Source: Angiostrongylus vasorum
Taxonomy: Eukaryota; Nematoda; Chromadorea; Rhabditida; Metastrongylidae
NCBI GenBank assembly: GCA_018806985.1
Contig: JADANN010000468.1
Span: 3,111,072 to 3,175,071, forward strand
Length of the DNA: 64,000 bases
Direction: 5' to 3'
Shown: positions 1 through 64,000 of the stretch, piece by piece
Numbering within the stretch: position 1 is the first letter of the stretch
Layout: the number at the start of each line of letters is the position of its first letter
Position numbers and translations under genes: made by a program
Notes under the pieces: generated by a model
Database searches by the model: none
What the model saw: the letters and a program-made list of their open reading frames with translations, nothing else
What the model was told of the DNA's origin: nothing

Positions 1-960
1 ATTTCTGAGAAAATCGACTCCGACAGCATAGAACAGCGTGCCAAAATGTATCGATGAATGAACGATGCTCTCTACTACGGCACGTCTGAACCAAAATTAC
101 GATAGCATTTTTAAAAAAAGTAAATTGCCGCGCGGATAAGTAAGGAAAGGTATGGTACCATACAGTAACGACGAGGGAGCACGCAACCCGCCCGTAAAGG
201 GCCGGTACAGTAATGCAGAAGTCAATAGTAAAGGCAGGCTGGTCCCAAGCGGAACTTCCTGAAGATCAATGTCGCGCAGTGAGTGGGTCCGAAGCATTGT
301 TGATGGATAGGGGAATTAAGGTTGCTGGCGTTTGACTTCACTACGGAGGTAATCACGACAGCCATTGATCGATGTAGTGGTGAAGATCCTTGATGTAGAT
401 ATTCACACCAATCAGTACACTGGTCTGCTGTACTACGAGTTCCAAAAATTGAAGTTTTGTATAGAGTTCTAGTTGTTAGCCGTGGGGCAGCACGAAGGTG
501 AATCGCGTAATTGTAGCTGCTATTCAAATATCTGCTTGAGTTTGAAGTTGTTTTCCCTTTAAGATGTTTTCAGATAAAGTTCCGATTTGTAGTTGGAACG
601 AGCAATTCATTTAGTATGGTAGCTGATTCATCCAGTTCTTCCCATGTTATCACCGTTATAAACTAGCAGAATCCGTCGTTTAGCTCTTGGTTCGAGTTCA
701 CCCATCTGTGTTAAGTATGGAAATTTTAAAGACTTTAGTGTAAGGAAAGGACGTTTTGTAAATGGACTTCATTCGTTTTTTCTGGACCCGTTTCGTTCGT
801 ATCCTTACTTATTCGTCATTCCCTATTTTGCGAAGCTCCCCAGAGCGAGACTATCACCGTATGAGAGCATAAGGTAGACTAACTACAACTTTAACTAATG
901 CACCGAGTCCAAGTAAGTATGACTGCTAGTAGAGATCCTTATGACAAGCATGTGACGGCA
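1..960. other. No gene recognised
   Basis: AT-rich sequence with short frames on both strands. No splice-consistent exon or recognisable repeat was found. Confidence 0.5.
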
Positions 961-969
961 AACTAGTAC

Positions 970-1160
970 AGTTGTGTTCTCCTTCACTGATAAGCTAACG
1001 AGAGGTTGATAAAGAACTTTATTCGGCGAAGGATTTGACGTGTTCGTCTTTTTGAGAGCCTTATTGATCCGAGTCGGTTGTCCATGGCCGTTCGTCTTCA
1101 GATGTGAGTCTCCGCTGTTGTACCGAGTTGAATCTCCTGCAATTGAGCACCTCTCGAATG
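970..1160 (-). repeat. Repeat E copy with decayed hammerhead-like core
   Basis: TTCACTGATAAGCTAACGAG and GGTTGATAAAGAACTTTATT match repeats at 10283 and 17598. On the minus strand GACG-AACA-CGTC occupies the position of stem II; the flanking core is lost. Confidence 0.6.
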
Positions 1161-1769
1161 AATTGGCTTTGGCTGTATTGATTGCATTGATTGGCGAAGT
1201 TAAATGAAAGTTCCCTTTTTCTACGGGAACCAATAACTGTTCATGACCTAAGAGCTGTGGACTAACGGTATTGGTGCGAGCCACACCAGAAGACGTAGAT
1301 CTTTTTCCCCCAACATAAATTTATCCAACAGAATCCATGTCGGTTAGTTCAATTCTTATTGTATCCATGTTTTTCCACATATTCGTTACAAGTTCTAACG
1401 TATCAAAAAGTAGCTCGACTATTTCCCAGTTCTCCTTGTGTAGTACAATATTGTAATGGCAGTATGCATACGGCTGTGTGGGAATCTCAGTTTATTTGAA
1501 ATAAACAATATCGTAGCTTCTGAGATGGGTATCATCTTCATGTGATACCACCTCGTTTTCTCTTGTTCCCCTTTTGTTCAACCAGTGAGTGACATTTGCT
1601 AGCGGTATATGTGACATAGTATGGGTTTGTAGGGGATTTTCGGTTTTCCTCCATTAAACAGCCCATTGCTATACTGCATACATTGCTGACACTAGGTGAG
1701 TTACAGTTAAGAACGTTAAAGGTTAAACGTTAAGGACATTTCGGTATTATGATTTCTTCTATACGCATT

Positions 1770-1923
1770 CCTCCCAACGGTGTACCGCCTCATCGTGGCT
1801 GGGAGGTGTTCCTGGGTGTCGGACTGCGATGTACAAGGGGAGATTCATCTTCGTCCTCGCGGCAGGGTTTTCCAATCTGAGGAGTCCGGCGTTTCCATCA
1901 GGAAGCCTAGCTAAGAGTAAACC
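1770..1923 (+). ncRNA. HDV-like self-cleaving ribozyme candidate at 5' end of family A copy 1
   Basis: Seen: P1 CCTCCCA (1770-1776) with TGGGAGG (1800-1806), 7 bp perfect; P3 GCC (1787-1789) with GGC (1797-1799); L3 TCATCGT (1790-1796); P1.1 CA in L3 with TG at 1807-1808; P4 TTCCTG (1809-1814) with CAGGAA (1899-1904), extended by GTCGGAC/GTCCGGC; J4/2 GCTAAG (1910-1915) with C1911 as catalytic candidate; P2 GGTGTAC (1779-1785) with GTAAACC (1917-1923), one mismatch. Known: the HDV fold pairs nt 1-7 with 31-37, as here. Inference: self-cleavage just before C1770. The P2 mismatch may weaken this copy. An atypical point is C rather than G at position 1. Confidence 0.7.
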
Positions 1924-2165
1924 AATACCAGGATCCACCACCGTCCTGGTATCAAAATCGCATGGTGGCAAATCTCCCTCTGATCGACAAGGGCTGCGAC
2001 TGCCTGTCGTGGTGACGACCTGGGGCAAACTTTGCCCAGGCTGTCCTCGGGATTCCAGGGAACCACAATGGCTTAACCAGCAATTCTCCGGAAAATGGTG
2101 ATTATGCTGGGGGCCGCACAACTAGTGAGGACGGGCCGTTCAACTATCAAGTATCAGAGTAAGTA
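1770..2165 (+). mobile_element. Ribozyme-headed retroposon family A, copy 1
   Basis: One of seven substantial copies of a ~380-400 bp element that starts CCTCCCAACGG and ends with short tandem AAGTATC-like units. The internal sequence is well conserved between copies (for example CTAGCTAAGAGTAAACCAAT and GGTGACGACCTGGG). This copy has the best-preserved P1 and P3 of the 5' ribozyme-like fold. Frames that run across it in several directions are repeat artefacts. Confidence 0.85.
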
Positions 2166-3829
2166 TCTATGGACACTTGTTTCGCAACTTGAAACGAGGT
2201 GCAGCTGTTGTGCTTTCATATCTTCTGCTTCGTCTTTTTATGCTCATGGTCATTTTTTTGACCGTTTAGTTATCACTTCGTGTTTTAAAAAGAAGGCGTT
2301 TTTACTCAACCAAATTAGGGTTATGAATTGCTTGGACAAAGCTAATCAATCCACTTTTGATCACATAAGTCAAGTTATCACCGGTACTGATTGTAGTCAG
2401 AGGTTTTCAGTGCGTACAAAATGTGAGTAGGTCTTATGGTGACGTCAAGTTTTCCTTTCGAAGATTTTCTGGTTCTTCCAGAAAAGCAATTACCTCGTAT
2501 GATTGGCTTCCGTTTAGCGTTCTATCAATACTAGGTTCTATCAGTAGGGGTTACTCACGCAAACACCTTGTCTTCAGACTGTAGTTAGCAGCAACAGGTT
2601 AATCATTGTATTGTTTAGGCTCCGTAAGCTTAACTGTTTGTATAGAAAGTTGGTCGTCTGATCCTGTTCGTTCTGCACGGAATGTTCGAATTCTGACGTT
2701 CACCATGTGAAAACTACGCCTTTCACAAGCACCAACGCTAGTGCTCGCTTTCTCATACAGTACGATTTTTCGCCGATAATATAATATGCCATATTTCGGT
2801 ACAAAAACAATGTTGTGTCTTCCATATTCTAGCAAAAACCCCCACCACTTGGAAATTTGGTGCTTCTCTCGGCTGTTTCAAACCCACCCCCCTACCTGTC
2901 CGAAAGAGAATAGGGTACTTCATTGGAGCGGTATTTCTTCCCAGACGATTCGACTCGATGCGACAGAGACCAACATGTCGAATGTCGATAACGACGGGAT
3001 ACAGGAAATCGATTCGGCTCAACGCGGCTCTGGGAAGGAAGGGGAAGGCGAAAGCGCCGAAATGTTTGCCAAATAAATGCTTCATGACAATATCGCGTTA
3101 CCTCAATCTTCCAAGAATATATTGATTATTCATGCCAAGGTAAAAAAAAATTCAATTTTAAGAATGGTTGTGGATAGAGCTTTCGTAGCCCTAATCTTCC
3201 AATTTTTTCAGTGTTAGTTGCACGACATGTGGTCGAAAGTAGTCATGGAAGAGAACTTTGGCCATTTCTGTTGGCGACGTTGGGATACGCGCACTGAAAT
3301 CTCCAAAACTTCATCGATTTCGTGGTACTGGTTCCGTATTGTGATCGCTGACACACAACTGAAGGCGTTTTGTTGCATGACTCGCTTTATCGAAAACGAG
3401 AAGGTCATTATGACTATCATTTCCCTTGTGTCAACAAAGTGCTATGGAACCCGTCTGATTTTATGACGACAAGTTCACTGCAGTTCGTTGAAATCATCGA
3501 ACGACGAACGATTAGTGACCGAGTTGTGAATGTTGAATTGTTTTGTGACTTAATTAGTTTCTCGAGGCGCCGCTGCTGTGGTCGAACGAGATGATCGTTG
3601 TTGTCTGCTGTTGACAGCGTTCCACGACCTTCACCATTGAGAAGATTTATCTCAGCTCTGGAACTTTAGGAACCATTTGTGCATTTTGTTTTCAGAAACA
3701 CATTGCTGGCCCATCCTTCGGTGATATTTTGAGTTGCTATCGTTGTTCTATGTTTGAACTCATGAAGCAAAACGATGGGGTTTCCATGCTTTGTGGGCAT
3801 CATGTGAATTGGTCTAGAATCATTGCAAG

Positions 3830-3995
3830 CTGAGTTTTAACCCTTTCCACAACCCCACACATTTTCGCCTGTCAGGTTCGTCGGACCGCGTATCATTGGA
3901 GTGCGATCGGAGCGCGCATTGAAATCAAGACATACGGTCCGAAACGTGCGGTAGCTTATGTTTTGGAATCGTTGTGCGTGGTCGTGAAGGAATTA
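3830..3995 (+). repeat. Repeat D copy 1
   Basis: CGCCTGTCAGGTTCGTCGGA, GAGCGCGCATTGAAATCAAG and TGCGTGGTCGTGAAGGAATT recur in diverged form at 58302-58460 in the same orientation. No coding content was seen. Confidence 0.7.
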
Positions 3996-5814
3996 AGAAA
4001 GATACTACAAGGCAATCCGTTAAGGGATAAATAAGGTTTGCAGTGGTGTCCATCAACAGTGTGTATGATGAATATTTGTTGCAATTTTTTTAATGAATTT
4101 CAGAAACGACCATTTGTTTTGTATTAGCCTGGTGTTTTCACCATTTTGTCAGTTGCGTCGATCTTAGAACCAGCAATGACTCGATGGTCAATGCCTTCAA
4201 TCTGAACATGATTTGGTTGGATTACCTTTGGTAGTGTCAATTTGGTAATCCTATTTCCTGTGTGCAATATTTTTTTAAAACCGCTGCTAATCAGAGGTGT
4301 TGATTGACTTGATGAAATCTGTACTTACCCTACTATGTCCTGATTCTTGAGTACTATTGTAGAATTACTAGTCTTCGTCGCACGTATTTCCTTCATATTG
4401 AGGAAGCCATTTAATAAGATCACATGGTACTTATGCTTGTTGGTGCTCGTCCTACATGTCAGTGCTTCATGAGGAGTTAATATCCATCCAGATGTAGATC
4501 TGCTATTACGTATTTCATTAAACTGTCCGTTGTTCTAGGAACGATGTGCAACCGACGGCATCATCGACTTGAGCAAATCGCGCCGTACTTCCTCACCCTC
4601 TTGTGCATCATCAAGTCGTTAATCAATGTTCTGTTGCCAAGGTGCAGTTTTTTGAATTCATTTTATGTGCAGGAGTGTTAGTAATTTGTTGCCTTGTGTT
4701 TTTAATGGCCTCATATTGTTTTTACGACCTTCGGATGATGTCTCAGTGGATTACTAAGTCTTCAGAACGACTAGTAGTCACGTCGATGTGCTGCCTATTC
4801 GACCAAATGCTTCGTTTTTTCATAGTTCCCTGGGCTCACACAGCTTCATGCTGGCGTATGTTCTCGAGAGTTTAAAAAAACAAGTCTCTTGGTTCCTGGT
4901 AAGCTCTTAGGGGTTTCCAACCATGATGATGTTGACAAATCATTGGTATTCTCCATGTTGCCAGCTATTATATCTTCCTCAAAGTCCACATGTAGTTCCT
5001 TTATTGGAGGCGGGAGCAAATTTGCAGAGAAATAATTCTGCTGTGATTGTTTCTGATACGCATTCAACTCTCTTGCCACCATCTACTTGCGTGGTCCCGT
5101 GAAAAATCTGGTCGAAACCGCTCGCAAGTAGAATATCCTGCAGGAACAACATAATCGCTTGCAAATTAATCCAACCGAAGTCTCTAAATCGTTTATCGGT
5201 TAGTTTCTCATGTTAAGTCTATTAAGTTGTAGGTTCATTTATCTTGCTTAGTAGAAATCCTGTGAAAACTGCTTTTTAAAGTGAATATATTCATGTTTAT
5301 TAAATTGGATATATCTATATTTTCTGTTTATGAAATTATACCCACCTAAAGTATAGCGCAGCGTATTGCTTGTGCCCTTATAAGGAAACTATGACTTATA
5401 AATGTAGGTTATGCTGAGTGATGTGTCGATATAACTCCACGTTGTGTAGTAATAATAAACTGCTAGTAGGATGTATCTGTCTCGTTGAGAGCTTTGTGTT
5501 TGTAGTGCCACTAGTGAATTCCCTCAGCAAATGAATATGATTTGGCTTCAGAACATTTCACAGATTCATGCTTTGCTAACAGCTTGTAGCGATCTTAAAA
5601 GGATCGAACTTGCGTCGTCCTCTACTTATTTGTTGCCTAATTGTCTTTCGTTGCACTTCTTTCACTATCGCATCACTCGTGATTTGAACCACAGCTTGCC
5701 TTTGTATGTATTACGTTGTTTTAAAAAGGTTTTTCCCCTTCATTGTAATGTATATTTCTTTCTAAATAAGGCTTTCATATTAAGAATAACTAGAACACTA
5801 ATTTCAATTTTTTT
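3996..5814. other. No gene recognised
   Basis: Only short frames, the longest (5531-5932) running into family A copy 2. Nothing identifiable. Confidence 0.5.
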
Positions 5815-5826
5815 TTTGCCATCACG

Positions 5827-6215
5827 CCTCCCAACGGTTCACCGTGTCATCGTGGCTGGGAGGTGTTCCTGGGTTTCGGACTGCGATGTACAGCAGGGAG
5901 ATTCGTCCCCCCGGCAGGGTCTCCCAAGCTGAGGAAGGAGTCCGACGTTTCCATCAGGAAGCCTAGCTAAGAGTAAACCAATACCAAGATCCACCACCGT
6001 CTTGGTATCAAAGTCGCATGGTGGTAAATCTGCCTGTGATCCACAAGGGCTGCCACTGCCTGTCGTGGTGACGACCTGGGCAGACTTTGGCCATGCTGTC
6101 CTCGGGATTCCAGGGAACCACAATGGCTTAACCAGCAAATCTTCGAAAAGTGGTGATTATGCTGGGGTCCGCACAACCAGTGATGACGGGCCGTTTAAGT
6201 ATCAAGTATCAAGTA
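5827..6215 (+). mobile_element. Ribozyme-headed retroposon family A, copy 2
   Basis: Plus-strand copy ending in AAGTATCAAGTATCAAGTA. It is flanked by an imperfect 11-bp duplication, TTTGCCATCAC just upstream and TTTGTCATCAC just downstream. P1 of the ribozyme-like fold is intact (5827-5833 with 5857-5863), and GCTAAG is at 5966-5971. P3 has a mismatch (GTG/GGC) and P2 has one (GGTTCAC/GTAAACC), so this ribozyme is probably inactive. A minus-strand copy follows at 6.6-6.9 kb. Confidence 0.83.
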
Positions 6216-6589
6216 TTTGTCATCACTCCAACCTAAGGGATCGCTACTTACTAGTAAGATGGTGCTATCACCTAAATTTTGCATAGACGTAGCATTTCCG
6301 GAACGTTGGATGGCTGATGTTTGTTTTTTGTGTATGGATTCATAATCGTTCTTCACTTCTTGCTCGTCCTTTCAGGTACTATTTGAGGGATTATCACTTA
6401 CAACCTTGTATGTCAACGATGCAAGTCACCCATGAAATACTCAGCTAACATAGGATGTATTGTTTGTGCTGGCCCCAGCATATTCTCCATTTTTCAGAGT
6501 TTTGTTGTTTTAGCCATTGTTTTTCCCTGGAGACCTCGGGACTCCAGGGAAACTTACTTACTTGCTTGGATAATTAGATGGCCTGTGTT

Positions 6590-6946
6590 GACTGATTGTA
6601 CGGGCTCCATCATAGTTTTCACTTTTCGGAGTTTTTCTGTTTTAGCCATTGTGGTTCTTCCTGGAGTCCCGAGCTCAGCCTAGCCAGTCCGCCTCCAGTC
6701 ATCACCACCACAGGCAGTCGCCGCCCTTGTCGATCAGAGGGAGATTTGCCACCATGGGACTAGTTTGATACCAGGACGGTGGTGGATCCTGGTATTGGTT
6801 TACTCTTCGCCGGGCTTCCTGATGGAAACGGCGGACTCCTTCTCAGCATGGGAGACCTTGCTGGTGAGATGAATCCCACTCTGTACGTCGCAGCCCGACA
6901 CCCAGGAACACCTCCCAGCCAGCCACAATGAGGCGACGAACTTTTG
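6590..6946 (-). mobile_element. Family A copy 3, inverted relative to copy 2
   Basis: Minus-strand copy. The joining segment reads GGCGAAG before GTAAACC, the variant found in genomic HDV-type joins, but P1 is eroded. A fragment of the same 3' region (Pu/Py-altered, GTTTTAGCCATTG...GGGACTCCAGGG) is repeated at 6466-6555, so the 3' end is partly duplicated. Copies 2 and 3 form an inverted pair with about 370 bp between them. Confidence 0.75.
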
Positions 6947-7127
6947 GACGGGGAAGTAATATAATACTGCAAAAACTTCCGTGCAGTTGGTTAACTGCGC
7001 GTGCTTTTTAAAATTTGTAGTGAATTCCTCTTCATCCAATATTTCGTGGAGATGGTCGAGCTCGTTTTTTCTGCCCTTATTGGCACATAGTATTCACTAT
7101 ACTTCCTGATTTTCGTTCGATAGGCAC

Positions 7128-7432
7128 TTGGATGATGAGACATGAGCAAAACTGGGAACTTCAGCTGCTCGTGAAACCCGCGATTACCCTTGCTGGGGGC
7201 TCACGTGCTATCTTTTCTTTGCCTTTCTCTCAGCCAGTTTTCGACTCTATCAATGCTGTCAGCAGTCATCGGTCAGTGGGCGTGAATCCAACAGGAATCC
7301 CGTTATTCCTGTTTACGGGTAGCTGAGATAAAGGTAAACCAAGGGTCTCTGCTAGTTTGGATAGCGCGTGAGCCCCCGGTAAGAATAATGGCGGGTCCGA
7401 ACCACGACTGTGGTTACAAGTTTTGCCCATCA
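7128..7432. repeat. Variant fold-back repeat
   Basis: GATGAGACATGAGCAAAACT...GGGGGCTCACGTGCTATC at left is matched in reverse by TAGCGCGTGAGCCCCCGGTA...AGTTTTGCCCATC at right. The arms have diverged. Confidence 0.7.
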
Positions 7433-7797
7433 TTTTTCAATATCATATGATTGTGTTTCGTATCAAACCCTACCATGAAAACATGAGCAGTAAATAAAAA
7501 GTTGGGGTTTTGTGATTTATTTCTGAGAGGTAATTCTAACCAGCGAGTGATTGTGATTCTTTTCTTGGTACAGATTGGCTTCTCTTCACGAACTTATTCC
7601 ATCTATTGGCAGGGATCAAGGCTTATTTGTCCTTCATTTTGTATTTTGGTCATATTGTCTTACCTAGGCATCACTCACTGGTTAATCACGTTGTATTGCT
7701 CTCCGACATAGAGTACCCAGTTTTGGAACAGTGATGCTTCAGGTGTCTTTTTTGACTTATTATTTACTGCCTATTCTTTTTAGCGGCAGGGTGTATA

Positions 7798-8312
7798 TTG
7801 CGAAATATAACTTTAATGATGCTGAGATATTTGCAAAACTCGGACCGCAAGTGTCTACGGTGGGGAACGAACGCGCTATTGTCCTTTCCGGGGAGTAGCG
7901 CGCTCACCACCACACCATGCGGGTCCTTCGTTTCGCCTGCTTCTGAGCTAGTTCTATTGAGCTTTTGCCATCAGCAATCACCCGTCAGCGGGATTGATCT
8001 GAGGGGCCCAAATCGCAATACATACCCTGCCGCTAAAAAGAGTAGGCAGTAAATAATAAGTCAAAATTGTGATTATAACTGCAGCCTCAGCTTAACTGGG
8101 TTCAATGCCGATTTGGGCTCCCCAGATCAATCCCGCTGACGGGTGATTGCTGATGGCAAGTGATCGATAGAACTAGCTGACAGACAGGCGAAACGAAGGA
8201 CCCGCATGGTGTGGTGGTGAGCGCGCTACTCCCCGGAAAGGACAATAGCGCGTTCGTTCCCCACCGTGGACACTTGCGGTCCGAAGTTTTGCAAATATCT
8301 CAACATCAGATG
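7798..8312. repeat. Fold-back element: ~200-bp inverted repeat
   Basis: Left arm 7799-8013 (AACTTTAATGATGCTGAGAT, GGGGAACGAACGCGCTATTG, CACACCATGCGGGTCCTTCG, ATCACCCGTCAGCGGGATTG) is repeated in reverse complement at 8113-8310, with about 100 bp between. The loop has GCCGCTAAAAAGAGTAGGCA. The arms differ at few positions, so the inversion is recent relative to other repeats here. Confidence 0.9.
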
Positions 8313-8764
8313 TCTTTCTTTTTTGTCACCGTATTTTTTTTTTTTGCTTCTAAACGCTTTGCTGTACGTACCGCTCCTAAAGCTAAAACCTGAAGTCATT
8401 GGTTTTTTACGGTTATTTTGTGGGATTTGCTCAGGTATAGATGTATTTCTAAAGACATTTTTTAAATTGTTTTCAATGATGCAATGAGCACATTATTGCC
8501 ACGTTGGTATGTGTCTTAAAAGCTAATAGAAGTAAATTTGGTACTATAGGTATAGGACAAGCTTTCCTACTGCGAAATCAAACATGTCATACTAGACCAC
8601 CTTAACCCAAAGGTGGACTTAGGCTGGGTATGTTGTCTTTCGAAATTTGCACCTAGTAAAGTAGCGAGGGCTTTTCACTACTACACTAAATTCATACTTA
8701 CTTCAAGTCTTTATATTGTTAACACAAGAAAGCTGTTTCCCATTTGATTTTTGCCTTTCGGAAC

Positions 8765-11700
8765 ATGACTTCTTACTGTTTCAGCAACACACTTCACTGT
8801 GCATTCCGGAAGTTGCATCCGTTCGTAATGGTCGTTGCAGGAATATATTTTCTCACCGTTGATCTCACCTTTTACTTCATTCATTTTTTCACTTCACGGG
8901 TCCATGTGACTAATCCAACAGAAGACTTGTTGTTTATCAGCGCCACACAAGCTGTCAAGAAAATCATTAGACGGGAGGTTGAGTTCTTTGATTTTCTCTT
9001 CGCCTTGGTTTTGATATTTCTCATTCCGACTTTTAGATATCGTCTTTTGACCTTGTACAAGCGTATATTCAACGAATGCAAGAGGTGAGGTCCTATACAC
9101 TTTTGTGTACCTCATTTATGACTGTTTATGTTTTATGGACAAATCTTCACTGGATTCCTGTTTTCATTTTAGTTCAACCACTTTTGAGGTCAACCCCATC
9201 ATTAATGCTGTGGTGGTAAAAAATTTCGACGAAGCTTGCGAGAAGGCACGAAAAGTGGATGCAGAAGTTAGCGCTACATCAGATAGTGAATTAGAAGAGG
9301 TCATTTCCACATTTTACCCATACTATTCAAAAAATGATTCGAATCCTTATATTCAAATCGATATACAAAATGAGCGTTAAATGTGTGCATTATCAAGTTC
9401 CCGATATGCACTAGATGAACGGTTCTTTATTCAAAGGAATCTACGAATGTTTCCTCTACTTTACAACATCAATAGTTCGTGTTGTTCAACGTGGTTCTGG
9501 TTTTTTAAACTTCTCCAGGACTCCAGGCCAGATTCCAATCCGCTATTACCGTTTCGGGGTGCTCATGTTTTGCCCATTGCACCACTGAGAAATAAGTTTC
9601 GGAAATCACATTCACTTGCACCTGTTTTATTTAGTAGGAAGCATGTTGGGACACATTTGTAACTTTCGGACTTTTTTTTCAAAGAAAAAAAAAGGAAAGG
9701 ATTTAATGATGCGTTTCAGCTTGTTCGTTCGAAACCTTTACTTGGTGTGCCATTCACAATGAAAGACGCTCTGTTAGTCGATGGCTTTATAATAACGTGC
9801 GGAATTTTTAATCGGAAGGATGATCGTTGCAGCCAGACTGCAGAAGTGATAGAGAGGTACTATTCATGTTCACTCCATTCATTTTCATAGATGGTTTTAG
9901 CAGCTCCTTTTTTTTGTTTTTCACTTCTGTGATCTGGTTTTGGCATTTGATGTTTTATGAATAGCATTAATAGCTATTTTTTGGTAAGAGCTCTGATTGA
10001 TGGTATCTGCACATGATTTAGAATGAAATCTCAGATGCGGGCTTTTGTAACATAAGTCCTCTATTTTTTTTCTTATCTGTGAAGAATGACTGAATGGTTG
10101 CAGTATCTTTTTTACAGCAACGATAAATTCTAGCTTAATGTACCTATTTCTGCAGCAATTTTTTTCGTTCATATTATATCCAGGCTTAGGTGAAATTCTG
10201 CAATCATGTAAAATTCTGGATTTTGCTGTTACAGTACTTCAAAAACCGACTTTCCTCTAACCTCGGTATCATTAATTAACATGTATTCTTTCACTGATAA
10301 GCTAACACGATGTTGGTAAAGGACTTTATTCCGCTAAAGTTTCGACGTCTTTGTCTTTCTCGGAGCCGGTGATCCGAGTCGATGGTCCACTGTTGTTCAC
10401 ACTCCCGATTTCGTGTCTATATCATCGTGTCGAGTCGGATCTTTCTTCTTTCCATTTTGCGTAATAGCACTTCTCCAGCGTATAGCTGAAGTCTCGCAGC
10501 TTAAGGATCCCAGTATAAAGCGAAGGGAAGCGCTATGGTATCATTGGAAGTGAAAAAAAATACATTTCTCGTGCTACACTTTTTTTTGAGCTAATGAAGT
10601 ATGTCCATGTATTGTAGAAGCTGATGAACAACCGTTCCCTACCATTTACGAATTTCCTTTATATAAGCCGATAATTATTTCGTTAAGGATGCTTGGTGCG
10701 GGTGGGATTCTCCTAGCAATTACGAACGTTCCGGAAGTTTGTATGTGGGTGGAGACTTGCAACACAATATATGGCCGAACTATGAATCCATATGATACGC
10801 GAAGAATGGCCGGTGGAAGCAGCGGAGGCGAAGGCGCATTGCTTGGCGCTGCTGGAAGTCTTGTGAGTTTCTTTATCCAGTTAGTGAATTGCTGTTTCTT
10901 TAAATTCAGTTTCCAAACATGCATTTTTTCTCCCTCCCAGAGTGAAATTGATAGGTGATAGAAAATAAGCTACATAAATCCGTCGTACTGTATCGACGTT
11001 ATCAACATATCGACATGACAGAATTGGTCTACAACTATCTTACATTCTAAAAACGAAATAAAATTAGTGCATTTACTACTTTTGAAACAGATGTTTGTTT
11101 CAGTTCTGTTTCGTCTCGGAATATTAGATCATATTCACATTTCGTGGTTTTCAGATTGGAATAGGAAGCGACATCGGTGGTTCGATTCGTATGCCGGCGT
11201 TTTTCAATGGAATCTTTGGCATGAAGACGACACCAGGTTGCTTAATCTAGAGTATCCATTGTGGTAGATTGCTTATACGGTGTAGGAATAAAGTAGGGGG
11301 CTAGTGAGTCCGTTATCTCTCCTTTAAGATTTATTTTGCTAAACAGTTGAACCAAACAATATTCCGTTTTCGATCGTTGCCAAATGCGTTAGTTTCTTTT
11401 ACATATATGTAGGGGCTATTGCAATTCAGGAATTATTCCCTTGGATGGGCACATACCAGCAGCTACGCATTATAAAGCTCAGATGCTGCGAATTGGACCA
11501 ATGTGTCGGTTTGCTGAGGATATTCCGTTATTAATCAAGGTCGTCACTATTTTCTAGTAGTCTTGCTAAGTCGTGAAGTAGAATTTATGCACTGAGTTTT
11601 TTTCTGCTTGAGTAGTAAAAGTGTTTGCCTGAGCAGATTTCGTATCAATTTGACCTTTCCAGCTTTTCAAATAAGACGAAAGAGCGGAAACGTAGTCTAG

Positions 11701-13270
11701 TATTGAATAAATCTTGTTATTAACAACCTCTTATCTGCTCAAGAAGAAACCATGACTCATTTCTATATTATTTTTTTATCTTTAGAGGATGAAAAGTAGA
11801 CCGGCATTGATCAATCTCTGAGCGATGCCCCATGTATTCGATCTCATCAAGCATGGTAGAAATGGTTGAGTGCAGATCAGGCCTATTCAATGGTTTACTA
11901 TTCTCTACCGATGTATCAAGTCAAACTGGCTGAGAGAAAAGCAAAACAAGGGTCTCAGTGATGCAATGGGTAACATGTGAACCCTAGAAAAGGGTAATCG
12001 TGGGTTCGAATCTGGCCTATGGTTCAAGTTTCGTAAATATCGCAGTATCATAGTGGTTTTATCTTATCTAGTCAGTGTTTCTATCCTCCCAAACAAGTCT
12101 GGTACCAATATGCCGTTGCCATAGGGATGGGAACCACTTTTGGCCTGGGGCACGAGATCAAACCGACAATCACAAGTGCATTTCAGTGCACCTCGAACCA
12201 CTGCGCTACATGCGCCATTTTTTCTACGTATGTTTCTTAATTCTTCCTTTGTCAGTATCAGAAGCAAAACGAGGAAGTATTCGTTACGAACCCTACCACT
12301 GTAGGTTAATCTTTAGTGTTATTGTAATGTCAAGTTGTTCAGGTAATGGGCGGCGATCGGGTGCCGTCGTTAAAACTCGACGAACCGGTGCCTATGCGCA
12401 AACTGCGGATTTTCTACATGGAGGGCATCCATGATGTACCACTGATGCAGCCCCTAAGCAGTGATATGAAGGCTACACTTCGAAAAGTATTGGTTGTTTG
12501 ATTTTTCTTAGTGTGGTTTCTTTCTAGAAGCAAACCTTGACTAGAAATTTTATATATATATATATGAGGTACGGTGGCAATGAAAAAGGAAATAAGTGGG
12601 ACATCTGAAATAACCTTTGTTGTATAAATGCTGAACACGTGGTGCGATACTTACTCATATTGGACTTTAGGCAGTCGGATATTTTGAGCGTAAGTACGAT
12701 CTAATCGCCCATCGTCTTGATTTGCCACTGGTTCGCTACGCAGTGGAAATGTTCATGGTCAGCATGTACGTCAAAGGGGGCCCTAAACTTTCTGAGTACA
12801 TGCTTTGTGCTGAGGCTTCGAAAGGACACGTGAACACCTTCGTAGAGTTGGTAAAGTTTTTCCTGGGAAGATCGAATCACACATTACCTGGCATAATTGG
12901 TGCGATCATTGATAACACAGATGCGCTGAGTGATATGAAGAAAGGAGAAATAGTTTACAAGCGCGATCTACTGATACGTGAGCTGAAGGAGCTGTTGGGT
13001 TCTGATGGAATATTTCTTTTTCCTAGTTGGCCATCTACCGCCCTATTCCATAATCAACCTCTCCTTGCCCCTGTAAACTTTGCTTATACGGCGTTATTCA
13101 ACGCAATCGCTTTCCCAGCTGTTCAGTGTCCGATGGGTTTGGATAAGAGTGGTCTTCCATTGGGAGTACAAATCGTTGCTGCACCTAATTCCGACCGACT
13201 ACTTATCGCTGCTGCAAAAGATCTCGAGGAAGGTTTCGGTGGCTGGGTACCGGCTGACCCTTCGATTTAA
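8765..13270 (+). CDS. faah: Fatty acid amide hydrolase (FAAH2/nematode faah type), nine exons
   Basis: An amidase-signature serine hydrolase that cleaves fatty acid amides such as N-acylethanolamines, probably membrane anchored. Exons read from splice sites: 8765-8977, 9037-9084, 9189-9299, 9720-9856, 10688-10862, 11155-11236, 11430-11539, 12343-12486, 12671-13270. All junctions are GT-AG and keep frame, giving about 539 aa, close to human FAAH2. Residues ~20-42 form a hydrophobic N-terminal anchor. The Lys-cisSer-Ser triad is visible: K139 in GVPFTMKDA, S214 in AGGSSGGEG and S238 in GSDIGGSIR. Spacings of 75 and 24 residues equal those of mammalian FAAH (142/217/241). The C-terminus has LPLGVQIVA and FGGWV, typical of the FAAH2 branch. 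The start is the least certain point: a TTTCAG acceptor at 8775-8784 allows trans-splicing and initiation at M 8828 instead. Introns hold repeats: a hammerhead-like repeat in intron 4 and a SINE with a nested element in intron 7. No frame damage was seen. Which faah paralogue this is was not resolved. Confidence 0.93.
10283..10400 (-). repeat. Repeat E copy in FAAH intron 4
   Basis: TATTCTTTCACTGATAAGCT, GTTGGTAAAGGACTTTATTC on the plus strand. Minus strand reads CCGAGAAAGACAAAGACGTCGAAAC, a hammerhead-like core with a partly paired stem II and GAAAC. Confidence 0.65.
11788..12216 (-). mobile_element. tRNA-headed SINE, split by a nested repeat
   Basis: Minus-strand SINE with the common tail GTTGATCAAT/GCATTCGA block at its left and tRNA-like head (GCGTGTAGCGCAGTGGTTCG-type) at its right end near 12190-12216. 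A foreign segment at about 11925-12062 carrying GGGTTCGAATC and TCGCAGTATCATAGTGG interrupts it between the GTATC and CAGTG parts of the SINE. It is in FAAH intron 7. Confidence 0.75.
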
Positions 13271-14589
13271 AATGGATATCAACTGGATGAACTAATTTGT
13301 TTCGATATTCTCTGTGTACAACAGTTGATTTTATATGCTTTTGCATTTGTGTGTAGGTATTGAATGATTGTGAATTGCCTGTACATTTAATGTACTTGGT
13401 GCCACTCATTTCAGTTTCCCCTTCTACGACTTTATATGCATGTTTGTGTTGTTGAGAAGAATGATGAATCTCAGATTCATGTTTGTTTTACCCTGCGGTT
13501 TTGTAGACAAACATTTGTTGTTCTTGTCAAAATTCAATTCTCTGGCAGTTTGCAGAGTACGTCTTAGTGCTGATCATCGAGTGATGAGAGTGGAGGTCAG
13601 TGATGTCACTACTCGTTCGCACATCGTGTTAAACATAGATGATCCCTAATTCTAGATAGTCGTACGTGTGTAGATTCCCACGCAAGTCACGTGCATTTGG
13701 CTTTATGTGCGGTTGTATGTGTATTACATAAAGAATCCACAGAATATACACTGGTATTCAGTTCAAAGACGTACCCCATGCAAATAATCCTCAATTCCTC
13801 GGGGATCGCCTGATCTGCCCGATCGGTAGGCAACCATGGGTCATTGTAGGTTCTTGTAGGTTCTAGAATCCATTGCACCGAAAGGGCTTGATTCTTCAAA
13901 TCAGAATAGTTACTTTGATCCTTTTGTAATAGTGGTTCCAATAGTAAAAAAGGCTCATAGATCTCCATTAGAACAATAAAAGTAGTAAACAACGTACTTT
14001 CCCCTTCACTTCTTATCAGCTAACTTGTCTTGCTCCATTGTTGAAGTAATGTACTTTGAAAAGGAATTTTTACATTCAAAACGGTATAAAAGAAAGCTGC
14101 GTGGACTCATGGTTTCGGTTCAGTAGCCGCAGTAGTTTGATCATCAACATTCCACCTGTGTCACCTTGGTATTCAGCTATTGTAATTATGCCTAAATTCT
14201 CACCCAAGGTTTTTCTATTAACTCGTAGGTTTATCAGAGTCAAACGCTTGTGATTAACGACGTCTTTATTTTTCGCACCATTCCAGTCCGAAGTGTTAGA
14301 ACGGTTTTTGTCGGATGTGAATTATCCCTAGCAGAAGCGTGCATATTTCATAAAGCATATGGGCTCGCCAAGGCTGATTTGATCGATTGCCAGCAATTCC
14401 TTGTGATTCTGCTGCATCACATGAAGAGTATGGACGGCATACCTCACCTAGAAGCTCTTGCTACTTGCTAAGAAATGGTGTCATCACGAATTACGGACTG
14501 TATTTCTCATCTACTTTACCGTTATCCATCTAACTGGATCATAATAGATCTCCTTTGGCCATTTTCCGTCTTCAAACTACTCATTACAA

Positions 14590-15030
14590 GAAAATCGCAG
14601 TCATCAGTTGCCACTCACCGTTTAGTGCAGCTGATAAGAAGGAGTTGGATGCGTTCTGCAATGATGGGGTGTAACCCTGAATGGGGGTGTAACTCGCAAT
14701 TACAATCTTTCATTCAGATTAGGGAAGCGCCAACAAAAGTGAATACTGGGTAGGAAAATTTGGAATAAGCGGTCGAATGAGAGTGGGAATAGTCTTACCA
14801 AGACTACTGTCCACACATCTTATCCATAGAGACCAATTTTTGGAGAAGATAATTTGTATTGGATATAGGAATCACATATTGACGCGACTCATGCGGAGAT
14901 CGATCACAAACAGAAAGTGTTTCTTTGACGCCTTCTTAGGGACATCGTTCTGTAATAGATACGATCACCGGTTTCTCCACCTAAGAATTCCATTCAATCA
15001 TATACTCGAGAAGACCTCTTCACACCATTT
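14590..15030 (+). mobile_element. Decayed non-LTR retrotransposon fragment, endonuclease domain
   Basis: Broken frames resemble the AP-like endonuclease of nematode RTE-type elements: KIAVISCHSPFSAADKKELD at 14590, SEYWVGKFGISGR near 14740, ATHAEIDH near 14890 and DHRFLHLRI near 14965. Several frameshifts and stops separate the blocks, so it is not functional. Weaker related sequence may extend from about 14250 to 15480. Confidence 0.6.
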
Positions 15031-15984
15031 CAGAAGAAGAGCGTAAGTCGCGTATGACAACTGGAGTAAATCATTCCTATGGGTGGAAAATTAAGTAGAC
15101 TCGCGGAAAATTACGAGCTGCTTGTCGAAGGACTGCACCATTACGCCGAACAAACTCCCATTCTTCGAGCTGTATATCCACAATGATTTGACAAAAGAAA
15201 AGAAAAACTAGGTTTGCTTTTTTGGTAATAACGTTCAAGTGCTGGCGAAAAGGAACTTTGTATGGGACCTTAAATTGTTACAGAGAGAAAAGACTGTTGG
15301 AAGCAGCTCAAAAAGAAATAACCGTTGCAGCACGACCCTAAAACGAATGGGACAAGTACTGGCATCTGCACTGTATGTGAAAAAGCATATCGAGATGTCC
15401 TGGTGCGCTCTACATGTCGTCGATGACATTATTCGAGAATGAAAAGGCCAAATTGCTCTACAGGTAGGATGCACTTGGCAGAAGAGTTTAAGGAGAAGCG
15501 ACTTAGTTCAGTTCACTCTTTAGCTATACGAAAAATATGATTCATCGAAAGCGTGTTATCCCTGTTTGGATTTCTGACACCTCTAGCTGCCAATGCATCA
15601 CATACTTTATATTAAAGTGTTTATCCATTGAAAGAAGGAGAAGAAAAGAACCGAAACACACATAACTACAAGAATGCTGAGACATGAGCAAAACTTGGAA
15701 CCGCGGGTGCGCTTCGAATCGCGATTAGGCTTTCTGGGAGCTCACGTGCTATCCACCCAAAAAGAATGCGGTATGGGAAAATTAAAAACAGATTTTTTTT
15801 GGAATGCTGAAGTGAATCAAAGGAATATGAAACCAGGATAATGAAACCTTTTAGAGGTTTTTCAGTTGTATTTTTTTTCCTTTCTTCGAGTGGTTTTGCC
15901 ACTCCAATGGGTTCGACTGTATGGAACTATAAAGACACATAGCAAGTACTAACTGCTGCGAAGATCCGATTCAAATAATTGCAG

Positions 15985-16030
15985 TTCTGATGAAGGCGAT
16001 GGCGCCGAAACGTTAGCCACATGGAAGATC
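15985..16030 (+). ncRNA. Hammerhead-like ribozyme core (incomplete)
   Basis: CTGATGA (15987-15993), stem II GGCG (15995-15998) - ATGG - CGCC (16003-16006), GAAAC (16007-16011), then GTTAGCC. These are the conserved central nucleotides of the hammerhead, as known from Penelope-like and short non-LTR-linked retroelements. I could not define stem I and a cleavage NUH with a closed stem III, so activity is not claimed. One extra A lies between CTGATGA and stem II. Confidence 0.45.
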
Positions 16031-16579
16031 TTTGTAACAAGTCCGTGTAAGCTTACCGATACAACAAAATATGGAGAAAAAATCCAGCATTCTGTTAGGA
16101 AATATTTACTGTTTTTGTGATGAAGTGGTCACAAACATGCCGATGATAACAAGGGAATGCATTTAATCTGATTTAAGTTTCGGTTCGCGACTTTTTAAAT
16201 TACAATAATTATGCATCTATTTCGACAGATACAATAACGGATCAAACGTCGACGACATGATACCGTTATTTCTTATCGGAAGTACCTGTTTCTTGTAGAG
16301 CTTCCATGACCGTGGTCCCTGAAACAAATGTAATGTGAATGTATATGTGGCTATCCCATTCTAGAACTTACTCTTTCCAGTACAACGCAGGCAAGTTGTG
16401 GTATATCCGATGCTTTCAACCCCTTATCATCACCACCAAGGAATTGTCGTACGATAACATTGAAGGCGGTCGGTCCCACGACGACGATCAAATTGCCTTT
16501 ATGGGTTTTCTGCACTCTGGAATACCTAGTGTTAAAATGTGCTGATTTTTATTTTCTGCCTATTTTTTTCTATCATGGC

Positions 16580-16960
16580 AGGGTACCATGTTAAACATGA
16601 CCATGTGGATGCCGAGGTATAACAAAAACTTGGTACCTCAGCTGGGTTTCGAACTCGCGACAACCCTTTCTAGGGGCCTCACGCGCCATCCTCCAGATCA
16701 ACCGAGACTCTAGCTTTGCCGTTCTTTCAGCCATGTTTTTACACTATTGTTGCTACCAGCGATAACCACTCAACGGAAATGACCTGGGAGCACAAATCAA
16801 TATTGGACCCAGTAACACTGAAGCAGCAGTCGAAATCACAGTGTTGAAAGTACAATCATTTATGTTGATGGGTTATTGCTAATGGAAACGATAGAGAAAA
16901 AACATAGCTGATAGAAAGACAAAGCAAGGGCCTTGGTTAGTTAACACAGTATGTGAGATT
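16580..16960 (+). repeat. Variant fold-back family copy with tRNA-like B box
   Basis: GATGCCGAGGTATAACAAAA, GGGTTTCGAACTCGCGACAA, GCCTCACGCGCCATCC and a reversed CAAAGCAAGGGCCTTGGTTA at the far end. The GGTTTCGAACTC block resembles a polymerase III B box, as in related copies at 38275 and 43850. Confidence 0.6.
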
Positions 16961-17151
16961 TCTACCGCTTATATTACACTACCTTAGCTTCTTCCGAATT
17001 GTTCGTTTTTGAACCAAGCAAGACGGTTTTTGTCTGCTCAGGTTTCATGAGTATGATATGATTAAAGAATGCCTATTCCTTATTCGGTGCGATCATAGTT
17101 GTGAGAGAAAGCTGATGTGATCGCGCAATAGTGATATACAGGGAGCAGATA

Positions 17152-17533
17152 CTTGACACCTGAACGGCCCGTCCTCATTGGTTGTGCGGGCCCCCAGCAT
17201 AGTCACCATTAATCGGAGATTTGCTGGTTAAGCCATTGTGGTTCCCTGGAATCCCGAGGTCAGCCTGGCCAAAGTCTGCCCAAGGTCTTCACCACCACGG
17301 GCAATCGCAGCCCTTGTGGATCAGAGGGAAATTTGTCACCATGCGACTTTGATACTAGGACGGTGGTGGATCCTGGTATTGGTTTACTCTTAGCTAGGCT
17401 TCCTGATGGAAACGCCGGGCTCCTTCTCAGCTTGGGAGACCCTGCCAGGGGGACGAATCCCACCGCTGTACATCGCAGTCCGACACCCAGAAACACCTCC
17501 CAGCGACGATGAGGCGATAAACCGTTTGGAAGG
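17152..17533 (-). mobile_element. Family A copy 4
   Basis: Minus-strand copy. An 8-bp direct repeat AGCAGATA flanks it at 17144-17151 and 17537-17544, consistent with a target-site duplication. The join GCTAAG and GTAAACC are retained; P1 and P3 carry mismatches. It abuts repeat E and a SINE to the right. Confidence 0.82.
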
Positions 17534-17595
17534 GGTAGCAGATAGCGAATCATTATTTCAAAAACACGTTCCTTTAACCTCGGCATGAATAATCA

Positions 17596-18075
17596 ATATG
17601 TATTCTTTCATTGATAAGCTAACACGACGTTGATAAAAAAAGGATAAAGCTCTCAGCGTTGATCAATCCCTAAGGGATGCGCCATGCATTCGACTTCATT
17701 AAGTATCGTTGGAGGTGATTGAGTGCATATCAGGCCTTTACAATGACTCGCCGTGGCCTACTGATGTATCGAGCCAGTGCTGCTATCCTCCCAGACAAGT
17801 CTAGTACCAATTTGCCGACCCCGGAGGGATGGAAGGGTTGGTGGGGCATGGGCGCTGGGATCGATTCCACATGTGCGTTGCATTGGTACCTCCAACCACT
17901 GCGCCACACGACGTTGATAATAATGTTTATTCGGCTAGCGTTTCTATGACTTCTCTTCCTTAGAGAATCACGGATATCAGCTGCAAGAAAGACGAAGACG
18001 ACGGAACGGTAGCCAAATAAACATTTGTATCAACCCCGTGTTAACTTGTCAGTGAAAGAATACAATGTTGTACAG
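17596..18075. repeat. Repeat E pair surrounding a SINE
   Basis: Left piece 17596-17636 (TATTCTTTCATTGATAAGCT) is split from its continuation at 17921 (TAATGTTTATTCGGCTAGCG) by the SINE. An oppositely oriented piece follows at 17970-18070 (AAAGACGAAGACGACGGAAC, then GTGTTAACTTGTCAGTGAAA), so two E copies stand head to head. Confidence 0.65.
17637..17905 (-). mobile_element. tRNA-headed SINE with a 15-bp target-site duplication
   Basis: Minus strand. The head from 17905 has an A-box-like TGGCGCAGTGG and a B-box-like GGAATCGATCCC, the internal RNA polymerase III promoter of tRNA-derived SINEs. ACACGACGTTGATAA occurs at 17622-17636 and 17906-17920, exactly flanking the element. The target is a copy of repeat E, which resumes on the far side. 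Confidence 0.9.
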
Positions 18076-18899
18076 CGCCGGAAGAACATGTGTCGCCACG
18101 CGCCACAGCGGAAAAGCAGTTCAGCTATAGGTGTTGGACAACATATGTGTTTCTTTGAAACACAAACGTCTATCAATCGATCTCTAACTGCTTTCTTACC
18201 TAAGAACTTGGGGCATTTTTTATGTGTTCGTTGGTCTCTTGATTCCATGATGAAAGGAAATTTACTACTTTTTTCCATCCTATAGTTATATTTGCGAAAC
18301 GGCGCAGAAAAAGAAAGCAACCGAGCTTGGAAAGAGCATCCGCGGAACGTGTGCGAATCGCAGCACTTCTTTCATTTATTTTGTTGCCTCGCACTCATCA
18401 TCCACAAAGGTCTTCGAACTTTTTGCGTGCTGATTCAGTGGCTACTTGAGATTGTCGTCTTCCTTAAGAATATCGTTAAATTCTGGTCGAGTGGTTTCTT
18501 CCTGGAGTCCTGAAGAGGTTTGATGAGTGCGGGGTTGGGTGAGTTGAACCAGGTTTACTTTTTATCAGTTCGCCACTTACAAGTATGAAATAACCGTTTT
18601 ACGGTGCCTAGGTCGTCGCTACCAGAAAATAAGTGTGAAAAAGTCACCAATTATCGCTCTGATCTATTTGACAGCCAGGTTCTTCCTTCACATCAAATCA
18701 AGCAGGATGGATATGCCGTTGCAGAGATTCTTACTTTCCAAATCTGACTAGTTGTCAGTAAAGAATCGTAAAGCATGCGATACAGACTGGATTAGGCCCG
18801 AACACGTGAACACCCTGGTGCCAATCTTAATCATCATGTTGACTCGGCTGTTCGTACGTTGCTTTTCATAATGAAAGGCTACTAATCGAAGTAGTAGAT

Positions 18900-19640
18900 T
18901 CCAGAGCATATTGTTCTACAATGGGAAAACGACACGATATCGATAACGCGCATCCACTTGTGTGCTCCTGCTTTCTTTCCTCTACATTATCTTTACTCCA
19001 ATTATAATAGAAATCAGCGGTAAAAAAATTGGATGAATGGCAATCGTGCGAACAAGTAGGATTTCGAAATGGATCTAGCACGACGAATCGCATTCATACA
19101 ATACAGAAACTTAAAAAAGTGTTACGAGAGTACAAGAGACTGCTCTGTCTTATTTGTATCGAGTCGAAAAAAGCTTAACGTAGTTTGACTCCCTTTGACT
19201 AGGAGAAGAAGTGGTCTTGGAAGATTTGGACGCCTAGCGCGTCTCCTCTAGCTACTTAACGATTCTTCATGGGCTAGGTAGTAACTATGCAACAAGAATT
19301 TCACAATAAGTGTTTTTGCAAGGTAGTACCACTTCACTAAAATCATTTGAAGTCATTCCGGAGAGCGTTAGGTGAGAGCTGGAGTCGGTTAAAATAAACA
19401 GCAAGAGGAGCGGACAACAGGACAAAAAAAACCAGGACTGTAGACAGGAGTCACCAGCGACCGGATTATGTGGGACGAATTTCCCACGAAAATTGTAGAA
19501 AAGGAATATGGTGTTAAACGATTCGTTAGAGCAGACAGAACCCATTCTGATTACGCACGCGACAGAGACAAATTGAGACTTTTCTGGCGTCTATTCGATC
19601 CACTCAACGATCAACGTACTAACGCCCAAGACGCATTGTA
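18900..19640 (+). mobile_element. Decayed RTE-like retrotransposon: RT domain joined to C-terminus by a deletion
   Basis: CEQVGFRNGSSTTNRIHTIQ and KLKKVLREYKRLLCL near 19045-19150 match the RT block EQAGFRKGFSTIDHIHT...REYKMPLCL of nematode RTE elements; LHGLGSNYATRIS follows near 19270. At 19470-19620 WDEFPTKIVEKEYGVKRF and ARDRDKLRLFWRLFDPLNDQ match the extreme C-terminus of the same polyproteins. The segment normally between them, with the catalytic FADD-type motif, is missing, so an internal deletion occurred. Many stops are present. Confidence 0.72.
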
Positions 19641-19699
19641 CACAATGCATTTGGTGGGGAAAAAGTGCCCACTTCGAATTATAAACCAATATTTTTTTC

Positions 19700-20745
19700 C
19701 CATTGTAAATGGTTTTGGTTAGAATAGAAATCATCCACTCAACAAGATTAGAGAAAAAAATCATTAGAATCTATAAGTTTCCTGCAAGAAACCAATCATG
19801 TTATTCTACTAAGTTTGGTTTTCTGCAGCTCACGAAACGTCTTCCATCCACTTTTTTGTGTCAAAGCTCGTGTATTGAAAATCAAAGCAAGTGAATAAGA
19901 GGGATTTCTTTCGACACGGCATGACAGCTTTCCTGAATGCGGCCGTTCATGTTCGTTGGTGCAGCTCTTGCACTAGGAAGTTTCAAAGCTTTAAATTACG
20001 TTTTTTAATCTTTAAAAAATTTCTATGGTCGCAAATATGTTTAAAATTATATTTTGTAGAAGTTATTTATAGGATTAAGGCGATAGAGCAAAGTTTCCTC
20101 CATAAATCTGTAAAGCTTTCAATTCCTCAAATACTCCGGTGGTTCGGAAATCAGTGTGAAAATTTTGATTCGAAACTGGTGTAAACCCACGCATCTATTC
20201 CATTAAGAAGTCGGGTCAGGCTGTTTTCTCCTCCTCCTTTGTTTCTTAAAGATGTTGCTACAGTTGCCGATACGTCGAGTTTCATTAATTCCATTGGGGT
20301 CATGAAATCCATCTGAAGTTCGATAACCCAGCTTTTTCGTCTTATCATCCTTATCTCCTACTTTTAACCGATCTTTACATAGTGTACCTTTCTATGATTC
20401 AGATCACATAGCGATTCATCGATTAATACATGAGTTTTATCATCTGAAAACAGATGATTATCCAGATCTGAAGAGGTTTTCATTGACAACAATCGCAAAT
20501 ATGATGCTTGTAGCATACTTGTAGTTAAGGAAGCTATAGCGGATGCTGTCTGTACAGAAGCGAGTTCTGGAGCAGAAATCACCGCTTCCCATGTAATGTC
20601 TACTTCGTGGGCCAGTGCTTCCCCCACAATTTTCGAGGCATGTTTCGATAACTGAAAGTTGACGGCTAGTGTTCATGACCTGGATGCAGCCACATAATAT
20701 TCTTCCGAAGAAATCTTGACATGAAGTCGAGAATGCCATTAAAGG
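19700..20745. other. No gene recognised after the RTE remnant
   Basis: Short frames on both strands; none resembles a known family. Part may be the decayed 3' region of the retrotransposon. Confidence 0.4.
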
Positions 20746-20747
20746 AT

Positions 20748-21055
20748 AAAAGGCTAAAGCGTTAGACCTTGATCAATCTCTAAGAACGCTATGTATTCCA
20801 TTCCATTCGTAGGATTGTATAAGTGATTGAATGCATGTCTGGTCTACACAATGGCTCCAGGTGGCCTATTGACGTACCAAATCTATATTTTCAAATATTT
20901 AAAATATCCGATATTTTTTATCCCTCCAGACAAGTCTGGTTCCCACTTGCCGACCAAGGATGGATGGAAGACTGTGAACCCGGGCGCGGGATCGAATCAG
21001 CGATTGATCCAGTTCTGTGTTGCAGAGCACCTTTACCCACTGCGCTACACGCATC
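20748..21055 (-). mobile_element. tRNA-headed SINE copy
   Basis: Same family as 17637-17905: tail GGATAAA...TTGATCAATC at left, CCAGACAAGTCTGG in the middle, GGGATCGAATC and CACTGCGCTACACGC at the right end. An A/T-rich insertion lies near 20890-20920. Confidence 0.82.
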
Positions 21056-21531
21056 CCCTAGCATAACATTATGGAAAATTATATTTCTTATGATAACCAA
21101 TCTCATACTGATCATTTTATCTACTTCGCATGTTGTCTTATAAGGGAGAAAATTGGGATTCGAAACGACTCTGAGAAAGCGGTCGTTCCAGTAAAGGTCT
21201 TTGTAAACTGCAATCCATTACTGTTTCCGATAACCGATGAGGTTTATCCACGTGTATGATAGAACTAAACACATTTAGATCACATTGATGATGTTGTAGT
21301 GCAATTTTCTAATCAGACTAATCAAGCGTTCTAACGAATTCGACTTATTACATGCTCTTCGTAATTAGTCAAATGGTCGTATGATGTGGTGCCGTTAAGG
21401 GTGGCGGTGCCTTAAACTCCGCAGTACACGAAGGATCCGAGTCGCAAGGAAACCTCCTTCTGATCCATAAAGGCCGGTAATAGCTTGTGGTAATGACCTG
21501 AGAACTTCCCAAATAGGTTTTGTCGGGTAAA

Positions 21532-21813
21532 CGGATAAAAGTTCTCGGCGTTGATCAGTCCCTTAGGGATGCGCCATGCATTCGACTTCATTAAGCATCG
21601 TTTGGAGGTGATTGGATACACATTTGCCCTTTACGATGACTCGCGGTGGCCTACCGATGTGTCTGATGTGTCAAGCCAGTGCTGCTATTCTCCCAGACAA
21701 TTCTGGTACCAATTTGTCGACACCGAAAGGATAGAAGGCTTGGTGAGCCACGGGCGCATGAATGGATCCCATGTGCATTGCAGTGCGCCTGTGACCACTG
21801 CGCCACACGCGCC
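21532..21813 (-). mobile_element. tRNA-headed SINE copy
   Basis: Well-preserved minus-strand copy with ATGCGCCATGCATTCGAC, GTGTCAAGCCAGTGCTGCTA and ACCACTGCGCCACACGCGCC. The plus-strand frame spanning it (21551-22006) begins inside the SINE and is not treated as a gene. Confidence 0.85.
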
Positions 21814-22683
21814 TTTTTTCTCGGGTATTCAAGAGAAATCATTCTCGAGCTGCAGGTTAATGAGACCAGAGCAAGAATATGAGCCTCAGCTTGTAGCTGA
21901 ACTCATGTATAATGGTTGCAAGACAATGAAACAAATGGAAGAAATGCTAGAAGCCACAAGACATATGGAGACGATGAGTCCTCTAAATACACAAGTATCG
22001 GAGTAAGTCACGAATTCAAGGTCTCCTATGTTATCTGACAACTATATGTTAAGGTATAACTAAGAAGAAAATTATAATTTATCTTAAAATACTTATGTTA
22101 TCCGTTACTACTCATTTCCAATCTTTGGTAGCTTGAAAGAATAAACGCACCGCTGTGATGAAAAGTAAGCAAAGGATTAAGGATGAAAGGAAGGGAAAGG
22201 GCAAAGGAGAGGATTTACTTGTTATCGTTATTGCTAACAACAACAACAGAGGGATTCCAGTGATAGTATATAAACTGCAAAAAGGTTTCAGTAGGAGGGA
22301 AAGGAGTGTGCTACCCTAGTTAATGGCGGATCGACGCTATATAAGGAAAGACCTCTCGATCTCAATGGCAACTTGACAGGATGATTGAGATCCTTAGCAC
22401 TATAGTGCTCATGAGAAATACATGATGAGTACCAATTTGGAAACGCCTGAAAAAAGGGTTGTTATTAATCAAACAGAGATGATCAACTGTCGGAATGAGC
22501 TTCCTGAAAGAAAAGAGTTCGGCAAAGATCACATCATTCATGGTCTCGGCATGACGAACAATAGCGATTTTGCGTTCGATTTTCGTCGTTAATGTTGTCG
22601 ATCCCGCTTAAAAAAGAAACGATAGACTTCGGCGCACAGGTGGTGGATTGATTTTAAGGCACTGTTCTTGAGAATTTTAGCAG

Positions 22684-23110
22684 AAATATAACTTTAATGA
22701 TGCTGAGATATTTGCAAAACTCTGGACCGCAGGTGCCTATGGTGGAGAACGAAGGCGCTATTGTCCTTTCCGGGGAGTAGCGCGCTCACCACCACACCAT
22801 GCGGGTCCTTCGTTTCGCCTGTCTCTCAGCTAGTCCTATCGATCTTTTACCATCAGCAATCACCCGTCAGCGGGATTGATCTGGGGGGCCCAAATCGGCA
22901 ACGAACCCGGGCAACGAGAGACAGGCGAAACGAAGGACCCGCATGGTGTGGTGGTGAGCGCGCTACTTCCCGGAAAGGACAATAGCGCGTTCGTTCCCCA
23001 CCATAGGCACCTGCGGTCCAGAGTTTTGCAAATATCTCAGCAACATTAAAGTTATATTTCGCAACGCATACCCTGCCGCTAAAAAGAGTAGGCAGTAGAT
23101 AAGAAGTCAA
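22684..23110. repeat. Second fold-back element of the same family
   Basis: Left arm 22686-22834 and right arm 22915-23066 are near-identical reverse complements; the spacer of about 80 bp holds ATCACCCGTCAGCGGGATTG. The same GCCGCTAAAAAGAGTAGGCA end follows. TTTTAGCAGAA flanks both sides (near 22674 and 23114), a candidate target-site duplication. Confidence 0.88.
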
Positions 23111-23116
23111 AATTTT

Positions 23117-24226
23117 AGCAGAATTAGGAGAGTATTAGAGGTGTACGCACTGTAATATTGCTCTCACCAAAACGTCAAGCAGTAGGAAAATGGGACCAGA
23201 ATCAATTTCAACTTTTTTTTTACTGTCCTCGTGCATAACGTATATTCATTACATTTGCAGGAACTGAGCAATGAAGGAGTATTATTAGGTGACACACTGT
23301 TGCTAATTCCCTGCTAACCTACCAAATACCTTAGATCGTAAGGAATTGTACTTTCCAGACCGTGCAACGAGTTTCCCATTACCTGTTGCTTTCGTATCTC
23401 ATACTCATTGAACAGGTACATCTCGTCCTACATGTGACTTTGGCATCAGAATGAAAGGACGGATAAAAAAGAATACTTAACTAAACTTACATTCTTTATC
23501 TGTTATGTCAACCACAGTATCCATATCCGAGTTTACTATGTCTTCGATGTTATAGTATTTTTGACTATCCTGATTTTCATTGGTACTGCAAAGAAGAATG
23601 GAAGAATGAGTATGGATTTTTTTAAATATGCAAAAGATTCCTCAATATGTGGCATATGTAAGATATCCATAAAATAGTGGGAATACGATATATTTGAGAA
23701 TTAAGACGAAAGACGCGAAAGACGTGACCACTATTGTGAGCACACGAAGAGTTACTCAAGAAGCGAGGTTACTGAAAAAGAAAAGAAATCTGGTTCCTGT
23801 TGTAGCAAATCTCTTCCGGCTAGTAGTCAACGCTCGCTGCTTAAAAGAATGATGAAATAATGTTGCATGACATCATAGAGTCCTCATCGGCGAGATTAAG
23901 CTTACAGTTCAGATCCCATATCGAGAACGTCAACCTCACACCATCGCACAAGCAAACCAACTGAACTTATCATGGACTGACTACGGCAAATCAACTTGCC
24001 AATTCTACAGATCTCAAATTTGCATAAACTTAGATATCACGAGAACTACAACACGGAGGTACATGGTAGTAAACATTGCTGCTTAATAAAACAAAAATTT
24101 CTGTAAGACGTGATAGAGGCCACGAATCAAAGTGTGAGTTGATATTTCTCGACTGGTCTTCAGCGACCATCGTGGGTCATTATGATGACCACGTTAACCG
24201 GAACGGTTCTCCTAGATAACCACTTT
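23117..24226. other. No gene recognised
   Basis: AT-rich sequence without long frames, splice-consistent exons or members of the repeat families listed here. Confidence 0.5.
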
Positions 24227-24227
24227 G

Positions 24228-24642
24228 TGGTGATAAAAGCGACAGAGCGATTGGCGTTGATCATTCCCCTCAGGAATGCACCATGCATTCCGATCCATTC
24301 AGCATCGATAAAAAGATAAATCTCTCGGCGTTGATCAATCCCTGAGCAATGCGCCGTGCATTCGAGTTTCACTAAGCATTGCTTCAGATGACTGAACGCA
24401 TATATAACCTTCATTTATTCAATCATTTCGTCATTCATTTATTCATTTATTCTATTCTATGTATTCTGATGTTCACAATGATTCGCAGTGCCGTACTGAT
24501 GTATCGAGCCAGTGCTGCTATCCTCTTAGACAAGTCTGCTACCAATTTGCCGACGCCTCACTGATGGAAGGCTTGGTGAGACTAGGCACGGGACAGATCC
24601 CATGTATATTGTAGGGCGCTTCGAAGCACTGCGCTACACGCT
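24228..24642 (-). mobile_element. tRNA-headed SINE with a truncated second tail
   Basis: A full copy at about 24307-24642 (CCAGTGCTGCTATCC and ACTGCGCTACACG present) preceded by a tail-only fragment at 24228-24305, giving a partial tandem of the GTTGATCA...GCATTC block. A TTCATTTATT-type simple repeat lies at 24410-24450. Confidence 0.75.
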
Positions 24643-24647
24643 CACCT

Positions 24648-24832
24648 CTCAGCATCTAAGAAGTGATTAAATGCATATTTAACCTGTGAAATTACTGTCT
24701 TTTTGTAAGACCTCATAGCAATCTGCCGACTCCGCAGTGATGGAAGCTCGATTGGCACCAAGCGTGGAATCGAACTAAAGATCATAAGTGTACTACACAG
24801 CACCTCTTACCACTGAGTTACACGCATCCTCT
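24648..24832 (-). mobile_element. Diverged tRNA-headed SINE copy
   Basis: CTGCCGACTCCGCAGTGATGG-like core, CGTGGAATCGAACT and CACTGAGTTACACGCATC at the right end. Lies directly beside the previous copy in the same orientation. Confidence 0.65.
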
Positions 24833-25610
24833 TGTGGGTTATCAGATAAGTTCTTTTTAAGGTTTACAGTCAGCTGTTCTATTTCAAATATTTCTACCTG
24901 TAGCAAAATTGGTAAAATGTACAGTTTCTAATGGTGAGTGGTTTCACTACTGCACCAATATTCAACGATTCAGGCTTTGTAACTGTATTAAAACAAAATG
25001 GTTGAAAAAAAAGACAACGAATGTGCCTATGTAAGACGTAACAACAGCATTCAAGAGATCAGCGCTCTAGAAGAGGTATCCCAAGATTAGAAGGAGAATC
25101 AACCAGACCAACATTCAACGACGTTCATAGAGACTACAGAATTCTGAAGTGGCAGACGAATCCATACATAAATGCAAATATCCTTGGCAAACCTGTGAAG
25201 GCCAGTCATTTGAATAAATAAAACAGTAATAATTGCCGTATAAAATAGTTCTCTATTAAGGCTTCATGGTGGAAAAATTTACATGTATTACTCATGAGCA
25301 TATGGCATTCGACTACGTTTGAGTGTTGCCATGCATGTGTTGGCTTCACTAGAGCGAATGACGAGTTTTTCAAACGAATCGAGGGTGCGGAGTGTCTGAG
25401 CGTTCCTGGGACTGAAACTCGTTCCATGTCGTTCACGTTCTACCAGTCAGCGACTGCCGATTTGCATTTACACTCAACAGCCTTAGCAAATCAATCTTAC
25501 GATTGCCACGATGTCAATTCGTCCAGAATATTCTTTTTTAATAGTTCATCATCTATCAACGATGTATGACAATTTAATCCTCACACTTCCACACTCCTAA
25601 TTCGCTCGTT

Positions 25611-25760
25611 CCTCCCAATGGTTTACCGTCTCATCGTGGCTAGGAGGTGTTCCTGGGTGTCGTACTGCGATGTACAGCGGGGGATTCGTCCCCCGGCAGG
25701 GTCTCCCATGCTGAGAAGGAGTCCGGCGTTTCCATCAGGAAGCCTAGCTAAGAGTAAACC
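25611..25760 (+). ncRNA. HDV-like ribozyme candidate at 5' end of family A copy 5
   Basis: P1 CCTCCCA (25611-25617) with TAGGAGG (25641-25647), one C-A mismatch; P2 GGTTTAC (25620-25626) with GTAAACC (25754-25760), perfect; P3 GTC/GGC (25628-25630, 25638-25640) with one wobble; L3 TCATCGT; P1.1 CA/TG (TG at 25648-25649); P4 TTCCTG (25650-25655) with CAGGAA (25736-25741); J4/2 GCTAAG at 25747-25752, catalytic-type C at 25748. Relative to copy 1, P2 is restored to full pairing while P1 is weakened, so the family consensus is better than either copy. Confidence 0.7.
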
Positions 25761-25991
25761 AATACCAAGATCCACCACCGTCTTGGTATCAAAGTCGCAT
25801 GGTGGTAAATCTGCCTCTGATCCACAAGGGCTGCCACTGCCTGTCGTGGTGACGACCTGGGCAGACTTTGGCCATGCTGTCCTCGGGATTCCAGGGAACC
25901 ACAATGGCTTAACCAGCAAATCTCCAAAAAATGGTGAATATGCTGGGGCCTGCACAACTAGTGATGACGGGCTGTCCAAGTACCAAGTAAG
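25611..25991 (+). mobile_element. Family A copy 5 with a 13-bp target-site duplication
   Basis: Full-length plus-strand copy of 381 bp. TAATTCGCTCGTT occurs at 25598-25610 and again at 25992-26004. The left duplication ends exactly where CCTCCCA begins, so the element starts at the predicted ribozyme cleavage site. The 3' end has AAGTACCAAGTAAG units and no long poly(A). This supports target-primed reverse transcription of a ribozyme-processed RNA. Confidence 0.88.
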
Positions 25992-26004
25992 TAATTCGCT
26001 CGTT

Positions 26005-27249
26005 TCCTGTCTTCTAAGAGAAGCGATCAGATTGAACGACACCATTATACCGAGACTGTACAATGGCATTACATGGATAATGAAGTTGCTCGACTAGAAC
26101 GGAACGAGCATACGGTATTCATGGATAACTTCTACTATCTTTTCGTCGACAGTGCTATCATCACTTCGAGAAACACCTACCAGCGAAACAAGGCTGATAG
26201 TCAAGGAGCTCGACGCCATTTATCATATCAAATGTACCATATGCATCTAATACGATCACTGGACGCGATAAACAACTAGAAAAAAACTGCATCAAAAATA
26301 ATTGAATAAGGGCCTCGTCAGCCTTCTCGAAGAAATCGAATACATGCTCAACAACCTCGACCTTCGCACTCATCGATATAATTCATTGATTCTCCATCGC
26401 TCTTCTGGTGAGACCTACGCTTACACTTCAATCACGTCGAGAATATTTATCTCCTTTCTACCGATACATCTCCACTGGATTTGACTCGATGCGATAACGA
26501 ACAACCACACCGTGACAACGACCAACTGTGGATCATCGATTCGGATCACTTCGGCTTTGAAGAAGACGAATACGTCGAAGCGTTAGCAGATAATAATCCA
26601 AGAATGTATGCCGAGTATGTCGCATCAATCCCAAATAGTTCCTATATGGTACTTTTTTTGTATTTTTTAAATCATTAGACTTTATGCGAAGAGACGGAGA
26701 AGGAATTTCAACATGGGAAGTTCTTCTAGAGGAATCGAAAGAAGCTACTAGATAATTACGCCGAACGAATAATTTCTGTATGGAAGTGTTATGAAATATT
26801 TAGGCATTGTAAGTTCTATGGAAAACTTGGCATTAATTATGGCGAAGAATGTGCAATAATTAATTATAGATGAACATGGAATTGACCCGTCTTTGAACGA
26901 CTACTGTCGGAAGAGTTCGTGATCATACGTCCCTGCTTGCAGTTCTCGAGTCATGTTCTCGTGCATTGTGTTATAACAAGATAGACATTGATTACTAAAT
27001 AATCCTAATCCCGTCTGGATCTTCAGGCTTTCGTATACCGCCTGTGTATTCAAAGATTGTTAACACAACGTGAAACACCGGAATAAAGACTTTATTCAGA
27101 TAAATGCTATCAGAGTTGCTCATCATATTGACGATAGGACGTGCATTTTCCTCTCCTGAATGTCAATAGGACCTATTCTAATCTTTGTGTTCCAAATATG
27201 TCGTCATCTAAGCCTGAGACAAGACTTCAATCATATGGATTTTTTTTTC
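26005..27249. other. Unassigned; several short plus-strand frames
   Basis: Frames at 26073-26279, 26302-26484 and 26481-26678 follow one another on the plus strand with acidic/aromatic composition (for example GFEEDEYVEALADNNPRMYA), but I could not link them or name a family. They may be a decayed transposon gene. Confidence 0.3.
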
Positions 27250-27410
27250 TAGAACTAGCTGAGAGACAGGCGAAACGAAAGACCCGCATGATGTGGTGGT
27301 GAACGCGTTACTCCCCGGCAAGGACAATAGTGCGTTCGTTCCCCCACCATAGGCACCTGCGGTCCAGAGTTTTGCAAATATCTCAGCTTCGTTGAAGTCA
27401 TATGGATTTT
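27250..27410 (-). repeat. Single arm of the fold-back family
   Basis: AGAACTAGCTGAGAGACAGG, CCCGCATGATGTGGTGGTG, CGCGTTACTCCCCGGCAAGG and GAGTTTTGCAAATATCTCAG match the right arm of 8113-8310; no left arm is present. Confidence 0.8.
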
Positions 27411-27971
27411 TCCTCGGAAAATTATGATAGCTTCGTTACGTTGCTGTAACAGAAAGACATGTAAGAGCAGTGGCTATTCCACAGCGGCTAGGATTAGTAT
27501 CAGCGCAAGTAAAATTCTCTTACCACTATTCCATCGCTAACCCCCAAAATGTTTTCAGAATTAAATTTACAAATTTAAGAAATAACGGTGAACAAGGCCG
27601 CAGCAGAGAGAGAAATGTTCTCCAAAATTCGTCATTCGTCAATCTACGCCGATCTAGTCAAGGGTTTCTTTTTTCCCAGAATTTCGGAAACCATATCCTT
27701 ACTGGCACGTCTTGTAATAATTCCCATAACCAGCTTTCTATAAACCTCTATTTTAATCTATTTTTAATATAAAAGGCACATTACGCTTCTATGTGAACTC
27801 TGTGCGGTTTGTCTCCACGTGATATACTCAGTGGAAAACTAACAGAAAGCGGTGAGTTTGCGAAGAAGCTATTTTGTGTTCAATGTGTTTAAAATCTTGG
27901 TTAAGTGTTTTCTCTTTTTGGTTATGGAGGTGTTTGACTGGGTAGATTGCAATCAACTTGACCTTTCCTTG

Positions 27972-28005
27972 CTCTGAGAAAGGCGAAATCCGCCGTAACG
28001 TCAGC
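27972..28005 (+). ncRNA. Hammerhead-like core, second copy (decayed)
   Basis: CTGAGAA (27974-27980), stem II GGCG (27982-27985) - loop AAATC - CGCC (27991-27994), then GTAACGTCAGC where the family has GAAACGTTAGC. The stem survives but the GAA has changed to GTA, so it should be inactive. Confidence 0.4.
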
Positions 28006-28799
28006 TTGTTTATAAATAAAGAATAAAGTAAGAACTTCATGTTTGCCCATCAGGAGAACAGTGAATTGCGAACTCCATATTTTCGAACAATGACCTATGA
28101 GAAACCGTTTAAGCCTCAACCTCGAAAAAAAAGAAAGAAACCAGAAAAAATACAGCCATGGGAACGTTACGAATCTGCCAGAAGGGTATTTTGGAAGTGT
28201 CTAAGAGATCAATCTGAAGAGCATGCGTATACATATTGTCGAATACAACTTATCTAAATACACTGTCATGGCTATACAACTAGCTAACATCATTTTACTA
28301 TCAAGAAATGAACGGGTCAAAGCTCTTCAATGGCCACAGACGATACCGTACTATTTCAAAGCACTTAACTTCAACTAAATGCGGCTTGAAGTATCGGAGA
28401 GTCCATAGATTTTGCTAATATTCGATGTACGAATAGATAAGAACAAGTACAAAACTAAAGCACTAATGAGCACACTGTTATAAAAACAACTCGGAAGCGC
28501 CCTAACAAGCATGCAGTAGCGAACATATTCGATGAAGTGTGATAGTTAGTCAGCACTTCAGACAGGCTTGAAGGCATTTCATCAGCCATTCTCAGCTATG
28601 TGGATTAAATGCAGTAGTGTCAAAAAAGAGAACCCAAACAGACAGTTAAGGACTGAAATTGTCACTTGACCCAATCGCGCTTCAGAAGTTTACGTAGAAT
28701 ACAATGAAAGATAAATCACGCTTGGGCCAAACGGAAAAGCGCTTCTGATGTAGTTTATGATAAGAACTTTTCAATATAGTTGTATAAAGCAGAACGCAG

Positions 28800-28995
28800 C
28801 ATAGCACAGCGGTTTGAGGCGCCCTGCAGTGCGCACCGGATCGATCACTGGTTCGACTTCGCGGCCCCCGGCTCACCAAGCGTTTCATCATTTCGGGGTC
28901 GGGAAGTTGGTCCCAGATTTGTCCTAAAGTATAGCAAATATTGACTTGATACATTAATAGGCCACCGCAAGTCATTATGCAGACCAGCTACACAT
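28800..28995 (+). mobile_element. tRNA-headed SINE, plus strand, 3' truncated
   Basis: Head TAGCACAGCGGTTTGAGGCG at left, GGCTCACCAAGCGTTTCATC, then GGCCACCGCAAGTCATTATG. The terminal GTTGATCAA block is missing. Confidence 0.7.
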
Positions 28996-29204
28996 TCACT
29001 CACCTGGATTTCACCATTATTCCCCACTATGCTGAAAACCCTCCTCGTGTGCACGGTGTATATGGTGTCTCCCTGTTAGGTAGGCTCTTGTTAGCTTACC
29101 AAAACGATGAAAGTACACAGTCTCATTAGCATGAAGTCAAAAAAGACATCAAACTAGAAAAAAGAAGCTCAAAGTAGCCGAAACGACATGTTGCATAGCA
29201 GCTA

Positions 29205-29465
29205 AGCGGTGATCAACGACTTAGGGATGCGCTATGCATTCGACTCCATTGAGAAACGCAGAGGTTGAATATGTACTTAACCTATACAATGAATTGTGCG
29301 GGATTATTGAGGAATTAAGTCAGTGTTTTCGGCCTCCTAAAAAAATCTGGTACTAATATGCCAATCCCAGAGGAATGAAGCAACTGGATAGCGCGAGGCG
29401 CGTGAGCGGACCAACGGTCAAATGTGTATTGCAAGGCACCTCTAGACTGTGCGCTACAAGCGCCT
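29205..29465 (-). mobile_element. tRNA-headed SINE copy, diverged
   Basis: GTGATCAACGACTTAGGGAT and GCTATGCATTCGACTCCATT at left, AATCTGGTACTAATATGCC in the middle, GTGCGCTACAAGCGCC at right. Confidence 0.7.
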
Positions 29466-29597
29466 ATTCCATGTATGAATAGGGAAAATTGTGTAAATTT
29501 AACGTCATATTTCATTTGATTTCCTCTTTACCATTTTAAGTCATACAGAGGTATCCTAAAGATCGAACCTTCTGCTTTTCTTTACATTTATCAATCA

Positions 29598-29745
29598 CTC
29601 CTCCCCACGGTTCATGGGGACTAGGTGATGTTCATGGGTGTTAAGCTACGCGAGGGAGATCACTCTTCCGCAAAGACAACCAAGATATGTCTGATATTTC
29701 CACCTGCATTAGCAGCAATGAGTAAATTTAAGCCTCCCTCGACAG
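29598..29745 (+). mobile_element. Family A fragment (5' part), badly decayed
   Basis: CTCCCCACGGTTCA, a GTTCATGGGTGT segment and TTTCCACCTGCATTAGC align with the family A head. The join and P2' strand are degenerate. It lies head-on to the minus-strand copy that follows. Confidence 0.5.
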
Positions 29746-29767
29746 TGATGAACCTTCCATGAAGAGC

Positions 29768-30163
29768 TTATCGCCTAAAACTTGGATACTTGGATCGGCC
29801 ATCATCACTGGTTGTGCGGGCTCCAGGATAATTTCCCATTCCGGATATTTGTTGGTTTAGTTATTAGGATTCTTTGGAGTCTCGAGATTAGCCTAGGTGA
29901 AGTCTTCCTCAGGTCATCACCACCCCAGGCAGTTGCCGCTCTTATGAATTAGAGGGAGATTTGTTACCATGCAACTGGTTTGATACCAAGGAGGTGGTGA
30001 TTCATGATATTCGTTTACTCTCAACTGGGCTTCCGGAAAAAAACCTCGGACTTCTTTCCAGCTTGAGAGGCCCTGCTGCGAAGATGAATCTCCCTAGATA
30101 AATGTGCATCACAGCCAGACATACAGGAACACCTCTCAGTCACGATGAGGCGGTAAACTGTTG
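29768..30163 (-). mobile_element. Family A copy 6
   Basis: Minus-strand copy, diverged. The P2/P3/L3 block is recognisable (AGTTTACC, GCC, TCATCGT), but the joining segment reads GTTGAG, losing the catalytic-type C, and P1 is mismatched. The ribozyme is predicted to be dead. It forms an inverted pair with the fragment at 29.6 kb. Confidence 0.72.
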
Positions 30164-30165
30164 GA

Positions 30166-31716
30166 AGGAACGCCCGAAAGAGGGGAAATAAAGAACACCA
30201 TACCAAAATGATGCTCGTCAGCAGTGCTTTGAGCGAGTGGCACCCACCTAGCAGTTCTGATGCCTGACGGAAATGAATGGGCAAACCATAGTGATCATTA
30301 CTGCTGAAGTAAGTTGACAATTAACGGGATTACAAATGATTTAAATGCTTAACCACTGAGTCCACAAACGGCGATAAACTACACCGGTCAACCGAAGTCA
30401 AGCCAAAGCATCAAACTGTTCCGCCATCCTTGGTTCCCATGGATGCCGACTCCACAAGCAACTAATGTCGGATTTTGTACTTAGATCGTTCGCTCATTCT
30501 TACAGAATGCTGTAAAAAACCAATTTTTTAACTTTTTTTTCTAGTGATGCTAGAAGTCAGCGTAGAGAAAACCCATTATAAATTCCTTATTCTGAATGTG
30601 AATCTACTAGGAAGTCTGTTTGAGATTTCTCAGGGCTCCATTCCTTATTTTTTATATGGTTTGCTAAAATAGATACATTCTCTGCAGTTAAATAAGTAAA
30701 CGAGAACCATACATATTCAATTAGAAAAGTGTTCTTTTCCAAATAGATACTTTCCCGGAAATTAAGTACAGCACGAGTCCGCTTCGCTTACAAGCAGTAC
30801 TCTCAAACTAGATTGAAAACTAGGTGATACGCCTTTAAACGAACTTACAATTAGATCTTCGAGTCGAAAAGACATAAAACCTAATGAGCATAAGAAAAAG
30901 TTAGACGACAAACTGATATACCACTACATGATTTGCCGACACTTATCACAAGCTGGTCCTCTTCGAACACTTCCTTAAGGCAATCTATGTTCCATTTTCA
31001 GAACTTTATCGTAGCAGAATCATGTCCCCGACAAAGAATTGGCAGCTGGCACCTTCCCCTCAATCATACCAGAGGTGTACTTGCATTTCCTTTGGAATAC
31101 GTAATGATCAGTCATTTTAAAGGTATCTCACTCTCGTCCCAGTAATATCTCTACTTCTACCTCTATAAGGTTCTCACTTCCTTAATTCCTTCTCGAATTA
31201 TTCAGACAGTTACCGGCGTGCTTTTTTTCCATATCGAAAGCATTTACTAGTGGTTTGACGCCACGACTCCTCGATGACTCCAAGCACAAACTAGAGAGAA
31301 CACCAAATCTTTTTGGGTCGTTGAGGTTACATGAGGTTGTTATGAAATTTTTATCCAGCTAATGTTTTGGCATCTCCTCCTTTTTCAGAGCTGTAGTGCT
31401 TCAAGCCGGTTGTACACAGCCGTTCATTGTTGCGGTTTTAGTGATTTAAAAAAAATTCATAAGAAACTCGTACAAGTCGAACAATCTAGAAGGACGGCGG
31501 TTCCATGTCGAGGTTAAGAGGAAGCTGGTTCAAAAAAGTGCAAACAGTTCCATGAATGCTGCGTACCAAAGTGATGTGAAAGCTCGAATGGAACTCACAT
31601 ACTTGTGACTAACTAGTACCTGCTGCTACTTTGCACTAGTTCCTGTACGTTTCAGTAGAGTGGAAAATTAGGTAATCCTGCACCATATGAACAATCCATG
31701 GGTGATGGCTGTTTAC
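30166..31716. other. No gene recognised
   Basis: Few and short frames and no clear repeat. If the minus-strand exon at 31.7-31.9 kb is real, its downstream exons should be here; none was identified. Confidence 0.45.
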
Positions 31717-31878
31717 CTCTACTTGGTAGGTGGATTCTCTTAAAAAACGTATCAAATAATGCATGTTCAGTACCATCAATAGTCTCATCGTAGCATCAGG
31801 TGTTCGTTCGTATGAAACCACAGTAATCAGAAAGTTCACCAACATAACAGAATGATAGTGATGGCACATGATGTTGGT
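31717..31878 (-). CDS. Possible internal exon of an unidentified minus-strand gene
   Basis: A 162-nt open segment bounded by a CTCTAG acceptor and a GTAAAC donor, both in phase 0, encoding 54 residues without a stop. It contains a helical, leucine-rich stretch (LVNFLITVVSYERTPDATM then LLMVLNMHYLIRFL). I do not recognise the family. It lies about 1.5 kb downstream of the DDA1-like gene on the same strand. Other open pieces with plausible splice sites lie between it and DDA1, for example 32984-32924 with a hydrophobic stretch IGIALFLLLV, but I could not join them into one frame. It could be a downstream operon gene or chance. Confidence 0.3.
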
Positions 31879-33233
31879 CTAGAGATTTTAATCCAGAAAT
31901 CCATTTCAATATGAATTGATGCCACAGTGATGCCTGGATATTACTTCGAAAAAAAAATAAAGAAAAAAGAACACCACTCAAAGTATGGTGTTCTACACTA
32001 AGAATGTTATAATCTTTGTATACGCCGAGCAATCAGAAGCCACTGGGCCGCCCTTATTAGGGAGACTGACGAAAGAAGACTTTGGTATTGTCTATTGAAT
32101 CACTCATTAGTTAATAGGAATAATCGTGGTACATTTGATATGTCCAAGAAAGTTTTCTATTTGTAAGAAGATGTATTCAAAAAAAGTTGTCTCAAAGGAA
32201 ATGAAGTGTCGAATGGAAAACTCATGCTAACATCAATCAGTAGTGATATCGAGAACGACTACTTATCTTTACTTCCACATTTCGAAAATCGTATTCTGAA
32301 TCAACACTACTCAAAAGGAGTGGCAATATTCAGAATAAATAGCAAGAACTAAGAAGTTTGAAACACAGTGAAAAGGCCATGGAATCGTACACAAGCCACA
32401 AGATCTGATGCAATACCGCATAATAATCCGACAAAACAATGCCTCAAAATGTGAGATATGGAACAACAGGTACAACTGGAACAAGACTCATAGTACAGAG
32501 TAGTAACACTACACCCGTAAATCGGCGTTCCAACAAACTGAAATGAACAGTTAAAGAAAACGAATTGTTTGTGGGCACACGTCCACCACTCGCACACCTT
32601 TTGCTTTAAAGAGACTTGTTAATCGTTCTAAAGTAACAGTAAACATTGATAAGATGTCATCTTCTTAATTCTTAATTCCGACCGCTCACGTTTTGAAATG
32701 TTAAGTAGCACAAGCTTTCGAAGAAAACTACCAGACTCAAAAGTACCGTAAATGTAGCGAACAAATGAATATAACCACTTGTGGATATTTCAAATCCTAA
32801 CCTACCAATGGAGGAAACAGAATCTAGTTGAAGAACTCTCATGTTACTTTTAATCATGAAACTGAATCGAGAAAAATAGACACTTTGATAAATATCTAAC
32901 ATAGTTCTTTCTGGATGGTCTACCAGTTATTCTCATTTGTGAATGATCCACCAGTAGTAAGAACAGGGCTATACCTATAACTGAAGGACTACTTGTACAG
33001 CCTGATTATTCAGATATGGACAATTAACATCACAACATTGTTAGTCATATTACATACATACAGCATATACATGCTATATAGAATATATATTCCTCAAAGG
33101 AAATCGATACCTCTTTCAGGTAATTTAGCTATTTAAGAATAAGTAATCGACTGGCCCAACGTCCAGACCAACATCCGCTCTATGAACTAAGTAAAACCTA
33201 GGCATTTTTTTTTCTAAAAAGTAGAGGGTATCA

Positions 33234-33239
33234 TTTATT
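33234..33239 (-). promoter_or_regulatory. Polyadenylation signal for the DDA1-like gene
   Basis: AATAAA on the minus strand (TTTATT on the plus), 123 nt downstream of the DDA1-like stop codon. It is the first such hexamer after the stop. Confidence 0.5.
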
Positions 33240-33361
33240 ACGAAACAGTAGTGCTGACTGATGACAGAGGAAGGTTCGGAGAAAGCGGATTACCTTTACA
33301 GCAATTCGTCTAGCCCATAAAATCATTTTCGTACCCGTAAGAGCTCGGTGTTTACAGATGT

Positions 33362-34129
33362 TCAGCATAGCCTTCTCGTCTTTGGACCTGCAGAAGACGA
33401 CGGGACATCACCACAAGTTCGCTTCTTAACCACTTCCGACTTCCTCTTCTTTCTTGTCATAGGGGTGTCGTCACGAGTTTCTTTTTCTTCCTTTGTCTAA
33501 ATAATGTATTTCTAGCGTGTGTAAGGTAATTTCATCTAGGTAGTAAAGAAGCAAACACTACAGCAACGGCTGGATAACACAATTGAAGGAATGACCTTAA
33601 TGTTTACAAATGTAATCCAAATATGAATAAACGATAAAATTCCACCTATTCTCTCTACGCCCTAATAGGGCACAACAACTTACACCACTGACAAGTAAAA
33701 TACCCTAGAAACACCGTTAATGTCCAGGTAATCACTGCAGTCATTCCGTTACTTACTCTAATAGCCCATTGTTTTTCGAGAAAGCGAAGAATATACGGTT
33801 TCTTGTCGCTAGTAATTATCCTCTCATTGTCACGACGAGGCACATGATAGGCGATTTTCGGGACCTTCGAGCTTTCAAGGGCCTAAACAATACAAAATGT
33901 TGATTAAAAACATGAAACACTTGTCCTAAAGACAGATAGGTTACCGTTACCAGAGCCATCATCGCTGGTATCACCATTTCTATACACTAACCGTTTTACA
34001 CCCTCCTAAGTAAAATGGCGCTTCTACACATTAAACTGAATACGTGATATAACCGAGAGACTAAATCAATAATAAGAACTGAAACGTACTCACTTTGGTG
34101 TGAAGAATCGTCAAAATAAGGTCAGGCAT
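33362..34129 (-). CDS. DDA1: DDA1-like protein (DET1- and DDB1-associated protein 1), three exons
   Basis: Small nuclear adaptor of CUL4-DDB1 E3 ubiquitin ligases. Minus-strand exons: 34129-34094 (MPDLILTILHTK), 33882-33757 and 33496-33362. Introns have GTGAGT and GTAAGT donors and TTTAG acceptors, and all junctions are phase 0. The product is 98 aa; human DDA1 is 102 aa. The middle exon carries the family core: VPKIAYHVPRRDNERIIT then DKKPYILRFLEKQW, which aligns with the PSVYLPTREY...TEKTNILLRYLHQQW region of human DDA1. The last exon is Lys/Arg-rich and hydrophilic (TRKKRKSEVVKKR), like the basic tail of the family. An AATAAA is at 33239-33234 on this strand, 123 nt after the stop. The human N-terminal segment containing NKSNFSRF was not found, so the first exon may be wrong or an additional 5' exon may exist. 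A TACACAG acceptor 10 nt upstream of the ATG would allow spliced-leader addition. Confidence 0.78.
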
Positions 34130-35209
34130 GCACTACGTACTGTGTATACCGACATAGCACACCCATTTCCATTCAAATGGGGTTTACCAGGCACAGTCAA
34201 CCCTGAGAAGGACAGGATTCGAAAGAAAAGTAGGTAAGTTGAATCCAGCTGTGGTCATCCATAAACTTTGTCCACATTAGAATTTCGCTGTGTATTCCTG
34301 TTCGCCTTGTTTGAGAAATGCTCTTATGCGACTTACAAACTATAGACATTCAAACAGTGAAGAAACAAGTACAGTGTCTCTCGTGAAACACATTTAGACC
34401 GCAAAGTGTTAAGCTCTTATCGTTAGGTTTGTAAACAAAATTTTAAAACAACAGCGCACAGTCATCACCACTGGAACCCCCGATTTTGAAAACAGACATT
34501 TTTGTGGTGAAGCCTGAGTATTTTTTGGCTATAAAAACTACTTTCGTTAAACGTATGTTCTTCCACTTTCCCTAACTCACATACATCACATTCATTTCGC
34601 AATACATTGAGAAATAGCTTGTGCACAAGTGATTGAGATAGTAGTACTGTGGACGTAAGAGGGCTCAGGTTGATCATCATCATATGGGTTCTACCACCTC
34701 AGACATGGCAATCAGTCCCTTAGGCGAGAATCAAAGATATTTTCTAGCGACTACTCTAATAACCTACCAGAAAGGTCAACTCTGTATCGTCTCAACAAAT
34801 TTCCAACTAAATCATGCACATGCCCACGCATCTCTCCTAGCTTACTCAAGACCGTGAACTTTCAACTTTAATATTTCAACACACATTTGTGCACATTAGT
34901 AAATTCTCTGAAGCAAAATCTTTTCTTCTCATGTTCAAGATATCTGATGGATTTTTCTACTCCGTGTACACCTCACTACATCACTCACAACCACAATGCC
35001 GACCTAGAACAGTATGATCGCAGTGTTCAGCATACCTTCAACTCCTTCTCAGGTAGCTGTGCAAAGTGTTCCGGATTTGAGCAAGGCAAGTCAGCAAGGA
35101 ACTGCGCCATGTGCGAGCGCTTACGACCACCACACGTCTTCAACCACTCACGACGTCTGAAATAGATGGAAAACTATCGAAATGCAAAAGTAACCACGAT
35201 CGAGTCTAT

Positions 35210-36110
35210 TCGTCGCCCGTTGACGAATGGCTACTACGGCACAGACAAAGGCGACGTCGGAGGTGCGGCGGCGCGGCGGCCGATCCGACGAGGGCACGAC
35301 GGCGACGGGCGCGGTTGATGCGACGGAGACGCAGACAGTGCGTTAATCGTGACTCGGAATAAATTGCTACACTTTTCTTGGCTATACAGGCCCGAGAGAG
35401 CACGCATAAGCGGAGTGCACAACGATAATTTCACGAAGACAGTGGCGACGCGAGTGCTGTCGGCAAGAGATGCAGGCCGTGAGGCGGCGATCGGAAACCG
35501 TCGAGTGTCGTTGTTTGTGTGACGCGCGGACGGCCGCGGCAGGAGTCTGCGTCGACGCCGAGCGCGCACACCGCCTTTCAGCACTGTTCGGCGCGTCGCG
35601 TGTGCGTGCGCACATGGCGGCGGCAATAATGAGATGCGAGCAAACTACAAATCTGTTATTGAAGATAGTGACCAGCGCCGGAAACGCGGTCGCAATGAGA
35701 CGTCTGAACTGCTCCGAAGTCGTCGAGCCGAGAACGTCGTCGCAGTGACCGGCGGCAGTACAGGTGCTGCCGGTAGGCCGTCGACGACCTGCACAGCCGA
35801 TTTGGCTTAGGCTAGCGCAGCGATCGATATGTGGGTGGGGCCAAGCGACAGCGCGCCCCCACTGTGGCCGGGCTAGCAGCGAACCACCGTGCTCTCTCTC
35901 TAGGCCTCCTGTACCATCTTTCCATCGTACCCACCACGTCGAATCGCTTCAGTCCTGTTCGCGTTCATCTGATCTTCTCAGAAGACACCGTGTCGTCGTG
36001 TCGCTTTCGTCGCTCATTCGCCGGCTCGCTTTGGCAGCCGTCGTCGTCGTCGCCGCCGTCGTCGCAGTCGTCGTCGTCGTCGTCGTCGTCGTGACCGGCG
36101 TCGTCCGTCC
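35210..36110 (+). promoter_or_regulatory. GC/CpG-rich island with TCG repeats upstream of let-526
   Basis: Visibly richer in CG dinucleotides than the AT-rich surroundings (GCGGCGGCGCGGCGGCCG at 35264 and similar), ending in a TCG-type triplet run at 36040-36092. It lies between the divergent DDA1-like and let-526 genes, so a shared promoter region is possible. Frames of up to 196 codons cross it, but with triplet-driven low-complexity products. Role inferred from position only. Confidence 0.35.
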
Positions 36111-36628
36111 GGACTGTGGTTATTCATACACCTATAAACACGAGCTGGCCATCAGACACACATACACACACACACACATCGCAAGCGCCCGATTATTCGA
36201 ACAGAAAAACGACTCCCGCGCTTTCTTCTCTCTCGCTTTTCTCACGCTTCATCGCCATTGCAATATTCATCGCTTCCTTGACTCACTAATTACTGACCAC
36301 ATACTCTGTTCACAGAGCACAACAAAAACTGAGAAGGAAAAAAAGGCTTTCTGAGGTGCTTCGGTATGTTTCATGTTTCTGCTGCCGAACGACCCATATT
36401 TCTAAAAGAGGTCTCGTCTGATGCCCTGAGAACACCTACCTGTAACTGGAGCACCATGGGAGGCGCCAGGAGCGCTTGTGATCTCTGTATTTAGTTACAG
36501 TTTTATTCGTGAACTTATTTGCTATTTCTCATTTGCGATGTTGCTTGGAATGGAAAGGTTCTAACGCTCAACTGAAACTAGTGCTTGATTGGTTACGTCA
36601 TGCTAATTCTTGTATGGGTAATTTGATA

Positions 36629-36654
36629 CACACAGACACACACAGACACACACA

Positions 36655-36701
<47 letters not shown>

Positions 36702-36720
36702 ACACACACACGCACACAAA
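36629..36720 (+). repeat. (CA)n microsatellite
   Basis: ACACACAGACACACAC-type dinucleotide run of about 90 bp, upstream of let-526 exon 1. Confidence 0.95.
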
Positions 36721-37368
36721 TCTTCTGTTTTTCTTTCATGAGATATATCATATATCCGCTCCTTAGTCGCACCGAAGATCCTAGCTTCACTTTACCGTAG
36801 GCATCTTCCCGAACAAGCAAGTTCGGCCTGGCCGTTAGCCTAGTTTTGTCATTACGGTAGTCTACGTCTTTTGCTTATTGAAACCTTTTTATCAGTAAAG
36901 CGGATTCCCACCACCTAATGTGATGCACTTAAATTTAACTATGAGACAGTGCTTACAAATGTTTGTGCTCTGCTTCGCCAGTACTCAGTTATGTCCGGAG
37001 CTTTCGTGGGTGAACGGTTTCTTCTCTGTAAACTAACTTCTTTTGAGTAGTGGTTGGTTGTTATCTAATTTTTCCTCTTCCCTCACGTAATTTCCAAATG
37101 ATTACTTTTTCATGGTTTGGTTTGAGCTTATTGTTATTCAGAAACACCGGTAACATTACTGTCGGAGTGGCTGTTTTTCCGTCCCCTCAACATTCGCTAG
37201 CGGTTGTTAAATTTTGTTGTGGGCATATTCGTTTCGATCGTAACTCTCCTCTGGAGTTCTCTCTACGGTTCTTCTCCTTCCTTAAAGCATCCCTTTGTCA
37301 ATTTCAGAGTAGTGGTTTTGTATGCTCTCGTATCCAAGTTTATTTCGTGTTATTGAATAACTATAGAC

Positions 37369-38482
37369 ATGTCCACTGGAGATGGACCACCGCCCCCAGA
37401 CACATCTGGACAGGTATCGTTATTACTTCCTCCTTCGCGATTTTTATAAACGACATATCAGAGAGAGTATTATGGAAATATCACATCAACTAGTACTGTT
37501 CGTCAAGGAATTCTCGTTAAGAATTTTCCGACACCAACGCTGAACAATTTGCTCAGTAATAAGCCTTCAGCGGGAGGAGATGCGGGTTTTTCAACAGGTA
37601 CGTCTCTGTTAGAAATGAAGTTCGAATTCGAAAGGAAAAAGTCTTACAATAATTAGGGAGAGGCTAGCATTACAGTTGTCTTCCTCTTATTATTTTTCTG
37701 GACTTTCTAGAAATTTCCATGCTGGTATGTCACCACCGAGTAAAGGTGTTGTTCACGTGAATAGCTGCTCTATGATTGTGCAGCGTTAGCCATATTTTCA
37801 CATGGAACTGCTCAGACTCTGCTTTCAGTTCGTTCTCTCACTGTTGTTCACACCAGGATTTTTATGAATTCTTTAAATTACTGTTGAAATGTGAAGGGCG
37901 TAATTTTACTAGAAGTCGATGAACGGACAGTTTATGCGTAAACTGTTGAAAATCGTGAACAAAAAGCGACGTACTAAGTGTCATGGTGTTGGAGTGACAA
38001 CATACAAAGTTCTAACAAGGAAAAGCGTGCTTTGTATTGAACGAACCTTCGATGAGTTATTTTCACTCCGCTTTCTTTCTTTCTTCACAATTTCGCGTCC
38101 TGCTGATTATTTCCACATCATCTGATCTACAAGTAGTTCCTATATAGCAGAATCGGCTGGAAGTGGTCTACAAATGTCTAATTAGTATTGAATAAACTGT
38201 AGCGTAGTTTTAATGTGTAATATAGAAAAAGTACCTTTATACGTTGTTTGTTGATGACTAAGCGCCTCAATGATGCAGTGGGTGACACATGAGCTCTTGG
38301 AAAGCATAGCCGCGGGTTCGAATCTCGCATGGGGTCTGAATTTTGCAAATATCTCAGCATCATAGTGGTAGTATTTCAAATCATACCGTGCCGTTAAAAA
38401 ACAAGTAATGGGCAGTAGATAAAAACATTAGAATTGTTTTCTGATAGTTGAGCACAAAAAATATTCTTTGTTTCGTTGTTGC

Positions 38483-38526
<44 letters not shown>

Positions 38527-38641
38527 TTTGTTGGTGTTTCGGTCAACGGTGAGAATATGAGAACAGGATTAGCTACCGTATGTGTAAGCAGTGATGGTGA
38601 TGATGGTGATGGTCAGTAGTAGGGTGTGTGTGTGGAGTCCT

Positions 38642-38714
<73 letters not shown>

Positions 38715-41700
38715 CGTCGTCGTCGTCGTTGTGACTGCTGACGGACGGACGGACGAGTCTCACCAATCAACATCAAATGTTTGTTTGCATTCGTCTTTAT
38801 GATGACGCGTGCCTATGCGGAGTTATTTGTTGTGTTCTCCTACTTCAGTTGTTTTTTGTGACATACAGCTGTTTACTTACTAATCATATACTACTCATAT
38901 CATTCAGACATCAAGTGACACGTACATGTTTCTGCACACGTTACCCACTACGAATTGTCCGTGCGATTTTCCAAATTTTTTTCCCGTCGCCTGCAGCAGT
39001 GATTCGTTCACATGGAATGTTTTTTGATCAGTCTTTAGTGGATGTTTACACATTGTTTGTGAACGATGTCTAAATGTCCATTCAGCATACAGAATGTTAA
39101 GGCTCGATTTTGAACTTTAAAAAACAATGAGTGGATTGTGAGCACCACGTGTTCTTAGTACGTATGCTCCCACTACTACTACTATTACTACTACTACTAC
39201 TACTGCTACTGCTACTGCTACTACTACTACTACTACTTCCACTAATATTACTACCACTGCTGCTACTATTATTACTACTGCTACCGCTACTACTCCAGCA
39301 AGTACTACTACCACTATTACGACTACTCAGTTGACATAACGTTAAGGAAGTACACTGTTTTACGACTAGAATGTTTGTAAGATGATAAGCAACATAATGT
39401 AAGGAAGGTTATAATGGAGAAGCCTCCCAACAGTTTACCGCCTTTTTGTGGCTGGTAGGTTTTTCTGGGTGTTAGGCTGCAATGTACAGCGGAGGATTCA
39501 TTCATCCAGTAGGGCCTGCCAAGCTGAGAAGGAACCCGGCGTTTTCATCCGGGAGCCCAGCTAAGAGTAAACCAATACCAGGAATCACCACCGTTCTGAA
39601 ATCAAATTAGTCGCATGGTGGCAGATCTCCCTCTTCTGCAGAGGCGACTGCTTGGGCTGGTGACGACCACAGGGAGGGCTTAGGTTGGGCTGACCTCGAG
39701 ACTCCAGGGAACCACTATGGCTAAGCCAGCAAATCTCCAGGGAACGGAAATTATGTTGGGGTCTGCACAACCATTGAAGATGGGCTATTCAAGTATCCAA
39801 GTTAGTATTATGGAGAAACAGTACAAGTTTATAATAAGCAGTATTTCGTGCATGGAATCCAGTCACTATTTGCGTGCGACTATTTCGACATCACTTCAGA
39901 AGATATAAGGAATATTTAATAACTAACATAGTGATGGTTCAGTAATGGGGGAGTTTAACAATGTAGTAGAACTGACCATGTTATACACACAAAGCAGGCC
40001 CTGTAATACATGGAATTCTGACAGCTCACGAGTAGTAAGTTTAGCAAAGTTTGGATTATATTCAACGGGTAGTTGGTTGACACCTTTGTTTTGCTGTGCA
40101 TTCGAAAATGTTTTGCTTCTATTCTTCGTGTGTTCCGTGTTCTACGTATGTTCGCACGTTTGTACAAAGCTGGGAGATTTGCCAAATGCTGGAATGATGA
40201 CCGTCCAGGCTTTTCATGGCCGAAGGTTCTGGGTTTTCTATGACTATTTGTTCATACGTACTGAGGTAACGTCAGTGATTATTTGATTTGCTCCTAGGTG
40301 GTGGTAGTGGTGACGTCGTCGTCTCCCTTGCTATATTAAGCGCAGTTTTAACGTCACATATGTCAGTTGCTGTCATCTATGTCAGGATATGAATAGAGTG
40401 TAAGACAAGTAATGACATAAGACAAATTCCCTACTAGTGAACTCAAGTCGTGCACTTGGACCGAAGATCAGGAATACTACTGACTTCATTGCTTCCATAG
40501 TTACTTCTCATCACTACTAATTGCTGTGTCGGAACGAAATGTGAATTGGATAGTTCGCAACACTAAAATTAGCAAAGAAAAAAATTACTCGCAATGGAGA
40601 CGAAGAGACAAGGTGGTTGCGAATGACGTCATCAAGTCGCCGACAACTCATCGTTGATTGCCATTTCGAAGGCAGTCAGTCAGTCACTCAGGCGTTGGCT
40701 GACCGATTGTTGGTGTATACGATAGCGAAATGCTGCTGAGTGGATCGCACAAGACATGCCGATTGTGTATGTGCGTGTGTATATATGTGTATATGTGTGT
40801 GTGTCTGGTGTGGTCCTCATTTCGTCGTCCATCAGTCCGTCATGTCTCATTGTCTCTCGTGTGTCTCTTACTTTGTCGCCTAGTGAAATGACGTGATTAA
40901 ATTGCGCACCGGGGAATCCCATCCGGTCGTTTAGAAGGCTCCAGCGATATCTCACATACCACACTCTAGTGCCTTCCTTGTTGTTTTCAAGCACAAACTC
41001 TCAACCATTGCTAGTTCGCTTTTGAAAGTCACATGTATTTCATAGCTCTGTTCATCACCTACGTAGTAGTTTGTCATGAATCAACACATTTCGCAAAAAT
41101 ACAATTGAATTCACTTCACAGTACTTCGTTTTCACCAACGTTACAGTGAATTGCCGTAAATTGTTCTGGTTGATGCTATCGTTACTGCAACCATGAAAGT
41201 GCGTTATCATTTACGTTAATCAGCTATATAGAGTGGCTCTCAGTGGTTATTTTTGCTCGTTCACATATCAGCCACTTGTCATCTTGACAGACCTCTAGTC
41301 TAGTAGGATCTCATTCGTTTTCTTTTTCTTTCACATCAGTTTTCTCTCTCATACATATGTGGACGTTGAAACTGTCAGCGAGCTAGCGAGCGTTTCGAGG
41401 CGGTCGGCCGGCCACCGCGATAGTTCCAGTGGAGCGGACGGCCATAGATTTAACACAGAAGCCCGTACGTCGTCGGAGGCGTGCGCACACAAAAGTGCAA
41501 GTTTTTTTTTCTCCATCCGTCATCCATGTGTACACGAACGAAATCACTCGAAATCGTTACGGAATAGTCGATCACGCATGTGCGTGTCGGAACTCATCCG
41601 AGGAGATGTTTTTGTGAGAGCGCTGCTTTTAGTTGTGCTACGCACTAAATCAGTAAGTTGAATGAAATACGTCCTGGAAACGGCGGTGGTGATGATGATG

Positions 41701-42519
41701 CCGTGATTTGTGGTGTGTTTCATGTAACGACGACGAATATCCGAGGCATCAGTGGGCGTCCTGTACGCGCACTTTTGTCGTCGTAGCCGCCGTCGTCGTC
41801 GTCGTCGTCGTCGTCAGCGCATCCGCGACGAGTGGCGGGCACGGACGGCAAGGTGTGCGTGTGAAGTCGGGAGGCAGCAGGCGCTCGCGGCGAGAGACAG
41901 CACGGCAGTGCCGGAGGTCGCAGACTGGGGTCTGTGGCGGAGCGGAGCGGAGGCGATCGATGGGAGCCGGCACGAATGGACGGACGGGCGCGCCAGCGAA
42001 TGCAAATAACTCACCTCGGCGTCTCTGACGTGTTTGCGACGCCGCATACGGTATGTCTCGTGCGCGCTCTTTCGTCGTCGGTCTGCCCGTCTGGCGTCGT
42101 CGCCGGCGGTGTGTGTGCTGCGATCGGATGGGGGTAGGATGGAAGAATGGGGCGCGGGGCGGCGGGAGTCTACGTCGACGACGGGATGTACTGTGAGAAG
42201 AACAGAGGGTGCAGACTGGGGACCGAATAAGTGAAATGGAATCTGATGATGAACATATAAATGTATCGGGTCCTTGTCCAGGCTACACACGCTCGACACG
42301 AGAAACAACATCGGCGATTTATGAATGACGTGCGAAATGCGAACGTTGCAACGAACAAAACAAGAGTGCGAAAGTAACGTGGTGAAAATCGAGCGTGGGA
42401 AAGAAAAACCGAACGATGAAACGCGATCACACTTTGTAATGAGGTCACGTAACTAACAGAGCAATGAAGGCGTTTGTGTGAGTGATATTTCCTTTTTACA
42501 CTGAACGCACTTGCGTGAT

Positions 42520-42573
<54 letters not shown>

Positions 42574-42614
42574 CGTGTGTATGTATATGTGTGTGTATGT
42601 GTGTGTGTGTGTAT

Positions 42615-42696
<82 letters not shown>

Positions 42697-45600
42697 ATGT
42701 GTGTGTGTGTGAACGTATGTGTGTGCGTGTGTGAACGAACAGACTCTTAGAAGACCAACGAATGAAGTTTCACGCGCTTCGTAACTGTGTACTCTTTCAC
42801 ACTAGCTGTTCGTTTTCTGTGATGCTGTTATTGTTTGTGTCATGAATCTAGTCGAAGCATAAGTAGAGACAAGCAGATTAGATTTCATGCAGTGTACAGA
42901 AATGGTGTATTTTCTGGATTTGCTATAGTAGTTTCCAGAAGACGAAGCGGACCTGCTTCACGCGACTCGGACTGGGTCTAGTAGTGAGTGAGTAATGAGC
43001 TATGTTGTGCACATTGTTTATTATGACGTGACGTGAACCGCACCCATTTTCGAGCGACCAATCACCAGCCGAAGAGATGATTGTGTTAGTGTGTGAACGG
43101 ACGGATAGCGTGGGAAACAGCGGGCGGCAAGGTGAGAAGACAATTCCCTGAGATGACGTCACTCGTCTGCGATGGTCGCCGCTCGTTGGTGGCGGTCGTT
43201 GGCGAGCGAGTGTCGTCGCAACGACGTTGTTTATGAGTTGTGATGACGGCCGTGCGACTCGCTAGTCCGTCGCACACGCCGCGCCGCTGGTCGTCGGTGA
43301 CGTTTTCTTCTTCGGCGAATCGCCTACTGTGCCGGTTTGCTGTTCGTTTGCTAGCTCCTGTTCGGGCTGGCTGTCCGGTTATGGTCACTTGTACATTCAA
43401 TGATTCGCGGCAATACGAAAAAAAAAGGAACCAACCACAGTGCCAAACTGGTCACATGCAGATCGCATATGGTTGGTTCTCACGGGCTGCCGAGCTAAGA
43501 TCAACCCACGTTCACGTCGCCGCACACGCTTTTACATCATAAGAGAGGCGGGACCGTGAGGGGGTTTCCCAAACCAACGAACATCTAGTGCAAATACCGA
43601 AGACGACGAAATCATCGCGTGAACAAGAGGTACGGGAAGATAGAGAGGGAGAGAGAGGCAGGAAGAAGAGGAAGAAGAGGAAGAGAAGCACTCGTTCATA
43701 TCCAGTTCCATGTTAATGCCAGCTTCTATTGTCATAGTCCTAAATAGTGCTAAGAACTTATGCAGTGTAAATATATTTGAACGTTTAGCTTCTTCTCTAC
43801 TGCCAATTGTTATTGTTTATTATTGTTTTTCAAAGCAGGATATTATGTGAAATACAACCACAGTGATGCTGAGATATTTGCAAAATTTGGATCCCAGACC
43901 AGATCGAACCACTATTACCCTTTACGAATGCTCGCGTGTTGCACGCTGTACCATTGAGGCACTTGAGTCGGCATTGAACCCAATCAGGCTGAGGCTGTAA
44001 TCGAAACCACAATGTTTAACCTTTTATCTACTGCCTATTATTATTGCTTTTCACGGTAGGATATGATGTGAAATGCATGTATATTTGATGTATTGTATGG
44101 GATGTATATTTGAACGATTTTCTGCTTTTTTCGGATAACCAGATATTTCTCTTCTGGACTTGTGAAAGATTATATAATCCGTTTTGGGCAAAGGTTTCTC
44201 TAGAAATTGCATAGTTCTTCCTTTCAAGCTTTTTTTTGCCTATGAACCTTGGCTTAACTTAATAATCCGAGAAGGTGTTGCGTAGTTCTGTTCCAAGAGA
44301 AAGTCGTTCTAATCTTTTCATAGCATTTTCTCAAGAACTCACGTAAACATAGGAAAGATATGGAAGTCGTATCGACAATGTGAAATTGGTCATTTCTAAG
44401 GGTTTTTAAACTTAGAGTGATGTGTTCTGACAAGTATGTGTCCAACACTACGTCCGTTTTCATTTCGCAGGATCAAAATTTATTAAACGGTGGGACCGCT
44501 TACGGTGCCGATCGGTACGCGGCCACTGCGGCTGCTGTAGCTGCCGGAGCAGGGTCAATGCTCCATGGCATTCCACCGAAACATGCTCAACTCACCGGCG
44601 TCCAGCAACAAGAATGGCAACAACCACGCTCGCCAATTCAGCCGGCAGCACATGCATCAGGTCAGTCCTTGTCCATATGTTCAGTCTGAATTCTGTAGAT
44701 GAGAGTGAACATAGCTCTGAACAGCAATTCATTTGCAGATGCACAGCAAATCCCTCATCAAGCTCAACATCACTTTCCAAGTGGTTTACCTCCACAGTTC
44801 ATTCAAGGCCGACCACCTGGATTTCCATGTTATCCACATAACTATCCTGGCGTACCTGCTGGGCAACCCGGTTATCCTGGCAGTACTGCGCCATCGGTTG
44901 GGTACGGTGTACATATGATGAGACCCCAACAACAAGAACTTGTACGAATGCCCCAAGGACCAACACCTGCGGAATGGGCTGCTCAACAGCAGCGCGTTCT
45001 TAAGGAGGGCAATCCTCCCACTCCAGCTAGTATTCCGGCACCCAGTCCTGCTGCTTCTTCTATAGCGGACGAGTCGGTAGACGATAAGTCACGCTTAGAG
45101 TCACCTTCATGGGCTAATCAGGGCCAACGTACTCCGCATCCGGGTGGTCCTCCTCCATCTGGAATGATTATGCATCCTGGTATGATGCCTCCACAAGGAA
45201 TGATGCCACCTGTCATGCAATCAGGTGGGCCTCCTGGTCCTCGAAAAGAGAGCATTGTTGACAAACTCGTCGGACCACCCACAGCAGCAAATCCGCCGCG
45301 CGTAATGCCGGAACGGCGCATGTTTTTCGAACGTCTTGTGCAGTTCTGTGAACAGCATGGAGAACCAATTACTATGATACCGCAGGTTTCGAAACAAAAT
45401 GTTGACTTGCATCGTTTATATATTGGTGTTCGAAATCGAGGAGGATTTGAGCAGGTTACTAAGGACAAAGCATGGAAAGCGATTTGCAGTGAAGCCAATC
45501 CTGAGATCTCACAATCTTCTGCTGCGGGATACCAACTTCGAAAGCATTACGAGAAGCATTTGTTGTTGCTCGAATGTGTGGAGACAGGTCGTCGACCAGA

Positions 45601-46073
45601 AGATGCAGTAGCCTTTGCGGATGGACTTAAGAGACAACGAAGGAAGGAACCTGCCACAAGTGCTGTTGGAACTCCAAGCAGCGCATTGACCCCGTTTCCA
45701 GGGCCGGCACATGCTCAACCCCAGCCTAATCAGGACCCGTCATTGTATTATCAACAGCAGCAGCAACAGCAAGCAGCGCATGGCTTCCCACCTGGTGCTG
45801 GTCCACCAGTACCTCCTGGCGCACCTGTTGGCTATCCGCCTGGAGCGTATCCTCCTCGACCACCTCCTGGAGTTACTCCTATGCGTGCACCACATCCGCA
45901 ACCGCACATGGGGAATGCACCGCAGCCGGATCTTTCGCAGATGGATGAGCAACAACGACACCATTACTTCATGCAACAGCAATATCACCATCAACAAATG
46001 GTGCATCAGCAACAACAACAACAACAACAACAACAACATCATCAACACCAACATCAGCAACAACAACAACAGC

Positions 46074-46107
<34 letters not shown>

Positions 46108-49100
46108 CCATCAACAGCAGCAACAACAGCACCACCAACTACAGCAACAACAACAGCATCACCATCAACAGCAACTACTTTTGCAGCAGTCACAGCAACA
46201 ACAACAACAGCAACCGCAGCAGCAGTCACAACAGCAGTCACAGCAGCACTCACAACAGCAGTCACAGCAACAACCTCAGCAGAATCTGCACATGCCTGGA
46301 CAAGTTGTTCAGCCAACAACTCCAGTACGACCGGGTTCTGACCAGTCAGCTACCCCTGTAACTGTACAGATGGATACACCGAGTCAGTCCGGTAGTCGTG
46401 CTCCCAGCACCGGCCCTATTCCTAGTGTTACATCACCAGATAGCAGCTCTCGTATGAGTGCAGGAGCTGAAACTGGCAGCGACATGCAGCGACCTGGATC
46501 GGCTGCAGTTGGGACCACTGCTCCCACTCCGACTACAGCACCTCACCCAATTCCTCAACCTTCCACGAGCATGGCTGTTGTTGGGCCTCCAGGGCAGCCA
46601 TCTGGTTCCTCTCAACCGCCAGGGACGCCATTCTATGGCCAGCCTGCACCGATGTATCCAAATGGTCCAGGTCGGGTGCCAGCTGGTTACCCTGGAAGCT
46701 ATCCTTACCACCCTCCTCACGCCAGTATGCCGCCCGGTCATCCAGTTACACCATCTCAGCAACCACCACCTCAGTTTGCACCCGGGGCACATCCGGCTGC
46801 TCATCCTGCACATCCTCAACATCAGCAATACATACAGCAGCAACAGATGTGGAGAAGTGCCTATGCTGCACCAGGACCTGGACAGCTGGCTCCACAAGCG
46901 CCCAGGTATGCATACACTTCACGATTACCCGCACCGCAAGGTGCTTCGAGCCAACAAAGTGCACCATCACCTGGAGCCAACAAAATGAGGTATCCTCCGC
47001 AACCACCACCATCACAGCCAGTTGCACCTTTACAACAGCAGCAGCAACAATACCCTCCGAGACCTCAAATAGGAGGCCCTTATCCATCTATTACCCACAG
47101 TGCTCCTACGGCGGCTTCAATAGTTATTCCACCTATTTCGTACTCTCATCAACACCATTTTCCAAACGGCAGTGTTGAAGCAACAGTAATTAGCCAGAAG
47201 CGACGACGCAAGATCATGGCTAGGGAATTGATTAATGCTACTCCACGGCGCTTGATTATGGCACTTCGTAGTGGTCTGGAAACCGAAGCAATCTGGGCAA
47301 TCAACGCTTTGAATGTGCTTTTGTACGATGATACCAATCCACATCCTTGCCTTACTCAAATGCCTGGTCTTTTAAATGTGATTATCGAGCACTTCTGGGC
47401 GACTTTATCCGTCCTTTATCCTGAAACATTCCCGCTAGGTGAGCCATCTGTGCTGCACATTCCGGAATGCAAGTATGATGTGATTCGTTTGCCTTTTTTG
47501 ACGAACGGCAACGCTCACGAAGAGGTGAAACAACCTGTAGCAACAAGAAATCCTGAGAAGAAGAAGAACTATAACAAGTGCTCGCGAACGGGACGAAAAA
47601 TAAAAGTGCTGGATATGGAGATGCCGGAGCAGTTGAAAAGAAAATTGATGTTGGAAGAAGGCCCAAGTACACCACCTGTTGATGGTACGCTTACTTCTGC
47701 CTACGTTGAAGAAAAAGTGAAACTGGGTCTTGGTGGTGGATTAGCAGAACGTGTTGCATTTCGACTTCAAGCGGAATGGCGGGCATCCCGAGCAGAGAAC
47801 CGAGCCGGATGTTGTAAATGTGCTGGAGACCGTGAAGCTTGTAACAGTGTGTTGGAGGAAAACAGTCCGCCAAAGATTAAGCAAGAGACGAATGATGACG
47901 GTGAAGAGGTCTGCTATCTCACCTATTTAATAGAAACGTAGATGAACCATTATTTTTACTACATATTTTGCTAAGGTACCCGAGATCCTCTTACTACGTC
48001 GAGATCGTCCGAACGATACATCTGGTGAAACAAACGTGTTCGAAATACGCTGGCCGCGTTCAACAGCGCTGGCTTGCCACGATGAGACACTGCAACGATT
48101 TGTGGGTTTTCTGTTTAAAATCAATATAGCTGTCTTTTATACTTTATTGATTCTTTCTCACTTATAGTTATTGGTAGTGCGAAACATAAACAGTCTTTTG
48201 AATCGCAGAAAATTTCGTTGCTGCTTTTTATGCAAAACATTGTACTCCTTAAATACTTATGCGGTAACAAAGTATATCATTTTAGCTTCGATTGTAACAC
48301 ACACAACTATAGAAGTTTTTAGTGTTTGAAAATTGCTTGTTCCAAAAAATCTCACTCAAAAAATGTGTGAAAAATGATGTAGTTTTTGAGAATATTCAGA
48401 GTTTCTTGGTTTTTTGTCCGGTCTTAATTTCTGAACTTTATTTGTACATTTCTTGCAATTTATGTCTTCTTCACAAAATTCGGAACGTTTTGTTCAACCA
48501 CCTTTAATAGATTATATGATGTACTAATTTTTTGCTTAGATTTGTAGAAGTTCAACCCCTCTGAACTGCCGTCTGGATATTCTGTGTATGTTTAATTTCT
48601 GAAGATTGGATGCCTGATTCTAGGCTCAACGTGCACTGGCCTTGTCGAACATCCTGCGTGGTTTCTCGTTTTTACCTGGCTGTGAGCAGTTATTATGTAG
48701 TCACAATGGTTTGCTGTTCCTTCTAGGACGATTTCTTCAACTTATGGTCACAGAAGTTCCTGTGCAACGAGCAAAACCTGCCCTGAAAATAGAAGAGGTA
48801 TATATGTGTGCATACATATACGTAATTATATACTTGTTTGTATATGTGTATACGTATAAATGTATATGTATTTATATGTACTATTCACATAGTTTCTTTT
48901 CTAAATGTGATTGTATGGTTCATCTGGTTTGAGAAGTTTTATCATTTTTGCATACTCATGTTTGATTTTACACCTTTCTTTTCTAGGATGCACCTTTACC
49001 GGAGCCAGAATCGTACGATGTATTGAGGAAGCGTGCGATGTCTTTGCTTGATTCTGACGATACTAGAGAGGTTTTACTGGTCGAAACAGCCAATCATCTG

Positions 49101-51381
49101 CGTGACGACGCATTTGTTATGTTGTCTCATATGAGTGTTGCGGTAAATCATTGATACTGTTACTGTTATGTCCGTCATTTCACTTTTCTTTTGTGAAATG
49201 TTTTGCTACTTTAGGATAAAGTTCACCCCTTTTTTTCAGCTGGATCTATATGATGTTCCCGATCGGTTATCCTATCCAATTTATGATGGGATGCTTCACT
49301 GGTGTTCCACTACCGTTCCTGAAGCGACAGATCCAATACCTCCGGCGGCAGTATCTCCTCGGTACGCTGCGTGTTTTCTTGAACGTCTTCAAATGTACAG
49401 TGTTAAAAGTACGCAGCTCTTTTATGGTGGTTTTATAATTAGAAAAGCCGATTTATGTGCCACGAATTTCAAATGGCAATGTTTAACCTTACCAAACGTT
49501 GACTTAATGTTACTCATGTTGTTATTGATTTGCAACATGAATGCTATATTTAGAAATTACTCTTTGGAAATAATATGCAAAATGTCGGTTATGGAGCGCA
49601 ATGTGGATATGCTAGTATCCACTGGATCCTGGCAGCGGATAGAGAAAATCGTTCATATGTTAGCAAAGATGTTAAGTATGAGCGAAGAAACGCACAATCG
49701 GTATGGACTTATTTTTTTCCCTCAAGATTTCTGCTACTACTGCTTCGTATTGTTTATTTTGTTCTCTAATTTATTTGCTGCTGACGTGGTAATTAATTTT
49801 AGGGAATTTGCCATAGTCATTCTAAATGCTCTGTGCAACGCGTCGGAGGCAGTTTGTTATGTTGCTGCGGTAGAGTCACCAGCAATTGCTAACTTGGTAT
49901 CGTTTATTGAGGCATCCGATCAGAACATGCATCAAGTAAGTTATATCCAGTTTTTGTAAAGTTTTTGAAATACTTGCTCCACTAGAGATTGTTTTTCTCG
50001 TTGATAAGGTTTTGTTCTTCTTCATTTCGTTTGCAAATTCTTCATACTGCACTATTCCTTAGCATAAACTTATTAGTTCTCGTTGTTTCACAGGTTATGC
50101 AAACGCATGGAATGCCTGCGTTGCGCGACAATCCGGAGATGATGGGCACGTCTGTAGGCATGTTGCGACGAGCTGCTGCAATGCTACGCCTTCTTGTCAG
50201 AGTCCCTAATGCGTACCATGTTTTCGCGAAATTTCAGCAACGGTTACTTCAGTTCACGATGAGTCAATTGGTGAGGGATTTCTAATTGAAATAAGACTAT
50301 TACTCAGTGGTTTCGTATTAAAGCTCGGCTAAGAAGAAAGTACTGCCAGGACTGGCTGTTTAGTTTGGTTTAAGAGAGCAGTAGACTGCCGGTTATCTGC
50401 TACTTTATTAGTGCGATTTTTTGTCGGGACTCTGGTTAAAATTCTTGGTAAACCAGAACAATGCCGCTTAAATGGAAGATGCGTTGGATCGGCATACTTC
50501 TTTGTGAGGGATGCCACACACATGTATTTAGCTTAGTGGTTTAATGTGTTGAAATACATTAAATTGCTTTCTTTTTCTCTAGTTCGTACATGGAGCATGT
50601 TTTCAGATGGATTCCCGAGTTGCTGGTATGATTGCGGATGCTCTGTTCGAGATTCAGTCGTTGCACGCTAAAGAGGAAGCAGTGGATGTAAACACAAATG
50701 AGGACAACTGTAAGCATAATGGAGGTGTGTAGTTTCATGTGATTTCCTTTATGGATTTGCTTGTAGACTCTATGAGTTTACTTGTTTTACCTATTTAACC
50801 GTGATAGTTTCTTCCTGTCCAAATATAGGTATCCTGTTATTGTTTTTATTGCACTGAGCCTATTTTTTTCGTTTCTTATCTTCATATCCTATTCTAGAGT
50901 TTTCATTTTGCCGGAATCTTACCACTTTTTTTCACTTTTCTGCTTGTTTTTTTGAGTTTATACATTTGTCTTTCCCTTTAGAATCATCTGAGGTTGTCAA
51001 ATGCGAGAATACACCTGACGACTCGGCTTCTTCTGCTTCGACCGACATCGCCTCAGAGAATGTTATTGCTGACGATAGTTCACCTGTAGCCATTAACGGC
51101 GACTCCACTGCTTTAACAACAAAAAAAGCCGCATTCAAGCGTTCAAGAACTCATGACGATGTGAGTGTTACTATAGCTTTGAAATGAACTGATTTCTTAT
51201 TCTAAAAGCTATGCTTGTAAAAAAACAAAGCCTTAAAATTTAGTGCATCACTAAGACGCCATCATCAAAACGTGCCTGTGTCGAAAACGGGTATGATAGG
51301 AAAAATGGGAAGCTGGACAGCAGCCCACTGAAACTGAAAGAAACACGGGCAGAGAACGGATCGATGACCGCTGTTGCTTGA
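37369..51381 (+). CDS. let-526: ARID1/BAF250 SWI/SNF subunit, let-526 orthologue (multi-exon)
   Basis: Nuclear DNA-binding subunit of the BAF-type SWI/SNF chromatin remodeller. Exons: 37369-37413, 37462-37597, (one or more unresolved), 44471-44660, 44739-47908, 47976-48101, 48624-48797, 48987-49142, 49240-49394, 49554-49700, 49803-49935, 50094-50270, 50583-50724, 50982-51160, 51244-51381. The first exon reads MSTGDGPPPPDTSGQ after a CTATAG acceptor; the second has TPTLNNLLS, like the TPTLNQLL motif of ARID1 proteins. The large exon carries ARID, polyQ and the start of the BAF250_C domain; the later small exons complete its helical-repeat region (for example ALSNILRGFSFLPG and LERLQ..MSVMERNVDML, matching human ARID1A). 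Modelled coding length is about 1,690 aa plus the missing piece. Exon 2 ends in phase 1 while the exon at 44471 starts in phase 0, so at least one exon of length 2 mod 3 must lie in 37.6-44.5 kb. Identity is confident; the 5' exons are less so. Confidence 0.9.
38262..38425 (+). repeat. Copy of the TTTGCAAATATCTCAGCATC family
   Basis: GCCTCAATGATGCAGTGGGT then GCGGGTTCGAATCTCGC (tRNA-like A/B box region), TTTTGCAAATATCTCAGCAT and CGTGCCGTTAAAAAACAAGT. It lies in the let-526 5' intron region. Confidence 0.7.
38472..38527 (+). repeat. (TTG)n microsatellite
   Basis: TTGTTG run of about 50 bp in the let-526 5' intron region. Confidence 0.93.
38641..38730 (+). repeat. (TTG)n/(TCG)n microsatellite
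   Basis: A TTG run of about 75 bp passing into TCG units. Long Asn/Gln frames on the other strand are artefacts of this run. Confidence 0.93.
39166..39318 (+). repeat. (ACT)n trinucleotide tract
   Basis: ACTACTACT interrupted by GCT, ATT and TCC variants over about 150 bp. Confidence 0.92.
39423..39805 (+). mobile_element. Family A copy 7 inside the let-526 5' intron region
   Basis: Plus-strand copy flanked by TATAATGGAGAA (39410-39421) and TATTATGGAGAA (39806-39817), an 11-of-12 match fitting a target-site duplication. P1' and L3 are altered (TGGTAGG, TTTTTGT), so cleavage is unlikely. It sits in the long region between let-526 exons 2 and 3. Confidence 0.82.
41370..42250 (+). promoter_or_regulatory. 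Second GC/CpG-rich island, in the let-526 5' region
   Basis: CG-rich sequence with a TCG run at 41775-41815 and GGCGG-rich stretches. A further patch is at 43100-43330. These could hold alternative first exons or intronic promoters of let-526; no convincing exon was recognised. Several opposed 60-165-codon frames are composition effects. Confidence 0.35.
42520..42735 (+). repeat. (AT)n followed by (GT)n microsatellite
   Basis: A 48-bp AT run and then about 160 bp of GT with TATG variants, likely able to form Z-DNA or cruciform structure. Confidence 0.95.
43838..44075 (-). repeat. Copy of the same family, opposite orientation
   Basis: GTGATGCTGAGATATTTGCA at left, CGCTGTACCATTGAGGCACT and TTTATCTACTGCCTATT at right; near-matching GCAGGATATTATGTGAAATA and GTAGGATATGATGTGAAATG close the ends. 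Confidence 0.7.
44739..47908 (+). CDS. let-526: Main coding exon of let-526: ARID domain, polyQ tract, BAF250_C start
   Basis: A single 3.17-kb open exon, bounded by TTTGCAG at 44738 and a GTCTGC donor at 47909. It opens with a Pro/Gly/Met-rich low-complexity region. The ARID domain lies at about 45311-45600 (ERRMFFERLVQFCEQHG, then NVDLHRLY, RNRGGFEQVTKDKAW and YQLRKHYEKHLL), with the expected aromatic and basic positions. A Gln/His-rich tract at 45970-46290 is encoded by mixed CAA/CAG codons. A Pro/Gly/Ala-rich linker follows. From about 47200 the conserved BAF250_C region begins (ARELINATPRRLIMALRSGL, INALNVLLYDD, LPxxNVIIEHFWATL-like helices). Codon use and the lack of stops over 1,056 codons leave no doubt that it is coding. 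Long minus-strand ORFs opposite the CAA/CAG tract are shadows. Confidence 0.96.
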
Positions 51382-52492
51382 AATGGTATTTCTTGAAATC
51401 GACATTGTCACAGAACGCCAGCACATGCCACGTGCCGTCGTTTCGCCTCAGTCCGTTTTACCGCTGCCGTCGTCGATATATCTGTCTATCTGTGCTTGTG
51501 TATGTGTGTCTTTTATATGGAATCCTTTAAGGATACGTTAAACCAGCAAACGGATGAAAATCTTTTTGGTATAGAGTATCAGATGCGTAGCGTAGGTATT
51601 GTTGAGTACCGGTAGGGCCCCTAGCGGTTGGTCCCTCTCAGTAAGGTCTTCGTTTTTTCCGGTTTCTTTTCATTTTTCCTCTTCTTTCGTATATTTTTTT
51701 ATTCATTGTTCGGGACAATCATGTAAGTACTGCTGCTGCAAGGCAACCATCAAGTGTGGTCCGGTCTAATAGTTGTTGACCCCAGCCCTAGAATGTAAGT
51801 TTTTATCCCCACAAAGTTGGCTATTGTTGTCAGGTTGTGTAGCGCATGCGATACCATCGTCAATCAAACCATCAGTTTTGTTTTTTTTTCTTATTGTCGT
51901 CGTAACTCGTTTGATTCGGTTATCATATACTTGACTCTATGTAGCAACTATACAGTATACAGCAGTCGGCACACCTTGATTGTATCGTATCATTTTTTGT
52001 GCACCTGGGATTGTCGGGTCAAAATTTCTATTTGAATGGTTTGTATGCGTTATTTGTTTCGGCCGACCACAGGGCGAACCTCCGGGGTCATCCCACGATA
52101 AACCTCAATTCAAGTCGTCCTTACCTGTTTGTTCTAATACGATTTGCTCAGCCGATGCTGCTTTTTCAAGATTCAGTTCTTTTCTTTTCCTATACATTGT
52201 CCGCGCTCAAGTAATGACAAGAGGTGGTCGTTTGTCTCCTTTTGTGTTCTTTTTTTTTTGCTGCTAACCGCATCGTCTCATCCTGTACGTTATTACATTT
52301 CAGAACCAAGTTGCGTTGTCTAGAATCTCTTCCTTTCATTCGTTCTAGGGGCATACATGTTGTTTAAATATATTATTAACTTATGTATTTGTTGCAACGT
52401 GGGTCGCATGAGTTGCGCATTGTATAGTTTTTTTTGCTCTTTTTCCTTCCATTTGACGTTTGCAGACGCAAGTGTATGTTTCTCGAGTCAGG

Positions 52493-52498
52493 AATAAA
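52493..52498 (+). promoter_or_regulatory. Possible let-526 polyadenylation signal
   Basis: AATAAA about 1.1 kb after the let-526 stop codon; no earlier canonical hexamer was seen in 51382-52490. Confidence 0.35.
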
Positions 52499-52505
52499 AT
52501 GATCT

Positions 52506-52572
52506 ATATACATACATACATATATATATACACATATATATATGTATGTATATTATATATATATATATATAT
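52506..52572 (+). repeat. (TA)n and TACA tract
   Basis: TATATA and CATACATA units shortly after the AATAAA that may end let-526. Confidence 0.9.
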
Positions 52573-53544
52573 ACTAAAGCAGATGCCATGGTTCATGGCG
52601 TTTATCGGTTCCAGTGAAATTTACCACTTCCATGTTTCGCGTATTCATACAGAGTGATCTAGAAGAAAGTCGCTGGTATGGAACTGTTATAATTTACTAC
52701 TTAACTTTAATTTTCACAAGAAATGGATATAAAAATGAAGCGTATAGCAGGGAGCTTTATTTGAAATTCAGTATAGGGACTAGCATTCGCCCACCAGCTT
52801 TTCATTCGCCCGTGCTCAGCATCAACCGATTTCATCAAGAACTCTTGTGGAACGGAAGACATAACTCCTCGTATTCATCCTTGGAATTCTTCCATTGTTG
52901 TCGGTTTGGTGTCGTAGACTTGTTAACTAATCACCGAGAGGGTGTTACAACGTGTTGAAGCAGGGGATCTCGTAGGTAATCTCATACGGTATATGACGAC
53001 CTATCTACCAGGGAGATGGGCATTTTGCCATTCAGGAACAATAATAGCAAGATGTGGGGTGCGTGGTATTGCACGAAAATGAAATCTTCGGTATTTTTTC
53101 AAGTACTAGTAACTGGCCAGGTTTCATGTTGTAGAATGGTGAGGTATTTTCTGGGTTTTATGTCTTGAACGATGAGGACCCACAGACTTGTCCGAACTCA
53201 TCCCATACTATAGCGCTGTAATTGTTAGTCGTCTTGGCGTCAACTTGACCATGTGTTCCTTCAGTACGGCTCCACCATCTTTGCACTTACACAAAGGATT
53301 TTCGAGAACCTTCGTGATGTGCCGATGGTTGCGCCGACTAGTATATCTCCAGCCGTTTGTAGGGTTTTTTTGTACTAATTCCAAATTTCAAGTGAAATCG
53401 ATTTGGAAAAGAAAAACCACATTGAATTAATGACTCAAAAGACCGACTCTCTATGAACTTCGGCACTAAATGATAATTTTTGCGTTTCAGGAATTGCCCT
53501 TGGTGAGCTGACGCTAGGTTGGTGTCCGTTGTTTTTTTGATTCG

Positions 53545-54132
53545 ATGTGTGACGTTTCAGCTACTTTACATTCTGCAGAGCCTGGTTGTATTTTATTTAA
53601 AGCTGTCCACATAAATGGATCAGTTATCTATAGTGCTAGAGTCACTTGTGATAGTGAGCTATCCATCTTTCCTACTCATCTTTGGATTTCTGAAATTTAT
53701 CCAGAACGGTTCAAGAGTTCTGCGCTCTCTGAAGAACAGGTCGCTGAAACCCCAGCCATCGAATCCAACAACAACCACAACACTAACAACATCAACAACA
53801 CCAACAACAGCACCGAGAACAACAACAACAACATGAGCAATAACACCAACAACAACACCAACAACAGCACCGAGAGCAACAACAACACCAACAACAACAA
53901 CAACATGAGCAATAACACCAACAACAACACCAACAACGACAACACCAACAACAACAACAACACAAACTACAACGGCACCAACAACAACACCAACAACAAC
54001 ACCAGCAGCACCAACAACACCAACAACAACAACACCAACAACAACAATAACGTCAACAACAACAACAACACCAACAACGACAACACCAACAACAACAACA
54101 ACAACACCAACACAAACAACAACAACAACTAA
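53545..54132 (+). repeat. AAC/ACC minisatellite with an uninterrupted Asn/Thr-rich frame
   Basis: From about 53765 to 54130 the DNA is built of AAC, ACC and AGC triplets (CAACAACACCAACAA-like units). It stays open for 195 codons and would give a poly-Asn/Thr tail after a 70-residue unrecognised head. Higher-order units with CACCGAG and CATGAGCAAT recur. The frame is a property of the triplet repeat, so I treat it as a minisatellite rather than a gene. It lies 2.2 kb downstream of let-526. Confidence 0.7.
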
Positions 54133-54407
54133 TGACTATTGCGAAATAGACGGTTACTTTTCAACCATTCCGTAGTATAATTAGATAGCCCAATGGGAAG
54201 ATTAATGTATGGCTTTTAGCTCTTGTTTATATTCTTACCCTATCTGACAGAACGGGTTGGCATCTGCATACCATAAAGTACAAAAGTTCCTAGACTGTAT
54301 AGATCAGATCAGCGTAAAATCTCAGCTTTGTAGAGTTCAGTCTGACATTCATATATTCCACTGCAAATATACTATTACAGATAGCTTCGATATGCTTAGA
54401 TTTGAGG

Positions 54408-54545
54408 ACGTGTAGAGCATTGATTGAAGCTACCCTGCTATACACACGGGGACGTTAGTTCGATCTGGCGCCCTGGGCTCACCAGGTCTTTCATCACTTC
54501 ATGGTCGCCAAATTGTTACCAGAGTTTTGGGATGATAAAAGGAAG
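54408..54545 (+). mobile_element. Decayed tRNA-headed SINE head
   Basis: CGTTAGTTCGATCTGGCGCC, GGGCTCACCAGGTCTTTCAT and CCAAATTGTTACCAGAGTTT match the SINE head and centre. The tail is absent. Confidence 0.55.
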
Positions 54546-55244
54546 ATACATTTCTAGTTCAATGCTGCAATCTAAATAAATTTCGTATCAACGACGTCTT
54601 TGCTGGTCGTGTGACATTTCGACAGTAGGCACCACTACTTGGGTTCTTTGTCGAAGTTTTTACTTCGTTAAGGTGTTCAGGAACTATTGCTTACGCCTTA
54701 GTTCTCTCATAACATCGCAGTACCAGTGTCGGAATGATCGTCACAAATGCCAGCATATCGTTCTCGACCCTTTTCATTTTCAAGTCGCAACTAGTTTCCG
54801 TCACTAGATTTTTGAAGCCATCGTTCTACCGTTAAATCCGTCGCCAAGTGGCGCCGAATTGTGAACTCGAGCAAAAAAATTGTTATTTTCTTCGTTTGAA
54901 TGGTTTAAATGATTTGATGCTTAGCACGGCTTACTGCTACTTTCATAACTTTCATAAGACTTCTATTTCTGCTTGCTGCTGCGCTTCTTTCACAATGATG
55001 GTTCACTCTTACCCAAGCTTTCAGAATGAACTATAGAATTCTTTTCAGCTTGAATGACTCTTAATTCGGATACAGCACCGGTAGGTACACAGATCTTCGT
55101 CAACTTGAACATCTCAGCTTCCATGTTGTGGTAATCTAGCAGGGAGAAACTAAGATTAGTAGTAATATAAATGACGAAGACATCCTCATGTATAACCGTC
55201 AAAGTGGATACTGAGGTTTATCGAAACACGAGTACGGTGGCGAT

Positions 55245-55475
55245 GAATACCTGAAAGGCGTGCAGCTCATGTGACTCAATTCAGCATGGTAGAGGTGATT
55301 GAATTCAAATATGAACCATATACTAACATGTGAGGGTCTTATGAACTCAATATTTCTATCTTCCGTGGTACGTCTGCTATCAATTTACTAGTTCCAGAAA
55401 GATGGAAGGCTTCTTGAGTGAGGGTGGAGGATTGAACCACGGGCTGATCCTCTAACTAGCGTGCTTCACACGCTC
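55245..55475 (-). mobile_element. Decayed tRNA-headed SINE copy
   Basis: CATGTGACTCAATTCAGCAT and GTAGAGGTGATTGAATTCAA at left, CAGAAAGATGGAAGGCTTC in the centre, GTGCTTCACACGC at right. Confidence 0.55.
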
Positions 55476-56104
55476 TTCACACACGTTAAATCTAAAAAAA
55501 TTTTTCAGCTTCAGATTCCTGTTACAGCTGCTAAGAGAAAAGTAATTGTCTTTGTTGAATGTGCTGTCACTAAAGTGACTGGATGATGGTAAGAAACTCA
55601 GGTTTTGTTTTTACTGTTGTCTTTTTATACTTTTACTTTCGTATTTTTACGCGCTTTATTCGAAAACTCGTCAATGACAAACACTTCACTTAGTTGAGGA
55701 TAAATCTTTGGAGTGTCATAATCCGATGAAGCTATCGGGGTTGCATGTTATTGTTCTTCTGATATGTAAGGATCACGATGTCGTCAACTCGTACAAAACT
55801 TTTATTGAGTGGAAACGCCGACAAGAGGAGACCCGGTATCGAAGTAGTCTGTCGATGTTGGAAGCAACGACATCGAGATGTAACAATGTTATTGTGAAGA
55901 TTCGATTCAACGTGCATTTGAGAACGTCTGCATATCAGTTTCTTTTTTTTACTTAGTGCGGCTCATATCACCACCCATCATTCTGATCAGAAGCATTGCT
56001 CCTCATGTGTCATTCTTCTCCAACTCATTTACTTGCTTAGAGTATAATGAATGTTTTGACTTATGTATCTCACACTTTAACTTTAATTTACTGTTTCTTT
56101 TCCA

Positions 56105-56610
56105 TTGAAAGGTATTGTGCGAAACATAACAAGGATGTTGAGGTATAAGCAAAATCCGGAACAACAGGTGGCCTTCGAGCCCACGATTTCCTTTCCCGTG
56201 GACTCACATGCTTTCGACCACACCAGCCGAGGCCCTTGCTTTGTCTTTCTCTCACCTATTTATTTTACTCTTGTGGTGCCATTAACAATCACCCGTCGAT
56301 AGGAATCATCTGGTAACCAGAAATTAGCATTGAACCCAGTTAAGCTAAAGTTGCAATCGAAATCACAACGTTTAACTTTTATTTACTGCCTATTCTTTTT
56401 TTTTAGATCTCAGATCAATGCCGTTGATGGATGATTGCTGATGGCAGTGATCGATAGAACTAGCTGAGAGACAGGCGAAACGAAGGACCCGCATGGTGTG
56501 GTGGTGAACGCGTTACTCCCCAGAAAGGATAATAGCGCGTTCGTTCCCCACCGCAGACACCTGCGGTCCGGAGTTTTGCAAATATCTCAGCATTATAGAA
56601 GTTTAACTTT
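56105..56610. repeat. Composite fold-back family insertion
   Basis: 56450-56600 matches the right arm of the fold-back family. 56115-56260 matches a relative (GATGTTGAGGTATAAGCAAA, GGCCCTTGCTTTGTCTTTCT), also seen at 7128-7432, 15672-15755 and 16580-16960. The two variants are joined through AACTTTTATTTACTGCCTATT. Confidence 0.7.
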
Positions 56611-57210
56611 TATTTACCACCATTGCTGTTTCTCATTGCACATTCCCCTTGACGGGTAACTGCTGAGAGGTTCCGAGTTTTGCTCATCTCTTGACATCTT
56701 CATAATTCTCGTGTAAAAATCATCCTCATGCTTAAAAGCCGTCGTTCAGCATGAGAGTACCTCTACTCAAGGTCTCTATCGCTGCTTTATTATGCCTTAG
56801 TTACACTCATGGAAACCATAAAAAACCTGTGCCGGTAGTACTGTGGCATGGCATGGGTGAGTGTTAATTTGATGGTATCAAATATGAAGTAAATGGTTAA
56901 ACTATGTTGAAGACCAATCAGAATTCTCAAAACTCGTAGTGGTCATAGGATTTACTCCATTGTATCATTTTTTCGTGTTGTAGATACAGTTTGAATTTGT
57001 TCATTTGCACCACATGTCTTTCTATTGGTCATCCATTTACTCAGCAGAGAGCCAGCAAAGTTTCCGTTTGTCCTTCTCATATCCACAAGTTGTCATTGGG
57101 ATGTGATCGGTCAAGACACACAAAAATCATCACGTTTTTCTGTTGGTTCCTTATTAAAAAGGCTGGCCATCTGGTCGGCAATGCATCTGTTGCAAGCTTT
57201 ACCTTCGTGA

Positions 57211-57627
57211 GTGCTTACTGACAGTTATATGACGACGCGAATTCTATGTGAGTCATCGACAAGGAAATATTGTGTCCTCCATAGAGGTCATTTACTTCCT
57301 GATAATTTATTTGGTCACGAAGAACCCTTTTTCTATACTATTCCATCGATCGGTGGTTTACCCAACGTAGATTTTGTGATGGACGTCGGGCGGGAAAAGC
57401 TCTTCTCTGCATTTGGAACTTTACGAAAAACTTTTTCTCAAACAAATTCATTTAGTGGTAAAATGACAGAAGTTGACTGTAGTTTCACCTCTAATAGCTG
57501 TAGAGAAATGTATGTGTATAGTAGCGGACGTAGTCTAGTGGACATAAATTTAGTAGTAAAGTCGACGGATGCAGCAAACTACGTCCAAATGTTGACAGCA
57601 ATATGTTCATGTGATAGACCACAGTAA
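57211..57627 (+). CDS. Unidentified open reading frame inside the ppt-1 remnant
   Basis: A 138-codon frame starting ATGACGACGCG. The product has five to six cysteines (one pair near the C-terminus as CSCD) and no repeats, with composition more protein-like than most frames around it. I recognise no family. It sits in the first intron of the ppt-1 remnant on the same strand. It may be an exon of a separate gene, a transposon relic, or chance; the first 20 nt contain a possible donor CTATGTGAGT at 57244. Confidence 0.22.
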   Translation: MLTDSYMTTRILCESSTRKYCVLHRGHLLPDNLFGHEEPFFYTIPSIGGLPNVDFVMDVGREKLFSAFGTLRKTFSQTNSFSGKMTEVDCSFTSNSCREMYVYSSGRSLVDINLVVKSTDAANYVQMLTAICSCDRPQ

Positions 57628-58039
57628 TATATAGCAACTAGTAATATGGACACCACTCATAGCTATGGAACAATAGAACAAAGTTCCTTCTACAATCCTG
57701 TTATGTCCACAACTACTCAGATCCTCTAGTAACGAAGTGATACAAAGCGTCGTTTCATACTGCAGGCAAGCAAAATTTGGAGTCATCCTGTGAGAGTAAC
57801 GAGCTCCTTCCCACTGGACTCTTCCTGTATCACGTGTCGGACGGCATATTTGAGACGTGAATGTCCTAGTATTTTGGAATTAGCAGTCATACTCGGGCAG
57901 CGGAACGCTATTTGTTGCTATATCGTTGAAATATTACCTTATGCATTATAGCCGGATTGCGTTCATACACATCGATATTTTTGATTCAAATTGATTTCAT
58001 CTTGCATAAAATTCATTTCGATTAAGTAGTAATACACCC

Positions 58040-58235
58040 ATAGAGCGGTGGTTAGCGACCCGCATTACACAGATGGTCACTGGCTCGCTGTTATTTCCTA
58101 GCAAACAAGTTTTTCTCCTCACCTCACCTGGGCCAGCAGATTGGGATTGTTCTCACATATTGATTAGTGAGAACAAAAACATTGACTTGATGCAATAGTG
58201 GGCTTACGCAAGTGATTGTATAGGTAAGTTATGCT
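58040..58235 (+). mobile_element. Decayed SINE in the ppt-1 remnant
   Basis: AGAGCGGTGGTTAGCGACCC head, TCACCTGGGCCAGCAGATTG centre, and CTTGATGCAATAGTGGGC...GCAAGTGATTGTATAG. Strongly diverged; assignment to the family is tentative. Confidence 0.45.
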
Positions 58236-58301
58236 CTCGACCACTTACACAGTGCTTGGGGTCTAACTCCAAAACTCCGTTCTAAGTGCACGAAGTATTA
58301 T

Positions 58302-58460
58302 CCCTTTCACTACTGCGGCCATTTTCTCGTGTCAGGCTCGCCGGACCGTGTGTCGTTGGAACCCATTTCAGACGCGCATTGAAATAAAGATCTGGGTCCT
58401 GTACCTACAGCAGTGTACATATTGAAACCAATGCGCGTGGTCGTGAAAAGCTTAATACTG
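58302..58460 (+). repeat. Repeat D copy 2
   Basis: CGTGTCAGGCTCGCCGGACC, GACGCGCATTGAAATAAAGA and ATGCGCGTGGTCGTGAAAAG, matching 3830-3995 over about 150 bp. In the ppt-1 remnant. Confidence 0.7.
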
Positions 58461-60339
58461 TAGCTTCACCGTGTAGCACATGTCCAACTTTTGCTGTATT
58501 CAGGTGATACCTGCTGCAGTGGGGGAATGGAGAGCATAAAAACTCTGAATAAAAATAGAACTGGACAGACCTACGTGAAAAACCTAATGTTCGGTCGCAA
58601 CGGAAGCTCTGGAGGTTGCTTTTTAAAACACTTTTCACCAGAATTTCTGCGCTAGTAATGAAAATTTAACACTAATATCGGAAGATTCTTAGAAATTTAA
58701 GCGGAGTAAAGTAGAATTATGTCATACATGTGCCATAGTCCTTGGAGAGGATAGTCTACTTGTTATTGCACTGCACATTTGTAGCTCAGTTATTTTTTGT
58801 TTATTGTTTTAATTAATTGCTCATTACGAGGAAAGTATTGACTAGTTTCCTTAATATTATTGCCTTTAAGTGGTGGGTGGTTTCGGTGTAAAGCTTTGGG
58901 GGTTTCTCCCCCATCAGGATCTCCCAACGAGAAGATGGAAATGTCTCTAAAAGCCGAATCAGGAATAAACTGACACCAAAACTTGCTTCCATTCTAGTAT
59001 TTATCTAGTCACAAGTTTAAAATTTACCCCTATTTTCATGAACTGACGAGTGTCTGTGGTAACGGCATTAGAATATCCTAAAATAACTGTCTCCAGAGAA
59101 AGAAAACCTTAGCCAATCATCAGATTTCTAAACAAGTAGAAACAATGCAAAGACGCACGCTATTTTTCGTGATCACTAGCCGTTTAAATATTCATGTAAC
59201 TAAAAACTCAATACGGAATTCAAACTTAAGCAAGCATGCTCCCTTTCACAGGACTTCTGACACGGTTTCCTTGGGAACATGAACGACTTGGTGGAAAACC
59301 CTTGAAGGGCTATAATGCTGTTGATTTTTCGCAAGGAGGACAGTTTCTGTGAGCAACTCCTCCTATACACCAGAAATCCTCAAACATTTACACAGTTCAT
59401 CTGCTTGCTAATTCTCTCATATGGCTGTGACATTTTGATCCGAAATTCTCAGTTGGCTGAGTTTTAGGCTTGTGCTTCTTAGTTCTATGAAATGAATGTT
59501 GAGTGCTTTCAAGAGAGCTGTTGCACAAAGATGTCCTAATCCGGCAATGAAAAATCTTATATCAGGTATGTTAAGTCATTAGCCGATGAGGAGAGTGGTA
59601 GAACAATTTGATTACTTAAAAAGTTCTATATTTTGTCGCTGGGTTAAAATGTCTCTTTTTCTTCTGTACATACAATCGCCGCCGTTATCAGTCAGCAGAA
59701 TTTTTTGGTATCTTGAAACTAACACCAGAAAAAGGTTGGATGTGGATTGCTTGCCACCAGATGACCAATTACTTCCCGAAATAGCAGAGTTATTTTGTTA
59801 GTTTGGGTTACTGTATATATGTACAACATTTCAACTCTGAGAAACATTCCAATATTCCGTCGGCAAGCTTGGTTGATGGACCTGTTTGGTTCTCGCTGAA
59901 TTTATGGCTCAGAGGTGACATGGGGCACAGTGTTCATTTATTCCATCTCAAAACGAAGGAAGCTGTTCATCTAGTGATCTCCTGAAAATTGGTCAGTTAT
60001 GGATGAAAACGTTCACTGGAACTTAGTAGGAAAAGTGTGAGGAAACAATGAAGTTCGAGGTTTTTAAAGGCAGTTTTCATTTTCATTGAAAGGGACTAAT
60101 GATAATAAGGAGATCTTAGCGTGGTAACTCCAAATTTGTCATCGTTGCTATTCACAGATTTCATCCTAGTTCTTATTTATGATAAGGAACTAATTTATAT
60201 GGTAGGCTTACTGTTTAGATGTTCTTTCTTCCAAACTTCTGTGAGAGTCTGATACCAATAAATCGACCAAGGAAACCTTCTAGAATATAAAATAGACCAC
60301 ACACAAAAAGCTAGCATTATATCTCTTACGTCACATTGT

Positions 60340-60627
60340 AGGGTGCGTGTGGCGCAGCAGTTGGAGGCGCCACTGCGACACACACGTGGAATCGATCCCG
60401 AGCGCCCATGGCTCACCAAGCCTTCCATCCCTTCGTGGTGGGGGAATTGGTACCAGGATTATCTGGGAGGATAGCAGCACTGGCTCGATACATCGGTAGG
60501 CCATCGCGAGTCATTGTAAAACCCAGATATGCATTCAATCACCTCCAACGATACTTAATGAAGTCGAATGCATGGCGCATCCCTCATGGATTGATCAAAA
60601 CCGAGAGCTTTATCCTTTATCCTTTTT
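60340..60627 (+). mobile_element. tRNA-headed SINE with a 14-bp target-site duplication
   Basis: Best plus-strand copy: GTGGCGCAGCAGTTGGAGGC (A box), GGAATCGATCCC (B box), GGCTCACCAAGCC, GGCTCGATACATCGGTAGGC and ATTGATCAAAACCGAGAGC, ending in a T-rich tail. TTACGTCACATTGT flanks it at 60326-60339 and 60628-60641. It lies in an intron of the ppt-1 remnant. Confidence 0.92.
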
Positions 60628-61451
60628 TTACGTCACATTGTCCATTGTTTCATGCACTTCTTATTCTTATGTTTGTGGTACCTCATTAAATTCTGTATAT
60701 TCTACTACTCTTAGGTGGCCATTATGTTTAATACGAACGTTTTCAAATGATCAGATTTGTCAGGTTTCAGTTGGTGGCCAGCATCAAGGAGTGTTCGGCA
60801 TGCCGTTCTGTTTGGGGAACTGGTGGCTGTGCAACATGTATCAGCGATTATACTGTCGATGTTTTGAGACCGACTTGAGATTTTGAGGAAGCGATTTGTA
60901 TCAGCGATGATTTATGAGAGCTCTAGTAAAGCTAGCTCTATGGACTATGGATGTAGATGTAGCGGCTTTACAAGCAGTGATATGCTAGTACCGCACAGAC
61001 ACTCCGGAAACGAAAACTCAGCTAATGTCCCTTTCCTTGACCGCTTGAAAACTTTCATTGATGTCTTGCAGTTTGTTGTTCCTTGGAAAATGTTCCTGAG
61101 TCGATTTCCTTTCTAGTTACAAAAGTTAGCTATCTGGAATGTCACTTTGTTGATAATCAATTGTATCGAACAGAATCAGTGCCGTCTTGAAAGCCTCGAG
61201 TAAATGTTTAATGATAACATGCTGAGATTCTTGATACCTCTCCTAAACACCTAGTTTTTTTGTACATTTTTGTGCTTTAAGGCTTGTACAAGTTCAATTT
61301 TGGCAAAACGCTTTTTATGAAGACAAATATAAAGGAAGAAACATTTTTCTTGCCGACATCAACAACTAGCGAGTAAGTGAAAGACTTCTATGAGAAAAGA
61401 ATTCATTCAATGAGGAGGAAAGTAAGAAGTTGCACCTATGAGCAATAAATG

Positions 61452-61760
61452 TGCACGGGCGCGTGGCCGCCCAGCATAGTGGGTAGAGGTGCCCTGGGAG
61501 ACGGTCAGGATCGATCGCTCATACGAACCCACGCACTGTGTAAATCAAGCCCTGAATCCCTGTAGAATCTGCGAAATGGTAGCGGAGTCATGGTCTGGGA
61601 GGATAAAAACACCGGCTCAGTACATTGTGGACCACCGAAAGTCATTTACTAGGCCCAATGTACATTTCGATCACGTCTGAGATTCACGATGTGGAGTCGA
61701 ATGCGTGGCACATCCCACAGGGATTGGTCAATGCCGAGCGCTTTATCTTCTATCATTTTG
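61452..61760 (+). mobile_element. tRNA-headed SINE copy
   Basis: GCCCAGCATAGTGGGTAGAG, TCAGGATCGATCGCTC, GGTCTGGGAGGATAAAAACA, GGCTCAGTACATTGTGGACC and GATTGGTCAATGCCGAGCGC in the family order. In the ppt-1 remnant. Confidence 0.75.
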
Positions 61761-64000
61761 AGTTACAATGTTCGGATTATGATCGCATGGCATTAAAATA
61801 ATTAATCATTAAGTTATTTTACTTCTAAATCGCTAAATGTTGTACATAGTTTTTTAAGCAGGACTTCCTACATTTGACCACCTGCCTAAATCTGCTTTCT
61901 GCTTTCGCCTTATATGTTGATCATTTGAGGAGTTTAATTCTAATTACAAGACGAATCTAATGGATTTGGAGAATGTGTCGCTCATTATGTTCGAACAAGA
62001 CGAGATGGTTGTGCTGAAAGAGTCATCTGTAATGTTTTTTCCCTGTCACGATATTTCTTTTAAGTCTTGCAGTCACTTATGCCCATAATCTCTGACATCA
62101 CACTGATAACGTCGCCATGGGTTGTGATGTCTGTTACCATCGACTGGCGTTCATCACAAAATACGTGTGGAAGGAAATTTTCTAAGTGCTTTGTAACATC
62201 TGTATTACACGCATTTCTAATAATTTTCGGACATAAAAAAGGAAAGAACAAAAAACGATTAGGAAAATACTGGTTACCGTAGGACCGTTGATTTGAACGA
62301 GCACCGACAAGTCTAACTCTTTTCGTTCCATCGAGGACCAGTCCTAGCTGAAACAATCGAAGTGGTCTCGCTCCTTCAAAATATTTTTCCTTTTTGTAAA
62401 GTTGCCAATTTTTTCAAAGCTTAAGGTAATTAACCGAGTTAATTCTTCAAAGCAGTCAAGATTCTCCACCAGCAGGTTACATAATGGACTACCAGAGTTT
62501 TATACAAAACTGAAATCATTAAAAGAATTCTCTACAAGACAAATGCGTTTAGAAAGCTATTCGGTGGGACAAAAGGAGAAAATCGGCAGAGGTTGCATCA
62601 TATCAGGAATAATCCAGAATGTGATAAAAATGACTATCTTTAATTAACAGAACTTGGGTATTTTCTAAAGGATCTGACTGTCTTCGTTTTTTCTCGAGTA
62701 AACGATTCTTTCGTGTTTTGGTCACTTCATTAGAGCTGCTTTCAGTGCTTCGGTTTTTATGAAGAGGGCAACTGGACGTAATTCTACCGATTAACGAGAC
62801 GAAACTCTACAAAGAGATGATTTTGATTATTATTAGATTCTTTCTGCAATTTTTATTTTCAACGGATGAATATGGCTTGGCTGCAGCCGATTGTCTTATC
62901 AAAACTTTGAGCTTCTCCACCACTTTGCAGAACCTTTTCCTGTATCGTTGCTGATCTATTAGACTATCTGTACAACAGAATTATTGGGCAGGAATACACA
63001 CTTACTTTGATGTGAAGCGTACACCTACTGTGCAGATCCCAGCCTTCATTCGTTGCTTTCGTTTTGCTGTAACTGTCGTCCGTGGAGTTGGCCATGTTTG
63101 GGTGTGGATTGTACTGCAACTTGATGATCTGTGAAGTTTTTAGCTCACTGGAAGGATGAATACTAGTTGAGCATGAATTTCGCTACGGATCTGAAACAGT
63201 CATGCGAAGGCGTTCTCAGGTGATCATCAAAGGAAATGTGAAGCTTTGTGAGTAGGAAGCAAGTTTGCCGCCTCACAAGGCAGACTCTTGGAGAACGACA
63301 ACGATTCCTGCAATCAATCGTCGTACGAAGTAACCTACCGAATCATTAGGGAAATAAGTGTGGAATTAGAAAAGGCAAAGATTTGGTGGGGGACAAGGAA
63401 TCAATACTAATGTATAAAGCTAATCATGTGAAGCAGATGCTATGAGACTATAAATTTTGTCCGTTTCAGGATCGTTTAGGCCTGAAAACGTTATACGAAA
63501 TGCAACTGCATTTTTCGCCATGATGGGCGGCCATCTCAGAATCCAAGATGAAGTGTTTGTGGAAGAAGTTGTTAACAATTTTTTGAAAAAATAACTTTGT
63601 AGTTTAATCTATCTATTAAATGCATAAAAGTGCTTGAGTAAGAGTGATGGAATAGACGTCTTGATAAAATTCCACGAGGTTTTGATAACAGCTGGTAGTG
63701 TTTCTCATGGAATACTTCAGGATTTGCGAAACTTCTACAACACACTTCAACCAATCGATATAATTCCTTCTATAATATTTTCTTAGGTTTTAAATTTAAG
63801 AACATGTCAAGATATTAAAAACAAGTCAGCGTTTTCGAACATAAGCTGGCTTTCTACCACTGTATAATTCGGTAACGTCGTGTGTGGCGGTGCCGTGTTC
63901 CGGCCGAAATTTTGTCTTTTCAATCGCTTCATTGTTCGAAATGTGAGCCTGGACGAAAAAGCAGAGAACGAGACAGAGACTCATGAGCTCAGTAGAAGAT

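Follow-up and report, generated by a model that had tools for sequence, protein, structure and literature searches.

In the genome of the nematode Angiostrongylus vasorum we identify a family of short non-autonomous non-LTR retroposons whose first 151 nt probably constitute an HDV-like self-cleaving ribozyme. Judging from sequence, we put at about 0.85 the probability that such an element is released from read-through transcripts by this ribozyme and copied by a LINE. Our window, a 64,000-nt stretch of contig JADANN010000468.1, holds seven copies of the family. The copy at 25611–25991 (plus strand, as are all of its parts given below) is about 95% identical to the 385-nt family consensus and lies between the two members of a 13-bp target-site duplication (TSD), TAATTCGCTCGTT, at 25598–25610 on the left and 25992–26004 on the right, which agree at 13/13 positions. 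Both this duplication and the element start CCTCCCA at 25611, reported in a first-pass annotation of the same DNA, are directly visible. The copy ends in a tail of CAAGTAYC-type short repeats with AAGTAAG at its end (25976–25991); across the family, the element closes with a short repeat tail built of CAAGTATC-type units and terminating in CAAGTAAG. The other copies in the window lie at 1770–2153 and 5827–6208 on the plus strand, at 17150–17532 on the minus strand, at 6559–6921 on the minus strand (matching from consensus nt 27 onward only), and, more diverged, at 29780–30168 on the minus strand (75.5% identity) and 39423–39807 on the plus strand (78.7% identity). Compared with proteins, the translated element gave only three matches, all to predicted Angiostrongylus proteins, which we take for gene models that include copies of the element.

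The start of the element is sharply defined across the genome. Searching the 279.9-Mb assembly (468 contigs) with the retroposon copy returned 10,085 first-look candidates, from which 40 copies with a 91–100% match were scored; their ranking followed similarity to the window copy, which favours full-length copies. CCTCCCA stands letter-perfect at the expected nt 1 in 27 of the 40 and with one or two changes, at the same position, in the other 13, bearing out the earlier proposal that full-length copies begin just before this motif. A TSD of 8–15 bp, most commonly 12–13 bp, abuts nt 1 in 31/40 copies, and none of 40 swapped-flank controls reached the same TSD score; the same test found no clear TSD at nt 1 in nine of the 40. 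TSDs, a 3′ repeat tail and dispersed copies together are what a non-LTR retroposon displays.

The consensus of the 40 copies folds into a complete HDV-type double pseudoknot. It begins CCUCCCA AC GGUUUAC C GCC UCAUCGU GGC UGGGAGG UG, which reads in order as P1, J1/2, P2, one base, P3, L3, P3′, P1′ and a P1.1 strand, with GCUAAGA GUAAACC (J4/2 and P2′) about 100 nt further on. P1 pairs 7/7, P2 7/7, P3 3/3 and P1.1 2/2 (CA/UG), and the best layout for the branched P4 combines CUGGGU/GCCUAG and GUCGGACU/AGUCCGGC and carries UUCC-AUCA-GGAA as a side hairpin. When the first 151 nt are folded for minimum energy by a method incapable of pseudoknots, P2 is kept and P1 and P3 are absent.

The window copy carries the same parts with few blemishes. 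The predicted cleavage site falls between 25610 and 25611, immediately before the P1 5′ strand CCTCCCA (25611–25617), whose partner is TAGGAGG (25641–25647; TGGGAGG in the consensus). Here P1 makes 6/7 pairs, since nt 6 (C) stands opposite nt 32, an A in this copy and a G in the consensus. The P2 strands GGTTTAC (25620–25626) and GTAAACC (25754–25760) pair 7/7, and the P3 strands GTC (25628–25630; consensus GCC) and GGC (25638–25640) pair 3/3, one pair being U–G. Between the latter two lies the L3 loop UCAUCGU (25631–25637), which contains the CA strand of P1.1 (25632–25633), paired with UG at 25648–25649. As drawn from the consensus fold and pair counts, the P4 5′ strand comprises two stacked segments, CTGGGT and GTCGTACT (25653–25666), facing AGTCCGGC (25720–25727) for the second segment and GCCTAG (25742–25747) for the first, with the side hairpin TTCC-ATCA-GGAA (25730–25741) inside the domain; one P4 pair is broken by a mismatch, because this copy has GTCGTACT in place of the consensus GTCGGACT. 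J4/2 follows as CTAAGA (25748–25753, within GCTAAGA at 25747–25753), and opens with the presumed catalytic cytosine. The cytosine at this position is catalytic in HDV-like ribozymes, a role also described in PMC3774820. The first-pass annotation, which had listed five HDV helices in order, was thus right about P2, P3, P1.1, P4 and the GCTAAGA joint, and overlooked the C–A mismatch in P1.

Descriptor searches place the fold exactly at the element start. A strict, all-Watson–Crick HDV descriptor matches the consensus at nt 1 only, and finds nothing in 17.09 Mb of shuffled sequence. A loose descriptor is far less discriminating, with 322 matches in 17.86 Mb of shuffled window (about 18 per Mb), so a loose fold alone means little; when the consensus was shuffled 13,429 times, 60 of the shuffles contained a match at any position and none at nt 1. 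In the real window it matches only at three other positions, where no copy starts. The exact 37-nt P1–P2–P3–P1′ core occurs 460 times in the genome, 230 times on each strand, and a looser core pattern 1,648 times, with no hits for the reversed-pattern control of the first or the control of the second. Rfam, whose HDV model the first-pass annotation had proposed for scoring a consensus, supplied no confirmation: no HDV model matched in the window at gathering scores, nor in the window element or seven other copies at permissive thresholds. Curated covariance models often miss ribozymes that are pseudoknotted and diverse.

Pairing is maintained among the copies; a break of P1, P2 or P3 among them would have spoken against the fold in the view of the first-pass annotation. 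We compared 80 distinct copies, obtained by merging identical ones among 83 places that passed a length filter, and each individual pair of P1, P2, P3, P1.1 and P4 is standard in 66–78 of 78–80 copies (of 79–80 for P1, P2 and P3), with no systematic break in P1, P2 or P3. The presumed catalytic J4/2 cytosine is present in 77/80, and within L3, U21 is kept in 76/80, T24 in 80/80 and G26 in 78/80. Mean conservation is 0.96 for P2, 0.95 for J4/2, 0.945 for P3–L3, 0.93 for P1 and 0.90 inside P4, and these differences are small. The signal from compensatory changes is limited because the copies are too similar. At P1 pair 6–32, with the rest of the core fixed, the genome-wide counts are C–G 460, U–G 53, C–A 44 and U–A 10; the compensated U–A is thus seen 10 times against 5.1 expected under independence (Poisson P = 0.034), for a pair that was chosen after it appeared in a listing and in a family where mixed copy ages also raise double changes. 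We regard this excess as possible, weak covariation support for the fold. Among the first matches listed of 1,177, P3 inspected by eye has one compensated change and no clear excess.

Several known systems share this architecture. R2 and the R2/R1 SIDEs of Drosophila and other arthropods are likewise non-LTR elements with an HDV fold located at their 5′ end or close to it, and, according to passages of PMC3414825 and PMC3774820, the ribozymes of short non-autonomous forms cleave in vitro. R2 is specific to rDNA, whereas the nematode retroposon is dispersed and flanked by TSDs. Its P3–L3–P3′, GCC-UCAUCGU-GGC, resembles the ACC-UCCUCGU-GGU of an R2 ribozyme primer given in PMC3414825, with the outer P3 pair changed on both sides; the division of the primer into P3 and L3 is our own. 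An L3 G and the U said to be its partner in the R2 ribozymes covered in PMC3774820 are both present in the nematode element, and that paper also places the cleavage by R4-, L1- and RTE-clade ribozymes at the 5′ junction. The trypanosomatid L1Tc/NARTc/SIDER elements are also widespread short retroposons with a 5′ HDV-like ribozyme, Pr77, in another host group and with another sequence (cited passages of PMC4035085). Among nematodes, a review states that HDV-like ribozymes occur in two other species (PMC8256844), a likeness in ribozyme class. The cited passages on the Haemonchus genome count two SINE families without giving their names (PMC4053716). Among the titles and abstracts listed from the open-licence literature, none described this family or a ribozyme in Angiostrongylus, Haemonchus or nematode retrotransposons; it may be published elsewhere.

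A non-autonomous element needs a reverse transcriptase, and one RTE LINE is the prominent candidate. A search for reverse transcriptase (RT) yielded 8,885 candidate matches, of which 150 were scored and 30 loci fetched; 22 of the 30 loci fall into one protein cluster, and all 30 have the same RTE 3′ end. RTE-RTE LINEs are reported to make up 39.2% of the genome of Angiostrongylus cantonensis (PMC6871775), and the short retroposon is like them in its defined 5′ end and short-repeat tail. It differs from the RTE here, which encodes reverse transcriptase and has another 5′ sequence, at which only a degenerate HDV-like pairing can be drawn. The stretch of the short element that best matches the RTE 3′ end is its own 3′ end, a score equalled by 28 of 2,000 shuffles. 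RTE tails consist of CAGGTGATA or AAGTGAC units; a shared AAGTATC tail was considered and dropped, as one pattern scan found no RTE end with that tail. Overall, the RTE LINE is our best guess for the helper of the short retroposon, an assignment that we favour by a little. As to the earlier proposal of retroposition in trans, retroposition itself is upheld by the TSDs, the repeat tail and the dispersed copies, and the trans component, by way of the RTE LINE, is plausible and weakly supported.

The two families also meet physically: locus L060 has a short-retroposon copy interrupted by an antisense RTE insertion, and at L072 (5–249) an RTE frame is immediately preceded, on its upstream side, by a short-retroposon copy of like orientation that is truncated by the end of the locus.

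A question of origin, compatible with the ribozyme reading, is whether the short retroposon is a SIDE, that is, an internally deleted derivative of an autonomous LINE with the same ribozyme. Such an architecture is known from trypanosomatid NARTc and L1Tc and from Drosophila R2 SIDEs (passages of PMC4035085 and PMC3414825): Pr77 is shared between the LINE and its short elements, and SIDEs share ends with R2 or R1. For the nematode retroposon, in contrast, we found no parent LINE with a shared 5′ end. The start of the dominant RTE, CCACGGATCTCCC, bears no relation to CCTCCCAACGG, and none of 31 distinct RT places (36 loci, five of them overlapping) was seen to begin with the 5′ part of the retroposon; only four of these places reach the LINE 5′ end, and the RTs fetched are of one RTE type, which leaves room for a rarer parent LINE. 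Two candidates were set aside: L060, where the RTE 3′ end that interrupts a copy is antisense, and a 24-nt match at L065/L066 (E = 0.11), which looks like a fragment and not a shared 5′ end. We consider descent from such a LINE unlikely, while granting it more weight than a decayed ribozyme, a conventional SINE or a chance resemblance, each discussed further below.

The RTE 5′ end is itself sharp, with an exact CCACGGA start in 31 of 36 copies examined; these comprise 32 of 40 places listed (L114–L145) and four near-full-length RT loci (L078 and L081–L083), of which L081 and L083 have clear TSDs and L078 and L082 have none that is clear. The start of the dominant RTE LINE, CCACGGATC, allows a divergent HDV-like fold to be drawn at nt 1, pairing CCACGGA with UACGUGG (with a G–A mismatch) as P1, GGAUC with GAUCC as P2, GCC with GGC as P3 and GCGUC with GACGC as P4. 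P1 then has five base pairs plus one mismatch, J1/2 contains a hairpin and L3 is 12 nt long. A relaxed descriptor, widened after the pairing had been seen, matches RTE nt 1; of 4,000 shuffles, 6 match equally well. P1 pair 6 is G–A in 34/36 copies and another non-pair in the other two, and one copy of the 36 has a compensated P4 change. Given the post hoc descriptor, the unpaired P1 pair 6 and the 12-nt L3, we do not claim the RTE 5′ end as an HDV-like ribozyme. That both the RTE and the short element have ribozyme-made 5′ ends of independent origin, with a divergent fold in the RTE and a canonical one acquired separately by its partner, is a speculative scenario that we doubt; under it, much of this genome would have been built by ribozyme-processed read-through transcripts.

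Returning to the ribozyme of the short retroposon, the fold might be an ancestral relic, with present copies spreading by other means. By the strict descriptor no match occurs in the 64-kb window, family copies included, and every P1, P2 and P3 pair is standard in only 24 of the 80 copies compared, as decay would produce. Yet the consensus, an approximation of the active source, matches perfectly, and the 460 exact cores are spread genome-wide, which makes a decayed ribozyme a distinctly improbable reading.

We give slightly less credence still to a conventional SINE, a pol III-transcribed derivative of a small RNA with a promoter-set 5′ end and a 5′ stem-loop that is structural only. In size, copy number, TSDs and repeat tail the family resembles a SINE, and partial matches to an A-box (7/9 letters, nt 178) and a B-box (7/10, nt 221) occur in the correct order. 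This pair, the best one in that order within the consensus, scores 14/19 letters, however, and 152 of 300 shuffles do at least as well, placing it at chance level. ARAGORN, run on 8 of the 40 loci, reported no tRNA, Rfam found no small-RNA head in the window, the element or seven other copies, and the 5′ fold fits the strict ribozyme descriptor. The family is SINE-like in size and behaviour, and on these sequence-based tests it fails the strict SINE definition of a small-RNA head and a pol III promoter. Least credible of all is that a GC-rich stem merely resembles the HDV fold by chance: a loose descriptor does match shuffled sequence at about 18 sites per Mb, but the strict form matches 0 times per 17.09 Mb and sits exactly at nt 1.

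The remainder of the window contains genes and other repeats. A large frame at 44699–47941 encodes an ARID-domain (osa/BAF250-like) protein that, along 62% of the query region, is 99% identical to a protein of Angiostrongylus cantonensis; the top-ranked of the 30 matches in the ARID-domain search is from Necator, at 88% across the full region. An amidase gene has exons at 10590–10958 and 12671–13270, the latter best matched by Teladorsagia (79%), with no named Angiostrongylus protein among its 22 matches. Fold-back-type repeats with long inverted arms occur in several copies (7835–8308, 22683–23060 and 56277–56603) and appear unrelated to the retroposon. Another dispersed repeat family is found at 11794–11858, 17639–17859, 21538–21745, 24318–24580, 29196–29389 and 60398–60618.

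We propose that copies of the ribozyme-headed retroposon are transcribed passively inside longer host transcripts. The ribozyme would then fold and cut just before nt 1, the C of CCUCCCA, giving an RNA with a defined 5′ end; the predicted cleavage position at the 5′ end of P1 coincides with the TSD boundary in 31/40 copies. The reverse transcriptase of a LINE, the abundant RTE being the likeliest, may recognize the 3′ end and repeat tail of this RNA, and target-primed reverse transcription into a new site would leave a TSD of 8–15 bp.

The ribozyme-headed retroposon is a further family of an already known mobile-element strategy. It adds one more abundant family to the animal short retroposons in which a self-cleaving RNA apparently sets the 5′ end. 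Its hundreds of exact cores and over 1,000 recognizable ones offer a natural library for the mutational analysis of a ribozyme, and the family may serve as a test of whether read-through transcription and self-cleavage can replace the pol III promoter in a SINE-like element.
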